Shown here: positions 1 through 64,000 of the stretch, piece after piece
How positions within the stretch are numbered: position 1 is the first letter of the stretch
Layout: the number at the start of each line of letters is the position of its first letter
IMG/VR virus record: IMGVR_UViG_3300046820_000298
Coordinates: 17,152 to 81,151 of that record
Reading direction: 5' to 3' (one strand)
Length of the DNA stretch: 64,000 bases
Source of the DNA: a virus
Program-made: the position numbers and the translations under genes
Notes under the pieces: model-generated
The model's database searches: none
Told to the model about the DNA's origin: nothing
Seen by the model: only the letters and a program-made list of their open reading frames with translations

Positions 1-2973
1 AGCAGAGTCTGCTATATCTACTGACTTCCAAGTGACTACATTACCTGTAGCCATATCAGTTACTTTAACTCCTACAATAGTTCCTAGCTCATCTCTAATT
101 AAAGCATCAACTGGGTCGACTTCTAGGTTTGAATAGGTTCTTCCATCGATAGTAAAGCTACTACCGTCAGAACTAACCATTATCTCCCCAAATGTTCTAG
201 CTTCTATATCACTAAGAACTTCTTCGTATGAAGCAGTGGTTGCTGCAGTAGTAGCTGCATCCGGAGCTTCAAACCCAATATTTTTCTGGAAGTTTTTTTC
301 AGCTTCTAGTTCATCTAGCCTTTTCTTATATCTTTTGTAAGCAGATTCTTCAATTGGAGATAGCTTCTCAGGATCAATGGCATCGAAATCTTCTTTGCTC
401 ATATTTCTGTATCCTGCTATAACTGCATCTTCTTTAGCAATAAGCTCTTCTCTCTTAACTATAGCTGCAGCAATATCCTCAGGATCTGCATTCTTAGGGA
501 ATGAGTTGTTAAGCTCTTCTACAGATTCAGAGTTGGCAACAGCTGCTTGAGCCTGTTGTTTATTTTTGTACTTATCATCTTGCTTTCTTTTAGCTACTTC
601 AGCTTCTACAAGGAGAGCAATATCCTCTGGCTTGTCTCTTAGAGCTTGGTAACTTTGAACAGCACTTTGTCTATCCCCAATTAACTGACCTAGTTCTTGA
701 ATTTTTTTCTGAAACTGTCTTCCGTCTTCTGGGTTTAAAACACTTTTAGCTTTAAATATCTCATTAAGTTTCTCATAAAGCTTGGCATTCGGAGTAGTAG
801 TTACCCCACTTGTAATAGATATCTCCCCTTTATCATCAACCTTTACATTACCAGTTTTAACTATGTACTCAAAGTCTTCCTCTGGTATTGCAGATAATGC
901 AGGGGCTAGATCACGAAGCTCTTGGTAAGTTTGCTTAATCAAATCATCGTGTGTATCCACATGTTCTAGTCTATTAAGCAGAACATTAGCATACATAGTT
1001 TTGATTGAAGTTTCTAGAGCTTTTGATTTCTTTAACTCTTCACTCTCAAATGAATCTAGTATTCTACCGAACATTCCCATTGATGGGTTATGTGCTCTTA
1101 GTATATCTTGAACTTGCTCTTGTCTCTTAACACTTCTCTCCATCTTTGACTTAACGTCATCGATAAGCTCTCCTTGCTCCATACCAGTTTGCTCTTTAAG
1201 AGTCCTGTTAGCTTCGTAGCCCCATCTCTTCTTAAACTCAGTTTCATCTAGTTGCTTAAGATCGTCCATCATCTCCATTGCATAGTCAAGAGCTCCAACC
1301 TTTCTGTATTGGTTAGCTACACTAGAAATAATCTTTCTACGAGCAATCTCAGCATCTTTAAAGTTGCCAGCATTGTTAGCTTCGGTCATCTCTTTTGCTA
1401 AAGCAATATTCCTATCGGATTGCTCCATGTTTTCTAAGACTTTACCGAATGCTTCAGAGTTCATTATATCAAGAGCCTTCTTAGTATTTGCATCTTTCTG
1501 TTTAGCAAACTTACTATCAGCTCCACCAAGTCTAGAGATAGTACCTGTACCACCACCGACTAAAGCTCCAATAAGGATACTTTCAAGTCCTTCTTTAGTC
1601 CCGATAGATTTAGATAAGCCGTTAGTAAAGGCTTCTACCATATCTCCAGTTCCATCAGCAAACTTATCTGAGTAGTAATCTTTAGAAGTTTCAGCTGTTA
1701 CAAACTGTCCAGCTTCTTGAAAACCTTCAGATAATGAATTTTTTATAGGGGCACCGAATATTCTATTAGACTTAGCAAATGCTTTAGCCATTCCTTTCTC
1801 TGGAATATCTTCTACCCATTTACCTGCTACTTTCTTGATATCATACATTTGAGATTCAGCTACTGGCTTAATCCCTTTAAACATCTTAGCAAAGCTTATT
1901 GCATTTGTACCAGCAAGAAGTGGAAGGTTAACTCCAAAAGTTAAGTTACCAGCTGCAGCTCCAGATTCTTCTATTCCTTTTCTTACATCATCAGGCATCT
2001 CCTGACCAGGATTAGCCTCCTCCCATTTAGCAGTTTGTTCTTCAATGAAACCATTCTTAGCTTCTCTAGCTTCTACTGATGCTTCAGCAAGAGACATGTG
2101 TAATGCAACACTAGTATTTTTAGCAGCTGTTTTTATACCAGCTTGTCTGGCCATTTTAGCTAATCCTTGATCTATTCCCTTAGCAATATTATTAGTGTAA
2201 GGAGCACTAGCAACTTTAGCTGCATTGTAAATCTGTAATTGTTTACTTCCAAACTTAGCAGCATCTGCCCCAATATCCATTGCCTTATCAGTAGCTTTAG
2301 CAATCTTAGACATTCGTCCTAAATTACCTAACTTAGCTATCATAGCTCCTTCCCCAACACCTAACCAGGCAGTTGCAAGAGAGCCTAATGTATAACCAGC
2401 ACCATTAGCAAACTTATCAGCCCAGAAATTAGCAGTGGTCATTCCTTCTAGAACTCCCATATCTTGCTCTCTCTGAGTGTAATAGTTAGGCATAGCCTCT
2501 TGAGCCCACTTGTTTATCTCATCAATAGATCTACCTACCGGATTATCATAGTAACTGTGGTTTTCTCCAAATGCTAAGTTGAGTAATCCTCCAGCTACAC
2601 CAACAGTATTTTCTGCAACAGCTCCTAATGCTGTAATTCCAGCTTTAGTTAATCCATTTGCCCATTTTTCTACAGTACCCTGGTTTTGAGCACGAGTTTC
2701 ATTCCAATCTGCAAATGCATTTCGTGGAACCCCGTAGCTAGTGTAATCTTCTAGTGGGTCCGTATAAGTATTTGTTAAACTTATTGTAGCTGCATTTAAG
2801 TCAAGCCCAGAAAATCCAGTTCTTGGAGTATTCTGAGTTGGGGCAAATACGTTTGCATCTCCTGTCTTCTTGTACATGTAAGTTGCAAACGGATCATTAG
2901 ACTTCTCTTTAATGTCTTTTACTGGAAGCCCTGACTTCTTAGCAATGTAATTTTCAAATGGATCTTCAGTCAT
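1..2973 (-). CDS. Very large internal/ejection-type virion protein, 3' end cut off by window
   Basis: The frame is open for 991 codons from an ATG at 2973 to the left window edge, so the C-terminus is missing. The N-terminus holds two related short segments, DPFENYIAKKSG and DPFATYMYKKTG. The middle has a glycine-rich hydrophobic stretch (ILIGALVGGGTG, encoded near 1560-1600) inside long helical, charged, alanine-rich sequence; the visible 3' part is again helical and rich in K, E and Q. It starts 4 nt after the stop of the next gene upstream and follows two other giant genes and the muzzle-like gene. That position and composition fit proteins packed in the head or tail and ejected with DNA. 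Crassviruses often carry giant virion RNA polymerases near here, but I saw no polymerase motif in the visible part. Function is inferred from context only. Confidence 0.7.
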   Translation of the reverse strand, partial: MTEDPFENYIAKKSGLPVKDIKEKSNDPFATYMYKKTGDANVFAPTQNTPRTGFSGLDLNAATISLTNTYTDPLEDYTSYGVPRNAFADWNETRAQNQGTVEKWANGLTKAGITALGAVAENTVGVAGGLLNLAFGENHSYYDNPVGRSIDEINKWAQEAMPNYYTQREQDMGVLEGMTTANFWADKFANGAGYTLGSLATAWLGVGEGAMIAKLGNLGRMSKIAKATDKAMDIGADAAKFGSKQLQIYNAAKVASAPYTNNIAKGIDQGLAKMARQAGIKTAAKNTSVALHMSLAEASVEAREAKNGFIEEQTAKWEEANPGQEMPDDVRKGIEESGAAAGNLTFGVNLPLLAGTNAISFAKMFKGIKPVAESQMYDIKKVAGKWVEDIPEKGMAKAFAKSNRIFGAPIKNSLSEGFQEAGQFVTAETSKDYYSDKFADGTGDMVEAFTNGLSKSIGTKEGLESILIGALVGGGTGTISRLGGADSKFAKQKDANTKKALDIMNSEAFGKVLENMEQSDRNIALAKEMTEANNAGNFKDAEIARRKIISSVANQYRKVGALDYAMEMMDDLKQLDETEFKKRWGYEANRTLKEQTGMEQGELIDDVKSKMERSVKRQEQVQDILRAHNPSMGMFGRILDSFESEELKKSKALETSIKTMYANVLLNRLEHVDTHDDLIKQTYQELRDLAPALSAIPEEDFEYIVKTGNVKVDDKGEISITSGVTTTPNAKLYEKLNEIFKAKSVLNPEDGRQFQKKIQELGQLIGDRQSAVQSYQALRDKPEDIALLVEAEVAKRKQDDKYKNKQQAQAAVANSESVEELNNSFPKNADPEDIAAAIVKREELIAKEDAVIAGYRNMSKEDFDAIDPEKLSPIEESAYKRYKKRLDELEAEKNFQKNIGFEAPDAATTAATTASYEEVLSDIEARTFGEIMVSSDGSSFTIDGRTYSNLEVDPVDALIRDELGTIVGVKVTDMATGNVVTWKSVDIADSA

Positions 2974-2977
2974 CTAT

Positions 2978-5185
2978 TTAAAAGTTAAGCCAACCTTTGG
3001 CAATAGCATTTTTTATCACCTGATCATCTTGTGTATACTTAATTGGAGTTCCTCCATTAAGTGCATCCTCTCCTGTCTCTGGATCGGTAAAGGTAATGTA
3101 TGGATCTCCATCTCCTCTAGAAATAACATTAACATATATAGGATCTCCAGCTAATTTTATTGTTTCAATAGTACCAACAGATCCAGCTATTCTAGTATTA
3201 TGTTGCTGTATTAAAGATGCTAATCTAACTTCAGGGTCCGACATTGCATTTCTAAGTTCTTTAGAAGTTATCTGTCTTCCATCGTAAATAGCTGTAATGG
3301 AGCCTGGTTTATCTCCTCCTTTCTCTAAGTGTATCTGATACAAATTTGTTTGGAGATTAGGGTAAGCACCTTTCATTACATATCCTTCTGCTGCTAACTC
3401 TGCTCCAGTTTTTTGCTCTCCATTAACTGTAAAGATTTGATTTTCGAATGGCATCTTACCATTAAAGTATTCATTTTTTGCTTTAGTAAGAGCTAAACTT
3501 TTTTCTGGATCTCCAACATCGATTGTACCTGCATTAAATAGAAAAGAGGCTTTTATTTCTGGTATGACATTTTTTATCTGCTCGTCAAATTTTTCTTTAA
3601 AAATTGAAGCTGGTGTATACAATCCGACTGCTTTTCCCTGCTCTTGTTTTAATCTATTTTGGCTTTCGAATCTATACCATTTTCTAATATGATTATCATA
3701 GGCCCCTTGCCCATATTCGTTATCAAAAGCTGTTTTTAAAGCTTCGGGTTTACTTACAATAATATTATAGATCTCACCTGCCGATGCATTAGGATTAGCT
3801 TTTTTAACAGCATTTACTAACGTAGGATCTTGTTTTTCTAAAGTTGCCATATTAATAGCCTTATCAGTAGCAGCTTTTAACTGCCCTTCAACCCTGGACC
3901 TTTCATTAATATTACTAGCTAAAGCAGCCTTTTTTGTATTTAACATCTGATCTGACATGCCACCTGCTGCGATTTCTGCTTCTAGATTTGTAATTTGCTG
4001 ATTTATACCTGTTAAGTAATCTCGTTTACTTGTAGGAGTTGCCCCTGATATATCGTCTGCTGCAGTTACATCTCCTTGCTCATAAAGGGGTACTCCCATA
4101 GCAGCTCGTGCATCTGCTTGTCTTTTCATAGCATCGAGCTGTACTGCATAGTTATTCTCATAACTATACTCAGTAGTATGCTCTCTAACTCCAGCTTTCT
4201 TCAAAGCATATTCCTTAACTGGATCAAGCAGTTCATTCTTAAACTGCTCTTTAAGATATGTACTAGCTAAATTAGGATCAGACTTAGCTGTTTGAATCTT
4301 TTTGTTTTCTTCAGCTAGTGCAGTTATTTTATTTCCAAGAACCTTTTTATCTGCAGCTGAATACTTTCCAGTAGCTATAGCCTGGTTAATCTGATCAATA
4401 GCAGATTGATTATTCTTAAGTTTAGCATCCAAGTAAGCTCCAGTGTTACCACTTCTATCAGCCATATACAACTTCATGTCTGCTCTTTGGTCTAGATACA
4501 TTCTAACATCTGGCTCTTGAATAACAGAATTATAGACATCCATTACGTCTTCTTCTGGTATTTGTACAATTTTTTCCCCGGATGTTACTTTCCAAACACC
4601 GTTAGCATCTAATCCAGCCTTTCCGGTTTTACCTCCACTAGTTTTTTCATAAAGGATCTCTAGTCTCTCCTTCATCTTATCCATCAACTTAGGATCTTTG
4701 TAGATAGTAGGAGCTGAGAACATGGTCCCTTCTTTTGCTTTACCAGTAGTAGGATCTACTTCAAACCCTTTATACCCTTTAGTAATGTAAGAGGTAGCCA
4801 TGTTGTAATCCTCAGCATTGATATCTCCTTTCTTAAATTGCTCATCTATCTCTTTAAGAGCTCCTTGATATCTTTCGTAGTTCTCTTTGATAGGAGCATA
4901 GCTAGTAGAGAAATCCTTGGTTGCCTTATGAACAGCAAAGCCTAGGTTTTCGTAATCTCCTCTGTTAGATAAAAGGTCTAGCTTCTCATTAATCTGAGTC
5001 TCTAGTTCTTTCTTCCTAGCTAAATCATTCTCAAATGGAAGGGCAGCTTTCATCCCTTCTACAGCCATAGATAACTGGTCATTAGCTTTGAAGTTCTCCA
5101 TAAATCTATTACGAAGAGTCTCTGATATAGCTACAGACTGTGGGTCCACATAAGTACTTACATATTCACCAAACTTATACGGCAT
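2978..5185 (-). CDS. Large helical cargo/ejection-type protein, 735 aa
   Basis: The product is mostly charged and predicted helical, with long K/E/Q/A-rich segments (roughly residues 20-190 and 240-470) and a more beta-like C-terminal 150 residues (for example GSITAIYDGRQITSKEL and YVNVISRGDGDPYITF). There is no signal peptide, membrane segment or enzymatic motif that I recognise. It sits between two other giant genes with 4-5 nt gaps, so all three are surely co-transcribed. In crAss-like phages this position, after the muzzle gene, is occupied by cargo proteins stored in capsid and tail, and that is the most likely role here. A tail-lysozyme or RNA polymerase role is not supported by visible motifs. 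Confidence 0.65.
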   Translation of the reverse strand: MPYKFGEYVSTYVDPQSVAISETLRNRFMENFKANDQLSMAVEGMKAALPFENDLARKKELETQINEKLDLLSNRGDYENLGFAVHKATKDFSTSYAPIKENYERYQGALKEIDEQFKKGDINAEDYNMATSYITKGYKGFEVDPTTGKAKEGTMFSAPTIYKDPKLMDKMKERLEILYEKTSGGKTGKAGLDANGVWKVTSGEKIVQIPEEDVMDVYNSVIQEPDVRMYLDQRADMKLYMADRSGNTGAYLDAKLKNNQSAIDQINQAIATGKYSAADKKVLGNKITALAEENKKIQTAKSDPNLASTYLKEQFKNELLDPVKEYALKKAGVREHTTEYSYENNYAVQLDAMKRQADARAAMGVPLYEQGDVTAADDISGATPTSKRDYLTGINQQITNLEAEIAAGGMSDQMLNTKKAALASNINERSRVEGQLKAATDKAINMATLEKQDPTLVNAVKKANPNASAGEIYNIIVSKPEALKTAFDNEYGQGAYDNHIRKWYRFESQNRLKQEQGKAVGLYTPASIFKEKFDEQIKNVIPEIKASFLFNAGTIDVGDPEKSLALTKAKNEYFNGKMPFENQIFTVNGEQKTGAELAAEGYVMKGAYPNLQTNLYQIHLEKGGDKPGSITAIYDGRQITSKELRNAMSDPEVRLASLIQQHNTRIAGSVGTIETIKLAGDPIYVNVISRGDGDPYITFTDPETGEDALNGGTPIKYTQDDQVIKNAIAKGWLNF

Positions 5186-5190
5186 AGCTT

Positions 5191-8100
5191 TTATATATTA
5201 AAATTTCTTTTATTTCTTCCTCTGTTCAAATCTCCAAGACGGCTAGTGTATCTTCTGCTTCCTCTGATTCCTCCCATCTTTTTCTTGTCTTCTCCTTCTA
5301 GACCTAGTTTTCCTAATACCTCATTATAAGTATCAGATGCAATTTTTCTAAGTTCTGCATCTGTCTTACCATAGTAAGGAGAGTCTTTCTTTTTAGCTTC
5401 TTTCTGAACTTGTTCGTAGATTGTAAAACGATCGTAAGAACCAGTGTTATCTATAGCTTTAGCAAGTCTCTCTTGAGCTTTGTAAGATTTTTCATCTTTT
5501 ACAATACCAGCAATACGAGAAGCAGCAGTATCAAGAGCTCCAAGAATTTCTTCCCTCTTGTATCTCTTTTCATCAATCTGCATTTTTCTTTCTTGAATAC
5601 CAGCCTCAAGATTTGATTGGTTAACTGCTAGTCTATTTTGAACATTAGCCATGTTAGCTCTCTGAGCTGTCTCAGCATTAAACTGAGAAGCTTGTTGACC
5701 TAGTCTTGCTTCTTCTGCAGCTAGTTGCTTATTAGCTTCTTGCTCTTGGTTAGCAATTGATAGGTTCTGATTATTCTGTGCTGCATTGGCAGCCATCATA
5801 GCAGCTATTCCTCCAGGACCAGCATTGGTATTTTGGATAGCATTTCTCATTGCTACAGTATTATTAGAGGCTGCAGCTCTTTCAGCATTCATGTTTACTC
5901 TTGGGAGTATTGCTCCTCTAACACTTCCTGCTCCTACATTTCCTCCTCCTACCATTCGTGGGAGATTACCCTCAGCTTTATAAGGACGAGCAAGTGCATA
6001 TCCTACTGGAATCAATTGACCAAGTCCTGCAAGTAGTGAGCCGTTAACTCCTTTTTTAACGTCTGCTATTATTTTATTTCCCTCTCCTTTTTTTGGTTCT
6101 TCTGGTTTTGGTAGGCCTGTATCTTTTTTCTCAATTTCTGGGTCTGGTATACTGTCAGTTACTCCTTTACTTTTTATAGGCTCAAAATCTTCTACATACA
6201 GTCTAGATGTAGCAGTTTGTTCACCAAACTTACCATCCTCTTTAAGTTTTTCTCCAGTTCTAACTCGTTTGTTATATTCTTGTTGGAAGTTCAGAACTTG
6301 ATCTTTATTAGATGGATTAAATTTTGAAAAGTCATACCAAGGATTAGCAGCTTTCATATCTGTATATTGTGCCTCAGTAACATTTCCATAGAATTTATCA
6401 CCTTCATGCTGACCACCAGGAACTCCTTTCATAGAAGTACTTGTACCATACTCACCATCTTTAATAGGTCTTGTTCTTTCTGGAAATCCTGCAGTTTGGT
6501 ATTTCTTAACCATACCACTATTAGTAGTAAGTTTGCCAGGAGCAGCTGACTGTTGATCAGATGGAGCCATAGCATTAACTTGGTTAACATCTCTAAGTGT
6601 TACATAATCTGCGTCCATTTCAGATTGAGCCATAGCTAATTGGTCTGGTCCAGCCAGTCTGTACTTATGAATTCCTCCATAAGCTGCTATCTGATTAGGG
6701 CTTCTATCCTTCTCCCCTCTTTTATTAGCTACAGCTTCTTGTTTCTTAGCTAGATCTTGAATTTCTTTTTGGCCAGCTCCTTGTTTAATAAGATCTTCAT
6801 GCCTTTTAGCAAAAGACTTACCACCTAGTTTAAGGTAAGCTGAGAAGAAGTAATCATTAGGTTTACCACCATTCATCATTACCTGATCCATAGTCTCTCC
6901 ACCTTCTACCTCAGTTTGTGGATCAAGTTTAATTCCACCTTCATAGTGCTTTCTTCCTACAAACTTAATTGCATCATCTCCGATAGGAACCATTTTCCCA
7001 CCTGGAAGTTTACCACCAGTCTTTCCATAGAAAGAACTAGTAGGCTGCATGTTCATATTGGTTGAGGTGTTATACCCAAAACCAGTTTGCATTCCACTAA
7101 GTCTTGAGTTAACAAAAGCTGTATTATATCTCTGAGCTAAAAGATTACCTTGCTTGTTAATTTCAGCAACTCTTTTTCTTTCAGCTTCTGCTAATTCAGC
7201 TTGTTCTTTTGTATACTCTCCAACTATCTCTTTGGATTCTTTGTTTTCTTTTATACCCTTTACTAATCCAGTTCCAGCACCTATCAATCCTCCGATAACT
7301 GCACCTCCAACTGTTCCTATTGGACCTCCAATTAAAGTTCCGGCACTAGCTCCTAGTCCAACTCCGGTACCAGCAGATTTCATTGCTGATCCTATTAGAT
7401 TTCTATTCTTTTCTTTTTTAGTAAAAGTTCTGTAATCACCATCATCCCCACTCTTTTCAATAAGTCTTCCACCAATATTTAAACCAAGGCCAATACCTGC
7501 AGTTGCTAGACCAGTTCCAATACTAGTTGCCGTTCCAGCGGCATTAGCTCCTGCTCCGGCTGCCGTTCCGGCTGTAGAAGCTCCAGCTGAAGCACCTGCA
7601 CCTGCCCCGGCTGATGCTGCTTGACCTACTTGACTACCAACTTCTACTGCTCCTGGAAGGAGAGTTCCAGCTGTAGTAGCAGAACTAGCTACGGGAGCAT
7701 ACATTGCTGGCATAGTTGGAAGAGTGTTTAAACCTACAGAAGCAGCACTTGGAGCTGCAGATGCTGCTAAAGGTGCCAATGTTCCAGCGACATTACTTCC
7801 AGTTTGAAGTGCAGTATTGCCTATTGCACTAGCAGCAGCTTGTTCAGCAGCTTTCTGAGCAGCTTTTTGTTTAAGATAGGTTTTAGCTAAATCAGATCCA
7901 GATGACAAAGCCTCTGTAGCAATCTGCTGAGTCTCTGCTTTATTAGCAGCTTTAGTTTCCTGTATAACTTGTTTTTCCTGAGCCTCTCTGTTCTTCTTAG
8001 CCACCTCTGCTTTTATAGCTTGGCTAGATGCATAGTCACCAAACCTTGTTACATCATTGTAGTATCTGTCAGCTTCTTGTCCAGCTTGTTCAGCAAATGT

Positions 8101-8223
8101 ACCACTGATATAATATGGGTTAACTCCTTGTTGGTATGTCGAAGAGTTGGCTCCAGCAAATTGATACTTTTTAACCAGTTGTTTAGTTGCTGGTTTAGAT
8201 TTAGATATGGATTTCTTAGCCAT
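5191..8223 (-). CDS. Cargo/ejection-type protein with glycine zipper and possible peptidoglycan-binding segment, 1010 aa
   Basis: Order of parts: lysine-rich N-terminus with KKYQFAG (residues 18-24); Ala/Gly low-complexity region (about 105-250); a glycine zipper with repeated GxxxG spacing (about 285-323), able to insert in membranes; a module with HYEGGIKL and EVEGGET (about 426-443) followed by FFSAYLKLGGKSFAKRH; a second tag KKYQTAG (573-579); a segment NFQQEYN...LKEDGKFGEQT (about 644-671) that resembles the core of PG_binding_1 domains; and a long helical Q/N-rich, basic C-terminus ending in Arg/Lys. A membrane-inserting glycine zipper plus a wall-binding-like element suits a protein ejected to carry DNA across the envelope. 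The assignment is inference; the motifs are seen directly. Confidence 0.65.
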   Translation of the reverse strand: MAKKSISKSKPATKQLVKKYQFAGANSSTYQQGVNPYYISGTFAEQAGQEADRYYNDVTRFGDYASSQAIKAEVAKKNREAQEKQVIQETKAANKAETQQIATEALSSGSDLAKTYLKQKAAQKAAEQAAASAIGNTALQTGSNVAGTLAPLAASAAPSAASVGLNTLPTMPAMYAPVASSATTAGTLLPGAVEVGSQVGQAASAGAGAGASAGASTAGTAAGAGANAAGTATSIGTGLATAGIGLGLNIGGRLIEKSGDDGDYRTFTKKEKNRNLIGSAMKSAGTGVGLGASAGTLIGGPIGTVGGAVIGGLIGAGTGLVKGIKENKESKEIVGEYTKEQAELAEAERKRVAEINKQGNLLAQRYNTAFVNSRLSGMQTGFGYNTSTNMNMQPTSSFYGKTGGKLPGGKMVPIGDDAIKFVGRKHYEGGIKLDPQTEVEGGETMDQVMMNGGKPNDYFFSAYLKLGGKSFAKRHEDLIKQGAGQKEIQDLAKKQEAVANKRGEKDRSPNQIAAYGGIHKYRLAGPDQLAMAQSEMDADYVTLRDVNQVNAMAPSDQQSAAPGKLTTNSGMVKKYQTAGFPERTRPIKDGEYGTSTSMKGVPGGQHEGDKFYGNVTEAQYTDMKAANPWYDFSKFNPSNKDQVLNFQQEYNKRVRTGEKLKEDGKFGEQTATSRLYVEDFEPIKSKGVTDSIPDPEIEKKDTGLPKPEEPKKGEGNKIIADVKKGVNGSLLAGLGQLIPVGYALARPYKAEGNLPRMVGGGNVGAGSVRGAILPRVNMNAERAAASNNTVAMRNAIQNTNAGPGGIAAMMAANAAQNNQNLSIANQEQEANKQLAAEEARLGQQASQFNAETAQRANMANVQNRLAVNQSNLEAGIQERKMQIDEKRYKREEILGALDTAASRIAGIVKDEKSYKAQERLAKAIDNTGSYDRFTIYEQVQKEAKKKDSPYYGKTDAELRKIASDTYNEVLGKLGLEGEDKKKMGGIRGSRRYTSRLGDLNRGRNKRNFNI

Positions 8224-8234
8224 TTAGTTAAAGG

Positions 8235-11200
8235 TTATCTCGGTGATACTCTTAGAGCAGCGGTCACAGTATACAAATTTATCAAATTTTTTGATAAGTT
8301 GTTAGCTATTAAACGAATTCCTAAAAATTTATCTACGAACTTTCTTTGCTCGTACCAAGGTTTGTTATAGTTTATGTAGTTTGAGTTTATAATTCCTTCA
8401 GAAAGGAACATAGATTCTGTTTGTGTAGCTGTATAAGTACCATTGTAAGGAACTCCTTGTACGTTAATTTGTCCTACAGCTAATCCAGTATTAACTACAA
8501 CATTAGACAGATCTCTAAATGCATTTACATTCCAGTTGTTATCTGTTTTTCTAATGTTACTGAGGTATACGAAGGCTGTCTCCCCAGATATCTGAGTAGT
8601 GTTGTATGTATAGAAGCTTGTAAATCCAGGATCAAACTGATGCTCTACAGGTAAGGCAACATTGCCTTTAGTAAACACGTCAGTTGTAAACTTAAATCCT
8701 GAGAATACTGCATTTACTGGGGCTGTGAATATGCAGTCTATTTCAAAGTTATAGACTGTACCATAGAAGTTACCAGGGTTAGTAAGGTCACTGTGTTCGT
8801 ACATCCCTGCAAATCCTGATACAGTATTAAAGGTGTACATGAACTTAGAGTTAAACCCATACAACGATGGTACATAAGAGTGTCTACTGGCCCATACAGA
8901 CATAGTGTTGGAGAACGATATTGTCCATCCACCTCTTTTAAAGTAAGCACCTTCCTCTATTGGAAGTATTGATCTGTAAAGTTCAAATCTACCATTTACT
9001 CTAGAGTAAGTTATCTGCCCACTATTGTATTCATCTAAAAACAATTGAGTTGGGACAAGCTCTCTCTTTGTAATAAGAGTACGTTTGAATAGTGGGTCGT
9101 AGCTAACTAAGAACCCAAAGTCTCCAGTTGGAGCATCTGTCGGGGTATTTGTGTAATCCGGATCCCATCCAAAAGCTTCTAGTTCGAATGGGATGTGCTC
9201 TCTAGCCCAAGCATTTATCCCCAAAAGAGTAAGGTCTGTAACCTCGTCTTTAACCAAGAAGATTTTTCTTGATTTACGTGCTACGAAAATATACCCGTCT
9301 TTGGTAACCAGTGAACCCATCTTGTTGTAAAGGCCGTTGTAGCCTTCTATACTTTGGATGAATTCATCTGGCTCTTGAGCAAACAAGTCTCCAGATCCAA
9401 TGTAAGCTTGAGTAGCATCTGCAAGTTCAAGGTTCTGTTTACCTTTAGTTCTAAATAAACTCTTTTCTGTATGTATGTAGAGAAGAGCTTTTAGGTTAAA
9501 GATATTTGTAATCTGTCCTTTGTTAACTGCAAAGTCTTTATACTGTAAACCTAAGAAATATCTGTAGGTATCATTGAAGTTACCATCTTGTACAGAAGAT
9601 CTGATAACCCTGTTAGGGAAAGCAAGAGTAACATTGTTCTCTTTAGGGAACGGGATTCCCACTCTGATATCTTGAAGAGCAGAGTAGTGATCTTCGTAGA
9701 GTAAGTTATCCATCTTAGTTAAATCCCCAAGTGGACTTCTGTACAATACGTCAGCAGCTACGTACTTATCAAAGAACATACTGTTCAATTCACTTACTCC
9801 TTTCTCCGGATCTCCAGCATGTCGGTAGTTGATGTTGTCATCAGTTTCCACCATGTATTGGTATACCGTAGTAAAGACTTCATCTCCTCTAGTAGTCCAG
9901 TTTGCACCTAATGATGTGGCAGACCTTCTAGCTCCACCAAACTCATTTCCTGCTCCTTCAATAGGGTCTGTACCTGAGTTATCATCAGCTCCTCCCCACC
10001 ACAATACATTGTAGTCTGCAGTAGTACCAAATATATTTGTTAAGTAAGAAGGTGTCTTACCTGAGTTATTATCCAAAGGAATATCACCCCATATGTATGC
10101 GGTAGGTTGTTTTAATCCTGCAACTTGTTGATCAAATACATTGAACTTATTTACTCCTCTATTAAATCTAGCTAGACCATAGAGGTTAGATGTAGTTCTA
10201 TAACTGTATTTACATATATAAGTATCTCCACCGTATACATCTCCAGACACTGATTGCAAAGAGCTATCTCCGTAATAGTAGTTTCCGTCTGAGTCTACCC
10301 CAGTTTTAATATCCACACTTAGAAGGCTTTTGTAGTAACCAGTCCAAACTAATTGCTGCTTATCAAATGGTTCAAATACATCAGTCTTATTAGAGCATAC
10401 GTTCACCAGATAAGTATTAGGTCTAGCTTTAGGCTCGTTTCCTACAGGAAATACCTCTGTTGGTGTTGCATCTGGAGAGTTTGAGCTTGCAGGGTTGGTA
10501 GTAAGAGCATAAGGCTGTCTTAAACTACTATGTCCCTTCATCATCATCTTTGTAAAGATGCCTTCTGTTAAGTACCAAAGTTTATCATTATTTATCGTGG
10601 ATGTCGTAGGATCATAAATAAAGTGTCTTGGGTAATTAATATCATGACCTCCTACCAATTGGGAAGCTGTATCTGGGTATAAACTTGGATCATAATATGA
10701 AGTACCAAGTCCTGTAAAATATATTTTAAGACCCCATATCAAGTTACTTAATCCTACATAACTCCAGTCATTAGTTCTATATCCACCAAGCATTGGCAGT
10801 CCTGATGCTAGGCTTATGGCAATAGAGCTTTCCCCAAAAGAATTGTGGATATAAGTAGCTCCTTTAAATCCATTAGCAGTAGTTGACTTAAGTATGCTCA
10901 GCCCATTAACATAGGTAGCTCCTTCAGGTTCTATCATGAACACTGTCTGAGTGTTAGATAGCAAAGCAGCTTGGCTAGTTACTAGGTTTGGAAACTGATT
11001 TATATCTCCAAGCCATCTTTCTACATCGGATGCTGTTTTATCATTCCATAGTATTCCTATGTCAACTTTATTACCAGTTGAATCATTAAGAGTTCCTGGA
11101 GTTGCATATCTACTTGCTATGTAGACGTTGCCCCACAATATCTTAGGACCTTGGTTATCAAAGTATGGGGAATCAGCAGTTCTTGAAAAGTCAAACATAT

Positions 11201-13787
11201 TACCTAGATCCTCATGCACCCATGCATAAGCATCGTCCCCAACTCCAGATCTAAATGTTCTGTAATATTCGTTAGCAAGGTCATCTCCTGAGAATGCTAC
11301 AGTATCTGTACTCTTTAAAGATCCTTTGTAACCACCTCTCCAGCTTTCCATTAAAACTACATACTGCACATCTACGTGAGTAGCTGTAGCAAGAGTATAC
11401 TTCTTTCTTAAAAGAGTAAAGTCATGGAACTTAAATACAGGGTTACCTATATAGTTAAGTGGAGCATTTCTAGTAAGTTGTATTCTTTTAACACTCTCCG
11501 GACTATTGTCACGTAGTGTAAATATATCTTGAACCCACAGGCTATCTGATATTGCAAGACCTCCGTATTTAAGATCTCCATCTAGAGACCATATGTTGAA
11601 GAATGGGCCAGTACCTGCATTATTTGCATTATTTAAAACATTAGATGCTAAGTAAGGAGTACCTGGATGAGCTCCACTTTGACCAATAATAGTCTTATTA
11701 CCTTGAGTCCTTTTAGCATAGTAAACCTTGTACCCTTGTACTTGATTTAGTATGAATTTAGGGATCTTAAGGTTTTGAAGCTTAACTCCAAGTATTCTTA
11801 CTTGGTCATTAAATGTTCTATACCCATCTGCATTAGATAAGTATCCTGGATCATCCAACGGAATAGAGCCAAAGTATGTATCTCTTACAACGTGGCTAAA
11901 ATTAACATTGTGGTTAGACGGCATCTTATGGTGTCTAACATTGCTATTAGCCAATGTAGATGCATATATGCCTTCTCCAGATGAGTTAACTCCCCATACT
12001 TCAAAGTCTTTAGTATCAGGGTAAAATTCATTTAGATTCTTCCAATATCCCATGTTGGAGAATAGCGGAATATTACCCATGTAGCTAGTATCAAAGTATT
12101 GATACACTCTACTTAGGTTATCATACTGCTTTATCTCTCTAGTTTTTATAGGGAGACCTAGAGCTCCAAGTGTAGATCCTACTCCTGTTTCAAGTGCAGT
12201 CCAGTCATCCTCAAATGCTTCTAGTTGATTTCTTCCAGGAATGTGATAAGCAAAACTTTCACTCCCATCTTTTAATACAAATGAGATGTAGAATGAATAC
12301 ACCTCTCCTCTTCTATACCCTTTTTTAGAGAATAGATTACTTGGGTCTCTATATCCTGCAGATTTATTTTGCTGTATTGGGATTATGATGCTAGTTACAT
12401 ATGCTTCTGAAACACCATCTACTCCTTTAAACTGTGTATGTCTAACTCCACTAGTTATATCCCCCATAGGTCCCCAGGTAGTTCCACCAGAGAGACTTAC
12501 AGTTGAAGTAATCTGAAACTCACTAGCTAGTGTAGGGGGATCAGGATATACTAATTGTGCATACCCTTCATTAAGAGTGTAGACATCATATCGTCTGGGG
12601 TCAAAAGAAGTAACTAACTCTACTACAGGCTCAACTTTAATGTTGTTGGCAAATCTCTGAAAACCTAGATCAGGTCTACTAGTAAGATTAGCAGCATATA
12701 GTTTATTATCTAGTTGGGTAATTGACTTAGCAGTTAGGTATCTAACCTTATCAATTACTGCCTCTTCAATTGCAGAAGATGCTACTTTCTCAAGTCCACT
12801 GTATACTATGTTAGCAGTAGGACCAGTTATATTTACATACTCTAGTTTGAATACAAACCTTGCATTACCACTGTATTGAACTATATATGGAACTAGGAAT
12901 CTGTATTCTTGGTTAAGTCCTTGTAATTGCCATTGAATTGATTTACTAGTTTGAGTTCCATTAGGAGCTCCAGTAATCATTTCTCTAGGGAAACTATCAT
13001 CGTTAGCTGGCACTATATATACAGGATTAGAAACAGTTAGAACATTCGTTTCAGTTCTATTGTCATCTGCATACCCTATACCTAGGTAATATGCACCTGT
13101 AATAACTCCACCACCTTTAAGAATCTTTACACCTGCAAACTCTGGGATACTACCACTATCCATAAACAAGTTAAGAAACTCTACTCTACTACTATTCCCG
13201 TATAGGTTTGCTGAGTCTCCAGTTACTAATATAGATTCCTCTTGTTTAGTTACATTAAATACTCGTGGAGGATTGTATTCTGATACGTACTCAATCCCAG
13301 TGGTTGGATCTGTTACTGCAGTATACTTATTATCAGTAAAGTATATAATCTCTTCTTGAACTGGGGACTCTCTTAACTCTGCTGTTATTGGGTGATTTAC
13401 ATCAAAGTTTAAGTGTCCTTCTCTAGATCTACTAGTAGTGTAATATAGAAGTGTTGAAACTCTATTTGCTACATTTACTTTATAAATAGCAGATACTGTT
13501 ACTACAAGTCCATTAGTAGTTGTAAACTCAGTAGCTCCAAATACTATGAAGTTGTCATCCAATAAAGCTATTTGCCCTACAATATCGAAGTTTACAGTAA
13601 TAAATGCATTTCCTGATGGGATTGTAGCTGACAGATTTCCTACAAATTGGTTTCCATATTCATTTGCAACATTAAGCTGTAAGTCGTCAACAATAAGATT
13701 AAGGGCATCTCTATAGCTGCCATCCACCTGGTCCATTCGACCAGTATCCTTAATCATACCCTTTAAAGGCTTAAATGTATCTGCCAT
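8235..13787 (-). CDS. Muzzle/stabilization-like tail protein, 1850 aa
   Basis: This is the largest complete gene here. Its N-terminus (FKPLKGMIKDTGRMDQVDG, then YRDALNLIVDD and NEYGN) matches the signature I know from crAss-like 'stabilization protein'/muzzle genes, where a G(x)nKD...Y.dAlNl...NE.GN pattern opens a beta-propeller-like fold. The remainder is rich in beta-strand, aromatic and Asn/Ser/Thr-rich repeats and has no catalytic motif. It lies just downstream of the ring-like protein gene (2 nt gap) and just upstream of the giant cargo genes, the expected position for the distal tail cap. It probably forms the end of the short tail and may contact host receptors. Confidence 0.65.
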   Translation of the reverse strand: MADTFKPLKGMIKDTGRMDQVDGSYRDALNLIVDDLQLNVANEYGNQFVGNLSATIPSGNAFITVNFDIVGQIALLDDNFIVFGATEFTTTNGLVVTVSAIYKVNVANRVSTLLYYTTSRSREGHLNFDVNHPITAELRESPVQEEIIYFTDNKYTAVTDPTTGIEYVSEYNPPRVFNVTKQEESILVTGDSANLYGNSSRVEFLNLFMDSGSIPEFAGVKILKGGGVITGAYYLGIGYADDNRTETNVLTVSNPVYIVPANDDSFPREMITGAPNGTQTSKSIQWQLQGLNQEYRFLVPYIVQYSGNARFVFKLEYVNITGPTANIVYSGLEKVASSAIEEAVIDKVRYLTAKSITQLDNKLYAANLTSRPDLGFQRFANNIKVEPVVELVTSFDPRRYDVYTLNEGYAQLVYPDPPTLASEFQITSTVSLSGGTTWGPMGDITSGVRHTQFKGVDGVSEAYVTSIIIPIQQNKSAGYRDPSNLFSKKGYRRGEVYSFYISFVLKDGSESFAYHIPGRNQLEAFEDDWTALETGVGSTLGALGLPIKTREIKQYDNLSRVYQYFDTSYMGNIPLFSNMGYWKNLNEFYPDTKDFEVWGVNSSGEGIYASTLANSNVRHHKMPSNHNVNFSHVVRDTYFGSIPLDDPGYLSNADGYRTFNDQVRILGVKLQNLKIPKFILNQVQGYKVYYAKRTQGNKTIIGQSGAHPGTPYLASNVLNNANNAGTGPFFNIWSLDGDLKYGGLAISDSLWVQDIFTLRDNSPESVKRIQLTRNAPLNYIGNPVFKFHDFTLLRKKYTLATATHVDVQYVVLMESWRGGYKGSLKSTDTVAFSGDDLANEYYRTFRSGVGDDAYAWVHEDLGNMFDFSRTADSPYFDNQGPKILWGNVYIASRYATPGTLNDSTGNKVDIGILWNDKTASDVERWLGDINQFPNLVTSQAALLSNTQTVFMIEPEGATYVNGLSILKSTTANGFKGATYIHNSFGESSIAISLASGLPMLGGYRTNDWSYVGLSNLIWGLKIYFTGLGTSYYDPSLYPDTASQLVGGHDINYPRHFIYDPTTSTINNDKLWYLTEGIFTKMMMKGHSSLRQPYALTTNPASSNSPDATPTEVFPVGNEPKARPNTYLVNVCSNKTDVFEPFDKQQLVWTGYYKSLLSVDIKTGVDSDGNYYYGDSSLQSVSGDVYGGDTYICKYSYRTTSNLYGLARFNRGVNKFNVFDQQVAGLKQPTAYIWGDIPLDNNSGKTPSYLTNIFGTTADYNVLWWGGADDNSGTDPIEGAGNEFGGARRSATSLGANWTTRGDEVFTTVYQYMVETDDNINYRHAGDPEKGVSELNSMFFDKYVAADVLYRSPLGDLTKMDNLLYEDHYSALQDIRVGIPFPKENNVTLAFPNRVIRSSVQDGNFNDTYRYFLGLQYKDFAVNKGQITNIFNLKALLYIHTEKSLFRTKGKQNLELADATQAYIGSGDLFAQEPDEFIQSIEGYNGLYNKMGSLVTKDGYIFVARKSRKIFLVKDEVTDLTLLGINAWAREHIPFELEAFGWDPDYTNTPTDAPTGDFGFLVSYDPLFKRTLITKRELVPTQLFLDEYNSGQITYSRVNGRFELYRSILPIEEGAYFKRGGWTISFSNTMSVWASRHSYVPSLYGFNSKFMYTFNTVSGFAGMYEHSDLTNPGNFYGTVYNFEIDCIFTAPVNAVFSGFKFTTDVFTKGNVALPVEHQFDPGFTSFYTYNTTQISGETAFVYLSNIRKTDNNWNVNAFRDLSNVVVNTGLAVGQINVQGVPYNGTYTATQTESMFLSEGIINSNYINYNKPWYEQRKFVDKFLGIRLIANNLSKNLINLYTVTAALRVSPR

Positions 13788-13789
13788 AA

Positions 13790-14686
13790 TTATAGAATTC
13801 CGTAGTTAGTATATCTTCCTCTGTCAAGTGTTTCTCTAGAACCAAGGTTCTCAAAGAAGTTAGCATGTCTGTTCAAGTTAGGAACAAGACGAACCCACTG
13901 GTTCATGAATGATTCGTACTTGTCGATACTTGGGAAGTTAGATTGGTTTCTAGCTTGTGAGCAGTAGAACTTCCATTTAGCATCAGCAAAGTCATACCCT
14001 ATACCATTCATAGATGGGGTATATCCTCCAAGCAACATTTGCTTATATACATACCAAAACAAAGCTTCTTTAAAGCTTATATCTTCTGGTATCATTGGGT
14101 AACAGTCGTCATCAATTGGAAATGCAGTGTAGCTAAGACACACAGCTCCATCTTGGAATGAAGTCTTTATATAATCCCCGTCAATAATGTAGTTAGGTTT
14201 TACAATTCCATATAGGTTTCTACAATCCTCACAATCTAAGCTGTTAGGGAATGTAGTAGTTCCGTATTGCAATGGAGTTAGTGGTTGACCTGTATTTAAG
14301 TACAGATTCTCTAGAACAACTATTCTAGCATTTAACTCTCTAAGTTGATTGTTAAATCCAATTTTATCGTTAGGGTCAGAAACAATCTGAGCATTCAAAG
14401 TTTTAACTTCTTCGAACAAAGCATCTAGTTCTGCAGCAATAGAAGGGTTAACAGAGTTGTTAACTGCTACTTGTTGCACATAGTACAAATCCATAGGAAG
14501 TAAAGCTCTAAAGTTCTTGATAGGAAGAACACACCCTTTCTGGCTTAGCTGAGGAGCAGAGCCAATATGCTCAAGTGCTTCTCCCATCCACTCTACTGCA
14601 TCATCAATCCAGTTATCTCCGGGAGGTTTTAAATCCCTCATAACTTTTCTGATAATTACTTTACTTGATATTAGTTTGTACAGCAT
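13790..14686 (-). CDS. Ring-like short-tail structural protein, 298 aa
   Basis: The C-terminal half carries a pattern I associate with crAss-like tail ring proteins: IIDGDYIKTSFQDG, then VCLSYTAFPIDDD, CYPMIPEDISFKEAL and FWYVYKQML, that is, a 'what is it made of - when does it become valid - is it allowed' type beta fold followed by helices. It is encoded 2 nt upstream of the muzzle-like gene and 3 nt downstream of a lysine-rich gene, in the tail block. No enzymatic motif is visible. It probably stacks below the portal in the tail barrel. A head-completion role is the main alternative. Confidence 0.6.
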   Translation of the reverse strand: MLYKLISSKVIIRKVMRDLKPPGDNWIDDAVEWMGEALEHIGSAPQLSQKGCVLPIKNFRALLPMDLYYVQQVAVNNSVNPSIAAELDALFEEVKTLNAQIVSDPNDKIGFNNQLRELNARIVVLENLYLNTGQPLTPLQYGTTTFPNSLDCEDCRNLYGIVKPNYIIDGDYIKTSFQDGAVCLSYTAFPIDDDCYPMIPEDISFKEALFWYVYKQMLLGGYTPSMNGIGYDFADAKWKFYCSQARNQSNFPSIDKYESFMNQWVRLVPNLNRHANFFENLGSRETLDRGRYTNYGIL

Positions 14687-14689
14687 CTT

Positions 14690-15196
14690 TTATTGTTTAT
14701 GAAACCCAGGTACGTATTTCTTAAACCGTAAATAGGCTAGGTCATCAGTGTGTAAAAGGGCAGTAAGTTTTTCCTTATTGCCCTTTACACCTCTAGTAGC
14801 GTCAAACCTGTATGCGGTTTTATTTTTAATCTTAGCACGGCTTTTAGTCCAGTGGAATTTACAATAGAACTTATCTGTATAGTAAATATGCCACTTTTCT
14901 CCTTTCCCCGTATTGCTATCATAAAGATCAACACCCTTGTCAAGTAACTCTTTTTTGTACTTAGTAGTTTCTCCCCAGTTAATTTGTGGTATTCTTGGGT
15001 CTCTTTCTACTCTTCTAACTGATACTGTACCTAGGTTATTTTGCAAATTGAATTCGTATCCATTTAGTAACTCGTTGAATATTGCAATATTGAACTCAGA
15101 ACATATGTCAGAAAATACTCTATAGTCTACTTTGTCTTCGGTGTTTTCGTCGTAATCTTTAAATATAGCTCTAATTGTATGTGATTTGGTTTGCAT
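14690..15196 (-). CDS. Conserved-type basic protein of the tail block, 168 aa
   Basis: A basic protein with an N-terminal alpha/beta half and a C-terminal half rich in aromatic and lysine residues (WHIYYTDKFYCKFHW, KNKTAYRFDATRGVKGNKEKL). I recall the F/Y-W/H-rich segment followed by a KNK..Y.F...RG.KGNK pattern from crAss-like phages, where the function is not known to me. It sits between the lysine-rich virion genes and the ring-like gene with 3-5 nt gaps and is surely co-expressed with them. A nucleic-acid-binding or minor virion role is possible, but there is no direct evidence. Confidence 0.6.
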   Translation of the reverse strand: MQTKSHTIRAIFKDYDENTEDKVDYRVFSDICSEFNIAIFNELLNGYEFNLQNNLGTVSVRRVERDPRIPQINWGETTKYKKELLDKGVDLYDSNTGKGEKWHIYYTDKFYCKFHWTKSRAKIKNKTAYRFDATRGVKGNKEKLTALLHTDDLAYLRFKKYVPGFHKQ

Positions 15197-15201
15197 AGGT
15201 A

Positions 15202-16098
15202 TTAATCAAAGCATACTTCTCCTCTAGCACACTTGCTCTTACCTGCGGCAGCTCTAGCTCCTGCTTTCTTAGCACGACTGGCATTTGGTCCAGTGTGGTG
15301 ACTTCCTGATGTGCCTTTTTTCTTTTTCTTCTTCATAGCATCAAGAGCACTCATTGATTCGGTTGATTCCATCATTTCCATACCAGCATCATTAGCACTA
15401 GTAGAATCAGACATACCCCCCATACCTTTTTTACCTTTAGCAGCCATCTCTTGAAAACGAGACTTGCCGTACTTATTTCTTCCGATAGAAGCAGCAATAG
15501 CTTTAGCAGAATCTTCTGATTTACCTTGGCCTTTAAGTTTGCTAACCATAGCAGCAAATCTTCCACCACCACCTGGTTCCATAGATTTACCACCAGTTTT
15601 ACGTTTTCCACCAGTACGTTGCTCATCTGATTTACCTGGACCTTTAGCTGCACTAATTACTTGTGCTGCTCCAGACAAAGCTGCACCTGCACCAGTCAAA
15701 CTTTCTCCAAGTTTACCTCCAGCTCTTGTGCCAGTTGCTTTAGCAACTTCTAGTTTTCTAGCATTTCTTACAGCCATTCTAGCACCACGAGGACTAGAAG
15801 AAGCAGCTTTGTTAGCCAATTTGTAAAAATCACTGGTTCCAGAATCTTGAGTAGCTGTTGTTTGTGCAGGAGCTGGATCATCAGGACCTCCAGTTTTTTT
15901 ATTAACTTTAGTCTGATGCTCAGGATTCTGCATGCTATTCATCTTCTTTACTTTGGCAATATTCTCAGCTTTTTCAGCAGGAGAATAAAGACCACCAGAT
16001 TTCATCTTTGATGGTTTGTTTCCGAAGTGAACTTCTTTGGACTCTTCCATCCAAGACTCTTTCTTCTTTTTACCACCCTTTTTATACATTGGTACCAT
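15202..16098 (-). CDS. Lysine/glycine-rich low-complexity virion-type protein, 298 aa
   Basis: Extremely rich in Lys, Gly, Ala and Ser. The N-terminus has KKGGKKKK then SWMEESKEVHFG, followed by KMKSGG; similar KTGG/KKTGG tags recur. A central part RFAAMVSKLKGQGKSEDSAK then IGRNKYGKSRFQEMAAKG resembles a short helical C-terminal module seen in phage head and tail proteins. The C-terminus is very basic and ends in CARGEVCFD. Charge and disorder suggest DNA binding inside the virion. It shares SW[ML]EESKE[VL]xFG with the next gene upstream (16111-16797), so the two look like diverged paralogs or users of one tag. Confidence 0.6.
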   Translation of the reverse strand: MVPMYKKGGKKKKESWMEESKEVHFGNKPSKMKSGGLYSPAEKAENIAKVKKMNSMQNPEHQTKVNKKTGGPDDPAPAQTTATQDSGTSDFYKLANKAASSSPRGARMAVRNARKLEVAKATGTRAGGKLGESLTGAGAALSGAAQVISAAKGPGKSDEQRTGGKRKTGGKSMEPGGGGRFAAMVSKLKGQGKSEDSAKAIAASIGRNKYGKSRFQEMAAKGKKGMGGMSDSTSANDAGMEMMESTESMSALDAMKKKKKKGTSGSHHTGPNASRAKKAGARAAAGKSKCARGEVCFD

Positions 16099-16110
16099 TT
16101 TGTTTAAGTA

Positions 16111-16797
16111 TTAACAGTTTTTACCACCCATTCTTTTCTTACCACTAGTCTTCTTACCGTAAGTTTTAAGTTTAGATAAGAATTCTTCTTGTTGCTGCGG
16201 ATTTAAATCAGGCTTTTGTTTATACCCAATAGCAGCCTGTCCTTGAGCAGCAGTCATTTTTCCTTGAAATACTTGGCCTATAGCATCCTTCGTACTCATC
16301 GTAGGTGAAGGTGTCGGTTTAGCCATTTGCCCAGCCGTTTGGTATTTTTTAGAAGGTCCACCGAACTTAAGTTCTTTGGACTCTTCCAACCAGCTAGACT
16401 TCTTTCCACCGGTTTTCTTTCCTTGTGCTTTCAGACTTTCTGCTTTAGTCTTAAGATTTTTAGCCTTTTCTTCTAATCTAGCAGTTCTGTTAGCCATCTT
16501 ATTCATGTAAGCATCATAGTTACTAGTATCAGATGAGCTGGAATTTTTAGCAGCTTCATTATATTTATCAGCACTACGTGCAGCTTTCTCCATGTTTTTA
16601 TCAGCACGAGCTGATACTCTGTCTGATCTTTTAGCACCAGGTCCTCCAGTCTCTTTTTTAGACGAGGTTTTAATTTTCTTTTCTTGTTTAAGCATCTCTT
16701 TAGTTGGTTCTTTACCAGAGCCTTTGTTAGCTCTTATGTTATCCCATAGTCCTCTCTGACTGTATGAGCCGTCGGCTCTTTTAAGCATTTTCTTCAT
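16111..16797 (-). CDS. Lysine-rich virion-type protein with shared SWLEESKE tag, about 228 aa
   Basis: A disordered, basic protein with a helical K/E/A-rich centre. It contains GKKTGGKKSSWLEESKELKFG and then KKYQTAG, the same tags found in 15202-16098 and in the 1010-residue cargo protein, and ends in KKTSGKKRMGGKNC. The open frame reaches 16818 but overlaps the upstream membrane-protein gene; ATGs at 16797 (MKKMLKRADG) and 16788 give smaller overlaps, and I prefer 16797. By composition and neighbours it is a candidate DNA-associated cargo or tail protein. No enzymatic function is visible. Confidence 0.55.
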   Translation of the reverse strand: MKKMLKRADGSYSQRGLWDNIRANKGSGKEPTKEMLKQEKKIKTSSKKETGGPGAKRSDRVSARADKNMEKAARSADKYNEAAKNSSSSDTSNYDAYMNKMANRTARLEEKAKNLKTKAESLKAQGKKTGGKKSSWLEESKELKFGGPSKKYQTAGQMAKPTPSPTMSTKDAIGQVFQGKMTAAQGQAAIGYKQKPDLNPQQQEEFLSKLKTYGKKTSGKKRMGGKNC

Positions 16798-17011
16798 GAT
16801 CCTGTAATTTTTTATCAAACATGGCTCTTTGCTTTCTTGCAGTCAAAGCACGTTCTATGTTAAACCAAATAAGGGTTATAGCTCCTATTATTCCTAGGCC
16901 CCAAGTTACTGTGTTGGACATCATTGCCCAAGTCCATCCTGCCCACACGGCATTCAATCCAATCCATTCAAATTGATGAGTCATGCTATCGTTAAATTCA
17001 AGTTGTTTCAT
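16781..17011 (-). CDS. Small membrane protein, 76 aa
   Basis: Two hydrophobic stretches (about residues 18-32, WIGLNAVWAGWTWAMM, and 35-50, VTWGLGIIGAITLIWF) are followed by a charged, basic-acidic tail (ALTARKQRAMFDKKLQDHEE). The layout is holin-like or that of a small inner-membrane anchor. The gene lies inside the tail/cargo block, far from the main lysis cassette at 36.4-37.9 kb, so it may be a second holin or a membrane factor used during ejection. It starts 3 nt after the previous stop and its end overlaps the next gene. No family was recognised. Confidence 0.55.
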   Translation of the reverse strand: MKQLEFNDSMTHQFEWIGLNAVWAGWTWAMMSNTVTWGLGIIGAITLIWFNIERALTARKQRAMFDKKLQDHEENA

Positions 17012-17014
17012 TGT

Positions 17015-17281
17015 TTACCAGTTTGAGCAGCTCCCACATCTCCAGACACGAAGAGCTTTATTTATTCTTGAATTTGGGTCGTTTGCAGTTTTGCTTGATG
17101 TAAGCTTAGACTTCATACCACACATCCTGTTACAGAAAGAATCTCGTCTTTTTCCTCCTTTAGGTTGTGGGGCTCCAAGCTTAGAACCAGGGTTAGCGGC
17201 ACGGTAAGAAGCTCTGCCTTTAGCATTTAAGCCCCCTTTTGGGTTCTTACCTTCAGATCGTTGCCATGCTGGTGATGCCAT
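17015..17281 (-). CDS. DUF6321-like small basic protein, 88 aa
   Basis: The sequence follows closely a pattern I know from many phages and placed in the DUF6321 family: AWQRSEGKNPKGGLNAKGRA, then a P-rich linker, KRRDSFCNRMCGMKSKLT, and SRINKALRVWRCGSCSNW. Four to five cysteines in the second half could bind a metal. Molecular function is unknown to me; the family usually sits near structural genes, as here. It is 88 residues, the usual size, and lies 3 nt from the small membrane protein gene. Confidence 0.7.
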   Translation of the reverse strand: MASPAWQRSEGKNPKGGLNAKGRASYRAANPGSKLGAPQPKGGKRRDSFCNRMCGMKSKLTSSKTANDPNSRINKALRVWRCGSCSNW

Positions 17282-17302
17282 AGTTACAAATTTAGTTTAA
17301 AA

Positions 17303-18025
17303 CTATTCAGGTTGGTTATTATAATTTGTATTTTGTTGTGCTGTTTGAGGAGCTCCCGGAGTAATATCTTGAGCTCTATCTGCAGTGGTATCTGTGAATG
17401 TACCAGCAAGTAATCTCAACTCTCCTGCCATCATGCCTTGGGTAATAGCCTGCACCATGTCCATCGGCATAGGAAACGGGGTGTCATCAGTATAACAAGG
17501 TAAGCCACTACAATCAGAAAATTTAGCAGCATCTTCCGGATTTTCGAATATACCTCTGACATTTACGTAATCTGCTCCTTTATTATTTAAAATATACAAG
17601 TAATCTTCAATCATGTAAGCTTTCATGTTTCTGCCTGTGTACTTATCAGCAGATATAAAAGCTACTTCATATGGCTTAATCATAGGGATACGACCAGTTC
17701 CTGTTACATCCCCTACATAAGTGATGGCTTCTTCAAAGTTAAACCTGACAGTTCTAGGGAGAGGTTTAACACTTCTCCAAGCCGGACAGTCTATTTGAAT
17801 GTTACAGCACTTAGATAGGTCAACTCTTTCAAGTTGAACACATCTTAAGTCTTGTTCTAAGTGTCTGGTTACTAGTCCATTTCTTGCAAAGTCTCTACGA
17901 ATGAATACGGCACGATAGTGCTTAATGTTGAACTTAATTTGATCAACAGAGATGTTATCATCGTTAGAGGATCTACCTCCACGAAAGGCATTTAAAAGGT
18001 TATATGCAATCTCATCTAAGGTCAT
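17303..18025 (-). CDS. Ring/tail structural protein, 240 aa
   Basis: The N-terminus (TLDEIAYNLLNAFRGGRSSN, then DDNISVDQIKFNIKHYRAVF) is the helical opening I associate with crAss-like ring or adaptor proteins; a beta-rich middle contains a Cys-containing segment SKCCNIQIDCPAW, and the C-terminus is T/Q/N-rich. The protein lacks enzymatic motifs. With 13790-14686 it probably forms part of the barrel under the portal. It begins a sub-block of tail genes after the phosphoesterase gene. Confidence 0.55.
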   Translation of the reverse strand: MTLDEIAYNLLNAFRGGRSSNDDNISVDQIKFNIKHYRAVFIRRDFARNGLVTRHLEQDLRCVQLERVDLSKCCNIQIDCPAWRSVKPLPRTVRFNFEEAITYVGDVTGTGRIPMIKPYEVAFISADKYTGRNMKAYMIEDYLYILNNKGADYVNVRGIFENPEDAAKFSDCSGLPCYTDDTPFPMPMDMVQAITQGMMAGELRLLAGTFTDTTADRAQDITPGAPQTAQQNTNYNNQPE

Positions 18026-18036
18026 CTATGAATGTT

Positions 18037-18336
18037 TTAAGTACTTATTTTATTAGTCATTTCCTGCTTGGCTTTAACCAAGTCATTACATTTTTCGTAT
18101 TCTTCGTTTTGTTCAAAATAACTTATCATAAGGTCTGCAACATTCAAAAAATCTTCAAGCTTGCTGGGGTTAAATGGAAATAACACCACAAGTTTGTCAG
18201 CAGTTAATTCAGCCAATGTTTTCTTGGCTGTAATCAACTTGTAACCATTGTTGTAACAAGCATCAATAGATGCTACTTTATCGATGAACTCGTCCATTGT
18301 TCGGTCGAATTCTTCGTCGTATTCATCTTCAGTCAT
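18037..18336 (-). CDS. Small acidic helical protein, 99 aa
   Basis: An acidic, mostly helical protein with start EDEYDEEFDRTMDEFIDKVA and a middle KLITAKKTLAELTADKLVV. Its ATG overlaps the stop of the phosphoesterase gene (ATGA-type, 18333-18336), so translation is likely coupled. I do not recognise a family. It could be a partner or chaperone of one of the flanking proteins. Confidence 0.55.
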   Translation of the reverse strand: MTEDEYDEEFDRTMDEFIDKVASIDACYNNGYKLITAKKTLAELTADKLVVLFPFNPSKLEDFLNVADLMISYFEQNEEYEKCNDLVKAKQEMTNKIST

Positions 18337-19481
18337 TTTACAATAGTTTGTAGATAACCTTCTAGCCCGTTAGATTTACTCCAGATATAAGCCTGGCCTG
18401 TTCTAAGAGCTGAGTATCCCATAGTTTTGTGCCAGTCATCATTAGCACAAATGGAGGGGATAAACCTTACTTTAATTCCACGGTACTCGTTAACCATTTC
18501 CTTATGTAAGTGACCACAGTGAACTTCTCTAACTGGGCATCTAGCAAACATTTCTGGCTGCTCAGTTGCCATAATTAGTGGCATTTCACTTGGCTTTTCT
18601 TTATCCCCGTGAGTATACATTATCATGTTTACTCCGTACTCTACATACTTTCTACTATCCATGCTGTTGTCTACAACAACATTTCTATCATTTCTATACC
18701 ATCCTTTGATAAAATCTCCGGCATAAAACATTCTTTCAAAGTCGTGATTACCTGATATAACCACTACTTGTACTGGAGCTTTAGCTTTTAGGTAGTCTAT
18801 TGCAGTAGTCATTAACTTGCAATATCCTTGGAAGCTTTCTCTCCATCCTATTGAATCATGCTGAGGAGTACCTTTGGTTGTAGCCAACCTCATACCTTCA
18901 GAGTTCATCCCGTCATTCCCAATAGGAAGAATAAACTTTTCTATATCCAAACCTGTGGCTTTATCTACCAAGTTTTGGATAGTATACATGAACTGTTCTT
19001 CAGCTGCTTCTATGCTGAGATTAGTAAGCTTTCCATAATGGATATCAGGAAGAGATATCTCGTAAGCTACAGGGTCTAATCCTTGAAAGGGAGCTGACCT
19101 TTTAACCACAGCTGGGCTAAAGTTTGTAGCAAAATCTTCAATCTCTTTCTTTATATCCTCAATAGAGGCTTTATCATTCTTTGTAACTACAGAGAACCGT
19201 TGTTCTCCTTTCATCGTTTGCCAGAATTTAACAGAAGCTACATTATCTCTGTTAATTCCGTTATCTACCAAATAGCTCTCGAACTCTGTAATTATACTCT
19301 CGTTCTCGTTAGAGTTATCAGTGAGGCCAAGTCTAGCTTCTTTAAGAAGTTTCTTAGCCTCTCTGATTGCCTCTAATGCTATCTGTTTTTCTACATCGAA
19401 CGTGCTAGATACTCTGTTAGGGCCACTTTTAATGTAACCCGGTTTTTGTGTGAGTATACCTACAAGTTCTTTTAAACTCAT
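18333..19481 (-). CDS. Calcineurin-like metallophosphoesterase (SbcD/Mre11-like), 382 aa
   Basis: The core motifs of two-metal phosphoesterases appear in order: DIHYGK (146-151), GNDGMN (188-193, in the place of GD), GNHDFER (244-250), THGD (290-293) and GHLHKE (323-328). The first 140 residues are helical and lack these motifs. Family knowledge: such enzymes hydrolyse phosphodiesters, and SbcD/Mre11 members cut DNA ends with an ATPase partner; no SbcC-like ATPase is in this window. The gene lies among tail genes and overlaps both neighbours by 1-4 nt, so it is expressed late. It may process DNA during packaging or ejection, or counter a host defence. Confidence 0.8.
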   Translation of the reverse strand: MSLKELVGILTQKPGYIKSGPNRVSSTFDVEKQIALEAIREAKKLLKEARLGLTDNSNENESIITEFESYLVDNGINRDNVASVKFWQTMKGEQRFSVVTKNDKASIEDIKKEIEDFATNFSPAVVKRSAPFQGLDPVAYEISLPDIHYGKLTNLSIEAAEEQFMYTIQNLVDKATGLDIEKFILPIGNDGMNSEGMRLATTKGTPQHDSIGWRESFQGYCKLMTTAIDYLKAKAPVQVVVISGNHDFERMFYAGDFIKGWYRNDRNVVVDNSMDSRKYVEYGVNMIMYTHGDKEKPSEMPLIMATEQPEMFARCPVREVHCGHLHKEMVNEYRGIKVRFIPSICANDDWHKTMGYSALRTGQAYIWSKSNGLEGYLQTIVK

Positions 19482-19909
19482 TATTGTACTATTTTAATTA
19501 TAGTCTCCAGTTGTTCAGCTGAGAGATCTTGTGGAAGGCTAGCCTCTGCAATCAATTTAAGTTCTAGAGTTGCAGTTTCATCAAGTTTTGCATTTACAAG
19601 CTCCATCTGCTTCTTTCTTTCCTCAATTACTTCAGAGTGTTCCTCTTCAAATTTCTTCAAGCCTTCTCCGTCTTCAGCTTGAATGTACTTTTGAGCTTCC
19701 AGTGACAGCAACATAAATGCTTCTGAGGGTTTAGCCTCTTCTTCAATTGGGTCTAGATGAGACTTAATAACTTCAGAGTTTTTAATTACTGCTTTAGCAT
19801 AGGCTACTCCTTTAGTTGATCTTGTCTCATTGAGAGTTTTAAAGATGTTCAAAAACTCTCTGTTAGTTGCCGTGATGTGTACTCCGTACTTTTCTGTCTG
19901 GTTGATCAT
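19481..19909 (-). CDS. Hypothetical helical protein of the tail block, 142 aa
   Basis: A charged protein, E/K-rich, predicted fully helical after residue 20, with a probable coiled-coil part (LKKFEEEHSEVIEERKKQME). Its stop overlaps the start of the phosphoesterase gene by one base. It could be an assembly chaperone or a partner of the phosphoesterase, but no family was recognised and nothing beyond the context supports a function. Confidence 0.5.
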   Translation of the reverse strand: MINQTEKYGVHITATNREFLNIFKTLNETRSTKGVAYAKAVIKNSEVIKSHLDPIEEEAKPSEAFMLLSLEAQKYIQAEDGEGLKKFEEEHSEVIEERKKQMELVNAKLDETATLELKLIAEASLPQDLSAEQLETIIKIVQ

Positions 19910-19937
19910 TTGTATTTGGTTTTAAAAAAGTTTGCAT

Positions 19938-21224
19938 TTATTCTGCGGTAGCATATACTCGTATCCAAGCATCTGTCCCGTTAATTTTAACTCTTATTGC
20001 TCCAGTCTTAGAAGCAGCTGATGCCGTTGAACTAGAGATTGAATTAGCACTAGCTGCTCCACTAGTTCCGACAAAGTTAATGAAAGATTCATCAGTATCA
20101 AGTTGTTGAATTCTTATCACCGGGGCATTTGCTGTAGTACTCTCTTGCTTAACATCAAGTGGACTAGAAGGAGTAGTTGTATTTATACCTATATATTTGT
20201 CATCCCCATCAATAGTCATGATAACTTGAGCAGTGGCTGCGGTATTATATCCCCAAAATACGTGGTTACCTGATTTACCAGTACCATCGTGATTACCTGG
20301 TAGGTAGTTAATATCTCCCCCGGCATTGGCAGAGCCTTGGGAATTACCAGCATAAATATTAAGATTACCTCCTACAGTAGAAGAGTTAGCATTAGCTGCT
20401 CTAATATTTAGTGCTCCTGGAGTTGCAGTAGAAGTTAGTATAGATCCTATAGTTTGATTTATATTACCATTAAGATAGATACTATTAGCTACGTTTAAGT
20501 CTCCACTATAAAATGGAGTTGGTGTACCACTGCCTATAAATGCCTGTCCACCAGATCCCATTTTAATACCTCTGTTGCTAGAGTCTGGACTTAGCCATCC
20601 ATATCCGTAAAAGTTATATCCTGCAGCATTTACTGCACTTGTAAATGTAGACAACGAAGCTGCAATAGTAATTGTACCAGAACCGTTAGTAATAGTCACG
20701 TTAGTACCAGCTGTTAGGTTAGCTAGTACTGGTGCTAAACCTGTTCTTCCAACTACTATTTGTCCGTTAGTTCCAAATGGGAGAGCAGTCATAGCTCCTG
20801 AACTGTTAGAGTAAAGGAAGCTACTAGTGCTTAGTGTACTTAGTCCTGTACCTCCGTTAGCTATTGGGAGTACACCACTTACATTACTTGCAAGGGCAAC
20901 AGTAGACAAGAATCCAGCAGTAGCATTATTACAGTTAGCCAGGTTAATATTAGCTTCGTTAACTTGAAGAGTAATATTGTTGCTAGCAGTAGCTACAGTT
21001 AGGAGGGTATTAAGAGACTTAATCCCTTTAAAGTTAAGTGTGTTTTTATTTGTAGTACTAACAAATAGAGCTTCACTAGATGTTCCAAGAGTATTTACAG
21101 TTGGGAATAGATCTTGAAGTAAAAACTTATTGTTAGCAGGAGTAACTCCATTTGCAACTAGCAAATAATCGTTTGCTCCTACACTTGTTTTGGCTAAAGT
21201 TGATAGACTAGTTATTGTTGCCAT
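19938..21224 (-). CDS. Fibre-like virion protein, 428 aa
   Basis: Ser/Thr/Asn/Gly-rich and beta-rich throughout. It contains the segment IANGGTGLSTLSTSSFLYSN and then GTNGQIVVGR..LAPVLANLTAG, typical of phage tail- or head-fibre shafts, followed by a second region near the end (GINTTTPSSPLDVKQES) that resembles fibre knobs or the linker before intramolecular chaperones. It has no cysteine-rich or membrane part. The gene follows the Cys-rich virion gene by 1 nt. It is probably a homotrimeric surface fibre on the capsid or tail; which one cannot be said from sequence alone. Confidence 0.6.
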   Translation of the reverse strand: MATITSLSTLAKTSVGANDYLLVANGVTPANNKFLLQDLFPTVNTLGTSSEALFVSTTNKNTLNFKGIKSLNTLLTVATASNNITLQVNEANINLANCNNATAGFLSTVALASNVSGVLPIANGGTGLSTLSTSSFLYSNSSGAMTALPFGTNGQIVVGRTGLAPVLANLTAGTNVTITNGSGTITIAASLSTFTSAVNAAGYNFYGYGWLSPDSSNRGIKMGSGGQAFIGSGTPTPFYSGDLNVANSIYLNGNINQTIGSILTSTATPGALNIRAANANSSTVGGNLNIYAGNSQGSANAGGDINYLPGNHDGTGKSGNHVFWGYNTAATAQVIMTIDGDDKYIGINTTTPSSPLDVKQESTTANAPVIRIQQLDTDESFINFVGTSGAASANSISSSTASAASKTGAIRVKINGTDAWIRVYATAE

Positions 21225-21225
21225 T

Positions 21226-22749
21226 TTATATGGTAATTTGTTGATTAAACTCAGTGGTTATTGGTACTCCAGTTTCACCTACTAGGGTGGTTTTTGCAAC
21301 CTCTAGACTCGGAGTTGTACCAGCTGTAGGAGTTGGAGCTGGTCCTGTTACTATGCAATCTGAGCAAAAGCTATTTGCAAAGTTTATAAAGGTCTCAAGA
21401 TAAGTAGTTGTACTTTCTTTACTTTGTGTAAGACAGAAAGTAGATTCTGCAACACCTCCAGTAAAGTAATCAGCCAATACTATTGTAGTCTGATTGTTTA
21501 GTACATCGTATGATGCATCTACAATACTAGATGAAAAGCCAGGTACACCTGCTACTTCTACTACAAAGGTTTCAAACTGAGAGTAATCTCCGTCTACAAT
21601 AAATGTATTAGTATCTTTTTCTATAGAGTATACAGTAACGTCACAAGGTATTTCTTGATAAACAGCTGTAGGGAAACTGACTCTATCATAAATACAATCT
21701 AGAGCTCTATCTTGATCTTTCTGATTTAGAAGCTCTAGGATTAATTTAAGTTTTGATAGTTCTCTATAGTCACATTTAACTGCTCCTACAACCTTGTTGT
21801 AAAACGTAGTTCCCTTTTTTGCTAGGCAATCTTGGAATTGAAGTAGCTTAGTGTTGTAATCTACTCCGTTTACTCTAGAAGGAACTTCAGCAGTATCTAC
21901 ATATTGCACTGACGGTAGAGGAGATGGACCAGTTGGGTTTGTATCATTTGTCTTTAATACAGCACAAATGTAAGCAAGGCATACCCCGTTAGCACCATTA
22001 CCTGATGCAAAGCAGGAGTTAGGATCCTGTACTTCTACACTAAGAGTAGCGTTATCCGTACAGGTAAGTTCTACTACTATGGTTTTTAGCTCTCCTGGTT
22101 CGGATAACGTATTTATTAAATCTTCTTGATAGGAGTTATTTCCAGCAAAAATTTGAATAAAACTATCAGCATAACCAGAAGGAGAACAAACTTCTACAAC
22201 TACAGGGGCATAATAAGATACAGTTATCTCGTATGTCTCCCCGATAGTCAATATGTTGTCTTGGCTTATAGATGCTAGTGCACTTGGATCATACTTAACA
22301 GTTCCCCCAAAATCTACTTTCCAACTTAAGTTAGATAGTGTCCAACCTGATGCATCATCGGTAAATGCAGAGTTAGTAGTAACACAATCTACAGAAGGAG
22401 TTACAGGGGTAAGCTGGTTTAAAAATAAACTAACAAAAGCTCCAGTTAAGTCTGTCCACCCAGTTAGTGGAGGGCAAAGACCGTTATTAGTTCCTACAGA
22501 ATCAGAAAAATTAATTTTACTACCGTTTCCATCTAAGATAAGCCAAGTTCCAGTTATGGATATGATTGTATACGTTGAATTTTCTACAGTGAATACATAA
22601 TCATATCCTACTTCAGAGAGAGGATTAGCTTGTGCAGTTATAGGAACAGTATAACTCCCACCATTTGGAAGGACAACAGATGCTGTAAACCCTTCACAGG
22701 CAGCAGTCTGAGAGCTTTTGGCAGCTATGCAATCTGTACAAATAGCCAT
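21226..22749 (-). CDS. Cysteine-rich beta-type virion protein, 507 aa
   Basis: Starts MAICTDCIAAKSSQTAACEG and continues as a Ser/Thr/Val-rich beta protein, with many scattered cysteines (over ten), unusual for a cytoplasmically assembled phage protein. The C-terminal part is T/P-rich. No catalytic or membrane motif. It stands 7 nt after another Cys-rich gene and directly before a fibre-like gene, so the three may form one surface complex, for example head fibres or decoration. Function is inferred from neighbours. Confidence 0.5.
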   Translation of the reverse strand: MAICTDCIAAKSSQTAACEGFTASVVLPNGGSYTVPITAQANPLSEVGYDYVFTVENSTYTIISITGTWLILDGNGSKINFSDSVGTNNGLCPPLTGWTDLTGAFVSLFLNQLTPVTPSVDCVTTNSAFTDDASGWTLSNLSWKVDFGGTVKYDPSALASISQDNILTIGETYEITVSYYAPVVVEVCSPSGYADSFIQIFAGNNSYQEDLINTLSEPGELKTIVVELTCTDNATLSVEVQDPNSCFASGNGANGVCLAYICAVLKTNDTNPTGPSPLPSVQYVDTAEVPSRVNGVDYNTKLLQFQDCLAKKGTTFYNKVVGAVKCDYRELSKLKLILELLNQKDQDRALDCIYDRVSFPTAVYQEIPCDVTVYSIEKDTNTFIVDGDYSQFETFVVEVAGVPGFSSSIVDASYDVLNNQTTIVLADYFTGGVAESTFCLTQSKESTTTYLETFINFANSFCSDCIVTGPAPTPTAGTTPSLEVAKTTLVGETGVPITTEFNQQITI

Positions 22750-22756
22750 CTTTTAA

Positions 22757-23242
22757 TTAGCAACCACATGCACATGTTTCAGTGCAGAAGTCTTTTGCTT
22801 TGTTGTATTTGTTAATAGCATCAGTTACATTAACAGAGGAGTAAGCAGAATGCTGTGCTGATTTAATCAATAGGTCAATCTTTTCAGCCTTTCTTAGGTC
22901 TTCATCACATCTATCACAATGACAGTGACAGTCGATGGCAGCTTGAACTAGAGCAGCAACACAACAATAAATTTCAGCTGTTCCGATAGCATACATTGTA
23001 GGAGCAGTTATGTCCCCTATTTCAGTAATAGTAATTACTCCATTAAACAGCTCATTAGCAGTTTGGTAACTCAACACCCAAGTAGCTGTACCGTCTATTA
23101 CATCAATAGAGTCACTTGTAACACTATTGTCTGTAATCAAATTAGTGTACAGAAAAGTAACTGTAGCTGCATCTGAAGTAGCTATTACAGTTAGTTTCTT
23201 ACAATCAGGGGAAATAGTTACCGAGTTAATTACTGTGGCCAT
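22757..23242 (-). CDS. Cysteine-rich virion-associated protein, 161 aa
   Basis: The N-terminal 100 residues form a small Ig-like beta domain (MATVINSVTISPDC, then KKLTVIATSD); after it comes a helical part with clusters CCV, CHCHCDRC and CTETCACGC. These could bind metal or form disulphides. The frame opens to a GTG at 23290, but a terminator hairpin (23266-23295) fills that extension, so the ATG at 23242 is the better start. Its Cys-rich partner gene follows by 7 nt. No family recognised. Confidence 0.55.
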   Translation of the reverse strand: MATVINSVTISPDCKKLTVIATSDAATVTFLYTNLITDNSVTSDSIDVIDGTATWVLSYQTANELFNGVITITEIGDITAPTMYAIGTAEIYCCVAALVQAAIDCHCHCDRCDEDLRKAEKIDLLIKSAQHSAYSSVNVTDAINKYNKAKDFCTETCACGC

Positions 23243-23265
23243 CGGGTAGTTTTTGTAAAGATAAT

Positions 23266-23295
23266 AAAAAGTAGGGGATTGCTCCCCCACTTTTT
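23266..23295 (-). terminator. Rho-independent terminator after the 340-aa virion gene
   Basis: On the minus strand AAAAAGTGGGGGA pairs with TCCCCTACTTTTT (12 of 13 pairs) around a 4-nt loop and is followed by T-rich sequence. It lies between the stop at 23312 and the ATG at 23242 and would end or reduce transcription out of the virion gene. It also rules out the GTG start at 23290 for the next gene. Confidence 0.8.
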
Positions 23296-23311
23296 AATGC
23301 TTAATTTAAGA

Positions 23312-24334
23312 TTAGAATATTTGTTCAAGGTCAGTACCACCAGTAAATCCAAATACTGTAGCAATCTCAGTTCCAGTAGAAGCACCAGCATAAGAAAGTG
23401 CAGTGCTACTAGCTCCGAAGAAGATTTGGACAGTATTCAACTCACCAGCACGGGCAATACCTGTAGATGAAGGCCAGCCATGCTCATACTGGATTTCGAG
23501 TACATCGTACTTGTAACCAGCCTGTGCAAAAGTTGGGAAGTTGAATGGGAAGTACATACGGTTGAAGTTACCGTAACGAGCACGTTGTGATTTCTCAGCA
23601 GAAAGAGCTTCTACATAATTAGAACCAGCGTTAGTTCTAGATGCAGTTACAGTACCAACAGCACCTGACTTATCAGAGTACTGAGAAGTTACGTCAAACT
23701 CAACTCCGTAGTGACGAGCAGTCAATACCAAACCTGAAGTACCGCTATCAGTAGCAGCGAACAATGCATTGAAAGTTCTATTTCCTATAATTGCATTGTA
23801 AAGAGCAGTTACCAAAGCAGTTTCAGAACCAGCGTGTACAGATGCAGGAATTTCAATGTTGAAGATCATACGACCTGCAGAGAAGTTACCGAGCAATGGG
23901 AATTCAAATCCACCACCAGACAAGTCTACTGCAGTACCATCTTGGTAGTAGTTTGCATAGGCAGTTGGGGCAGTACGAAGTGCAATTCTCAACATTACAT
24001 CTTTGGTAGATGTTGGAGCTCCTGTGTCAATTGTCTGAGTAGCTCTAGTCGGGATTACTGAAGTCCACTCACGATAGTTAATTCTTTTGATAAGATTAGT
24101 ATCAATGATTGGAGTAGCAATAGCCTGCCCAGTAGGCATGTTCTGAACAATTTGAATTCTACTCTTGTTCCAAGCTCCAGAAGTACGAAGAGCTGTAACA
24201 AAGTTTGTAGAACCATCTACATCCCAAACTGACATTGTAGATACGTTAGCAGCAGCGTTAGTGCTGAATGCTGTCGTAGAAATAAGATCAGGATTGTTTA
24301 CGACAAATACCTGATTTAAGTTTTGAGGTGCCAT
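23312..24334 (-). CDS. Abundant virion protein candidate (auxiliary capsid or tail), 340 aa
   Basis: A Thr/Ala/Asn/Gly-rich mixed alpha/beta protein starting APQNLNQVFVVNNPDLISTT and ending GFTGGTDLEQIF. It has no enzymatic motif, coiled coil or membrane part. The coding sequence is richer in G/C and 'optimal' codons than its neighbours, like the capsid gene, and a strong terminator follows, both signs of high expression. Three genes after the capsid gene, it is likely a second major virion protein. Whether it is a capsid auxiliary protein or a tail protein cannot be settled by sequence reading. Confidence 0.5.
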   Translation of the reverse strand: MAPQNLNQVFVVNNPDLISTTAFSTNAAANVSTMSVWDVDGSTNFVTALRTSGAWNKSRIQIVQNMPTGQAIATPIIDTNLIKRINYREWTSVIPTRATQTIDTGAPTSTKDVMLRIALRTAPTAYANYYQDGTAVDLSGGGFEFPLLGNFSAGRMIFNIEIPASVHAGSETALVTALYNAIIGNRTFNALFAATDSGTSGLVLTARHYGVEFDVTSQYSDKSGAVGTVTASRTNAGSNYVEALSAEKSQRARYGNFNRMYFPFNFPTFAQAGYKYDVLEIQYEHGWPSSTGIARAGELNTVQIFFGASSTALSYAGASTGTEIATVFGFTGGTDLEQIF

Positions 24335-24369
24335 TTTTTATTAATTTAGGCGTTAAACATTGATTTGAG

Positions 24370-25533
24370 TTATTCACTTTCGAGGTTTTCCATCGATTGT
24401 GATTGATACCTTTGGGATTCAATTCCCTCCAGTATGCTTTTAATAGTCATCTCTACAATCTCTTGGTGAGTGTGCTCAGGAAGCTCACATCCTACCCCAG
24501 AGGTAATAGAAATGGCTTTTGGTTTTCTTATGTAAACAATGTATATTTTAGGGACAACAAAAGTGTTATCTGAATATACATCGATAAAATTCTCTTTTAC
24601 AGAATAAGGAATGTAATCAAAAGAAGTCCTGTTAAATGGGTCTTTCATTACAGTTGGAATGTCGTCACTTTGAGCAAACCAACATTGACTTATTCTCTTA
24701 TCTGCAGTTGGGGCCGATCTTCCATATATGTCATAAGTTGACTTAATAGTTTCGTATCTATAAATAGCCGAGGACATTGTTTCTCCTGCAGGTATCCAAG
24801 TTGTTCTTATGAATCCTCCTGTACTAGGATCAGCATTTAATGTAAAACTAGAATTACCAAAGTAAATATGGTTGCTATCTACTGGAGGATCAATTGCTGC
24901 ACCTGTATCATTTAAAGTTTCTACAAGATTAGCATTATAAGATGGGAAGAAGCCGTTAAGATAATTGCTAGTTATAGCCATAGTATCTCTAGAAATCTCC
25001 TCACCATATGGGGTATTTATAAGGCTATTCCAATTAGCTCCAGTGTAATAAGCAAGTCCTGCTAGAACAAAACCTGGAGACGGTGGAGTTAAGCTCGTTT
25101 TAACCCAATCAGTGCTGATATTATTCCTAGTTAAGTAGGATAATATTGAGCCATTACAATTGTAATGAACTTCAGCAGAAACAGATACAAGGAAAAGGTA
25201 GTCTAGTGGTAATGCTGCCCTTTCCATGTAAATGTTTGTAGTGCTTGTAGTATAAATATACCCTCCTAATGCATCAAAGAGGAATCCCCCGGTAGCTACT
25301 GTGCTTGAACTAGTAGTAACTACTAAGTTTCTCAAGTCATCTACTCTTTTTTGGGATTGCTCAAACCCTTTGCCTTGTCTGTTAGAACTTGCATTATACC
25401 GTTGCTTAATGAATCTCATCATAGCAATGTTTAATTCAAAGTCTATCTCTTGAGGTAAGAGAACGTCAGCCTGGAAGGATGCAATTTTTTGCACCCCCAG
25501 GTTGACAGCTATATGCATTTCGTTTACGGTCAT
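24370..25533 (-). CDS. Head-tail connector/ring-like protein, 387 aa
   Basis: Starts TVNEMHIAVNLGVQKIASFQ with helices, has a long S/T/N-rich beta middle (about 80-300) and ends with helical TIKSILEGIESQRYQSQSME. The N-terminal helix pattern, with its VNL.VQKI...Q form, recurs in crAss-like ring/adaptor genes as I recall them. It stands between the 268-aa gene (3 nt gap) and the abundant virion protein. A connector under the portal is plausible. No enzymatic function is visible. Confidence 0.5.
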   Translation of the reverse strand: MTVNEMHIAVNLGVQKIASFQADVLLPQEIDFELNIAMMRFIKQRYNASSNRQGKGFEQSQKRVDDLRNLVVTTSSSTVATGGFLFDALGGYIYTTSTTNIYMERAALPLDYLFLVSVSAEVHYNCNGSILSYLTRNNISTDWVKTSLTPPSPGFVLAGLAYYTGANWNSLINTPYGEEISRDTMAITSNYLNGFFPSYNANLVETLNDTGAAIDPPVDSNHIYFGNSSFTLNADPSTGGFIRTTWIPAGETMSSAIYRYETIKSTYDIYGRSAPTADKRISQCWFAQSDDIPTVMKDPFNRTSFDYIPYSVKENFIDVYSDNTFVVPKIYIVYIRKPKAISITSGVGCELPEHTHQEIVEMTIKSILEGIESQRYQSQSMENLESE

Positions 25534-25536
25534 TTA

Positions 25537-26343
25537 TTAAGATACTTCTTTGAGCCTTGCTCTCATTGTATTTACTTGACCAGAGTTCTTCTTGTTCTTG
25601 AAGTATACAATTGCATCTTTCATATCTTCTCCGATTGTTTCGTCTTGGAAAATCACTTGATTCCCAATACGACGAAGAACATCTTTTGCAACCATTTCTT
25701 CAATCTCTGCTTGGATTTCTAGGTTGTCATCCATGCAGTATTTCAAGAATTTCTCTGGGTTACTTCCTTTGTAATCGTACAGAGTATTTTCGATTTCCAT
25801 GTCTGAAAGTCTCTCAGGATCTCCATCCACAAGAACTCTCAACAACATTTTCATCTTCTCGACGTTGCCAGTAAGTTTAATAAACTCTTTGTCAGCGTCT
25901 TTTCTAACCTGCACTTTAGCATTCTTTTTAAGAAGGTCTTTCTGTGGATCGTAGATATAAAATCTTTTGTTTGGATCCATTTTCATCTCTTCTTCAGACA
26001 GTGCAACGTGTCTGTGCTTAAGGCACCACTTATAATAGATATAATCCATTGTGTTAATTGGATTGCCATCATCATAAGTTCCGATCTCAAGTTCTGCTCC
26101 TTCAAAAGGTACTTTAAGGTTAAGACTAGCCCAAAAGTCTTTTGATTTTGAAGGCCATTCTTGGTGACCGGCTGGTACGTCAATGAAGTTTTTCAACAAC
26201 TTCTCTTCTTCTTCTCCATCTACTCCTTTGAGTGGGAGACGATCTACATACATAGATCCGAGTTTAATTTTAGCTCCGGCTCTGATTTCCTTTGGAAGGT
26301 GATTCAAAACCTCTTTACGTCTAATAATAATTTTCCTTTCCAT
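25537..26343 (-). CDS. Capsid-associated hypothetical protein, 268 aa
   Basis: A charged, mostly helical protein (ERKIIIRRKEVLNHLPKEIR at the start; long K/E-rich helices after residue 120) with no motif I recognise. It follows the capsid gene after a terminator hairpin and starts its own sub-block with the connector-like gene. The place directly after the capsid gene suggests a head vertex or head-completion factor. Confidence is limited to the gene being real and structural in context. Confidence 0.5.
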   Translation of the reverse strand: MERKIIIRRKEVLNHLPKEIRAGAKIKLGSMYVDRLPLKGVDGEEEEKLLKNFIDVPAGHQEWPSKSKDFWASLNLKVPFEGAELEIGTYDDGNPINTMDYIYYKWCLKHRHVALSEEEMKMDPNKRFYIYDPQKDLLKKNAKVQVRKDADKEFIKLTGNVEKMKMLLRVLVDGDPERLSDMEIENTLYDYKGSNPEKFLKYCMDDNLEIQAEIEEMVAKDVLRRIGNQVIFQDETIGEDMKDAIVYFKNKKNSGQVNTMRARLKEVS

Positions 26344-26408
26344 AAATTTTGGTTCTTTTTATTAGTTAAGCTTAGGAAAAGAATAACCTAAGGTTTTATA
26401 TAGTTTTT

Positions 26409-26434
26409 AAAAAGGGGGAGTTACCCCCCTTTTT
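26409..26434 (-). terminator. Rho-independent terminator after the major capsid gene
   Basis: A perfect 10-bp stem, AAAAAGGGGG with CCCCCTTTTT, with a 6-nt loop, lies 20 nt past the capsid stop codon on the minus strand and is followed by TTTTTAAAAA. It should stop or attenuate transcription so that capsid mRNA is made in excess over the downstream genes. Confidence 0.85.
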
Positions 26435-26453
26435 ATTGCAAACCAAACGCAAA

Positions 26454-27878
26454 TTACGATGCAACACACTGCATATCCAAACTAGTATCAAAACGACGAA
26501 GCAAGATACCAGCGGTCTTCAGCATGTGAACAGATGCACCGTCTATATCACTAGCGCGGGTGTCAGTTTCAGTGAATCCTTTTGGAACCACAGAACCAGC
26601 TACACACCAACGGAGAAGTTCACGGCCTTTTTTGTTTACCATTTGAAGGTTGTTTTCACCATCATAAGTTGATTGGTCAACAAATGTCATACGGTAAGAC
26701 TCGAGTGGAAGACCAGATACTGGGTGCTTTCTAGAAGCTTGAGCCACAGGACCATGATCGAACAAAGGAGACTTAACTACATTTATGTGGTGACCATCAA
26801 TGTGCTGGTAGCTAGTGAAGTAACCGGTGATACCGAGGTTACGACCAGAACCAGTGATGAAGTAAGGCTGAGTAGTCTGTAGGAATTGGTTACCACCATA
26901 GTAAGTCTTGAGTGCACGGTCAAATTCACGAGCACCACCGATACCAGTATAGAGAGTAACTTGTTTGTCAGTAGCATCAGTCATACCATAGAACAAATCC
27001 CCGATAGTCTCCTCAAGTTTAGCTTGAGTAAGAGTAGAGTAAGTGTCTTTGTTAATGATCTGTTCGAACAAACCAGGACCAGAGATTACAGGTTGGCCGT
27101 TCTCATCGAGCATGGTAGAAGTACCAGTTGCATCGTGAGTCTTTTGACCATACCAGTAGTACATTTCACACTCTTCTTTGAACTTAAGCATGTGACGGTA
27201 CTCTTCGTAATCCATCCACAACTTAGTCTTAGAACCTTCTTTCAAAGGCAATTCAAACTGAGCTACATAGTCTTTAGCATTTCCAGAGAAGTGGTAAGAC
27301 TTACGTACAGTACCAATCTTAGAACGAACAAGACCTGGAGCAGTCCAGTTAGATGCATTACCACGTGAGAAGTCAATACCCACGTTAGCATACAACATAC
27401 CCCAAAGAGCACCAGGTGAGCAATCAGCTACACTTACAGATGCTACATCTGGAGAAACAATCTTCAAAGTGTATTTCCAATTGCTACCATCAGCTACTGG
27501 CTCATTCATGATACGAGCAAGAGCACCAGATTGTGATACCAAGGTGTAAGGGAAAATAAACCACTTATCAGGAAAGGTAAGGGTGAAAGGAGCTCCACCT
27601 GCACCAACTACAGCACCAGGTGCTGCTGATACAACAGGACGAACATTGATTTCGTGAGTTTTTACACGATACTCATACTCGAAACGGTCGATAGAACGAG
27701 TGTTACCAACACCTTCAGTCAAGAAGGATAGTGGGAATTTCTTTTCTTCACGGCCAGCCAAGTGAGTAATAATCGGAGATAATTCCGCAGGACGTTCCAT
27801 AAGTGCATTGGCCAACGAGTTACTGTCGGTCATCTGCGAGTCGTTATAGTACGTCTTAAGTACTTGCATTAATGACAT
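26454..27878 (-). CDS. Major capsid protein, 474 aa
   Basis: The length, position after the acidic scaffold-like gene, and the strong terminator that follows all fit the major capsid protein of the HK97 fold; crAss-like capsid proteins are about 490 residues. The N-terminus is helical (SLMQVLKTYYNDSQMTDSNS), followed by alternating beta and helical parts (FPLSFLTEGVGNTRSID; KLWMDYEEYRHMLKFKEECE as a long spine-like helix). The coding sequence uses more G/C-ending 'optimal' codons than most of the window. I did not recognise single conserved residues; the call rests on synteny and architecture. Confidence 0.75.
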   Translation of the reverse strand: MSLMQVLKTYYNDSQMTDSNSLANALMERPAELSPIITHLAGREEKKFPLSFLTEGVGNTRSIDRFEYEYRVKTHEINVRPVVSAAPGAVVGAGGAPFTLTFPDKWFIFPYTLVSQSGALARIMNEPVADGSNWKYTLKIVSPDVASVSVADCSPGALWGMLYANVGIDFSRGNASNWTAPGLVRSKIGTVRKSYHFSGNAKDYVAQFELPLKEGSKTKLWMDYEEYRHMLKFKEECEMYYWYGQKTHDATGTSTMLDENGQPVISGPGLFEQIINKDTYSTLTQAKLEETIGDLFYGMTDATDKQVTLYTGIGGAREFDRALKTYYGGNQFLQTTQPYFITGSGRNLGITGYFTSYQHIDGHHINVVKSPLFDHGPVAQASRKHPVSGLPLESYRMTFVDQSTYDGENNLQMVNKKGRELLRWCVAGSVVPKGFTETDTRASDIDGASVHMLKTAGILLRRFDTSLDMQCVAS

Positions 27879-27913
27879 GATTCTATAATTTTAAAAGTTA
27901 ATGGTGTTTGAGT

Positions 27914-29059
27914 TTATTCAAACAGCTTTTTCATATCCAGTTGGTCTGGATCAAATTTCTTAGCTCGTCCTTTTTCTACCTTTCCGTAGTTCTTGACTCT
28001 GTCTTCGTTACGTTGGATTTTATCTCTCAGGCTCTTTACACTTTCAGTCTTAGCTTTAGTAGTAATGATATCTTGAAGATTCATCCCTTTGTACATCAGA
28101 TAGTCAATAGCCAGTTTAACATCGAGTTCTGAACTAGCATAGTCCATATCTCTACGTGTTCTGCCTGATTTATCTACAGGTGCGGAAATATAATCAAAGA
28201 ACTTAGCTTTCTCTTTTTCTGGTATTCTAATCCCAGCAAATTCTTTTCCTTGGTCGATTGTAGCAGCTACGTTCTCCCAAAATTCTTCTTGAGCTCTTTC
28301 TTGTTGAGCTCTCTCTTGTTTCTGTTGCTCTACTATTTGCTCTCTTTCTCTAGACTGAATAGCTGCTAGTTGTTTTTGAGCAACTATTGCTTTATCATAG
28401 AGTTTACCAGAGTCTTCATAGTCCTCGAGCATATCTTTAATGAACTCCTCATCGTGTCCTTTATTCTTAAAGTATTCAGACACAAATGCTTTCTGAGTTC
28501 TACTATCATTTCTATCGATATCATATTGAGAGTAATCCATACTTGGATTGTAAGCTTGGAAGAACTTTTCAGAATCTCCACCAGCCAGTACAAAGTCAAG
28601 ATGCTTTTGTACTAGTGGGAACTGTTGAAACAGTTCGTTAAGCTGATCCTCTGCAATATTCTGAGCAATGTCTTTAGTAAATTCTACTAGACCTTCCTCA
28701 GTATCAGCATAATCATTCTCAATATCGTATCCAAGTGCCTTTGCAATGGATTCTGCTACAGACCCAGCTTCTTCCGAATCGTCTTCATCAGACTCTTCAT
28801 CATCTTCTTGGTTTTGTCTAGCATACTTTTTTGACTGGAGCTCTTCGTCGTCATCGTCTTCGTCTTCTTCTCTATTTCTTCTACCTGAGGGTTCTGAGTC
28901 TGAGTCTTCTGACTCTCCATCTTCATCTTCTGGTTCTTCTTCATTTTCAAGTTCGTCTTTAGTTGTTTCCTCTTGTTCATCAAGAGTGTTGAGACCATCC
29001 CCTATAAAATCGTCGAAGGTGATGTCTGCAATGTTCAATTTTTGTTCTTTGGTTGCCAT
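27914..29059 (-). CDS. Acidic scaffold-like protein, 381 aa
   Basis: The first 100 residues are extremely acidic (runs of D, E and S such as EEEPEDEDGESEDSDSEPSG), followed by a long Q/E/R coiled-coil part (about 230-270) and a basic C-terminus rich in K and R (RDKIQRNEDRVKNYGKVEKG). An acidic N-terminus, coiled coil and basic tail immediately upstream of the capsid gene is the usual form of a phage scaffolding protein, which shapes the procapsid and then leaves. No protease domain is visible here. The ATG follows the previous stop after 43 nt. Confidence 0.65.
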   Translation of the reverse strand: MATKEQKLNIADITFDDFIGDGLNTLDEQEETTKDELENEEEPEDEDGESEDSDSEPSGRRNREEDEDDDDEELQSKKYARQNQEDDEESDEDDSEEAGSVAESIAKALGYDIENDYADTEEGLVEFTKDIAQNIAEDQLNELFQQFPLVQKHLDFVLAGGDSEKFFQAYNPSMDYSQYDIDRNDSRTQKAFVSEYFKNKGHDEEFIKDMLEDYEDSGKLYDKAIVAQKQLAAIQSREREQIVEQQKQERAQQERAQEEFWENVAATIDQGKEFAGIRIPEKEKAKFFDYISAPVDKSGRTRRDMDYASSELDVKLAIDYLMYKGMNLQDIITTKAKTESVKSLRDKIQRNEDRVKNYGKVEKGRAKKFDPDQLDMKKLFE

Positions 29060-29102
29060 ATTTACAAAGGTATTGGTTTACTTATAGTTAAAAAGTATAA
29101 AT

Positions 29103-29663
29103 TTATCTTTTATACTTAGCTTTATTGTATAGCACTCTGTTCTTTAGTCCCCCTACAATGTATCTTTTTCTAGACTCTTCTGGACGTCCTGTTCTCCATT
29201 CATACATTGCTATTTCTTGGTTAGTATCGTAAGAACCTCCCATCTGCATTCTAGCAGGAGATTCGATTACTGTTCCTTCATACGGTCCAGTTGGGAGGTT
29301 AGATATTCCAGGAGGGACGGCTTTGTAAGACTCTACTAAGTTACCACTATTGTCAACCTTATCTATATTGATAGGGACTTTCATCCCCATAGTATTAAAA
29401 CTCTGTCCAGGTTGAACATCAGGGAAAGCCATAGATTGATCTACTTGTCCTGCTTCATGTGCAGGACGTAACCCTTGCTCTTGTTCTTGTGGAGTTTGAG
29501 CAACCTGCATAGGGGGTTGAAAGCTAGCAGCTTGCTGCTCTTGTACAAATTCTTCAATTAGATCTCTACCTTGACTGTAAGCAGAATAAACATCTAGGAT
29601 ACTCCCAGGAAACCCGGAAGATCTAGCTTTATCTAATAATGCTCTTCTGGTAGAATTATCCAT
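29103..29663 (-). CDS. Head-region protein with ARMQMGG tag, 186 aa
   Basis: An N-terminal helix (STRRALLDKARSSGFPGSIL), a Q/P-rich flexible linker, then a compact part KVPINIDKVDNSGNLVESYK followed by VPPGISNLPTGPYEG and ARMQMGG. I recall this PVNI.K...G.LV.SY..VPPG pattern from other Bacteroidota phages, also next to portal or scaffold genes, with unknown function. The last GG tag resembles those in the cargo proteins at 5-8 kb and 15-17 kb. It could be a capsid-internal or maturation factor. Confidence 0.55.
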   Translation of the reverse strand: MDNSTRRALLDKARSSGFPGSILDVYSAYSQGRDLIEEFVQEQQAASFQPPMQVAQTPQEQEQGLRPAHEAGQVDQSMAFPDVQPGQSFNTMGMKVPINIDKVDNSGNLVESYKAVPPGISNLPTGPYEGTVIESPARMQMGGSYDTNQEIAMYEWRTGRPEESRKRYIVGGLKNRVLYNKAKYKR

Positions 29664-30076
29664 TAAGACAAGAACTTAAGTTTGTATTTAGCAGAGTTTA
29701 GAGTAGACTTAATGTTATCTAAGTCATTAACTATTTCAGAGAATTCACATCCATCTTGAACTCTAGTGATCTTATTGTGAAGTTGATCGATGTAGTTAAT
29801 TGCATCTTTAACTGAGCCTAGACGTGGGGCTGATACATCTGGGTAATCCGGGATTGTACCTGTTGCTCCTTGGTATCCTTCAGCAATGTCATCTGCATGA
29901 CCAGGAAGTGCATCATAAAGTTCGTTAAGTGCTTTGTGTGCAGCATAAGAACCTGCTCCAGTTACTGATAGATGCAAGATATGCACCTTAGTTGCGGCAT
30001 CCATAAGTTCTACAGCTAGTGCTGGAATAGAATCTTTTTTAGATGACTTCTCTTTCATTTTGTCTATATAGCTCAT
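29663..30076 (-). CDS. Small helical head-region protein, 137 aa
   Basis: Predicted all-helical with two long helices (VELMDAATKVHILHLSVTGA; SVKDAINYIDQLHNKITRV) that resemble ferritin-like or Dps-like helices in spacing (alternating H and D/E), but there is no metal-site motif I can affirm. The ATG overlaps the portal stop (30073-30076). The family is unknown to me. The place between portal and scaffold suggests head assembly. Confidence 0.5.
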   Translation of the reverse strand: MSYIDKMKEKSSKKDSIPALAVELMDAATKVHILHLSVTGAGSYAAHKALNELYDALPGHADDIAEGYQGATGTIPDYPDVSAPRLGSVKDAINYIDQLHNKITRVQDGCEFSEIVNDLDNIKSTLNSAKYKLKFLS

Positions 30077-32280
30077 TCTGCTAGGTTTTGGTTAGCTTTA
30101 ATATCTATTTCTTTTTCTTTTAAAGCTAGTTGTTGCTGCTTAATCTGAAAATCTTGCATCATCTTTTCAAGGTTATTGTTAGATGATTTATCTTGAGCTT
30201 CAGCTGCAATAAGAGCTTTTTCTATTTCAAGTTGTCTATCTTTCTCTTTATCCAAAGCTGCTTGCTGTATAGCCTGTTGCTTAACTTGAATTTCTTGCTG
30301 AGCTTGCTGCTGTTGAGCTTGCTCTTGTGCTTTCCTCAAGTCATCAGCTTGCTTCTCAGCTTGCTTAATTTTGTCTTTAATCTGAGAGAAACTATCACTT
30401 TCAAATATCGATACAACTGTAGACATAGGCATTCCATTCTGCACTGCAGCTTGGGCCAAGCCTTCTAGTTTCTGTTTCTTCTCTGCATCTTTACCAGCAT
30501 CAGAGACAAATATACCATATTCTGCCTCCATGTGAGTAACTGGTTCTAAGTCAATAGCATCCATACTGCCATCAGGCATTACATACATTGCCTTCTTCCC
30601 ATTGAGCCAAGCCTCTTTTGAGTAATCCAAAAGCCCTTGTAACTCCCTTCTTTCGAAGTGTGCAAACTTTCTAAATATATCTTCTGTAATATGAGAAGAC
30701 TGGACAATGCTCTGCTGAGACGTGGCTTTTCCTTCATAAGAACTCATTTGACCCTGTCTCTGTCTAGTCACCCCACTAACTTTCTCCCATTCGACCATGA
30801 TTGATTCGAGCAAGGTTAGGTATTGAGATATTGTCTTAATAGACATATCCAATACTGACTGATGCTGAGGAGATAACTGAATTCCTTCTTTGTTGTAGTC
30901 TACCCAAGCTATACCTGTGCCCTCTACAAAATACATGAACTTATCCATGTCCCAGTTTTTAGGGATCATGTTAATGTCGAACTGAGCAATAATATCCTTG
31001 CTTCGTGCAATAGCTAGTTCAAGACGGTATTTGTAAATATTGTAATTGAGCTGGTAAGCTATCCCTAGACTTACCAAAGAAATACTCTGAGAGTTAATAT
31101 CTGAGTACTTCCTTCCATTGATTGGAAGTCTACATATGGATGGGTTATCTAGACTGTTACGTTGGTTCTTATATGGACGAACATTGATAAAGAATCTTCT
31201 ATCAATTCTGGTTCCCTCCCATACTTCGTTTACCCACTCCCATTCCATCTTGGCCCCTAGATCTTTGAGTTCTTGAGGAAGCTTGTACCCTTCTTCAACA
31301 TCAAACATCTCAGTATTCCCTGTATTAGGATCGTTGTAAGTCACAAATCCAATACGTTTCCTACTTTTCCAATAGACTGTTATTATCTCAATTAACCTAT
31401 TACGGTATATGTTATCATCTGCTCCACTAGCTTCAGCTCTATACAAAAGATAAGCTTCAGCTGATGTGTGAGTCGGAGATTCTAATTCTAGAACTTGTTC
31501 GTCACTAAGGTATTCCCCAAATATGTCAATAATGGTAGATGCGTGAGAATATTTTCTAATGATAGCCCAGTCGGCATCTTCAACGAAATCGATATCAGGA
31601 TCTTTGTCATAGTCAATGTCTAGTGGGTTAACTACCTCGTAAAATACTTCTTCTCTTCTTACCCCTTTATGTGAATAGCACTCCCCAGTTACTAGGAAGT
31701 GAAAGAAAAGCTTTTGAAATTTATCATAAACCTCATTGTAGTACATCATATAATTCAAGGCTGCTTGCCCAACTATTGCTCTGTGGTCTACATAACTTCT
31801 CTCAAACTCTTCTGCTACTTGTTTTGGGAGTGGAGGTTCTTCTTGTTCTGGAAGTTCTACTTCTTGTTGTTTAGCTAGCTCTGCCAAGAACTTAGTCTTT
31901 AAGTTAGCTAGGATTAAGTTCTTAAGTGCCTCTTCTTTCAAGCTGATTGAGTCAGCATTCTGAACTGTAACAGTGTATTCAAGAGGACGTTTAGACTTCT
32001 CCCCAAGTAGTAGATCGATGATCGGCTTAATGATCGGGTAATTACGGAGCTTCGAAGGAAAGTGGCTTCGAGTTTTACCATAAGGTTTAAGGACGTAATT
32101 ATAGTCCTCTTCATCGATTACCCCGTTATAGTAATCATACAAAGACTTAAGGTAGCTACGTCTTTCACTAATACCAAACTTAGATAGGTTGATAAATGCA
32201 TTGACGCAGTCTTCTTTCCACTTGTCATCTTTCTGAGAAAAGGGGATTCGTTGCTTGGGGATTGTAGCTTGTCCGAACAT
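30073..32280 (-). CDS. Portal protein, 735 aa
   Basis: The length, the place directly after the large terminase gene, and the long Q/E/K-rich helical C-terminus (about 620-735, the 'barrel' of portals) support this call. The N-terminus is basic (FGQATIPKQRIPFSQKDDKW) and followed by a mixed clip/stem region with conserved-looking segments YDKDPDIDFVEDADW and VSGVTRQRQGQM. The portal forms the dodecameric DNA channel at one capsid vertex and binds the terminase. A 77-nt gap with a short dyad (AGTGTG...CACACT, 32334-32355) separates it from terL. Confidence 0.8.
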   Translation of the reverse strand: MFGQATIPKQRIPFSQKDDKWKEDCVNAFINLSKFGISERRSYLKSLYDYYNGVIDEEDYNYVLKPYGKTRSHFPSKLRNYPIIKPIIDLLLGEKSKRPLEYTVTVQNADSISLKEEALKNLILANLKTKFLAELAKQQEVELPEQEEPPLPKQVAEEFERSYVDHRAIVGQAALNYMMYYNEVYDKFQKLFFHFLVTGECYSHKGVRREEVFYEVVNPLDIDYDKDPDIDFVEDADWAIIRKYSHASTIIDIFGEYLSDEQVLELESPTHTSAEAYLLYRAEASGADDNIYRNRLIEIITVYWKSRKRIGFVTYNDPNTGNTEMFDVEEGYKLPQELKDLGAKMEWEWVNEVWEGTRIDRRFFINVRPYKNQRNSLDNPSICRLPINGRKYSDINSQSISLVSLGIAYQLNYNIYKYRLELAIARSKDIIAQFDINMIPKNWDMDKFMYFVEGTGIAWVDYNKEGIQLSPQHQSVLDMSIKTISQYLTLLESIMVEWEKVSGVTRQRQGQMSSYEGKATSQQSIVQSSHITEDIFRKFAHFERRELQGLLDYSKEAWLNGKKAMYVMPDGSMDAIDLEPVTHMEAEYGIFVSDAGKDAEKKQKLEGLAQAAVQNGMPMSTVVSIFESDSFSQIKDKIKQAEKQADDLRKAQEQAQQQQAQQEIQVKQQAIQQAALDKEKDRQLEIEKALIAAEAQDKSSNNNLEKMMQDFQIKQQQLALKEKEIDIKANQNLAE

Positions 32281-32357
32281 TAATACAAAAGTAGTTTTGT
32301 TTTACAGAAGGTCTTTAAAATAAGTCATTTTCCTAGTGTGTTTAATATATCACACTA

Positions 32358-34325
32358 TTACTTATACATCTTATCGAACCAGTCATTGCTTGAGTTATCG
32401 TTATCATTAAAGCTTAACTCCTTGTTGTATAGCTCTCTAGTGTGGTACATACCAATCATTAAAGCCATTACACGGTCAAAGTTACCTTTCCTGTTAAACT
32501 TGATTAACTCCTGCAATAAAGCAAGGTCGTAAATTTTCTGCAAGTTAAGGGTAATATTGCCATCTTCGTCAGCTCCCCTCCCAGAAATTAACCAGTCTCT
32601 TATGTATAGTTCTCCTTGGGACTTTCTCTGCTCAGTCATGTGCATCCCAAATTGTCGTTTTACATTCTTACTTCGGAGTTCTTTCTTATCCAACATCTCA
32701 AATTCCTCTTGCAGCAGGTGCATCTTACGGAATCTCTTAGCATAAGCTATGACTTCTCCTCGGTCATTCTCAAATCCTATCTTAGCATTGTAGTACTCTG
32801 CTAACATAAACAAGGTTCTGTTGTATTCGTCCTGGGTCTGTGGACGGCCTACGTAAGATGCTACAATTAAGTCATCTGGTTTAGACATATTGTTAGGGAC
32901 CTTGATAACATAAGCTGCCCCAAGTGAGCTAGAGCTCTCAGCCTTCCCTTGAGCATACGGGTCATGACAAATAATGTACAGATTCTTTGGGGTTACCTCT
33001 TCTATCTCTGTTTTAAATGGAGGTTCGTATATAACTACTGCCCCAGTTAAGTTATCATCTTTCCTGTGTGGAAATTTAGAGATAGCACGTAGGTTATTGT
33101 TAGGGGTAAAGTCTGCTTTACCTTTTGAGTTGTAATACATCTCCCCTACTACCCCTATCGTATCTAGATTCCCGGATATTACTTTATTGTACTGCTCTTT
33201 TAACGAGTTGACATCAAATGTGTTAGCTGTAACTTGCAGTGTTGCTTCTTGTGGGGTAAATGGGTGTTCAGCTATGTATTGGTCATAAGATTTAGGGTCA
33301 TTCCCCTTCTTCTTCTTTTCTCTTTGCTCTTCTTCGTACTCAACTGCTTGGCTAATTAAGCTATTCCCATTCTCATCTATAAACCCATCTAGGTTTTTGT
33401 AGATTGGGACAAAGTATCCACAGATTGTCCCCATAGCCCCAGCATCCCAGTCATTTTCAAACCCTAAACAGTTGTAAGCATCAGGGTGATAGAACAATTC
33501 TTCAAGTCCTTCAAATCCAGGGCCCTCTTCTCCACCTGTCCCAAAGGCAATCATAGTACCAAGTGTCTTAGAACCTTGTCTCATTGTAGGCATAGCTACC
33601 TCCCAAGCCTTTAATAAGCCTGAGAATGAACCTGATTCTTCGAAGAATATTAACTCTCCTGCTTTACCGCGGATTTTGTCTGGATCATCTTTAAGAGATA
33701 CCCCAATTATCTGTGACTTAAACCCAAGAGTTACATCGGCCCCGTTAACATTCTTTTTGTACCCGGATTGCTTATGCATTTCACGGTCAATAAGTCTAGG
33801 TTGTGTCCAAGCTGTATTGTCATCTATAAAAGAGATAATATCCCAAGCTTTAGACAGCATTCCATCCCCAGTTAAGTATTGCTTATCTGAAGCAAACACG
33901 AAGTTCTTACTATTCCTTAAGTGGAAGTAGTTCCTACACAGCATTGCTGCAGCCTTGTAGGAGAAACCTTTACGTCTAGCTTTCAAGACAACCATGTGCT
34001 TGTTATCTCGTCTAGCTTTATCTACAGCATTAAAGTATTCGTAGTCCCCGTCGTAAAAAGCTGGGAAGCTTCGATCTCTTCTAGAGATTATCTCCCCATC
34101 TGGCTGCTCCTCATCTATAATCCTATCAATTGGGCAATAGTTTAAGTAGAAGTAGTGAAACCCTGAGATTTTAACCCCATTTATTTCATGACCATGCATA
34201 CATCTAAACTGTTCCCTATCCCAATAGTCATAATACTGCTTAGTTCCAGGGAGAGCATCTGTGTAATGCCCGTACTCAATGTAATGTTTAGCTACTTCAG
34301 AAAATAAGTGGGTGTTCTTTAGCAT
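32358..34325 (-). CDS. terL: Terminase large subunit
   Basis: ATPase part: Walker A-like KARRKGFSYK (115-124, Arg/Lys-rich as in phage terminases), Walker B plus catalytic Glu ELIFFEE (224-230), coupling motif FGTGGEEG (261-268). Nuclease part of RNase H fold: HDPYAQG (454-460), GFENDRG (517-523) and FDRVMAL (about 616-622) supply the acidic metal ligands. The enzyme cuts concatemeric DNA and pumps it through the portal. It starts on the stop codon of the small terminase-like gene (TAATG). At 655 residues it has the usual size for this group. Confidence 0.9.
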   Translation of the reverse strand: MLKNTHLFSEVAKHYIEYGHYTDALPGTKQYYDYWDREQFRCMHGHEINGVKISGFHYFYLNYCPIDRIIDEEQPDGEIISRRDRSFPAFYDGDYEYFNAVDKARRDNKHMVVLKARRKGFSYKAAAMLCRNYFHLRNSKNFVFASDKQYLTGDGMLSKAWDIISFIDDNTAWTQPRLIDREMHKQSGYKKNVNGADVTLGFKSQIIGVSLKDDPDKIRGKAGELIFFEESGSFSGLLKAWEVAMPTMRQGSKTLGTMIAFGTGGEEGPGFEGLEELFYHPDAYNCLGFENDWDAGAMGTICGYFVPIYKNLDGFIDENGNSLISQAVEYEEEQREKKKKGNDPKSYDQYIAEHPFTPQEATLQVTANTFDVNSLKEQYNKVISGNLDTIGVVGEMYYNSKGKADFTPNNNLRAISKFPHRKDDNLTGAVVIYEPPFKTEIEEVTPKNLYIICHDPYAQGKAESSSSLGAAYVIKVPNNMSKPDDLIVASYVGRPQTQDEYNRTLFMLAEYYNAKIGFENDRGEVIAYAKRFRKMHLLQEEFEMLDKKELRSKNVKRQFGMHMTEQRKSQGELYIRDWLISGRGADEDGNITLNLQKIYDLALLQELIKFNRKGNFDRVMALMIGMYHTRELYNKELSFNDNDNSSNDWFDKMYK

Positions 34326-34822
34326 TACTCACTGTATTTGTTAGTTTTAACGCCTGCTCTGTTAGGGTTATCCTTAGCTTGTTGCTTCTGTACCAGTTCT
34401 TCCAGTCTATCCAGTCCTTCGATTACCTCCCCAATCTTAGATAAGTTAGCAACAAGGTCTTTTGCTTGGTAAAGTAGCTTCCCGTTCTCATCCATAGCTG
34501 TAAGATCGATGTCTTTGAAGTACCTTTCTAGCTTATTAACTGCAGACCTAGCTGACTTAAGCAGCTTTATTGCATGAGTATCAGCTAGTTCCCTGTACTT
34601 CTGCAATCCTGCATGTAAGTTTGGGGTTGACTTTACTTTTAAATCTTCTAATAGCTTAGTCTTTCTTTCTTCTTCGTCGTAAGCTGCATAGCTAGACCTG
34701 TGGTCAGCAAAGAAGTAGATAAATGCTAACTCTTTTGCAGTTAACTTCTCAAATTCTGGGATAGTCAGAGCATACGGAGATGGGATAACTACATTATTGC
34801 TTATTGTTAGCAAGTCTTTCAT
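34325..34822 (-). CDS. Terminase small subunit-like protein, 165 aa
   Basis: It is helical and charged, lies directly upstream of terL, and overlaps it by one base. The N-terminal half could hold a small helical DNA-binding unit (IPEFEKLTAKELAFIYFFAD), and the C-terminal half two long helices (SARSAVNKLERYFKDIDLTA; LSKIGEVIEGLDRLEELVQK) suited to oligomer formation, as in small terminases. No helix-turn-helix is clear. The call is by context. It overlaps the HU/IHF-like gene by 29 nt. Confidence 0.5.
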   Translation of the reverse strand: MKDLLTISNNVVIPSPYALTIPEFEKLTAKELAFIYFFADHRSSYAAYDEEERKTKLLEDLKVKSTPNLHAGLQKYRELADTHAIKLLKSARSAVNKLERYFKDIDLTAMDENGKLLYQAKDLVANLSKIGEVIEGLDRLEELVQKQQAKDNPNRAGVKTNKYSE

Positions 34823-35033
34823 TTTTGCGCCTAGTTTTCTCGTTTAGATGGGCTATGCGCTCACTTTTAGCAGAGAACGCCCCAAAATATGGGAGTCTAA
34901 TTGTAGCAAACTTCCCCTCTTTCATAATCTTAGCTACATACTTAAATTGGAAGTAGATAATCTCCTCTACTTTTTGTAGTGGGAGGTTATGCTTAGTGGC
35001 CAACTTCTGGATTATGATTTTCTCCTTATTCAT
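34794..35033 (-). CDS. HU/IHF-like DNA-binding protein, 79 aa
   Basis: The layout fits the HU/IHF family: two N-terminal helices (IQKLATKHNLPLQKVEEIIY and FQFKYVAKIMKEGKF), then a beta segment ATIRLPYFGAFSAK that matches the 'v.L.gFG.F' hallmark, and a basic C-terminus (RKNERLANNKQ). It is shorter than HU (90 residues) and may lack most of the flexible DNA arm. crAss-like phages are known to carry IHF-like genes near terL. It may bend DNA for packaging or act in late transcription. Confidence 0.65.
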   Translation of the reverse strand: MNKEKIIIQKLATKHNLPLQKVEEIIYFQFKYVAKIMKEGKFATIRLPYFGAFSAKSERIAHLNEKTRRKNERLANNKQ

Positions 35034-35320
35034 TTACGGAGATTAATCGGTTTTCCCGACTTTCCTACTGAGACAGGTTTCCATCTAGATGGTTCATCAG
35101 GGCATTTAGCTGTTTGCCAACTAGCTTTTTGCTCTATGTAGCATCCACATAGACCACACTGCTTAGTATCTTTTAAAAGATTTGGGCATTCATGGCAAGT
35201 TGATATTCTTTCTTCGTATTGTTCTTGAGTTACAGAAGGCATTCCAGCTGCAACGTACTCGATAGAGGCTTTTGCAAAGTTTGCAGCCATCTTAAGTATT
35301 GACGGAGTTTTATTACTCAT
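35030..35320 (-). CDS. Cys4 zinc-binding small protein, 96 aa
   Basis: The centre has ISTCHECPNLLKDTKQCGLC and then GC, with a further cysteine in AKCPDEPSRW, giving a CxxC...CxxCxC...C ligand set followed by W and P residues; I know this R..tC..C......C..CGC.....W....CP...W pattern from small phage and bacterial proteins of unknown role. It overlaps both neighbours by 4 nt (ATGA). A transcription or packaging factor is possible. Confidence 0.6.
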   Translation of the reverse strand: MSNKTPSILKMAANFAKASIEYVAAGMPSVTQEQYEERISTCHECPNLLKDTKQCGLCGCYIEQKASWQTAKCPDEPSRWKPVSVGKSGKPINLRK

Positions 35321-35463
35321 TCTTCTTCAAAGTTTGGTGTTGCTAATTCAGTTAAATGTAACACTTCTACATTACCTCTCCCATCCTGCACCACTGTCAA
35401 GGAGTAATAGCCTATGTAGAACATAGTTACTATCTTGTTTGGTGGGATGAATAGTGGTTTCAT
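35317..35463 (-). CDS. Small protein, 48 aa
   Basis: An ATG at 35463 overlaps the stop of the winged-helix gene (ATGA), and its own TGA at 35317 overlaps the ATG of the Cys4 gene in the same way. The product reads KPLFIPPNKIVTMFYIGYYS and continues with a beta-like LTVVQDGRGNVEVLHL and an acidic end. The perfect start/stop chain at both ends is the main support; no family recognised. Confidence 0.6.
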   Translation of the reverse strand: MKPLFIPPNKIVTMFYIGYYSLTVVQDGRGNVEVLHLTELATPNFEEE

Positions 35464-35789
35464 ACAGGGATTATGTTGATTTGAACCGGCTCTTTTTTTA
35501 GAATAGCAGCAAGTTCATATCCATTTTTATTTTGGACTATGGCCCCCTTATCTTTTAACCTTTTTACATAGTTATTAAGGGTGTTGTGGTCCTTAATCTC
35601 TAACTTCTCAGATACTTTCTTTTTATTAGCCGGGGAACATAGGTTAACAGTCTCACTCAAATCGATGAATTCAGCTAAGACTTTAAGTTCTGTATCCGTA
35701 AGCTCTAGTATCCCATTAAATATCTGGAGAAACTTCTGAGTCGTATCCGTTTTGATGTTCACTCTTCGGATGGTCGGTTGGTTCTTCAT
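35460..35789 (-). CDS. Winged-helix DNA-binding protein, 109 aa
   Basis: The segment ILELTDTELKVLAEFIDLSE then ANKKKVSEKLEI..HNTLNNYVKRLKDKGAIVQNKNGYEL has the form of a MarR/LuxR-like winged helix: helix 1, recognition helix with TLNNYVKRL, and a wing ending in GAI.....GY. It could regulate late genes. It overlaps the upstream gene by 74 nt in another frame and is followed by an ATGA-coupled 48-residue gene. A small terminase role is an alternative given its place. Confidence 0.65.
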   Translation of the reverse strand: MKNQPTIRRVNIKTDTTQKFLQIFNGILELTDTELKVLAEFIDLSETVNLCSPANKKKVSEKLEIKDHNTLNNYVKRLKDKGAIVQNKNGYELAAILKKEPVQINIIPV

Positions 35790-36021
35790 TAGTAATTTGT
35801 ATTTTGGCTCGTCCTTCTACGATTCTAATCTTGCATCTTTTTGAGTAACTATTGAACTCATCAATGTGCTCATCAATGTTCTCTCTAGTTACTAGAAATG
35901 AAAGAAAAACCTCCAATTCCTTGGCGGCTTTTATGATCTCTTCGGATGCTTTATTCCCTGATTCTGCTTGTTTACGTAGAGATTCAAAGTCAGCTAGGGA
36001 TATTGTTACTGTCCCTACCAT
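35716..36021 (-). CDS. Small helical protein, 101 aa
   Basis: Helical N-terminal half with coiled-coil character (LADFESLRKQAESGNKASEE), then a beta-like part SKRCKIRIVEGRAKIQITNE and an acidic/H-rich tail. It overlaps the winged-helix gene by 74 nt; the overlap encodes the tail after residue 77. It starts 4 nt after the co-chaperonin gene. No family recognised. Confidence 0.5.
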   Translation of the reverse strand: MVGTVTISLADFESLRKQAESGNKASEEIIKAAKELEVFLSFLVTRENIDEHIDEFNSYSKRCKIRIVEGRAKIQITNEEPTDHPKSEHQNGYDSEVSPDI

Positions 36022-36025
36022 CTTT

Positions 36026-36316
36026 TTACTTATTTATAACTCCAAGCAGCATGAATTCATTCACCATTACATACTGAGTTCCATCTACTTCGATGATTAC
36101 TCCTTCTGTGTGTGGATGAACGTAGACGGTGTCCCCTTCTTTTACTTGTTTGCACTCTGGACCAACCTTGAGAGCCTCGAGGATGTTAGACTTAAGTGAA
36201 TTAGCAGCTTCATCAGAAAGAACGATTCCGCTGTCTGTTACTTTTTTGTGTGGGATTGGGAGAACTACCCAATCTCTGGTAGGATTAAAGTTCATGTTAC
36301 GTTTGGTTTTATGCAA
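36026..36316 (-). CDS. GroES-like co-chaperonin, 96 aa
   Basis: The product follows the Cpn10 plan: N-terminal strand PTRDWVVLPI (GroES P.hDRViVk), a mobile-loop-like SGIVLSDEAA with the hydrophobic IVL triplet that in GroES binds GroEL, then ILEALKVGPE (GroES V.aVG.G), VKEGDTVYVHPHTEGVIIEV (VK.GD.V.f....g..i), and YVMVNEFMLLGVI (yliv.E.DiLavv). Length equals that of GroES. It likely steers the host GroEL toward capsid folding, as gp31 does in T4. It is placed between lysis and head genes. Confidence 0.8.
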   Translation of the reverse strand: MHKTKRNMNFNPTRDWVVLPIPHKKVTDSGIVLSDEAANSLKSNILEALKVGPECKQVKEGDTVYVHPHTEGVIIEVDGTQYVMVNEFMLLGVINK

Positions 36317-36351
36317 ATGTAATAAGACTTTTTATATAGTCAATAGTTTTA

Positions 36352-36807
36352 TTATAAAATTGCAAAATAAACTGTAGTTAGCAGCAATCCTGTAGTACTG
36401 ATAGTAAGCAAAGCAGTCTTAACTCTAAGACCTCGGTTCTCTTTCTTCAAAGTTTTAACTAATAACTCGTTCTCAGTCTTAATGGCTAGATCGATAGCCC
36501 TTTTATTCTCATATGCCTGCATGAGCATATCAGTGTTATTAGTTTGAATACCAGTGATTTTGCTATAAATCTTAACTTTCTCTGCCTCCATACGGTACAA
36601 AGTATCTAGTGTATTGGCAGTTTGATACCAATACATCATAGAGTTAAAGTTCAGATTAATTAGCTGTACTTGGTAGTTTGATAACACGGGAATAGAATCC
36701 GCTTTTGAGTAGCGAGTCTGAGGCCCTAAAAGTTTCTGCGAGTCTGCGGTTATTATGCTTAGAGTCAGAGCTAAGAATATTGTAAACCTCTTGAGTGTAG
36801 TATTCAT
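36352..36807 (-). CDS. Spanin-like/lysis accessory protein, 151 aa
   Basis: The N-terminus is a signal peptide (residues about 6-22, FTIFLALTLSIITADS), the middle is helical with heptad-like spacing, and the C-terminus is a hydrophobic segment (about 131-151, TALLTISTTGLLLTTVYFAIL). An envelope-spanning protein with both ends in or near membranes is typical of spanins or unimolecular spanin variants. It overlaps the upstream gene by 152 nt in another frame, as Rz/Rz1 pairs often do. Its place at the end of the lysis cassette supports this, although no lipobox is present. Confidence 0.5.
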   Translation of the reverse strand: MNTTLKRFTIFLALTLSIITADSQKLLGPQTRYSKADSIPVLSNYQVQLINLNFNSMMYWYQTANTLDTLYRMEAEKVKIYSKITGIQTNNTDMLMQAYENKRAIDLAIKTENELLVKTLKKENRGLRVKTALLTISTTGLLLTTVYFAIL

Positions 36808-37045
36808 TGATTACTTTTTGGTTATAAATTAGTGTATCCGATACAATGTTTAGAGAATCAATCTTAAAGCCTAAAGAGTCAATCTTTAAATTGTTTACCT
36901 CTATAACCTTAAATAGACTGTCGTTTATCTCCTCCAACCTTGTTTGTGCTGGGTTATCATTTTGTTTTAAAAAGACCTTTGCCAGTACTAGCAGAGAGCA
37001 AATTGCTATCCCCCATGCTATGTAGTTAATTATCCTTTTCTCCAT
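36656..37045 (-). CDS. Inner-membrane spanin-like protein (Rz-type), 129 aa
   Basis: One N-terminal membrane segment (about 7-25, INYIAWGIAICSLLVLAKVF) is followed by a long periplasmic coiled coil (about 35-110, with IDSLGFKIDSLNIVSD-type heptads). This is the layout of an Rz-like i-spanin or an endolysin regulator. The start overlaps the endolysin stop by 16 nt and its last 50 codons overlap the next gene. Together with that gene it probably fuses inner and outer membranes at lysis. Confidence 0.55.
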   Translation of the reverse strand: MEKRIINYIAWGIAICSLLVLAKVFLKQNDNPAQTRLEEINDSLFKVIEVNNLKIDSLGFKIDSLNIVSDTLIYNQKVINEYYTQEVYNILSSDSKHNNRRLAETFRASDSLLKSGFYSRVIKLPSTAN

Positions 37046-37617
37046 CTAGTTATGTGTATTGATTTATTTAGTGGTCTAATCTTTTTGTAAACCCCGTCTC
37101 CTGATCTGCTGTCTCTTGCCCCAAACTCATTTGTATTTCCCTCTATTGTCTGCACTGAGTACTTCCCAATTGCATACACAATCCCTGTGTGCCCGATACT
37201 CTTGTATCTACCATTGGACATTTTGTTGTAGTAAGATAGGGTCATAACTAATACATCTCTCATAGAGTACTTCTGATAAAATCTCCCGTTAGTGTATATT
37301 ACATCCTCTTTGTTGTAAGCACTTGGAGACCAACCAGTTATTGTGTTTGGGATACTACATTCACTAAGCATTGCCATAACAAAAAAGGAGCACCAAGCAT
37401 ATCCTGGCCTCCATCCTTGTTCGTACAATAATTTTTGAAGTTCAGAGTCAGAGAAACCTTTGTTGTTTCCCCCTTTCTCATGAACTCCTACATAGTTGTC
37501 TGCGGTAATTCTAACACAGTACCCGTTCCCGTAGCGATCATAACGAGCCACAGAATTAGCAGGAAGGAAAGTAACAACCCAAAGTAGACAAGAAAGTATA
37601 ATTTTATTTTTTGCCAT
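37030..37617 (-). CDS. Endolysin, CHAP/NlpC-type cysteine peptidase, 195 aa
   Basis: An N-terminal hydrophobic signal (IILSCLLWVVTFLPANSVA, about residues 6-24) precedes a papain-like amidase/peptidase domain: GYAWCSFF with the candidate catalytic Cys76, GHTGIV with His143, and TIEGNT with a polar third residue near 159-161. The enzyme should cut peptide or amide bonds in peptidoglycan. The first 43 codons overlap the end of the holin-like gene in another frame (130 nt). A signal peptide implies export by the host Sec system or a SAR-type release. The start could also be a later codon, which would remove the signal. Confidence 0.65.
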   Translation of the reverse strand: MAKNKIILSCLLWVVTFLPANSVARYDRYGNGYCVRITADNYVGVHEKGGNNKGFSDSELQKLLYEQGWRPGYAWCSFFVMAMLSECSIPNTITGWSPSAYNKEDVIYTNGRFYQKYSMRDVLVMTLSYYNKMSNGRYKSIGHTGIVYAIGKYSVQTIEGNTNEFGARDSRSGDGVYKKIRPLNKSIHITRWRKG

Positions 37618-37934
37618 GCTGTAAGTTCTGCTCTTGCAGTCAGCCTCATCTCTTTTGAGTAAAAGGCTTGTTGCAGTTTTCTAAAGTTAAAGTTTATTCC
37701 TAGGAATACTACAAAGTTAGCAAAAACTAATATCATTGCAGCCATCATAACTTGCTGGAGATATTGTATTGATATCAATGGGTCTCCAAAGTAAGTCTCA
37801 CTTAGGTATCCCCCGTATACAAATGCAAGGAATGCTAGTGGGATAGACCATACCCCATCAAGGAGTTGAAGTCTGTATTTTATTGATTTGCTAATATAGC
37901 TATTTGAGTTTGTTCTCTTTTTAGTTTCACTCAT
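37488..37934 (-). CDS. Holin-like membrane protein, 148 aa
   Basis: Three membrane segments are visible: about 29-45 (WSIPLAFLAFVYGGYLS), 61-82 (LQQVMMAAMILVFANFVVFL) and 112-135 (YFLVYFGLLLSFLLILWLVM), with a basic N-terminus (SETKKRTNSNSYISKSIKYR) and a basic loop between 2 and 3. It lies directly upstream of, and overlaps, the endolysin gene, which is the main reason to call it a holin. It could set the time of lysis by permeabilising the inner membrane. Confidence 0.6.
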   Translation of the reverse strand: MSETKKRTNSNSYISKSIKYRLQLLDGVWSIPLAFLAFVYGGYLSETYFGDPLISIQYLQQVMMAAMILVFANFVVFLGINFNFRKLQQAFYSKEMRLTARAELTAWQKIKLYFLVYFGLLLSFLLILWLVMIATGTGTVLELPQTTM

Positions 37935-37946
37935 TTTTTATGTGTA

Positions 37947-38198
37947 TTAAATAGGCGGGTTAGTTAACAAAGTTATAAACTTTAAGAATGCATTGTTAGA
38001 GTTCTGATAAAGTAAGTCTGCAAATATAGCTACATTACTTGGATCTTGTAAAGCCGGGAAAGCTATTTCGTGTTCACTGTTGTTAGTATCAGGGTTTGCA
38101 TCAACTATAAATACTATGTCTCCCCCAGTATCTTTTGATACAGTAAGCACCCCTTTAAGTACTTGAGCTTCAGTGTCGTAAGTGTAAGTGTAAGCCAT
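37947..38198 (-). CDS. Small beta protein after the fibre gene, 83 aa
   Basis: Starts AYTYTYDTEAQVLKGVLTVS and continues with alternating hydrophobic strands, ending in a short helix. The ATG sits on the fibre stop codon (1-nt overlap), so it is likely translated with the fibre protein and may cap, chaperone or decorate it. No family recognised. Confidence 0.5.
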   Translation of the reverse strand: MAYTYTYDTEAQVLKGVLTVSKDTGGDIVFIVDANPDTNNSEHEIAFPALQDPSNVAIFADLLYQNSNNAFLKFITLLTNPPI

Positions 38199-40102
38199 TA
38201 TATTGTCCAGATTGTTGTTATTGTAATTATAGTAGCCGATCCAACTGTGGTACTATTATTTTGAATCTTAATTGCTATTCTATCAGATGCAGCAACACTC
38301 ACACTACCAGTAGCTGTAAATGTCCCAGCAGCACTACCAGCTGCTATTGTTAAAGCTAAGGATGTATCTGCTGTATTAGAACGTACAGTAAAGACAAGGC
38401 TTCCTGTTGCTGTCTGTGTATTGTTTGTTATTACTGTAATAGCTGATGCTGTTGCAGCAATCCCAAAAGCAGAAACCCTTACGTTTTCAGTAGAGTTACT
38501 TACTGAAGCTAATCCAGAGTAAGTAGTGGTGTTTATACCTACGTTAGTTCCCGGAGTAGCAACAAGAGCACTAGACCTAGATCCAGTTGTACTCCACGAC
38601 CTGTTAGCACTTAAGTCATATGTAGTCCCATCAATAGTAAGTGTCCTTGTTGACGGAACTTTGTCATTAAATGTACTCCAATCTGTAGAACTGAGCTTAC
38701 CTGTATTAGTAGCAGAGGCAGTAGGGAGGTTAAAAGTATGTGTAGTACTTGCTGAACTTATAGCAAAGTCAGTACCTGATGTTCCTGTAGCAAAAGTCTG
38801 AGTTGCCCCAGTCAATCCGTTAAGAGATGTTATTGCTGCACTAAGTGGAGTGTAACCTAGTATTGTTGAGATAGATGCAGTTTTCCACTGTGCAGGGGAG
38901 ACTGAGTTATCATACCATAGTGTATCTTTTAATGATGGGGTTCTTGCTTGTACGTTATGTAGCTCATCTAACTCATACCCATTTTGTACTTTAACGTACA
39001 TTCTCCCTGCAGAACCTGGGCTGGCTGTTGTAACAACACCAAGGTAGACAAGGTGGTTAGGGGCATATGGTTTAACATTAGTTATAGACCCGGCTGTAGC
39101 TCCAAGATAAACTGTATCCCCATCAGCAAAAGTAGAAGTTGGGAGGATACTTAATCCATCCAACAACCCTTGCATCATTATCAATCCTTTTTGGTTTGCA
39201 GCAATAGATGTAGATAACACAAGCCCTACTGTCTGAGCTGATGTAGCATCTGCAGTGTTAGCTGCTCTTTTAACAGTCATTCTATCCCCGGTACCACTAA
39301 AAGCATAAACTGCTTGACCCTTAGTTAAAGTTACTGAGTCATCATTAGTTACATAACCAAGAAGTGTGTTAGGGGCTGTCCCAATGGCTTGGAATCCACC
39401 AAGAGTAGAGTTATAAATGCACAGCATCTCTCCTCCATTAACTATATCCCCACCTATTAAAGCCCCGTCATTGTTTCTATAGAGAGTTACTGCCCCAATA
39501 GAATTTATGTTTAATGTACATCCAGTAGTATTCCCATTAGTAAACCTAATTAGATAAGCATCCCCATCATTGTAGGCTGTTACCCCTGTAAGAGTTACTG
39601 TGTAAGTATCTGTTCCTGAGGCTGTTCCGTGTAGAATTCCACTCCCAGTACCTGCTCCAGCTATTGTAAAGCTTGGGTAAGTCCCAGTAACAGTTACCCC
39701 TGAAGTCCCAGTTAAGCTAACTACTTGGTCAGGAGCTGAGTTAGTTACAGTTATATTCCCTGATGTAGTAATAGGGTTAGTTCCAGACAATGAAATCCCA
39801 GTCCCAGCTGTTAGCTGTACTGATGTAACAGTTCCTGTACCTCCCCCAGAAGCTGATATAGTCAATATCCCATCAAGGTTAGTTATTGTAATCCCACTCC
39901 CAGCTTGGATTAAGTCAGTTAGATACTTAAATCTAAATGCATCCCTTCTTAAGCTGTTAGTGTAAGATGTAAGTACTTGGTTAGGGAAGATGTTATCAGT
40001 CCTCTTATAGTACAGCTCATTAGTAGTATCTACATCAAGCAGCTGTTTAAGGCTGATATCAACCTTAGTTATCTTATTTTGTTTATAGAAAGGGGATTGC
40101 AT
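38198..40102 (-). CDS. Tail fibre-like protein, 634 aa
   Basis: Ser/Thr/Gly-rich beta repeats run through the whole protein: TSVQLTAGTGISLSGTNPIT, then further copies with VTVTGTYPSFTIAG, LNGLTGATQTFATGTSGTDF and HTFNLPTASATNTGKLSSTD. These segments are typical of phage tail-fibre shafts. An N-terminal part (FYKQNKITKVDISLKQLLDV) likely binds the tail, and the C-terminal 90 residues form a beta-rich TNF-like tip. The gene is the second of the minus-strand block and is followed by lysis genes. It probably sets host specificity. Confidence 0.65.
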   Translation of the reverse strand: MQSPFYKQNKITKVDISLKQLLDVDTTNELYYKRTDNIFPNQVLTSYTNSLRRDAFRFKYLTDLIQAGSGITITNLDGILTISASGGGTGTVTSVQLTAGTGISLSGTNPITTSGNITVTNSAPDQVVSLTGTSGVTVTGTYPSFTIAGAGTGSGILHGTASGTDTYTVTLTGVTAYNDGDAYLIRFTNGNTTGCTLNINSIGAVTLYRNNDGALIGGDIVNGGEMLCIYNSTLGGFQAIGTAPNTLLGYVTNDDSVTLTKGQAVYAFSGTGDRMTVKRAANTADATSAQTVGLVLSTSIAANQKGLIMMQGLLDGLSILPTSTFADGDTVYLGATAGSITNVKPYAPNHLVYLGVVTTASPGSAGRMYVKVQNGYELDELHNVQARTPSLKDTLWYDNSVSPAQWKTASISTILGYTPLSAAITSLNGLTGATQTFATGTSGTDFAISSASTTHTFNLPTASATNTGKLSSTDWSTFNDKVPSTRTLTIDGTTYDLSANRSWSTTGSRSSALVATPGTNVGINTTTYSGLASVSNSTENVRVSAFGIAATASAITVITNNTQTATGSLVFTVRSNTADTSLALTIAAGSAAGTFTATGSVSVAASDRIAIKIQNNSTTVGSATIITITTIWTI

Positions 40103-40332
40103 TAGTTTTTCTTAGCTTGGGCTTGTATCCTTAGATGAGTCTTCTCTTGTTCTGCTGCCATGATAGCCATGATACCTCGTAGCTCCTCATATGAAAACTG
40201 GCACACAAACTTCTCCTCTTCATCCAAAAACTGCACAACTTTATCATCTACATATACTCCCATGTAGGTTAGACACTCATCCCCAGTTGTAAACGGAGGT
40301 TGATACAATCCTGTTTTAATGGTGGTAGGCAT
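40102..40332 (-). CDS. Small protein upstream of the tail fibre, 76 aa
   Basis: The open frame reaches 40389, but the ATG at 40332 (PTTIKTGLYQPPFTTGDECL) is preferred because the extension runs through a 31-bp dyad (40337-40367). The product has a short Cys-containing beta part and a C-terminal helix (SYEELRGIMAIMAAEQEKTH). It overlaps the fibre ATG by one base. It could be a fibre chaperone; no family recognised. Confidence 0.55.
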   Translation of the reverse strand: MPTTIKTGLYQPPFTTGDECLTYMGVYVDDKVVQFLDEEEKFVCQFSYEELRGIMAIMAAEQEKTHLRIQAQAKKN

Positions 40333-40336
40333 AAAA

Positions 40337-40367
40337 TTGTACTTTAAAATTTTAGATAAAAGTACAA
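40337..40367. promoter_or_regulatory. 31-bp dyad, copy 1
   Basis: TTGTACT and AGTACAA flank 17 bp; with the next bases the arms extend to 9 bp perfect (TTGTACTTT/AAAGTACAA). It lies 4 nt upstream of the ATG at 40332 on the minus strand, so as RNA it would form a hairpin next to the start codon, and as DNA it could be an operator. A second copy with the same arm and total length starts exactly 200 bp to the right. Confidence 0.55.
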
Positions 40368-40536
40368 AAACTTTCCCAATTGGGCACACCTATCCCCTTA
40401 GAGATTTTTTTGTTTAAAATTAACTTTCAGTTTTGCCGTTTTTAGCCTTCGGTGGGACGTTCCATTCTTCCCTATAGTCTTTATCCACCCCAAAACCTTA
40501 TGTCAATTCTTTTTCTGCAACTATCGGGGACAACTT

Positions 40537-40567
40537 TTGTACTCTATGTTATTGAAAGTGAGTACAA
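40537..40567. promoter_or_regulatory. 31-bp dyad, copy 2
   Basis: TTGTACTC and GAGTACAA (8-bp perfect arms) span 31 bp, the same as copy 1, with an unrelated centre. Conserved arms with variable centres are what a dimeric DNA-binding protein leaves, rather than a duplicated stretch of DNA. It lies in the gap between the 46-residue gene and 40102-40332. Confidence 0.55.
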
Positions 40568-40653
40568 TAGAACCCAACGTCTGACCCCCTACTTACCTTT
40601 TGGCCCTCAGGGGTGATCATTCCATTGAATGGTTGCTAGGCAAAGTTAGACAA

Positions 40654-40794
40654 TTATCCTTGCCCCTGTGACATTTTTTTATAAAGTTTTGAACTTTTAA
40701 GTTTAGAACTCTTTTTCTTAGCATGTACCCCTGGACGTTTCTTTCTAGTGTTAGGACTGAACCCATTGACTGTGTTTACTTTAGCTTTAGCCAT
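40654..40794 (-). CDS. Small very basic protein with KKRPGVHAKKK motif, 46 aa
   Basis: ATG at 40794, TAA at 40654. The product AKAKVNTVNGFSPN continues with TRKKRPGVHAKKKSSKLK and SSKLYKKMSQGQG. I recall this RPG.HAK..tSk.K.Sk.YkK...GQG pattern as a small protein found in many Bacteroidota and crAss-like phages, function unknown. About a third of residues are Lys or Arg, so nucleic-acid binding is likely. It is the first gene of the minus-strand block, next to the strand switch. Confidence 0.7.
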   Translation of the reverse strand: MAKAKVNTVNGFSPNTRKKRPGVHAKKKSSKLKSSKLYKKMSQGQG

Positions 40795-40884
40795 TTTGTT
40801 TATTTTGTCACAAATTTAATATGAAAAATGTTACGAACTTTGATTATCTTCGTGACCTAACAATTTAACCCAAATCTAAATCTC

Positions 40885-41205
40885 ATGTTCCCAATCACAT
40901 CAACTAACGAGGAGAAAGTTCTCGTATCTATCAATCCAACTACTGCTGCTGGAAATCCTGCAACTGTTGACGGAGTTCCAACTTGGACTGTTGTCGAAGG
41001 TGACGCAACTGTAGAATTATCTGGTGATGGCCTTTCTGCTTACATCATCTCTGGTTCAGCTAACGTAGTTAACATGATCGAAATATCAGCTGATGCTGAC
41101 CTCGATGCTGAAGAAGTTCGTACTATTACTGAAACTATCGTTTACACAGTAGTTGCTGCTGAGGCTCAAGCTCTCGGAATCAATGCTGCTGTTGAACCTA
41201 AGTAA
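40885..41205 (+). CDS. Ig-like beta-sandwich small protein, 106 aa
   Basis: A beta-rich protein with EEKVLVSINPTTAAGNPATV, VPTWTVVEGDATVELSGDG and YIISGSANVVNMIEISADAD, resembling one bacterial Ig-like (BIG2/BACON-type) domain. Codons are GC-richer than in neighbours and the gene stands first after the strand switch, both signs of strong expression. It could decorate the virion or bind host surface sugars. It forms a pair with the next gene, which has the same fold type, and a terminator follows them. Confidence 0.55.
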   Translation: MFPITSTNEEKVLVSINPTTAAGNPATVDGVPTWTVVEGDATVELSGDGLSAYIISGSANVVNMIEISADADLDAEEVRTITETIVYTVVAAEAQALGINAAVEPK

Positions 41206-41217
41206 TCTTAAACTAAG

Positions 41218-41523
41218 ATGAATCTTAACGTATACTTTGACAATGCAACTGTCTACAACTTTGAAAAACTCGACGTTAGTGTTGGGGAAAAGTTTAAAGT
41301 AGAAGCAGTTAATGCCCCTGCTGGAATTGCATGGTTCTTTGATAATGACCCAGTTATAGAAGCTGAAACTATGGAGAATCAAGCAATCATTACAGCAGCT
41401 AAAGAAGGATTGACTAACGTGCTTTTTGTAATGAACAATAGCCAAGTTATCCACAAGTTTACTATTAACGTAGTAAATCCCGTAAATTTGAATCCCGTAG
41501 TTCTAAACGTAGAACTAAAATAA
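41218..41523 (+). CDS. Second Ig-like beta-sandwich small protein, 101 aa
   Basis: Strand-rich product: NLNVYFDNATVYNFEKLDVS, AGIAWFFDNDPVIEAE, IITAAKEGLTNVLFVMNNSQ and a terminal HKFTINVVNPVNLNPVV. The W-F and N-x-x-V spacing fits an Ig-like or BACON-like domain. It follows the first such gene by 12 nt and is followed by a terminator at 41547. The two likely act together; a capsid decoration or extracellular binding role is inferred. Confidence 0.5.
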   Translation: MNLNVYFDNATVYNFEKLDVSVGEKFKVEAVNAPAGIAWFFDNDPVIEAETMENQAIITAAKEGLTNVLFVMNNSQVIHKFTINVVNPVNLNPVVLNVELK

Positions 41524-41546
41524 ATTCCGTTCTTACCCTAAGAATT

Positions 41547-41575
41547 AGCCTCCTTAATTGGGGGCTTTTTCTTTT
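41547..41575 (+). terminator. Rho-independent terminator after the Ig-like pair
   Basis: AGCCTCC pairs with GGGGGCT (one G-U) around a 6-nt loop and is followed by TTTTTCTTTT. It lies 24 nt past the stop of the second Ig-like gene, making these two genes a separate short transcript. Confidence 0.85.
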
Positions 41576-41769
41576 CCCTAAAATCCCATTATTGTATGAT
41601 TTATCCGTCATTAAGCCTTAATTCCGTGGTTAATGACTGATTTATCACACATTAAATTTTCTAGCTGGTTAAAAATTTTTTAGTTGGAAATTTTTTGAGA
41701 GTGTTGTCCTACGTATTCAAAGACCCCCACTAACTTTGGCGGAGCAAACTTCCCTCCGCATCATTTGCT
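41576..41769 (+). other. Non-coding leader before the 52-residue gene
   Basis: No convincing frame. Contents: the inverted repeat GTCATTAA (41607-41614) / TTAATGAC (41630-41637); two adjacent 19-bp AT-rich direct repeats starting TAGCTGG (41662) and TAGTTGG (41681); and a hairpin GCGGAG/CTCCGC (41739-41759) 10 nt before the ATG at 41770. It probably holds the promoter and leader of the small gene. Confidence 0.5.
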
Positions 41770-41928
41770 ATGAAATCAGCATACTTGTCAGAACGTACTG
41801 GCACCCTCGTTATCACCGATCGTACTTGGACTGATGCAGGTCCATCGGAGAAGTCTTACTTCATCCGTGCTACGGACTCTGACTACCAGCAAGCCATCGA
41901 CTGGGCTACATCCAAAGGACTCTTATGA
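41770..41928 (+). CDS. Small soluble protein, 52 aa
   Basis: ATG at 41770, TGA at 41926-41928. The product (KSAYLSERTGTLVITDRTW, then TDAGPSEKSYFIRATDSDYQ) has good alternation for a small alpha/beta fold and uses GC-rich, optimal-type codons, a mark of strong expression. A stable hairpin (41912-41938) contains its stop codon. It directly precedes the structured non-coding block. No family recognised. Confidence 0.55.
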   Translation: MKSAYLSERTGTLVITDRTWTDAGPSEKSYFIRATDSDYQQAIDWATSKGLL

Positions 41929-41938
41929 GTCCCTTTGG
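41912..41938 (+). other. Stable hairpin spanning the stop codon of the 52-residue gene
   Basis: CCAAAGGACTC pairs with GAGTCC-CTTTGG (11 pairs, one bulged C) around a TTAT loop. The TGA stop lies in the loop/right arm. No U-run follows, so it is not a normal terminator; it may be the first domain of the structured RNA or a 3'-end stabiliser. Confidence 0.65.
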
Positions 41939-41999
41939 GTTGTTAGCCAGAGGTTAGAATAACCACTAACTAACTAGCCAACTAACTAATAACTAATTG

Positions 42000-42053
42000 A
42001 TTAGAGTCAGATGGAAGGACGAGAGTATATGTCCCAACTCATCACACTCTAAT
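42000..42053 (+). ncRNA. Structured RNA domain A: long hairpin
   Basis: ATTAGAGT (42000-42007) pairs with ACTCTAAT (42046-42053); inside, GATG (42010-42013) pairs with CATC (42040-42043); inside that, GGAC (42017-42020) pairs with GTCC (42031-42034), leaving a 10-nt loop. Sixteen pairs in three coaxial segments with small internal loops. First of the three large folded domains between the 52-residue gene and the membrane-protein genes. Confidence 0.5.
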
Positions 42054-42055
42054 TC

Positions 42056-42105
42056 GTGGGGTAGAATAGTAATCACCAAATTGATTGCATCATATTCTAT
42101 CCCAC
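42056..42105 (+). ncRNA. Structured RNA domain B: 13-bp inverted repeat
   Basis: GTGGGGTAGAATA (42056-42068) pairs with TATTCTATCCCAC (42093-42105), 13 pairs with one G-U; inside, AATCA (42071-42075) pairs with TGATT (42082-42086). It starts 2 nt after domain A ends. As DNA it could also be a cruciform or a protein site. No U-run follows, so it is not an intrinsic terminator. Confidence 0.5.
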
Positions 42106-42121
42106 TTTCTCTCATTGCATT

Positions 42122-42251
42122 CAGTTGTAATACCTTGTGTAAGTCCTAAACTTAATCGTTACCTATTAAGTCTTACGTAGATACTTCTCTACATTATGTA
42201 AGCAGGGTGTTTAGGGTTCTAGTGTTTAATCACAAAAGACTATTACAACTG
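42122..42251 (+). ncRNA. Structured RNA domain C: three-way junction closed by an 11-bp perfect stem
   Basis: Outer stem CAGTTGTAATA (42122-42132) with TATTACAACTG (42241-42251), 11 perfect pairs; continued by CTTGTG (42134-42139) with CACAAAAG (42231-42238, two bulged A). Inside: P1 CCTAAA (42145-42150)/TTTAGG (42210-42215); P2 CTTAAT (42151-42156)/ATTAAG (42165-42170); P3 CTTAC (42072+100, i.e. 42172-42176)/GTAAG (42198-42202) stacked on GTAGA (42177-42181)/TCTAC (42188-42192). P1, P2 and P3 meet as a three-way junction. Function unknown; candidates are a small RNA, a leader regulator or a protein-binding RNA. Confidence 0.5.
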
Positions 42252-42296
42252 TTTGCTTTCTTGTATCGTAAACAATAACTCATCAATAACACAATC

Positions 42297-42509
42297 ATGA
42301 AAAGACCATTTGATTTCCTCAAGACTATTGCTGAACTAGCAATCGTTGCTATTGTACTATTCATTGCTCCGGCAATTGTACATTCAGCAGTAACACTAGA
42401 CTTTACTCATTACCTCAATGACCTATCATCTAGTGCTTACTGTGGTATCATGTCCTTTGTATCCTTCTTCGGTACTCTATTCTTTATCGTAGTTGAAACA
42501 GAAAACTAA
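42297..42509 (+). CDS. Small membrane protein with two transmembrane segments, 70 aa
   Basis: Two hydrophobic stretches are seen (about 9-29, TIAELAIVAIVLFIAPAIVH, and 48-66, CGIMSFVSFFGTLFFIVV), with a positively charged N-terminus (KRPFDFLK). No family recognised. It opens a group of three tiny membrane or envelope protein genes (to 42822) and follows the structured RNA block. Such early small membrane proteins often act on the host envelope or exclude other phages; this is inference. Confidence 0.55.
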   Translation: MKRPFDFLKTIAELAIVAIVLFIAPAIVHSAVTLDFTHYLNDLSSSAYCGIMSFVSFFGTLFFIVVETEN

Positions 42510-42521
42510 TTCTATCACACT

Positions 42522-42722
42522 ATGAGAGAAGATAAGTACAATTTTGCAGAGACTACCACATTCTATGCACTCATTATCATTGGCATTACACTGATGATAA
42601 TCTTCATGACATCTTGTAGTCAGACCCAACATGGGTTTGACTATAAGTCTCATGCTAAATCAAATGCTGAGTGGAAACACAAAGCTGAACACAACAATCT
42701 CCCAAAATGTAATCGTCATTAA
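42522..42722 (+). CDS. Small predicted lipoprotein, 66 aa
   Basis: Residues about 14-31 are hydrophobic (TFYALIIIGITLMIIFMT) and end in TSC, a possible lipobox with Cys32, followed by a short polar, histidine-rich tail (SQTQHGFDYKSHAKSN). A lipoprotein anchored in the inner or outer membrane facing the periplasm is the best reading; without processing it would be a single-pass membrane protein. It lies 12 nt after the previous small membrane gene. Confidence 0.5.
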   Translation: MREDKYNFAETTTFYALIIIGITLMIIFMTSCSQTQHGFDYKSHAKSNAEWKHKAEHNNLPKCNRH

Positions 42723-42723
42723 C

Positions 42724-42822
42724 ATGAATGAAACAACTAAAGACATTCTGCTATTCGTAGCAGGCTTCCTAGTATCAGCAGCAATCACAGTTATGTGGTT
42801 GGTAATAGGAGCAATTATATAG
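42724..42822 (+). CDS. Single-pass micro-membrane protein, 32 aa
   Basis: ATG at 42724, one base after the previous stop; product NETTKDILLFVAGFLVSAAI then TVMWLVIGAII, nearly all membrane. The open frame extends upstream to 42631 but that part overlaps the lipoprotein gene, so the inner ATG is preferred. A terminator overlaps its stop codon (42821-42839). No family recognised. Confidence 0.5.
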   Translation: MNETTKDILLFVAGFLVSAAITVMWLVIGAII

Positions 42823-42839
42823 GGGTTCAATCCCCTTTT
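42821..42839 (+). terminator. Terminator after the small membrane-protein group
   Basis: AGGGG (42821-42825) pairs with CCCCT (42832-42836) around a 6-nt loop and is followed by TTTA. The stem is short but GC-rich and stands directly at the end of the last small gene, overlapping its stop codon. Confidence 0.6.
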
Positions 42840-42938
42840 ACTAATGCAGCCATCGAAAGATGAGAGTCACAAGCCTCTATAAATGCAGAGTGGTAAACAA
42901 TTTATTCATTAACTTTTTTAATTTAAATCATCAAAATC
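42840..42938 (+). promoter_or_regulatory. Structured leader of the 202-residue gene
   Basis: A hairpin CATC-GAAA-GATG (42851-42862) with a GNRA tetraloop and a second CTCT...AGAG hairpin (42875-42890) stand before a 45-nt A/T-rich stretch that leads to the ATG at 42939. No Shine-Dalgarno is present; the A/T-rich leader is the usual Bacteroidota form. The promoter probably lies between the terminator at 42839 and the hairpins, or upstream of it. Confidence 0.4.
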
Positions 42939-43547
42939 ATGATGAACAACACAATCAACAGTGGCTCATTGCAAGGATTGCAAGCTGGCCAAACCCTTCT
43001 CGTTTCAGCTCGTAAAGTAGCTGGTAACAAAGTTCAATTGGAATTTGCTGAGATTGTCAGAACACAGTCTACTGCAGCAAGTCCACTTGCTCTATTCAAC
43101 AAATCAGACGATCGTTTCTCACAAGGAGGTGCTCGTCGTGCTTGGTTGACTGCTGAGCCTAAGGATGCAAGTGCTTACTTGTCTATTGATGTTACTGATT
43201 CCAATCCTAATTGGACAGTAGATTCAATGGGACGTGAAGTACTCTCTTTGAACATCCTCAATCCAGTAGCTAACATTTCTGGAGAGCAGATTCCACTTAA
43301 GTTGGAGGTTGTAGAAACTACTACACCAACTGAGTATCAAGCTGCTAACTTGGAGACAGCTGCCAAGCGTCGTGGTAAAGATGGTGATTTCATTACTCAC
43401 AAGGGAATGTACATCTTTGCTAACACACGTATTGCTTTTCACAAAGCAAATCACGTATTCCTCGAGGCTGATGCAGCTGCAACTACTACTAAGATGAGTG
43501 GTATTCCAGCAGGTGTTGACTTCAGCACAGGAGAGATATTCAGCTAA
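42939..43547 (+). CDS. Abundant-type hypothetical protein, 202 aa
   Basis: A mixed alpha/beta protein (SLQGLQAGQTLLVSARKVAG; VQLEFAEIVRT; AYLSIDVTDSNPNWTV; GMYIFANTRIAFHKANHVF) whose gene uses GC-richer, optimal-type codons and has its own leader and a strong 15-bp terminator. That makes it a candidate highly expressed early protein, for example a DNA-binding or host-takeover factor. I recognise no motif. Two ATGs in tandem start the frame; either may be used. Confidence 0.6.
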   Translation: MMNNTINSGSLQGLQAGQTLLVSARKVAGNKVQLEFAEIVRTQSTAASPLALFNKSDDRFSQGGARRAWLTAEPKDASAYLSIDVTDSNPNWTVDSMGREVLSLNILNPVANISGEQIPLKLEVVETTTPTEYQAANLETAAKRRGKDGDFITHKGMYIFANTRIAFHKANHVFLEADAAATTTKMSGIPAGVDFSTGEIFS

Positions 43548-43564
43548 TCATTTAGTTGAATAGT

Positions 43565-43602
43565 AAATCAGGGTGGGCTTTATAGCTCATCCTGATTTTA
43601 TT
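43565..43602 (+). terminator. Strong terminator after the 202-residue gene
   Basis: AAATCAGGGTGGGCT (43565-43579) pairs over 15 positions with AGCTCATCCTGATTT (43584-43598), two of them G-U, with a TTAT loop and TTATT following. It lies 18 nt past the stop codon. Confidence 0.85.
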
Positions 43603-43622
43603 CTTCATTTAATTCTATTAAA

Positions 43623-43718
43623 ATGAAACTAACAACGAAGCTAGTTATAGCTCTCATTTTGTCATTAATCGTAGGGGCATCTGTCTCTATGCTATGGAGC
43701 ATTGCATTCCATAACTAA
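43623..43718 (+). CDS. Micro-membrane protein, 31 aa
   Basis: ATG at 43623, TAA at 43716-43718. The product is KLTTKLVIALILSLIVGASV then SMLWSIAFHN: a short basic N-terminus and one membrane segment. It has its own A/T-rich leader (TTCATTTAATTCTATTAAA) after the terminator. The third type of tiny membrane protein in this region; no family recognised. Confidence 0.45.
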   Translation: MKLTTKLVIALILSLIVGASVSMLWSIAFHN

Positions 43719-43752
43719 AAACATTATCCTCTCATAGCAAATAAAAGGAAGG

Positions 43753-43833
43753 CAGTAGTAAGCATCAAAAGCAAGGTTTTAGAGGAGCCTTGCTGCTTAT
43801 TGCTGTATAGTTACCTGCATTTTATGCAGCAAT
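43753..43833 (+). promoter_or_regulatory. Possible RNA switch upstream of the polymerase operon
   Basis: CAGTAGTAAGC (43753-43763) pairs with GCTTATTGCTG (43795-43805), 11 pairs with two G-U, enclosing AGCAAGG (43770-43776)/CCTTGCT (43788-43794). A second hairpin CTGCAT-TTT-ATGCAG spans 43815-43829. ATTGCTG (43799-43805) can instead pair with CAGCAAT (43827-43833), which would break both. Mutually exclusive folds in a leader are typical of attenuators. There is no U-run, so control of translation or processing is more likely than termination. Confidence 0.35.
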
Positions 43834-43863
43834 TAATCACGAAACAATTAAACTAGTATAGAA

Positions 43864-44097
43864 ATGAGTAAAACAAAATTTGTATTAGACTTAATAGAGT
43901 CTAACAGCTATCAAGCATTTGAAATACAAGCTATGATGGCAGCTGAGAAAGGAGAAAAGTTCTTTCAGTTCGGGAATGCTACGTATGACGTAGAGTTTGC
44001 CGCTAATGTAATGGTGTATATTTACCACACAATTCAAAAATCTTATGAACAGCAGCATTTACTTCATCAGCAAGAACCAGGCACTGATACAGAGTAA
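43864..44097 (+). CDS. Small protein overlapping the polymerase start, 77 aa
   Basis: A mixed helical protein (KFVLDLIESNSYQAFEIQAM; YDVEFAANVMVYIYHTIQKS) with an acidic, Q/H-rich end. Its last 53 nt overlap the start of the DNA polymerase gene in another frame, so the two are translated together. It could be a polymerase partner; no family recognised. Confidence 0.5.
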   Translation: MSKTKFVLDLIESNSYQAFEIQAMMAAEKGEKFFQFGNATYDVEFAANVMVYIYHTIQKSYEQQHLLHQQEPGTDTE

Positions 44098-45955
44098 CTT
44101 TAACACATCAACAATCAATGAAGCAGTTGAGTATCTATCTACTAAGCTAGTATTAGGGGTAGATACAGAGACAGAAGGATTTGATTTTACATGTAAGAAG
44201 TTACTAATGCTTCAGATTGGGGATAGAGAACGTCAGTATGTAATTGATTGTAGAGATCTAAACCAAGAGGATAATGCTCAACTAAACACGGTGTTAAACG
44301 ATGCTGGTATCGTCAAGATATTCCACAATGCAAAGTTTGACTACAAGTTTATCAAGCATTACCTTAGAATAGATACTGTAAACATTCATGATACATATCT
44401 ATGTGAGAAAGTGTTACACTGTGGAAAGACTGATTATGGGTTTGGATTGGCTAAACTTGTTAAGAGATATCTTGATAAAGACTTAGATAAATCTGTACGT
44501 AATAGGTTTACTCAAACATCTTCTACTCCATTTACTGATGATCAGATTGTCTATGGGGCTAAAGATGTAGAGTATCTAATAGATATCTACAACAAACAGC
44601 TAGAGCTATTACCATTGCAAACTCTTTCTAATGTAGCTAGTCTAGAAAACCAAGCGGTGATTGTATTCTCTGAGATTGAGTACAATGGACTAGAGATTAA
44701 CCTCGAAGCTTGGAAGAAGTTAGCTGATAGAAACAAAGCAGAAAGCACTACTTTAGAAAAGCAATTAGATAATCTGTTGCTATCCTATCCAGAGTTCAGT
44801 AAGTATAAGGCTAAGAAGCAATTAGATCTATTCCTAATGGAAGAAGAACTAAAAGATTCAACTGTTAATTGGGATAGCCCAAGTCAAGTGCTTAAGATAT
44901 TCCAGACTCTATTCCCTAAGATTGAGGATGTGAATGGTAAGAAGCTAGCACCTTACAAGTACAAGCATAAGCTTATCGAAGAGTACATTAAGTACAAAGA
45001 GAAAAGCAAACTAGCATCAGCATTTGGGCAGAACTTCAATAGCTTTATTAGCTGTGATAATAAAGTGCATACTAACTTTCAACAGATACTAGACACTGGA
45101 CGTGTATCATCTAGTGAACCTAATATGCAGCAAATCCCAGCAACTAATGAGTATCGTAATTGCTTTGTTGCTCCACATGGATGGGTGTTTGTATCTTCTG
45201 ACTATAGCTCACAAGAGTTAAACGTAATTGCATACGGAAGTCAAGACCCTGTGTTCTTATCAGCTCTTAGAAACAATGAAGACTTGCACTCAGTATGTGC
45301 TGAGTTAGTATTTGCTGATGTGTGGAGAAATGCATCTGAGCATGATTGTGCTTACATGAAAGCTAAAGAGAAGTGTGAGTGTAAAGAACACAAGAAACTT
45401 AGGACACAGGTTAAGACAATCAACTTTGGATTGGCTTATGGAATGGGTCCTAAGAAGTTATCTGAGACTATTAACTCTACACTTGCTGAAGCTAAACAAT
45501 TGATTGATAAGTATTTCAAAGCTTTCCCTAAGATTAAAAGATTTCTTGATGATCAGGGAGAATTTGGGAAGAGGTACGGGTATGTGACTACGTTCTATCC
45601 TTTCTATAGGAAGAGATGGTTTGATAACTGGACCCCTAAAATGTACAATGATAGTGACAGCTTTATGGAGCTGGGTTCTATCGAGAGAGCATCAAAGAAT
45701 ACCCCAATTCAAGGTAGTTCAGCTGATATGACAAAGCTAGCATTAGTTTATCTTCACAGACGAATCAAGAAGCATGGCTATCCAGTTAAGATAGTAATGA
45801 CTGTTCATGATCAGATAGATACCATTTGCCCAGAGGAATTTGCAGATGAGTGGAAACTATACATGACTGAGGAGATGGAGAGAGCAGCTAGTAAGGTAAT
45901 CAGAAATGGGTTATTAAAAGCAGACACATCAATAACTAAAGTATGGAGTAAGTAA
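44045..45955 (+). CDS. polA: Family A DNA polymerase with 3'-5' exonuclease, 636 aa
   Basis: Proofreading domain: DTETEG (40-45, exo I), HNAKFDY (94-100, exo II), YGAKDVEYL (170-178, exo III). Polymerase domain: TGRVSSSEPNMQQIP (351-365), motif A SDYSSQELN (385-393), motif B RTQVKTINFGLAYG (453-466, fingers helix with R, K, F/Y), motif C VHDQI (587-591). All catalytic acids are present. It lacks the 5' nuclease domain; a separate gene (60205-61014) supplies that activity. It is the replicative polymerase of the phage. The start overlaps the upstream gene by 53 nt; no later ATG precedes exo I. Confidence 0.95.
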   Translation: MNSSIYFISKNQALIQSNFNTSTINEAVEYLSTKLVLGVDTETEGFDFTCKKLLMLQIGDRERQYVIDCRDLNQEDNAQLNTVLNDAGIVKIFHNAKFDYKFIKHYLRIDTVNIHDTYLCEKVLHCGKTDYGFGLAKLVKRYLDKDLDKSVRNRFTQTSSTPFTDDQIVYGAKDVEYLIDIYNKQLELLPLQTLSNVASLENQAVIVFSEIEYNGLEINLEAWKKLADRNKAESTTLEKQLDNLLLSYPEFSKYKAKKQLDLFLMEEELKDSTVNWDSPSQVLKIFQTLFPKIEDVNGKKLAPYKYKHKLIEEYIKYKEKSKLASAFGQNFNSFISCDNKVHTNFQQILDTGRVSSSEPNMQQIPATNEYRNCFVAPHGWVFVSSDYSSQELNVIAYGSQDPVFLSALRNNEDLHSVCAELVFADVWRNASEHDCAYMKAKEKCECKEHKKLRTQVKTINFGLAYGMGPKKLSETINSTLAEAKQLIDKYFKAFPKIKRFLDDQGEFGKRYGYVTTFYPFYRKRWFDNWTPKMYNDSDSFMELGSIERASKNTPIQGSSADMTKLALVYLHRRIKKHGYPVKIVMTVHDQIDTICPEEFADEWKLYMTEEMERAASKVIRNGLLKADTSITKVWSK

Positions 45956-45956
45956 C

Positions 45957-46313
45957 ATGAAAGAAGAAGAACAATTAAAGGTTCTAAACCTACTAATGTG
46001 GTTACAGACATCTATCTATGCAGCAGATGAGTGTGAGCCTATTACGTGGTTCTATAATCGTAGGACTAAACAGTCAATTAAAAACACTGTTGAGACTATA
46101 TCTAAAGAACACGGGAGGACTATAATGGCTTTGTGGGATGTAGATGGAGTTCAGATGCCACTAGTGACAGAAGTAATGGAGAAGTTTACTAAGTCTATAG
46201 GGCAATTAAACTACTACAAACTCACTGACATTAATCTGCTTATAGATCTCTACAATGAGGGTAAATTAGATACATTACTTAAACTTCATCAAAAAACAAA
46301 AACAGATGAGTAA
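45957..46313 (+). CDS. Hypothetical helical protein after the polymerase, 118 aa
   Basis: Helical with a WFYNRRTKQSIKNTVETISK stretch and a second half LVTEVMEKFTKSIGQLNYYK. It starts one base after the polymerase stop and overlaps the next gene by 8 nt. A polymerase accessory factor is possible from the position alone. No family recognised. Confidence 0.5.
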   Translation: MKEEEQLKVLNLLMWLQTSIYAADECEPITWFYNRRTKQSIKNTVETISKEHGRTIMALWDVDGVQMPLVTEVMEKFTKSIGQLNYYKLTDINLLIDLYNEGKLDTLLKLHQKTKTDE

Positions 46314-46593
46314 TTATCCAGCAGGGGCAGAATACGATTCTAGAGCTCCGTACAATCAATCAGGTACTGATGACTTATGTATTTATTGTGATTCAAAAGA
46401 AATAGAGTTCATTGCTAGAAGCCAAGCTCAAGACATAGCTACTAGAATGAATGCAGGTTTATTAGATGGGCAAGAATCATTTATTGATGATGACTTCTAT
46501 GATGCCTGTCTTCAAGATGAATTTGAATCACGTAAACAATGTAAACAATGCTACTTAGAAGAACACGCAGACGATTGGGAGGAAGACGTATGA
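46306..46593 (+). CDS. Small zinc-finger-like protein, 95 aa
   Basis: Starts SNYPAGAEYDSRAPYNQSGT, an opening I know from many Bacteroidota phage proteins. CIYC (about residues 25-28) and CKQC (about 78-81) supply two cysteine pairs 50 residues apart, a plausible metal site. The end is acidic. ATGA overlap with the next gene. Function unknown. Confidence 0.6.
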   Translation: MSNYPAGAEYDSRAPYNQSGTDDLCIYCDSKEIEFIARSQAQDIATRMNAGLLDGQESFIDDDFYDACLQDEFESRKQCKQCYLEEHADDWEEDV

Positions 46594-46886
46594 TTAAGCC
46601 TACCCCAGAAGAAGTCATAGAGCATTTGATTAACAAGATGTTTGAGTATGCTAATCTCCCACAACGATACGATGATATAAAAGATCGTAAAGATGAGTGG
46701 TATAAAGAGTATACAATGACTCAAGATCAATCATATGCATTCAAAGCTTATGCTATTCCTTACTTAAGAAAAGCACTTAAAACTGGACATTACACTGCAG
46801 ATACAGAGTATCAGTGGTTTGATTTAGTTTATGGGCTTAAGATCTCAGATAAGAAGAAAAGTAATAACTTTGAAGATTTAGAATAA
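46590..46886 (+). CDS. Hypothetical helical protein, 98 aa
   Basis: The frame is open from 46548, but the ATG at 46590 overlaps the upstream TGA (ATGA), the usual junction in this genome, so I take it as the start (IKPTPEEVIEHLINKMFEYA). Helical and aromatic-rich; it ends 85 nt before the tRNA-like gene. No family recognised. Confidence 0.5.
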   Translation: MIKPTPEEVIEHLINKMFEYANLPQRYDDIKDRKDEWYKEYTMTQDQSYAFKAYAIPYLRKALKTGHYTADTEYQWFDLVYGLKISDKKKSNNFEDLE

Positions 46887-46971
46887 GTACCACGAAGCTT
46901 CTCGTTAGATCAGCTCACTTCAGTGGTCATTTCTAAACTACGAATAGCCCAAGGCATAAGTAGTGGAGGTT

Positions 46972-47069
46972 AGTCAGGTGGCGGAATTGGCAGACGCAGT
47001 AAACGACTACGGGTATCGCGGTAGCGGTCGAGAACATTACCCATACAGGTTCGAGTCCTGTCCTGACTA
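46972..47069 (+). tRNA. tRNA-like gene with irregular anticodon region (98 nt)
   Basis: Acceptor AGTCAGG (46972-46978)/CCTGACT (47062-47068), D-arm GCG...CGC with GAATTGGCAGA loop (as in tRNA-Leu/Ser), and T-arm ACAGG-TTCGAGT-CCTGT (47045-47061) are all intact. Between D- and T-arm are 47 nt, more than the ~33 of a class II tRNA, and no 5-bp stem with a 7-nt loop and U33 can be found. GTAA (46999-47002) pairs with TTAC (47037-47040) around 34 nt that themselves fold (CGACTAC...GTAG..GTCG). It may be an altered, inserted or pseudo tRNA. No CCA encoded. Confidence 0.6.
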
Positions 47070-47075
47070 CTAACA

Positions 47076-47151
47076 GATTGAGTAGCTATCAATCTCCCTA
47101 TACTTACAATACTCAAGGTAAACTCGAGCATCCCTTGTGAGTGGGTATAGG
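47076..47151 (+). other. Structured spacer between the two tRNA genes
   Basis: A small hairpin GATTG (47076-47080)/CAATC (47090-47094) is followed by a larger one: CCTATAC (47097-47103)/GTATAGG (47145-47151) outside, CTCAAGG (47112-47118)/CCTTGTGAG (47133-47141, two bulged nt) inside. It may guide tRNA processing or be an independent RNA. It does not fold as a tRNA. Confidence 0.4.
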
Positions 47152-47157
47152 TTTCTT

Positions 47158-47231
47158 GCTTCCATAGCTCAGTTGGATAGAGCAACAACCTTCTAAGTTG
47201 TGGGTCATAGGTTCGAATCCTATTGGGAGTA
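47158..47231 (+). tRNA. tRNA-Arg (anticodon UCU)
   Basis: Acceptor GCTTCCA/TGGGAGT (two G-U pairs), D-arm GCTC..GAGC, anticodon stem ACAAC/GTTGT with loop CTTCTAA giving anticodon TCT, T-arm ATAGG-TTCGAAT-CCTAT. 74 nt, no encoded CCA. It reads AGA, a very common codon in the phage genes here, and so would support their translation. Confidence 0.95.
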
Positions 47232-47257
47232 CTAAACTTAATTAAAAACTTTTAAAA

Positions 47258-47464
47258 ATGAAAATTCAAAAAAGAAAATGCCCGTATTGTGACGATTCAG
47301 GTATACTTGTAAGGTACAGTAATTTTCACGGGACATTATTTGTAAAATGTCCTTACTGTGAGAAGAAGACTGGTATGACAACAGCAGAGTTAGTAGCTCT
47401 GTTAATGCTTACATTTGTAATAGCTTGGGTTATAGCAGTAGCTGTAACAATGATTCTTAATTAA
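47258..47464 (+). CDS. Zinc-ribbon plus membrane segment protein, 68 aa
   Basis: Two CPYC motifs (residues about 8-11 and 31-34) form a four-cysteine zinc ribbon; then a membrane segment of about 22 residues (LVALLMLTFVIAWVIAVAVT) ends the protein. Such an arrangement anchors a small metal-binding head on the inner face of the membrane. A/T-rich leader with TTAAAA before the ATG. Function unknown. Confidence 0.6.
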   Translation: MKIQKRKCPYCDDSGILVRYSNFHGTLFVKCPYCEKKTGMTTAELVALLMLTFVIAWVIAVAVTMILN

Positions 47465-47487
47465 ACTAACCCTTAATAAATTAATAA

Positions 47488-48699
47488 ATGAATTACTCAA
47501 ATGAATTAGTTAAAATTCCTAGTGAGTTAGGATTCTTAACTGACTACACACAGACAGGTTACTCTTATCAGGGTAATCAGATTCAAGTGTCTTACCCAAT
47601 AGTCAATGGGGTAAAGCAGACTACTCCTAGATTTACTTTTAGAGTAGACATAAACGGGGTACCACCTAAGACAGATACTATTATGACAGAGTTTGCAACT
47701 GCATTTTTGAGTGAAGGTGCACCCCCTAAAGTAGTGTCTGTTACTGAAGCAGGTACTATACTACAAGAGTTTGATGCATCTTATGGTCAATTCTTACCTT
47801 ACACATTTACTCTTAATGCAACAGGTGCTGTTAAATCAACTTCATTTAAGCCAATTAAGTATTTTGTAAAGCTTGTAGCTTTTGGTGGTAAGACAGTTGG
47901 AATGACTGTACAAGAGGCTATTGCACATTTAGCTCCTGATTTTGAAGTTTTTATTCTTAGTTATACTAAACCTGATGGACAACCTAGTGGCCTTGTATAT
48001 GCTAAAGATGCCGATCCTAATGGCATTATCAATGGACAAACTGTTTATGACGGTTATGTTACTTTAGAACGTGTTATAAAAGACTGTATTGCTAGTAATA
48101 CCTATAGTGTTAACCGTAGAACTGGAGTAGTTAAATTTGTTGGGGGATTGTACAAAGACATCCCACGTGACTGTACTGTAGATACCCTCCCAGAGAAGTA
48201 CTTTACTAAAATTGTACACAACTATACACAGAGACCAAACTGTAACAGTGTATTTGTTTACTTGACATTGCAAGATGGGAAGGTAAAGAATAACAGCTTC
48301 ATTAACAAGCAAGTATATTCACCTTCTATTAAGGTATATAACCCATCAGGTGCTGAGATTACTCCACTATGGGTTGTGTCACTTGTTAATGGTGGTCCTG
48401 ACTTTGCTCCAGGTGGATATTCTATCCGTGCAATGGCTCAATCAGTAGTGTGGTCTAACAGTTTTGATGAGTTCACTCTAGTTGAATTGACAGATCTAAC
48501 TAAGGAAGGATACATTGATGCTAATACTAAGACTGTTTATTATCGTCCAGATAAAAAAGCTGTTCTCCGTGTAGAACTTATGCAAGCAGCTCAGAACAAT
48601 AACCCAATGGCTAAGTCATGGGGTGTTGAAGGTGCAATTAATCTTCAGACTGGTGCTTGGAGTAAATTCTTTGAAATACTTTTAATTAAAACTACATAA
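47488..48699 (+). CDS. Orphan beta-rich protein, 403 aa
   Basis: A beta-rich protein (YSYQGNQIQVSYPIVNGVKQ; FTFRVDINGVPPKTDTIMTE; KVYNPSGAEITPLWVVSLVN) without recognised motifs, signal or membrane segments. In composition it looks like a virion or extracellular protein, yet it sits on the plus strand between the tRNA genes and the replication operon. Codons are more U-ending than those of the capsid genes. It could be an early-made decoration, an anti-defence factor, or a recently acquired gene. I cannot choose between these. Confidence 0.6.
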   Translation: MNYSNELVKIPSELGFLTDYTQTGYSYQGNQIQVSYPIVNGVKQTTPRFTFRVDINGVPPKTDTIMTEFATAFLSEGAPPKVVSVTEAGTILQEFDASYGQFLPYTFTLNATGAVKSTSFKPIKYFVKLVAFGGKTVGMTVQEAIAHLAPDFEVFILSYTKPDGQPSGLVYAKDADPNGIINGQTVYDGYVTLERVIKDCIASNTYSVNRRTGVVKFVGGLYKDIPRDCTVDTLPEKYFTKIVHNYTQRPNCNSVFVYLTLQDGKVKNNSFINKQVYSPSIKVYNPSGAEITPLWVVSLVNGGPDFAPGGYSIRAMAQSVVWSNSFDEFTLVELTDLTKEGYIDANTKTVYYRPDKKAVLRVELMQAAQNNNPMAKSWGVEGAINLQTGAWSKFFEILLIKTT

Positions 48700-48703
48700 G
48701 TTT

Positions 48704-48886
48704 ATGGCAAAACTAATTGATGTAGGGTTAGCAATGGAAATTGCAGATCTACTTAAACGACGTAGAAATCTTTTGCTAAAGAAATGTAAAACTGAAGCTG
48801 AGTCTAAGCTTAATGCAACAGCTAGACTCAGAGTTCGTAACAAACTATTTAGCTTAACTCAAAACCCAATTTATATTCACTTTTAA
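48704..48886 (+). CDS. Small basic helical protein, 60 aa
   Basis: Helical and basic (AKLIDVGLAMEIADLLKRRR, then NLLLKKCKTEAESKLNATAR) with a hydrophobic end. Four nt separate it from the 403-residue gene. Possibly nucleic-acid binding; no family recognised. Confidence 0.45.
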   Translation: MAKLIDVGLAMEIADLLKRRRNLLLKKCKTEAESKLNATARLRVRNKLFSLTQNPIYIHF

Positions 48887-48897
48887 AACTTAATCAA

Positions 48898-49185
48898 ATG
48901 TTACTTTTAACAATTGCGGCTGTAAGTACTCTTATAGCCTTCTTCTTTTATCACAGAACTGTTGTGATGAAACTACAACATGCTTATATGAATCTGGAGA
49001 CTAACTTCGAGTTCATGGAGCATATCATTGAGATGCTTAGAATGCAACAGGCTGAGCTGGAGAAAGCTGTAGCTATTAACAGTGTTAGTCAGAAGGCTAA
49101 TAAGAAAAAGAGAGGACGTCCAGTTAATCCTAACAGTGCTCATCAGAAGAGACTTCGTGCTAAATCAAAGAAGGCTAATGGATAA
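48898..49185 (+). CDS. Membrane-anchored protein with AT-hook-like tail, 95 aa
   Basis: An N-terminal membrane segment (about 1-18, LLLTIAAVSTLIAFFFY) is followed by a helical, coiled-coil-like middle (LQHAYMNLETNFEFMEHIIE) and a very basic tail KKKRGRPVNPNSAHQKRLRA. The GRP core flanked by basic residues is an AT-hook-type minor-groove motif, and the GRPVNPNSA.QKR form recurs in phage proteins. The layout suggests a tether of DNA to the host membrane. Overlaps the next gene by 8 nt. Confidence 0.6.
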   Translation: MLLLTIAAVSTLIAFFFYHRTVVMKLQHAYMNLETNFEFMEHIIEMLRMQQAELEKAVAINSVSQKANKKKRGRPVNPNSAHQKRLRAKSKKANG

Positions 49186-49615
49186 CGTAGACGAAATCTC
49201 GAATGCCCTATTAAAAATAATAGAGTTAAAGACTGGGGTATTCAAAGAGAAAATCTTTAACGAGAGTCGTAAGAGGGAACTCGTTATGGCTAGGTGTATT
49301 TATGTCAATCTTATGTACTTATACACAGACTTAGATGAAACTGAGATGAGTAAGAAGATTAAGAAAGACAGAACTTCTGTGTATCACATGTATAAGCTCC
49401 ACTCGGATCTTATGGCTGTTGATAAGGTTTACAAGAAACTATTTGAGGATTGCTCAGACAGATATGTAACTATGGTGTGTACAGCTGAACACATGCTTGT
49501 AGACTATTCTATTATTATGCATAGGATAAGAAATGCTGAGCTTGAAATTGAAGAGCTCAAGAAATTATTAACTAGTTTATCTCCAAAATCAAATGACGAA
49601 CTTGTTACAAGTTAA
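49178..49615 (+). CDS. DnaA C-terminal-like DNA-binding protein, 145 aa
   Basis: The middle (SRKRELVMARCIYVNLMYLY, then TEMSKKIKKDRTSVYHMYKL) follows domain IV of DnaA: SRKRE.V.aR, a helix, then a recognition helix with the R/DxTxV.H signature (here KDRTSVYHM). It lacks the AAA+ part, so it is only the DNA-binding unit with a C-terminal coiled coil. The frame opens at 49082, but the ATG at 49178 leaves a short overlap and is preferred. It could bind the phage origin or act as a regulator. Confidence 0.7.
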   Translation: MDNVDEISNALLKIIELKTGVFKEKIFNESRKRELVMARCIYVNLMYLYTDLDETEMSKKIKKDRTSVYHMYKLHSDLMAVDKVYKKLFEDCSDRYVTMVCTAEHMLVDYSIIMHRIRNAELEIEELKKLLTSLSPKSNDELVTS

Positions 49616-50786
49616 AGATACAGAACAACGTACAGCTTTAAGGGCATGGGCCAAAGCTGGGTATAGAGGTTCTGTAATTGCTGGGACAGGTTTCGGGAAG
49701 AGTAGAGTTGGTATTATGGCAGTCGGAGAACTACTCAGAAGGCATGAAGGTAAGGGACTGGTATTAGTCCCAACCAATCAGCTTCAAGATCAGTTCAAAG
49801 ATGAGTTTGCTAAGTGGGGTTATGACGATGTACTTGATAGGGTAGATATTCTATGCTATCAGTCAGCATGTAAATTATCTGGGGAGACTTATACAGTCAC
49901 TGTAGCAGATGAGGTGCATCTTGGGCTAAGTCCTATCTATCGTACAATCTTCACACAGAATACTCATAAGATGCTGTTGTGCATGACTGCTACTCTCCCA
50001 GAAGAACCTGATTATCGTACTCTTTTAGTCAATTTAGCTCCCCCAGTATATACGATAACTCTTGATGAGTGTGTAGCCAAAGGATTGGTTGCCCCTTATA
50101 AGATTAATTGTATAGCTGTGGAGTTAACTGACCAGGAGAGGAAGGATTACAAGACAGCCAATAACATGTTTGTACATTACAAGTACAAGCTTGGGCAATT
50201 TGATGCTTTTAATAGAGCTAATCAAATACTTGCTAGTCCTGCTACTGCTAGTGCTGAGGATAAGAAGAATGCAGCCATGTTCTACAAGGCTATCAGAGAC
50301 CGTAAGGATATAGTCCAGAAGGCTCATAACAAAATTCTTTATACTGCTCAGATTGCTAAGGCTATGCCTGAGAAAAAGATTCTAACCTTTGGTGGAAGTA
50401 ATGAGTTTACTGATGCAATGCACGAGGAGATTACAAATGAAGGTATCCCTGCTGCTCGGTATCACTCAAAACTAAAGACAAAGGAGAAAAGTTCAGCTCT
50501 CAAGGACTTTAAAGATAGTACTGTTAAGGTACTATGCTCTACAAAGGCCTTGAATCAAGGGTTTGACGTGCATGATGCTAACCTGGGAATTATCTGTGGC
50601 CTTGATTCTAAGGCACTGCAGATGATCCAGAGAGTTGGTCGTCTACTTAGATTATCCGATAAGGATAAGGTTGGGGAGGTGGTAATTCTCTATGTGAAGG
50701 ACAGTCAAGAGGAAAAGTGGCTAGAAAATGCCATTAAAAATTTATCTAACATCACTTGGATAGATGGAATTTCTTCTTATATTTGA
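49593..50786 (+). CDS. SF2 DEAD/DEAH-type helicase (UvsW-like), 397 aa
   Basis: Motif I AGTGFGKSR (30-38), motif II ADEVHLG (105-111, DEVH), motif III TATLP (132-136), motif V-like TKALNQGFDV and motif VI QMIQRVGRLLR (about 340-350). The order and spacing are those of superfamily 2 helicases; the short length and DEVH box resemble UvsW/RecG-like phage enzymes that remodel replication forks or R-loops. It starts 23 nt inside the DnaA-like gene. Confidence 0.9.
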   Translation: MTNLLQVKDTEQRTALRAWAKAGYRGSVIAGTGFGKSRVGIMAVGELLRRHEGKGLVLVPTNQLQDQFKDEFAKWGYDDVLDRVDILCYQSACKLSGETYTVTVADEVHLGLSPIYRTIFTQNTHKMLLCMTATLPEEPDYRTLLVNLAPPVYTITLDECVAKGLVAPYKINCIAVELTDQERKDYKTANNMFVHYKYKLGQFDAFNRANQILASPATASAEDKKNAAMFYKAIRDRKDIVQKAHNKILYTAQIAKAMPEKKILTFGGSNEFTDAMHEEITNEGIPAARYHSKLKTKEKSSALKDFKDSTVKVLCSTKALNQGFDVHDANLGIICGLDSKALQMIQRVGRLLRLSDKDKVGEVVILYVKDSQEEKWLENAIKNLSNITWIDGISSYI

Positions 50787-50822
50787 AAACGATTCAGTAT
50801 AGACAGTATAACAGAAATCTTT

Positions 50823-51371
50823 ATGATCATTGAAATTGATACTGAAAGGCTTGCTAATCTTGGGTTATCTCCGGATGAGTATGTTTATCTAACAATGCTG
50901 AGTCGTAATGAAATTGATTCCAGTTTAAAGTTAATTGTTGATTTAGAGTTATTGCAAACCAATGGGTGGATAAAGATCGGGGAGGATGACGATGTTACAT
51001 TGAGAGATAAGTTTGATAGTTCAACTATCTCAGATTTCGATCAAATGTGGCATGGTCTCCTCTCCCGATTCCCACTAAAGGTTATCAATAATGGGACAGT
51101 GAGGATGTTAAGAGCAAAAGACCCAGACTCTAAAGCCAATAGTAAATCCAAAGCTAAGTACAAGAAGATCGTAGGGACAGATAAGGAGAAGCACGATAGA
51201 ATTATCAAGTGCTTAGAGAGAGAATTAGATCTTCGTAGAAAGGGGAATGGGTTAGGCTATATGCAAATGCTTGAGACTTGGATAAACAATCACAGCTGGG
51301 AAAAGTACACAGACACGAATGACACAACAGAGCCTGAATCAAACACAGGACGAATCACAAGATCACTCTAG
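50823..51371 (+). CDS. Possible replication initiator or helicase loader, 182 aa
   Basis: N-terminal half has a helical part that could be a winged helix (LSPDEYVYLTMLSRNEIDSS, LIVDLELLQTNGWIKI); the C-terminal half (KYKKIVGTDKEKHDRIIKCL then YMQMLETWINNHSWEKY) is helical and aromatic, similar to DnaD/replisome organiser tails as I know them. It lies directly upstream of, and overlaps by 53 nt, the DnaB-like helicase gene, where loaders usually stand. It ends in TAG, showing that TAG is a real stop here. Confidence 0.5.
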   Translation: MIIEIDTERLANLGLSPDEYVYLTMLSRNEIDSSLKLIVDLELLQTNGWIKIGEDDDVTLRDKFDSSTISDFDQMWHGLLSRFPLKVINNGTVRMLRAKDPDSKANSKSKAKYKKIVGTDKEKHDRIIKCLERELDLRRKGNGLGYMQMLETWINNHSWEKYTDTNDTTEPESNTGRITRSL

Positions 51372-52293
51372 CAATCTAGACGAGACTTTAAAAGAGTTTC
51401 GTCACATCTCAAAATCAGTAGACAAATCAATCGAAGAAATCAAGTTAGCTAAACTTGGTAATAGGATTGTTTTCCCTACTGGATGGGATAGATTGAACAA
51501 GAATCTTCTCGGTGGTTTACAGCCTGGGAAAATGTATGTAATTGCTGGGAGACCAGGTGTGGGGAAGTCAGCTTTCTCAAACCAATTGGTCTTCGATCTT
51601 CTAGACAGAAACAAGGATAAGAAAATGATTCTCCTTTATTGGAGTTTCGAGATGCCAGACTATCAACAGATTATGAGGGCAGCAGCTAACGATGTTAAGC
51701 TGCAGTTCTCAGATCTTTATAGCATCGATTCCCCACTTTCTGACCAGAAGGTCACTGACTATGAGAAGGCAGTAGATAAGTATCGTAAGTACCCGATATT
51801 CTTCTGCTCTATTCCTCAGAATATGGTTAAGATTAAAGAGGTGAATAACAGGGTGAACATCAAGTTCCCAAACCATACAATAATTAACCTCTTCGACCAC
51901 TCTAGACTTATTCTAGGTTCTGAGGATACAGAGTTACAGAAGCTTAATCAGATATCTAAAACTTGTATGTGGCTGCAGGCTAGACTTGGGGTAATCAATA
52001 TCCTATTGTCTCAGCTAAACAGGAACATAGAGCAAGAGTATCGTGCCAAACAACAGTATCAACCACAGCTAACTGACTTATTCGGGGGTGACTCAATAGG
52101 CCAGGATGCTCACGTTGTTATGATGCTGCAACGTCCTTATGATTTATACGGGATAACAGATGCTTACTGTGGGGAGAACCCAGTAGGCTTACTAGCCTGT
52201 CACGTAGAAAAGAATAGGGATGGTCAGCTAGGTATGATTCCTTACGAATCAGATCTGTCTACCTTCTCGATTAAAGAGAGACCTAAAAAGTAA
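51319..52293 (+). CDS. DnaB-like replicative helicase, 324 aa
   Basis: RecA-fold helicase: H1 Walker A GRPGVGKS (77-84), the 'SFEM' motif after it (YWSFEMP, H1a-type), Walker B-type INLFDHSR and H3/H4 QLNRNIE with LFGGDSIGQDAHVVMML further on, all as in DnaB. The N-terminal primase-binding domain of DnaB is absent; the first 50 residues are polar. It unwinds DNA ahead of the polymerase. The start overlaps the upstream gene. Confidence 0.9.
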   Translation: MTQQSLNQTQDESQDHSSNLDETLKEFRHISKSVDKSIEEIKLAKLGNRIVFPTGWDRLNKNLLGGLQPGKMYVIAGRPGVGKSAFSNQLVFDLLDRNKDKKMILLYWSFEMPDYQQIMRAAANDVKLQFSDLYSIDSPLSDQKVTDYEKAVDKYRKYPIFFCSIPQNMVKIKEVNNRVNIKFPNHTIINLFDHSRLILGSEDTELQKLNQISKTCMWLQARLGVINILLSQLNRNIEQEYRAKQQYQPQLTDLFGGDSIGQDAHVVMMLQRPYDLYGITDAYCGENPVGLLACHVEKNRDGQLGMIPYESDLSTFSIKERPKK

Positions 52294-52314
52294 ATTAATT
52301 TAAAATTTAACTGT

Positions 52315-52560
52315 ATGAGAGAAGAACTTCATGCAACAGAGCCAGTTTCACCACCACAGTGGAAGCCATCTAGAACAATGGCTCTTAAGAACTATGATAT
52401 TGTTATCAAGTTTCTAGACCGAGGTGTACAAGTAAGTGTAGGATGTAGAACTATTGCTTTTGAAAGCATAGATGGATTCTTAAAAGAATTTACTGCATAC
52501 GTAACTAACCCTGCAGATGCTCAGGAAACTTGGTTAAAATCATTTGATAACAACGATTAA
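52315..52560 (+). CDS. Small hypothetical protein, 81 aa
   Basis: A compact alpha/beta protein (LKNYDIVIKFLDRGVQVSVG; TIAFESIDGFLKEFTAYVTN) between helicase and Sak4-like genes, 2 nt before the latter, with an A/T-rich leader (AATTTAAAATTTAACTGT). No family recognised; probably a replication accessory factor by position. Confidence 0.5.
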   Translation: MREELHATEPVSPPQWKPSRTMALKNYDIVIKFLDRGVQVSVGCRTIAFESIDGFLKEFTAYVTNPADAQETWLKSFDNND

Positions 52561-52562
52561 CT

Positions 52563-53267
52563 ATGGAATTAGTATTGCCAACAGAGAAAGTACCAGTTGG
52601 AAGGAAGAGCCCTAGACATATGATTGTGTATGGGCCTCCAAAGATTGGTAAAACTACTGCAATTGCTAAGCTTGATGGGTGTTTAATCATAGACCTAGAA
52701 CAAGGATCTGATATGGTTGAAGCACTTAAGATCAAGGTTAACAGTCTTGCAGAGTTAGGACAAGTAGGTAAGGCCATTATGCAGGCCAAGAAACCCTACA
52801 AGTACATAGCTATTGACACACTCACTCAGCTCGAGGTATGGTGTGAGTCAGAAGCTAAGGAATTGTATAGACAAACCCCGATGGGGAAGAACTTTGACTC
52901 CGATAACAAAGGATTGTCAGTTCTATCTCTACCTCAGGGTGCAGGCTATCTGTATTTGAGAATGGCTATTAAGAAATGGATGGACAGATTGGAGATGTTA
53001 TCTGATCATATCATCTATATCGGCCACCTCAAGGATAAGATGCTTGAGAAGAAAGGTAAAGAAGTATCTGCTAAAGATCTTGACTTGACTGGTAAGATTA
53101 GAAACATTGCTTGCTCTAATTCGGATGCCATAGGCTACGTTTATAGAGATGGAGACAAGACAATGATCTCTTTCGATTCTAGTGAGGATATCAATGCAGG
53201 TTCTCGTTGTGATCATTTGAAAGGTCAGGTTATGGAACTTGACTGGAGTAAGATTTATATTGACTAA
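52563..53267 (+). CDS. Sak4-like/AAA_24 recombination ATPase, 234 aa
   Basis: Walker A GPPKIGKT (24-31), IIDLEQGSDMVEAL (42-55) as in AAA_24/Sak4 ATPases, Walker B-like YIAIDTLTQLE, and HIIYIGHLKDKM further on. Sak4 proteins are RecA-core ATPases that help a phage SSB anneal or recombine DNA. A putative SSB gene lies two genes downstream, as is usual for such pairs. A nucleoside-dependent clamp loader is less likely because of length and lack of sensor motifs. Confidence 0.8.
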   Translation: MELVLPTEKVPVGRKSPRHMIVYGPPKIGKTTAIAKLDGCLIIDLEQGSDMVEALKIKVNSLAELGQVGKAIMQAKKPYKYIAIDTLTQLEVWCESEAKELYRQTPMGKNFDSDNKGLSVLSLPQGAGYLYLRMAIKKWMDRLEMLSDHIIYIGHLKDKMLEKKGKEVSAKDLDLTGKIRNIACSNSDAIGYVYRDGDKTMISFDSSEDINAGSRCDHLKGQVMELDWSKIYID

Positions 53268-53283
53268 TTAAACACAAATTAAA

Positions 53284-53622
53284 ATGCCCATTGAAGCTAC
53301 AGTTGCACAAGAAGTTGCAACACAACCAACCACAGTAATTACTGTGTCATCAGTTCTTGGTGATTTGAATAACGGCCTTGACAGAGCTGCTATTGCCAAG
53401 AAATACAACCTTTCAGCTGCAGAAGTTGCAGAGGTATTTAAGCACCCTAAGCTTAAGGGACTACGTGCTCGTCGTAAGATTACACGTATTTCTATTGTAG
53501 ATGATACTGTAGAAGCCCAAGTACCAATGCCAACTATTCAGCCTCAAGAGTTGAAAGAAGTTAAAGACCCTAACCAACTTGATCTTATCGACTTGATTGC
53601 CGATACAGAAGCAGAGGTTTGA
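53284..53622 (+). CDS. HTH-type small protein, 112 aa
   Basis: Contains LDRAAIAKKYNLSAAEVAEV then FKHPKLKGLRARRKI, a helix-turn-helix (A.KKYNLS..EV) with a basic follow-up, after an unstructured T/V/Q-rich N-terminus. The C-terminus is acidic. It is placed between the Sak4-like ATPase and the putative SSB. A DNA-binding role, perhaps regulatory, is likely; partner genes suggest recombination. Confidence 0.6.
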   Translation: MPIEATVAQEVATQPTTVITVSSVLGDLNNGLDRAAIAKKYNLSAAEVAEVFKHPKLKGLRARRKITRISIVDDTVEAQVPMPTIQPQELKEVKDPNQLDLIDLIADTEAEV

Positions 53623-53672
53623 AGGGGGAGAGATATAGTTTATAAAATGTATTACCGTTAAAAATTATTAAA

Positions 53673-54437
53673 ATGGCTATTCAGTCTAACAATTCAGAAG
53701 AAGTAGTAGCAGGTGGTGGAATAACCCTATATACGGGTATTGCCCCTGTGTCAATAGTTGCAGTTAATCCTACATTGGATGAGCTCTCAGAACTCGGAGT
53801 TAACCTTCGTAATGAACCTGAGTATAAAGTAACTCTTAATGAAGAGGATTACAACAAGATTGTATTTTGGCTTAAGTCTGATGTAGAAGGTCTATCTTTT
53901 ACAACAAGATTTGAGATCCTTATGCAAGATAAAATCCGTACATCTAAGGACGGAGGTAAGTTTATGTGGGCTAATAACATTGGTCAGACTACCTGGAGTG
54001 CAGAAGTTCCGGGCTATGATTGGTGGAAAAATGCCGATAAAACTAGAAAAGCTTATGTTGGAGAAGATACTTTGATTAACTTTACCAAAGCTTGGGCTAA
54101 CGTAGCTAATGGTGGAGAAGTATCATTTGATACTATCGACCAGATTGCTAAGGGTCAAGTGTCAGAACTTCAGGAGTATGTTAAGATCCTTAAGGATAAC
54201 AAGCTTCGTGTTCTTGTAGGTGTTAAAGATGGCAAATATCAAGCTGTTTATAACCGTCACTTTGGTAGACTCAAGCCGATGAGAGATGATCTGTTTATCA
54301 AGGCTTTGAACGAGGACTATGGTTCATTCAATGCTGAGTACAACAAGGATCTCAAGTTGCAGGTTTACTCCCCAACTATGGTTGTGGCAGATCCTGTAGC
54401 TGCTCCAGCTGCTACGGCTGATGATTGGGATATCTAA
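53673..54437 (+). CDS. Putative single-stranded DNA-binding protein, 254 aa
   Basis: The C-terminus is flexible Ala/Pro-rich and ends in acidic DDWDI, the hallmark tail by which SSBs bind partner proteins. The core is mixed alpha/beta with many aromatic residues (FMWANNIGQTTWSAEVPGYD, YQAVYNRHFGRLKPM), as in phage SSBs that are not OB-like in sequence. The neighbours (Sak4-like ATPase, primase) support it. A terminator follows at 54479. The OB fold itself cannot be confirmed by eye. Confidence 0.65.
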   Translation: MAIQSNNSEEVVAGGGITLYTGIAPVSIVAVNPTLDELSELGVNLRNEPEYKVTLNEEDYNKIVFWLKSDVEGLSFTTRFEILMQDKIRTSKDGGKFMWANNIGQTTWSAEVPGYDWWKNADKTRKAYVGEDTLINFTKAWANVANGGEVSFDTIDQIAKGQVSELQEYVKILKDNKLRVLVGVKDGKYQAVYNRHFGRLKPMRDDLFIKALNEDYGSFNAEYNKDLKLQVYSPTMVVADPVAAPAATADDWDI

Positions 54438-54478
54438 AATCTGTGTTTAATTGTGTGAATGTTGTTATTGATTAAGTG

Positions 54479-54513
54479 AAAGTGGGGGCAATTAAGCCCC
54501 CATTTTCTATTTT
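54479..54513 (+). terminator. Rho-independent terminator after the SSB-like gene
   Basis: TGGGGGC (54483-54489) pairs with GCCCCCA (54496-54502) around AATTAA and extends by A-T and G-U pairs to AAAG/TTTT; TTCTATTTTT follows. The primase gene starts 10 nt later, so its expression relies on read-through or on a promoter within. Confidence 0.85.
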
Positions 54514-54522
54514 TGTAACCAT

Positions 54523-55515
54523 ATGATTGAGATTCGTAAAAGTGATGCTTACTTAGATAAGGATTCTGTGCTGTGTAGAGTATCAGAGTACGACATTTTC
54601 AAGTTCTATTGTCACACATTCTCTAAATTAGGTGACAAGTTTTGTAGTGAGCTTCGTCAAGACAGATCCCCAACCTGCTCGATAATCCCGTACAATGGTA
54701 AACTGTTGTACAAGGACTTCGGTAGTGGGGAGAGTCATGATTGTTTTAGTTATGTTGCTCGTAAGTATGGGTTAACATTCATTGAGGTGCTTAAAGTAAT
54801 AGACACTGACTTTGGATTGGGGTTACATATCGGGACCACAACCAAGGCTGAGATGGCTATTACCTATGGTAATCAGATTGTTGAGGAGAGAAGACCAGTT
54901 GTTATCTCAAAGAGAACCAGAAGATGGACAGAAATGGACATTAAATTCTGGGAAAAGTTTGGGATAAGCATGGAGTTATTAGTTAAATTTGCTATTGAGC
55001 CGATTGATTACTTTTGGATTAATGAGGTTCGGTATACCTGCCACACTCTGGCTTATGCATATAATATCAACGGGAGATATAAGATCTACAGACCGTTGGA
55101 AACAGAGGGTAAGTGGTTCAGTAATACTACTAAAAATGATATCCAAGGCTATGGCCAATTGAAAGACAGTGGAGACATTGTCTTTCTTGCTTCATCACTG
55201 AAAGATGTTATGACCTTAAATGCTTTAGGCTTTGAGGGAGTAGCAATGCAAAGTGAGATGCAGATGCCACCAGAGAAGTTAATCAATCATCTCAAAGAAA
55301 GATTTGGTTTAGTTGTCGTGCTTTACGATAATGACTTTCATTCTGATACAAATCCAGGCCAGACTATGGCTAACAAAATTTGCAATACGTATCAGTTAAT
55401 CAATGTCATAATCCCTGCACACTACAAATCAAAGGATGTATCAGATCTTGTAAGAGATCATGGTATAGACTGTGCAAAAAGAATTATAAACATACAACTC
55501 CCCGTAAATGCTTGA
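54523..55515 (+). CDS. DnaG-like primase, 330 aa
   Basis: The N-terminal part (FCSELRQDRSPTCSIIPYNG then LYKDFGSGESHDCF) corresponds to the zinc-binding region of DnaG-type primases, where 'cP.H.eksPSf.v......f.cf.Cg..G' is seen; the Cys set is modified. The TOPRIM core follows: DIVFLASSLKDVMTLNALGF (about 222-241) and VVVLYDNDFHSDTNPG (DxD-type, about 272-287). It makes RNA primers for the polymerase. Length is short and it lacks a helicase-binding domain. Confidence 0.8.
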   Translation: MIEIRKSDAYLDKDSVLCRVSEYDIFKFYCHTFSKLGDKFCSELRQDRSPTCSIIPYNGKLLYKDFGSGESHDCFSYVARKYGLTFIEVLKVIDTDFGLGLHIGTTTKAEMAITYGNQIVEERRPVVISKRTRRWTEMDIKFWEKFGISMELLVKFAIEPIDYFWINEVRYTCHTLAYAYNINGRYKIYRPLETEGKWFSNTTKNDIQGYGQLKDSGDIVFLASSLKDVMTLNALGFEGVAMQSEMQMPPEKLINHLKERFGLVVVLYDNDFHSDTNPGQTMANKICNTYQLINVIIPAHYKSKDVSDLVRDHGIDCAKRIINIQLPVNA

Positions 55516-55735
55516 CTCTAAATACTATACAGACTCTGATGTTAAACTCAAGATAGATGAGATACTAGAAAAGTGTGCAATGTTGTACAGTAATCTTGGA
55601 ACTTACACTACTTTTGATGTGAAAGATATCAGAATTGCAAAACAACTAGAAAGAAAATGGCTGGACGAAATACAAGAACTAGATCTAACACTGTACGAAA
55701 AGCTGGTCCCAAAAAAGGAAGCAGAGGAAAGATAA
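55508..55735 (+). CDS. Small hypothetical protein, 75 aa
   Basis: Helical and charged (DSDVKLKIDEILEKCAMLYS; KQLERKWLDEIQELDLTLYE). It overlaps the primase end by 8 nt and the nuclease start by 79 nt in another frame. No family recognised. The tight double overlap supports real translation coupling. Confidence 0.45.
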   Translation: MLDSKYYTDSDVKLKIDEILEKCAMLYSNLGTYTTFDVKDIRIAKQLERKWLDEIQELDLTLYEKLVPKKEAEER

Positions 55736-56151
55736 AGGCTACTCAAAAGGTAGTCGATGGCATACAGTTTAAGTCAATGCTGGAGGTGTTTACGTATCGT
55801 AAGCTATTGGAGTACGAGCTCAGATTTGAGTACGAACAAAAGAAGTTCGTCATTATGCAAGGTTTTGAGTATCCTGAGTGTTCTTGGGAGAGTAAACCTA
55901 GTGGGGATTATGAGGATAAGGGCCACGGAAAGGTTCGAGATATCACATATACCCCAGACTTTATAGGGTACGATGACAAAGGGAAGATGAAATGGGTTAT
56001 TGAGTGTAAAGGTTTTGCTAACGATCGTTTCCCTAATACATGGAAACTATTTAAGCAGACACTTATACGAGAAGGAAATCCAGTTCCCTTGTATCTCCCT
56101 AAAAATCAAAAGCAAGTTTTGGAGTCAATCGAAAAGATATTGCTTTTATAA
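55657..56151 (+). CDS. PD-(D/E)XK nuclease (DUF1064-like), 164 aa
   Basis: The basic N-terminus (AGRNTRTRSNTVRKAGPKKG) precedes FKSMLEVFTYRKLLEY, then YTPDFI and WVIECKG, the D...ExK signature of PD-(D/E)XK nucleases, matching DUF1064 proteins of phages as I know them. A Holliday-junction resolvase or similar structure-specific nuclease is the usual inferred role. It ends the replication operon ahead of a strong terminator. Confidence 0.8.
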   Translation: MAGRNTRTRSNTVRKAGPKKGSRGKIKATQKVVDGIQFKSMLEVFTYRKLLEYELRFEYEQKKFVIMQGFEYPECSWESKPSGDYEDKGHGKVRDITYTPDFIGYDDKGKMKWVIECKGFANDRFPNTWKLFKQTLIREGNPVPLYLPKNQKQVLESIEKILLL

Positions 56152-56177
56152 TCAACAATTTAACTTATTTAACTACT

Positions 56178-56206
56178 AAAGGTCTAGATTTTTCTAGGCC
56201 TTTTTT
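56178..56206 (+). terminator. Rho-independent terminator before the rII-like genes
   Basis: AAAGGTCTAGA (56178-56188) pairs with TCTAGGCCTTT (56193-56203), 11 pairs with one G-U, TTTT loop, and TTT after. The ATG of the rIIA-like gene is 14 nt further, so that gene may be leaderless from an internal promoter or rely on read-through. Confidence 0.85.
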
Positions 56207-56219
56207 ATTATCCAATCTA

Positions 56220-59003
56220 ATGAGTATAAAAACTATAGAAGAAAATTACATTGGGATGGATAAGGGGGTAGCTAAGAAGATTAACAAAGGAGCTGAAAAG
56301 CTAGTCTTTGATATCTTACAGTCTACTCAATATTCCACCCCAATCCCTTCAACCGTCAGAGAGCTGGTAACGAATGCCTGCGATGCTCAACGAGAGAAGG
56401 AGATGGCTATTGAAATTCTTACTGGGGCTAAGCAAGTATCAGATTACTACATAACCAGAGATGGGGAGCAGTACTCTGATTCTAACTTTGATCCTAGCTA
56501 CTATTCTATTTCTCACTTAGACGTACAACGTAACAATGTGTATATAACCTATGAGCACAATGCAGGCATTGGCTATTGTGATAGGTTGATTATCAGAGAC
56601 CACGGTGTAGGTATAGGGAGTAGAAGATTAGAAGGTATTCTTGAACTAGGCTATTCTACTAAACGTAACACAAGTCAGAACTTCGGTGCTTTTGGCTTGG
56701 GTGCTAAGGTAGCATTGTCAACTGGTGTAGACTTCTACACTATCGAGACGGTGTACAATGGCAAGAGGTTCAAGGCTAATTGTTTTAACTATAAGACTGA
56801 CTTTATTATCCCGAAGTTCAATCTTACAACAGGTCAGATTAACCCATCTATTACTTTGTCTGATGGATCTGTAGTATATTATGAGGACACGAATAAACTT
56901 AACTACACCGAGGTAAGCTTTGGTGTTAAGTCTCATAATTCATCTAGATTCATAGATGCTATAGAAGAACAGCTTAACTATCTGGACAATGTAGTATTCT
57001 ATGAGAAGTATGGAGAGATAGAAACTGAGAGAAAGATTAAGAGTGAGGTTATCTACAACTCTAAGAACCTGATTGTATCTACTAACAATTATCTCAGAAA
57101 GCCCCACATCGTAATAGTAAAAGAGGAGGGAGCTTCTACTGGTATAAATTACGGGTATGTAGACTTCAGAGAACTGGAGATGCAGGATCTGTATGGTGCT
57201 GTAGGTCTTAAGTGTCCGGTTAAGCAGTCTTACATAGACGATGAAGGTCAAGAGGTAATCATTCAGGAAGGTGTCGAAGTAACTCCGTCACGAGAGAAAG
57301 TTATCTGGAGTGATGCAACGAAAGCTTTTATTCAGAAGCTTATCGATGCAGCAGCTGACGAGGTAACAGAACTTGTGGAGAAGGAGCTATTAGAGTCAGA
57401 CTTCTTGAAATGGTTAGATACTTGCAGGCAGGTTATAGGGGGGAAATCAAATAACAAAAACTCAGATGACCCAAGTAATAAAACTCTTGCAATCTTATCA
57501 AAGATTATTGATACTAAATCCATCAAACCTAAGTATCATCCTAATCCGTCTATTAAATTTACTAATATTCCTTCGACTCTTAATGGCTTTTCAGTAAAAC
57601 TTCATGAGCAGAAGATTAACAGGACAGTAAAGTCTGACAGTAAACTGCAAAGTGAATTCGAGTATGTATCTGAGAAGATAGATAGCTGGGATAAGATGGG
57701 GGATAAGAAGGTATTCTATCGTACTGGTAATGCTAATAAGTATAAAGACTTTTATTTATATAAGCAATACGGAGCTTTCATTACTATTAAGAAGACCAAT
57801 CTTACTTATCTAGAGAATGATATTGCTACTGCTAAAGGTTTGGATACTGATTTTAAATACCACGAAGCAGAATATCAGAAGAAGCTAGGTAATCAGAATT
57901 TGATAGAGCCTTTGATCAAAGCATCAGAGAACTATTTAAGTTATGATGAGATCGAACTTCCTGATAACATTAAGGAGTTGTTTGAAGGAGCTGAGACTAC
58001 GGATTCAGTACAGGCAAGTGGGCATTCTCTAACCCCAGAAGAGAAACGTAGACTTAATGCTCAGATTGTAGGTTATACTCTTCGTCCAGATCATAGCAGG
58101 AAAGCTAGCAGTTTTGATTATGTATGGGATAAAGTAGAACCTACTCTTAATACTATTATTAATAGCAAGATTCCTACTTATTACGGTACTGATGAAGATG
58201 CAGAAAAGCTTAAGTTAGCAGCTGTTATTCTTAAGAACTTCAACTTTAGATTTAGTCAAGCTTTTACTAATACCTACAGTTATATTCCTTATGGGGAGAA
58301 AAGGGATACTATGTATTACTTTGACTATCTGCCATCTAGATTTGTTGGAAACTTTGACAGTTTTAGTATAAAGACAGATGTAGATTTTACTAATCAAACT
58401 CAGTTGTTAAAGCTTAGTGAGGCTAATACAAAGCATGTTAGAGATCTAGATAATTACAAACACATCGATGAGTTTTTTAGAACAGTAGATGATGAAGGTA
58501 ATTATACATGTCACCCAGCTGCTAAGATGTTAGCTAACTATCTATGGGCTATGCAATTCCCAGTTTGGAGTAACTTCAGTAACTATTACAGATGTTTTCA
58601 ATTAGATTTTATAGATACTAGGTATGAAGAAGTTTATGACTACCTTGTAGATATACACAATAAGTTTGAATACGGTTTGTATGGAAGGACAGAAGCTCAA
58701 GATCTAAAAGCTGATCTTACTAAGTTGTTTGAGTTTGAGATTTTATGTGCAGCTGATATATCTGATGATATGAAAGCTGAGTTATCTGCTAAGTATTTTG
58801 TATTATCTGACATACCAGGAGCTAAGGTCTTAGACCATAAGTTCATGGAACTTGTAAAGTTTGCTGATGAGTTTACTAAGGACAGTAGAGACTTGTTACC
58901 TTTAGTTTATCTATCTGATAATAATAAGAACCTACAGCAGCAGTTACTAACCTATCTAAAAGCCACACAGGCATTGGAAATTCCAATCCCTGAGTTAAAT
59001 TAA
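56220..59003 (+). CDS. rIIA: rIIA-like GHKL ATPase protein, 927 aa
   Basis: N-terminal GHKL ATPase fold: N-box RELVTNACDAQ (47-57), G1 IIRDHGVGIGS (124-134, DxGxG), G2 FGAFGLGAK (155-163). The remaining about 750 residues have no motif I know. The layout and the rIIB-like gene directly downstream agree with the rIIA/rIIB pair of T4 and many other large phages, which act at the membrane in exclusion of or resistance to other phages and in lysis timing. MutL/Hsp90-type proteins share the ATPase, but the length and neighbour support rIIA. Confidence 0.75.
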   Translation: MSIKTIEENYIGMDKGVAKKINKGAEKLVFDILQSTQYSTPIPSTVRELVTNACDAQREKEMAIEILTGAKQVSDYYITRDGEQYSDSNFDPSYYSISHLDVQRNNVYITYEHNAGIGYCDRLIIRDHGVGIGSRRLEGILELGYSTKRNTSQNFGAFGLGAKVALSTGVDFYTIETVYNGKRFKANCFNYKTDFIIPKFNLTTGQINPSITLSDGSVVYYEDTNKLNYTEVSFGVKSHNSSRFIDAIEEQLNYLDNVVFYEKYGEIETERKIKSEVIYNSKNLIVSTNNYLRKPHIVIVKEEGASTGINYGYVDFRELEMQDLYGAVGLKCPVKQSYIDDEGQEVIIQEGVEVTPSREKVIWSDATKAFIQKLIDAAADEVTELVEKELLESDFLKWLDTCRQVIGGKSNNKNSDDPSNKTLAILSKIIDTKSIKPKYHPNPSIKFTNIPSTLNGFSVKLHEQKINRTVKSDSKLQSEFEYVSEKIDSWDKMGDKKVFYRTGNANKYKDFYLYKQYGAFITIKKTNLTYLENDIATAKGLDTDFKYHEAEYQKKLGNQNLIEPLIKASENYLSYDEIELPDNIKELFEGAETTDSVQASGHSLTPEEKRRLNAQIVGYTLRPDHSRKASSFDYVWDKVEPTLNTIINSKIPTYYGTDEDAEKLKLAAVILKNFNFRFSQAFTNTYSYIPYGEKRDTMYYFDYLPSRFVGNFDSFSIKTDVDFTNQTQLLKLSEANTKHVRDLDNYKHIDEFFRTVDDEGNYTCHPAAKMLANYLWAMQFPVWSNFSNYYRCFQLDFIDTRYEEVYDYLVDIHNKFEYGLYGRTEAQDLKADLTKLFEFEILCAADISDDMKAELSAKYFVLSDIPGAKVLDHKFMELVKFADEFTKDSRDLLPLVYLSDNNKNLQQQLLTYLKATQALEIPIPELN

Positions 59004-59031
59004 TTCGTATATTTATAGTAAATAATTAAAC

Positions 59032-60201
59032 ATGATTAATATCAACGTGATTGACGGAAGGATCTGTGGATCCTATGGGGACACCCCATTTTCTGTACAG
59101 TTTTCAGCTGAGCTGTATGAGAAATTAAACAAACTTGCTGAACTTGCTAATGATGCTTCTACTATGGAGGAGTATAGTAAGTTTCTTGAGGAATTCGGAA
59201 TGAGTACTGAAGAGGACTTTACTGATTTGATTCAAGATAAATGTGAGTCTATCTATGTTAACAGAGCTACTGGAGAGTTCTTCCTTAAGCATGGGGAAGT
59301 AATATCTACAGTTCCAATGCCACTAGCTTTGGTAGAAAGAATCTATGAATCTATTGACAAGGGAATTGATTTCACTCCACTCGTTAAGATGTGGACTAGG
59401 TGGCTCAGAAACCCCATCCTCAGAAAGAAGATGAAGAATGGAAATGGTAAAGAGTTTTCTGAAAGATTCTTCAACTTTGTAAATCTTCGGTATGTACACC
59501 CTGTACTATTTAAGAAGTATACAGAAGAGATGGGCTTTTCTGATGAGAAGGCTATCGATGCTGCTACTATGTATCAGATGAAGATTACTAAAGAGGGTCT
59601 CTTGAATGGTTACAAAGTATCTAAAGAGATTCTTCATAAGTATGATCCTGAGACTGGGGAAGTACACGACCGTTACAAGAGAACATTCAACGTAGACACA
59701 GGTGAGATTGAATCTGAAGGACTCCCAGAGTTCGTAGAGGAACGTCTATTCGAACCTGCAGTTATGGGGAGTGGTGGTGATGCATTTTACTGTGAAGGAG
59801 CTAATGGATATGGAACTCCAGGACACTTCATTAAAGTAGGTTGTGTACATCGTCTAGATTCTTGGGATAAGGTAAACACTAATGATTATCAATCTTGTGT
59901 TCCAGGTTTGCACTTCGGTGGTCTGAAGTACATCTCTGGTTATGGTGGAGAGATTCATAATGTGTTTGTTGACCCAATGCACATTGGGGCTGTTCCAGAT
60001 GATGAGACTGGTGCTGTAAGATGTTTGCAGTATTTTGTTCACTCTAGCTTGGTTGGTGTTAATGGTTCTATCTATCATTCTTCTTCGTATGCAGCTATGA
60101 CAGATGCTGAGTGGGATAAGATGAGAGAGGAGGCAGTTAATGCTTTTAAAGAAGAGCAAGCTAAACTAGTTAATCAACAAGACGAACTAAATTCTTTATA
60201 A
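59032..60201 (+). CDS. rIIB: rIIB-like protein, 389 aa
   Basis: The C-terminal half has CVPGLHFGGLKYISGYGG and further VFVDPMHIGAVPDDETGAVR, closely matching rIIB-like proteins as I know them (the 'c..GLHv.s..ya..y...' part). The N-terminal part FFLKHGEVISTVPMPLALVE with RWLRNPI also fits that family. It follows the rIIA-like gene by 28 nt with an A/T-rich leader. In T4 the pair protects against phage lambda exclusion; the exact function is not known. Confidence 0.75.
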   Translation: MININVIDGRICGSYGDTPFSVQFSAELYEKLNKLAELANDASTMEEYSKFLEEFGMSTEEDFTDLIQDKCESIYVNRATGEFFLKHGEVISTVPMPLALVERIYESIDKGIDFTPLVKMWTRWLRNPILRKKMKNGNGKEFSERFFNFVNLRYVHPVLFKKYTEEMGFSDEKAIDAATMYQMKITKEGLLNGYKVSKEILHKYDPETGEVHDRYKRTFNVDTGEIESEGLPEFVEERLFEPAVMGSGGDAFYCEGANGYGTPGHFIKVGCVHRLDSWDKVNTNDYQSCVPGLHFGGLKYISGYGGEIHNVFVDPMHIGAVPDDETGAVRCLQYFVHSSLVGVNGSIYHSSSYAAMTDAEWDKMREEAVNAFKEEQAKLVNQQDELNSL

Positions 60202-60204
60202 GCT

Positions 60205-61014
60205 ATGATCGACCGTATAGACACCGAAGGAGAAGAGAGTACGATTTGTCTAATTGACGGGGATAGCTTATTATATTACGAAATGGATAAGCCTACCCTA
60301 GAGCAAGCCTTAAGTGGTATTGACTCTAGGGTAGAGACTATCCTAACTAACTGTAATGCTAATGCTTATGTCGGTTTTCTAACTGGGAGAAGTGGTTATA
60401 GATACCAAGTCTCCCCAACTTATAAAGCCAATCGTAAGCATCGTCCCAAACCAATTATATTCTATGCACTTAGAGAGTACTTGAAACAGAGGTATTCATT
60501 TAAGGAGTTCGATGGATTAGAAGCTGATGATCTCGTTGCTTACTATGGAGTAAACAATGAAGATTGTAAAGTTGTAATCTGTTCTCCTGATAAAGATGTG
60601 CTTCATCAGTGTATAGGCAAGCATTTTAATTATCAGAAAGTAGAGTTTGTGACAACTAGTGAAACGGATGCAGAGAAGTTTTTATGGAAACAAGTCTTGA
60701 TGGGGGATAGTACGGATAATATCCAAGGTATTCCAGGTGTAGGAATTAAGACGGCTGAGAATTGGCTGAAAGATCGTGAGAATGAAATCGGGGCTTTTGT
60801 GTTTAAAAAGTATGTAGAAAAATTTGGTATGGTGGGTGGTGTTGTAGAGTTTATAGTTAACTTTCGACTTGTATATCTCCTTAAAACTAAGGAAGATATA
60901 TTAAGAGAAGTTAAAACTGCCCTGCCTACCCTACAATCTTTAATATGTACTAACTCAAAACCTGAAGAGAATGAGCCAACAGTCGATGAATCTCCCTCCT
61001 GGGAGACCTGGTAA
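60205..61014 (+). CDS. 5'-3' exonuclease / flap endonuclease (T4 RNase H-like), 269 aa
   Basis: The acid clusters of FEN-type nucleases are present: LIDGDSLLYY (about 15-24), DGLEADDLVAYY (about 109-120), VVICSPDKDVLHQ (about 130-142), and MGDSTDNIQGIPGVGIKTAE with the helix-hairpin-helix. It would remove RNA primers and flaps, which complements the polymerase at 44045-45955 that lacks a 5' nuclease domain. It follows rIIB by 3 nt and overlaps the next gene. Confidence 0.85.
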   Translation: MIDRIDTEGEESTICLIDGDSLLYYEMDKPTLEQALSGIDSRVETILTNCNANAYVGFLTGRSGYRYQVSPTYKANRKHRPKPIIFYALREYLKQRYSFKEFDGLEADDLVAYYGVNNEDCKVVICSPDKDVLHQCIGKHFNYQKVEFVTTSETDAEKFLWKQVLMGDSTDNIQGIPGVGIKTAENWLKDRENEIGAFVFKKYVEKFGMVGGVVEFIVNFRLVYLLKTKEDILREVKTALPTLQSLICTNSKPEENEPTVDESPSWETW

Positions 61015-61804
61015 ATCTTTTCTAACTATCGTCAATGCTAGAACGATAAGATTATCCGGAGATGTAAAGCAATTCAAACCAATCTATGAAGATGGTCAGA
61101 TCATTAGTCTAGAAGGAGAGGAGTTATCCTACAATCTCGGACAACTGATTAGACCTAAGGCACGTACTCCTTATAAGATCAATGTAATTCAGAAGCTAAC
61201 TGCAGGTGGAGATGCAAATCTTCCTGCACAAAGCTATGACTTATCAGTTGCTAAGACGAATCTGTCTTCAATCTTTGCTGCTCCTCTACTGGGAGGAAAC
61301 AGAGAGTTGTTCTTATGGGATAAGTATTTCATCAATGCTTTTGTAGAAACTCATAATGAGCAGAATATCATTGCATTGCTGTATAGATTCTCAGGGGATC
61401 AGCTATTCTTAAAGTTCGAATCAGCACTATGTGCATTCAGAACATTTAAGTATAAAGTTGACACTGACTCTTATCATGTAATGTTTGTATTTGATATTCC
61501 TGATACATCTAAGAATGCCTACGAAAGATTGATGGCTGGTGAATATTCTAAGATTGATGACTTCGTAAAGCTAAAGATTCTAGATTATCATGGATTTAGT
61601 ATGGATGGGCAAACAGCCAAAGTCTTATTTAAATCTGAGATGCTTAGAAAAGAGCTAGAGGAGAAACTTGATTGCACAATCCCAGAGGATAACGAGTTAC
61701 ATTCTATATTTGATATGACTCAAGAGAGATTTGATCCAGATTATTACTATACAGCTAAGTCTGTCTTAGATAAGAAAAACCAATTTAATGTCAAAAGTAC
61801 TTGA
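60971..61804 (+). CDS. Hypothetical protein between flap nuclease and Ung, 277 aa
   Basis: A mixed alpha/beta protein with FLTIVNARTIRLSGDVKQFK, QLFLKFESALCAFRTFKYKV, YHVMFVFDIPDTSKNAYERL and a charged C-terminus. It overlaps the genes on both sides by 44 and 17 nt. I recall similar proteins at this place in crAss-like genomes, function unknown. A DNA repair or replication role is inferred from its neighbours. Confidence 0.55.
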   Translation: MSQQSMNLPPGRPGKSFLTIVNARTIRLSGDVKQFKPIYEDGQIISLEGEELSYNLGQLIRPKARTPYKINVIQKLTAGGDANLPAQSYDLSVAKTNLSSIFAAPLLGGNRELFLWDKYFINAFVETHNEQNIIALLYRFSGDQLFLKFESALCAFRTFKYKVDTDSYHVMFVFDIPDTSKNAYERLMAGEYSKIDDFVKLKILDYHGFSMDGQTAKVLFKSEMLRKELEEKLDCTIPEDNELHSIFDMTQERFDPDYYYTAKSVLDKKNQFNVKST

Positions 61805-62552
61805 ACAATTAGGGGATTGGGCTCCAGTTTACACACAAGTAACTGAGGAGCTCGGTCTTGAATACGAAATGCTCAAGTCAACTTTAAAAGCAGAGAGAGC
61901 CTCTAGGACTGTTTACCCAAGCAGTCCTGAGGTTCTTCGAGCTTTTGAGCTGACACAACTAAAAGATTTGAAAGCAGTGATCATTGGCCAAGATCCGTAT
62001 CACAATGGTGCTGCATCAGGGTTAAGCTTTGGAGTTAAACCAGGGTTTAAGATTAACCCAAGTCTTAGAGTTATTTATAAAGAGCTATGTTTGGAACACG
62101 GGGAAGATGAGCTACCTAACTTTGACTACAGCCTAGAGCAGTGGGCAAAGCAAGGGGTACTTCTTCTTAATACAACATTGACTGTAGTAAAAGGTCATCC
62201 AAATTCTCATGAAAAACTTTGGAAAGGTTTTGTTGATGGGATGGTAAGGACGATGGTTAGACAGAAAGATAATGTTGTATTTCTGCTATGGGGTAAATAT
62301 GCACAGAACAGATTTAAATCCTTGATTGAGGAGACGAATATGAACTATGGTAAATCCCATGTTATTATTACTACTGCACATCCAGCAGCTGAAGTATACG
62401 GAAGTATGAAAGCAGGATTTGTTGGGAGTAATTGTTTTATGAAAGCTAACGATAACCTCTCTACACCTATCGATTGGGTTAACTTGTCTTATGAAGAAGA
62501 CGTTACTCTACCCATAGATACGTATAACGGAGGTCAAATACAAGAACCATAA
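61788..62552 (+). CDS. ung: Uracil-DNA glycosylase, family 1
   Basis: GQDPYH (67-72) is the water-activating motif A with the catalytic Asp; ASGLSFGVKPG (about 76-86) follows; QGVLLLNTTLTV (122-133) holds the Asn that reads uracil; motif B is HPAAEV (198-203) in the place of HPSPLS, with the catalytic His kept. Length (254) is that of the family. It removes uracil from DNA. In phage it either repairs the genome or helps degrade uracil-containing DNA. It overlaps both neighbours. Confidence 0.92.
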   Translation: MSKVLEQLGDWAPVYTQVTEELGLEYEMLKSTLKAERASRTVYPSSPEVLRAFELTQLKDLKAVIIGQDPYHNGAASGLSFGVKPGFKINPSLRVIYKELCLEHGEDELPNFDYSLEQWAKQGVLLLNTTLTVVKGHPNSHEKLWKGFVDGMVRTMVRQKDNVVFLLWGKYAQNRFKSLIEETNMNYGKSHVIITTAHPAAEVYGSMKAGFVGSNCFMKANDNLSTPIDWVNLSYEEDVTLPIDTYNGGQIQEP

Positions 62553-62710
62553 TGCCAGATATTACAATGTGTGAAGGAACAGGATGCTCATTAAGAGAAT
62601 CTTGTTATAGACATACGGCTGCTCCATCTCAGTGGAACCAGTCTTATTATCTACATTCTCCTTTGGAAGAGGATGGAACATGTACTCAATATTGGGAGGT
62701 AAAAGAATGA
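62552..62710 (+). CDS. Small cysteine-rich protein, 52 aa
   Basis: ATG overlaps the ung stop (TAATG) and TGA overlaps the next ATG (ATGA). The product PDITMCEGTGCSLRESCYRH then TAAPSQWNQSYYLHSP and CTQYWE matches a small family I know from Bacteroidota phages (MPDITMC.G..C.....CYR.TA.p....QsYf.......C.y). Four cysteines suggest metal binding. Too short to stand out as a long frame, but the junctions and the pattern support it. Confidence 0.8.
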   Translation: MPDITMCEGTGCSLRESCYRHTAAPSQWNQSYYLHSPLEEDGTCTQYWEVKE

Positions 62711-63219
62711 AAAAACAAACAGCGGTGGAGTGGTTATTAGACCAATTAGAACAAAAAGGAGATATGAGAGAAACTCCTTGTATCAGAAATCTACAATTAA
62801 ACATTGATACATCTGATTATTTAGAATTGAAAAGACAAGCCAAAGAAATGCACAAGCAAGAGATTGAAAAAGTTAGTGGGGATTGGTGGAATGAAGGAGC
62901 ATCTTACATGTACGATGGTAAAAGAGAATATAATTCTTTTGAACAATACTATAAAGAAACATTTGTAAGTAAGGGAAGTGATGACAAATTTGATGTAGAA
63001 AAAGAAATGTTTGAGTTAGAACAACAACTTGATATTCCAAGTAATATGAGATGGCATAATAGGAAACCTAAAGAAACTCTATATACAGAGGAGCAAGTTA
63101 GAAAGGCAATATGTACTGCTTGGTATGAAGGTGCTGAAAAAAGATACAAAGGTTTTACTATGGTTTCTGATACAGAAGTAGATGAAATCATCCAATCACT
63201 TAAACAACCTAAACAATGA
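62707..63219 (+). CDS. EWL-motif accessory protein, 170 aa
   Basis: Start at 62707 (KKQTAVEWLLDQLEQKG); the frame extends upstream to 62632, but that part overlaps the small Cys-rich gene. Parts: EWLL motif; a helix with LKRQAKEMHKQEI; a WWNEG...SFEQYYKETF segment; C-terminal EEQVRKAICTAWYEGAEKRY and IIQSLKQPKQ. The same pieces are found shuffled in the next three genes, suggesting modular paralogs. Function unknown. Confidence 0.6.
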   Translation: MKKQTAVEWLLDQLEQKGDMRETPCIRNLQLNIDTSDYLELKRQAKEMHKQEIEKVSGDWWNEGASYMYDGKREYNSFEQYYKETFVSKGSDDKFDVEKEMFELEQQLDIPSNMRWHNRKPKETLYTEEQVRKAICTAWYEGAEKRYKGFTMVSDTEVDEIIQSLKQPKQ

Positions 63220-63479
63220 GCAAAGAGTTTGATGATTTTCTAAACAGCATCAACCAGGATAAAAGTTTATGCATTGCCTGTGATGAGGAAAAACTAACTC
63301 ATCAAATCTGCATGGACTGTATTGTAAAAACAAACCATGAAATCTCAGATGAAGAAATCTACAAAGCATCTCGTGAACATATTACTGATGGAGGAGGTGC
63401 TCAAGGGTGGATAGAAGCAGCATTTAGACAAGGTGCAGTATGGTACAGAGAACAACTTAAACAACCTAAAAAAGATTAA
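63216..63479 (+). CDS. Accessory protein, 87 aa
   Basis: Starts SKEFDDFLNSINQDKSLCIA and includes CIAC...CMDCI, two cysteine pairs as a possible zinc site. The C-terminal helix WIEAAFRQGAVWYREQLKQP resembles the end of the previous protein (AWYEGAEKRY... LKQP). ATGA-coupled to that gene. Function unknown. Confidence 0.55.
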   Translation: MSKEFDDFLNSINQDKSLCIACDEEKLTHQICMDCIVKTNHEISDEEIYKASREHITDGGGAQGWIEAAFRQGAVWYREQLKQPKKD

Positions 63480-63481
63480 TT

Positions 63482-63700
63482 ATGACATCAATAGAATGGT
63501 TAATAAAAGAATTGAGAATTGAAATGGGATGTGGTAAAGATTTGTGTAAAAGCTATCAAGGGGTATATGAAGAAATTATAAATGAAGCCAAAGCAATGGA
63601 GAAGGAGCAGATGATTACATTTGGTGAATCAGTATGCCAAGATGGATTTGAAGAGTATGTGGCTGAAACATTTGATAAGAAGTACGGAGGTGAAAAATGA
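63482..63700 (+). CDS. EWL-motif accessory protein, 72 aa
   Basis: Starts TSIEWLIKELRIEMGCGKDL; it has the EWL motif, an INEAKAMEKEQM helix, then GFEEYVAETFDKKYG, which corresponds to the SFEQYYKETF part of 62707-63219. So it looks like a short paralog. Overlaps the next start (ATGA). Confidence 0.55.
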   Translation: MTSIEWLIKELRIEMGCGKDLCKSYQGVYEEIINEAKAMEKEQMITFGESVCQDGFEEYVAETFDKKYGGEK

Positions 63701-63915
63701 AATACAGGATTATTCAGGTAATTACAAGACATGAGAACTATCATTTACTTCAACTCAGAAGATGGTTTATATGGAGGACAGTTCAAAGAACAGACTATCA
63801 CCCTGATGGAACCACTTGGAAACATGATATGAAGTTTAAATTTAAAAATGATGCTTATCAATATTACTTTGATTATTATATGCAAGCAACTAAAAAAATT
63901 GTGGAGGAAGGATGA
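63697..63915 (+). CDS. Small basic protein, 72 aa
   Basis: An aromatic- and His/Arg-rich protein (KYRIIQVITRHENYHLLQLR; WRTVQRTDYHPDGTTWKHDM) with a helical end. ATGA overlaps on both sides keep it in the chain of small genes. No family recognised; nucleic-acid binding is possible by charge. Confidence 0.5.
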   Translation: MKYRIIQVITRHENYHLLQLRRWFIWRTVQRTDYHPDGTTWKHDMKFKFKNDAYQYYFDYYMQATKKIVEEG

Positions 63916-64000
63916 AAACAAAACAAACAGCAATGCAAGAGTTGATTAAGGAAATGGAATCCTTAAAAACCAACAAACCCTATGTAAATCCACAAAATGC
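63912..64000 (+). CDS. Accessory protein, start only (cut by window end)
   Basis: ATG overlaps the previous stop (ATGA) and the frame is open to the window edge: KTKQTAMQELIKEMESLKTN then KPYVNPQN. The opening KTKQTAMQELIKEME matches the KKQTAVEWLLDQLE opening of 62707-63219, so this is likely another member of the same small family. Confidence 0.55.
   Translation, partial: MKTKQTAMQELIKEMESLKTNKPYVNPQN

Follow-up and report, generated by a model that had tools for sequence, protein, structure and literature searches.

An untranslated segment at positions 42122-42251 of the window, the 64-kb stretch taken out of an 81-kb virus record, is, as judged by comparison with related sequences, a genuine folded RNA from a crAss-like phage, and the RNA family it represents is new. 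We put the probability at about 60% that it is a functional structured RNA on the plus strand, namely a free-standing copy of an exchangeable arm. In related phages such arms are inserted as P5 of a divergent, putative type-P1 twister-like ribozyme, as is the window's own arm family in the viral contig L154, and the window copy retains the closed stem and what lies inside it without the ribozyme core. The element comprises the following features:

42122..42251, plus strand: RNA module (arm) consisting of an 11-bp closing stem around a structured interior; its homologue in L154 is the P5 arm of a putative twister-like ribozyme
42122..42132, plus strand: 5' arm of the closing stem, CAGTTGTAATA, with the class signature AGTTGTAATA
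42241..42251, plus strand: 3' arm of the closing stem, TATTACAACTG, which forms 11 perfect pairs with CAGTTGTAATA and shows three double compensatory changes relative to L154
42134-42139 and 42231-42238, plus strand: CTTGTG and CACAAAAG, both segments present in the sequence
42145..42150, plus strand: CCTAAA, 5' strand of the inner junction stem, unchanged in L154, where its partner in the fold is the equivalent of 42210-42215
42210..42215, plus strand: TTTAGG, 3' strand of the inner junction stem, unchanged in both L154 and L008
42151-42156 and 42165-42170, plus strand: hairpin CTTAAT/ATTAAG (P2 of the preliminary description), 5 of 6 pairs retained in L154
42172-42181 with 42188-42192 and 42198-42202, plus strand: bipartite hairpin of CTTAC-GTAGA with TCTAC and GTAAG (P3 of the preliminary description), with GTAG/CTAC replaced by GTGG/CCAC in L154 and L008

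All stems named in the preliminary description of the window were confirmed at these coordinates, the closing stem without a single mismatch. No sizeable open reading frame in the ORF listing of the window runs across 42122-42251, so the stretch is gene-free as had been described, and ARAGORN and Rfam searches matched the element to no tRNA, tmRNA or Rfam family, which bears out the earlier statement that it resembles no known tRNA, tmRNA or riboswitch. The folding energy was -29.4 kcal/mol, compared with -22.5 +/- 3.2 kcal/mol for dinucleotide shuffles (z -2.17). The claim that the pairing exceeds chance therefore held against this control, but only to a modest degree, with 6 of 200 shuffles folding equally well or better. 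The reverse strand folded no worse than the plus strand (z -3.05), and hence the energy by itself is modest evidence. The CCTAAA/TTTAGG pairing is missing from the minimum-energy fold predicted for the window copy.

The same RNA is present in two other IMG/VR viral contigs, the 95-kb contig L154 and L008/L155, where it is cut off by the contig end. The window arm is 85% identical to L154 206-336 over 133 nt (blastn, 5e-32), with the 3' half of the arm nearly identical between the two, and L008 1-92 is the third, incomplete copy. We read the pair changes among the three copies directly off the alignment. Three A-U/U-A flips affect both sides of the closing stem when the window is compared with L154, and extra pairs lengthen the L154 stem. 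The check for homologues and covariation proposed in the preliminary description thus revealed compensatory exchanges in both the closing stem and the bipartite hairpin, but also two breaks in L154, one in a closing pair (A.A) and one in CTTAAT/ATTAAG. The L154 homologue had a z of -3.43, and its minimum-energy fold contains the closing stem, CCUAAAC/GUUUAGG and the bipartite hairpin. Single-base indels between the copies argue against a coding explanation. In L154 the arm sits as P5 within P1/P2/P4/T1 of a twister-like core on the plus strand, and we assigned the window element to the plus strand because of this homology. Overall, the comparison supports a structured non-coding phage RNA with a three-way-junction-like inside within a long stem, as first proposed, on the plus strand. 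Two further pattern scans of IMG/VR gave no copies of the window arm family beyond these three; the family is therefore rare in IMG/VR, and with three copies its inner structure rests on few changes.

Frames of the core that carries the arm were picked by sequence motifs alone, without a pairing criterion, which gave 124 instances at 114 loci. The elements follow each other in the order P1 - U|AA - P2 - J(CAUAA/CAUU) - P4 (loop UUCNCAAGG) - C - P5 (variable arm) - GA - P2' - GAGNG - P1'. P2 and P4 were paired in all 124 frames, with double changes. P1, which joins the bases 5' of U|AA to those 3' of GAGNG, had 3.67 of 5 positions paired compared with 2.57 in shuffled frames (maximum 2.85 in 200 shuffles), and this pairing was confined to the expected register. 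The bases of the putative cleavage site were AA in 124/124 and U in 120/124 frames. The pseudoknot T1 between CNC of the loop and GNG was paired in 123-124 of the 124 frames, its middle pair being C-G in 96, A-U in 27 and U-A in 1. An alignment of 24 sequences had 92.3% of its cells paired versus 74.4% in shuffles (0/500) and a covariation score of 0.543 versus 0.193; both sides had changed in 23 of the 27 core pairs (131 cells versus 41.5 in shuffles), and T1 was 100% paired (CCC/GGG, CAC/GTG, CTC/GAG, GCC/GGC). The candidate bases for T2, C in J2/4 and GG in L4, showed almost no variation.

Twisters of type P1 require P1, P2 and P4, whereas P0, P3 and P5 are optional, and they form the pseudoknots T1 and T2 (PMC5408937). 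P1, P2, P4 and the conserved A 3' of the cleavage site are present in the core of L154 and its relatives in 114 contigs, as is T1 between loop L4 and the GAGNG strand. Like type-P1 twisters (RF03160), the core has P1, U|A, P2, P4, the loop CNCAAG, GAGNG and T1 in the same order, but it has no P3, its P5 is obligatory, its loop is UUCNCAAGG instead of the UCNCAAGCC of twister, and it does not match the Rfam twister models, even in the almost insert-free case of L169. A covariance model of the core (R1) detected the Rfam-type twisters of L214 (33.9 bits), L002 and L010 among its best matches, and also matched window positions 42836-42898 (18.6 bits, E 0.026) and the equivalent sites in L032, L005, L009 and L001; this cross-detection was one-way, from R1 to the Rfam-type twisters. 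Based on the order of elements, the cleavage dinucleotide, the L4/L1 consensus, T1 and the cross-detection, we classify the core as a divergent relative of type-P1 twister with an obligatory P5 and no P3, and as a putative self-cleaver.

Ten loci contain two intact frames on one strand, the pair in L171 being 2 nt apart. At corresponding positions of the related phages L011 (5678-5801) and L014 (5683-5736), the predicted ribozyme has a long and a minimal P5, respectively, like a filled and an empty site. Frames with altered cores exist elsewhere; the classifier that sorted them was too strict for its counts per class to be relied on. Another recurrent frame, TTTAATCA(NN)CTCCCAAGGGTGAGC-arm-GAGTGCAGAGGG, is without the 5' strand of P2 and was seen at L050 8430-8560 and in L073, L095, L140, L150 and L152; it is possibly inactive or completed by another segment.

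The closing stem of the window element belongs to a large class. Stems of the form AGTTGTAATA-N61..121-TATTACAACT occurred in at least 120 viral contigs (a lower bound), compared with 7 contigs for a scrambled control stem of equal composition, and many of the signature stems close the P5 arm of the conserved core. Altogether, 169 arm sequences fell into about 135 families, of which 107 had a single member, and the length of the arm between the conserved core parts ranged from 11 to 180 nt with a median of 89. The arms recur in different cores and move between distantly related phages: the arms of the window and L154 are 85% identical although the terminases of the two phages are 28% identical, and apart from the arm the fetched stretch of L154 matches at the nucleotide level only in a tRNA. 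For two arms, one shared by L154 and the window and one by L093 and L010, one phage has the arm within an intact frame and the other has it without a frame. The preliminary description had taken the window element for a candidate new phage RNA; far from being a type that stands alone, it is one of many exchangeable arms, which elsewhere often form P5 of a presumed twister-like ribozyme. No arm was inverted relative to the frame among the 28 families with several members, and this single orientation argues for a function as RNA. The insides of the arms were barely more stable than shuffles (mean z -0.64 for the sense and -0.49 for the antisense strand), which would allow for pseudoknots or protein-bound folds. 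They had no strong sequence motif in common, and a search for antisense matches to the phage's own genome gave a longest complementarity of 11 nt, not above shuffles. In L112 (12576-12663), an arm within an intact twister-like frame scores as a tRNA (47 bits), the acceptor stem being the P5 closing stem. Type VI-B CRISPR repeats have the ends GTTGT..ACAAC, and our first idea, a CRISPR-repeat mimic, was abandoned once the flanks proved to be ribozyme core.

The terminase of the window is at most 43% identical to those of Crassvirales phages, the best match being CrAssphage cr52_1 of the Suoliviridae, and the major head protein and DNA polymerase were assigned to the expected phage families. Structural genes occupy the minus strand up to 40389, and replication genes the plus strand from 40885. 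The RNA element lies untranslated in the early part of the plus-strand block, between a 52-aa ORF (41770-41928) and three small ORFs (42297-42822), and is accompanied by three further non-coding features:

41640..41737, strand not given: conserved AT-rich non-coding element AAAAATTTTTT..GGGGAAATTTTTTGAGAGTG..TCCTACGTATTCAAAGACCCC, of which GGGGAAATTTTTTGAGAGTG..TCCTACGTATTCAAAGACCCC is kept in 15 loci
42056..42105, plus strand: hairpin GTGGGGTAGAATA / TATTCTATCCCAC, a conserved neighbour immediately 5' of the module
42838..42896, plus strand: conventional type-P1 twister (Rfam RF03160, 59.4 bits, E 1.6e-12; under the gathering score of 67.2)

The AT-rich element stands at the start of the early block and is possibly an early promoter or a replication signal. 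The hairpin has counterparts in L009 and L010 which, as read from the sequences, form GTGTGGTATCAT../..ATGGTATCACAC-type pairing with both sides changed. The conventional twister is located about 590 nt 3' of the element, between the small ORFs and a 202-aa gene, and combines P1-P4, T1 and T2 with an RF03160 match, though one below the curated cut-off; its predicted cleavage site is U42842/A42843. It is kept upstream of the 202-aa gene in L001-L010 and L032, and in these relatives 97.3% of the cells were paired, with double changes in P3, P4 and T2. The label 'SSB-like' for the 202-aa gene was dropped, since no family backs it. A terminator-like hairpin at 41547-41566 (plus strand), followed by a T-run, would part the preceding plus-strand genes from this block.

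Unlike a type-P1 twister, the window element has no core whatever. Neither Rfam at E<=5 nor the core model R1 without filters detected a ribozyme core over 42122-42251, P1, P2, P4 and T1 around a U|A are missing, and the flanks retain at most GCA/TGC of the usual TGCAC/GTGCA; because the core is absent, we regard the element as a free-standing arm. The same observations would fit the remains of a twister-like ribozyme that has lost its core and left a functionless arm behind, and decayed or altered cores do occur elsewhere. We consider such a relic unlikely, as the 11-bp stem has no mismatch and the 3' half has stayed near-identical to that of L154 although the phages have diverged to 28% terminase identity. 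In addition, the truncated copy L008 and the window have similar downstream flanks (GTTTGCATTC / GTTTGCTTTC), and hence the core-less form has probably persisted. In the window's relatives, the slot between the conserved hairpin and the small membrane ORF is filled by different RNAs: L001 has another element there, L008 a tandem of three, L002 a twister-like frame carrying an arm along with a tRNA, and L010 a frameless arm. The slot is thus a site at which such RNAs turn over. This turnover bears on the leader regulator of tiny membrane-protein genes that the preliminary description had considered. A riboswitch-like or translational regulator acting in cis on these genes would fit the position of the element, with the start codon at 42297 following in the same direction after ~45 nt, and it would also fit the co-directional ORF downstream of the twister-like core in 67 of the 78 cases that have a downstream ORF. 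However, the slot in close relatives holds quite different arms or none, the arm in L154 precedes a gene unrelated to that in the window and belongs to a phage with a terminase only 28% identical, and the distance from core to start codon is widely spread, mostly 21-571 nt. With no consistent type of downstream gene and with variable spacing, a cis-acting switch for the membrane-protein gene has become very unlikely.

An arm might also serve as a sensor that controls cleavage of the attached core, as in an allosteric ribozyme. P5 of twister is an attachment site for synthetic aptamers that control the ribozyme, and the variable P1/P5 domains of natural twisters have been suggested to be regulatory (PMC5052635). 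We find this explanation quite unlikely for the phage arms, which exist without a core in the window, L010 and others, and whose about 135 families far exceed the need for common ligands. The least probable of the alternatives, to which we give little credence, is a feature of the DNA and not of RNA, such as an inverted-repeat site for recombination or replication. It would account for the conservation of the stem sequence itself, beyond the pairing, and for the swapping of arms between cores, but not for the constant orientation of the arms relative to the core, for the RNA-type pairings seen in the core pseudoknot and the P1 covariation, or for the continued pairing of stems that deviate from the signature.

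We favor a functional, free-standing arm and propose how it could act. Where the core is present, it would cut its own transcript at the conserved U|A immediately 5' of P2, and such cleavage would leave the arm on a processed RNA that starts at a defined 5'-OH. The window arm would be part of the untranslated portion of an early transcript and precede the three small ORFs; the arm RNA would be parted from the 202-aa gene and the DNA polymerase gene by the twister at 42838. The arm might then act from the processed RNA and not as a cis-switch of the next gene, and it might be a specificity domain that binds a factor of the host or of the phage, most probably a protein. The other two roles raised in the preliminary description, a small RNA or a protein-capturing RNA, may still apply. 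The arms are diverse and pass from phage to phage, much as a trait shaped by host adaptation or an arms race would, and it is from their diversity and exchange that we infer the role as a specificity domain. Tentatively, and with considerable reservation, we suggest that an RNA cassette system is common to the crAss-like phages of natural waters, in which a twister-like mount would carry horizontally swapped RNA domains, which also occur mount-free and might act as specificity factors toward the host or its defences.

The phage arms resemble the variable P1/P5 domains of some natural twisters (PMC5052635) in being extra RNA domains joined at P5. Unlike these, they share one closing-stem signature, are exchanged between phages, occur also free of a ribozyme, and were restricted to crAss-like phages within the range tested. 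Theta ribozymes are small, HDV-like and self-cleaving, are found in Caudoviricetes infecting Bacteroidota among others, and process phage RNAs (PMC10879173). The twister-like cores would likewise be small phage ribozymes, with putative cleavage, but they have a different fold, and whereas theta ribozymes lie at the 3' ends of tRNAs, no core abuts a detected tRNA (nearest 142 nt). GOLLD and ROOL, too, are structured RNAs without an explanation and are in part phage-borne (PMC12286853); they are several hundred nucleotides long and have one conserved fold each, and the window element has no Rfam match. The literature covered, largely openly available papers, contained nothing relevant on such RNAs in crAss-like or other phages, and the predicted twister-like ribozymes with exchangeable arms are apparently an undescribed set, which the Rfam twister models overlook as a whole. 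The finding bears on the role of self-cleaving ribozymes in phages and of variable domains on natural twisters. The part that is exchanged and retained is the domain and not the ribozyme, with more than 100 natural domain families and copies with and without ribozyme, so that it becomes directly testable if the ribozyme exists to produce or display such RNAs. The free-standing arm of the window provides a handle on why phages carry arms.

All 40 long contigs tested encode a terminase related to that of the window (identity up to 96%, most 27-31%), and the class was thus found only in crAss-like phages. The core model detected 1-3 copies in 29 of 33 arm-bearing records and nothing in 7 cultured or gut reference phages (crAss002, DAC15, phi14:2, FpV4, ProJPt-Bp1, cr52_1 and cr3_1), and blastn found neither arm nor core in isolate phages. 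A scan of GTDB genomes for loop and stem gave 6 matches, all apparently due to chance and 0 with the 3' arm. Arm-bearing contigs also contain a Hatchet ribozyme (L085 3088-3239, minus strand, 81.7 bits) and tmRNA genes (L037 5468-5866 and L169 69-403, both on the minus strand), and L008, a contig related to the window phage, has a group I intron match at 3483-3698 (plus strand, 53.2 bits). In record G012 (73,271 bases, behind L210), the terminase at 2865-4433 reads through five in-frame TGA codons, which suggests that TGA is reassigned in this crAss-like phage.
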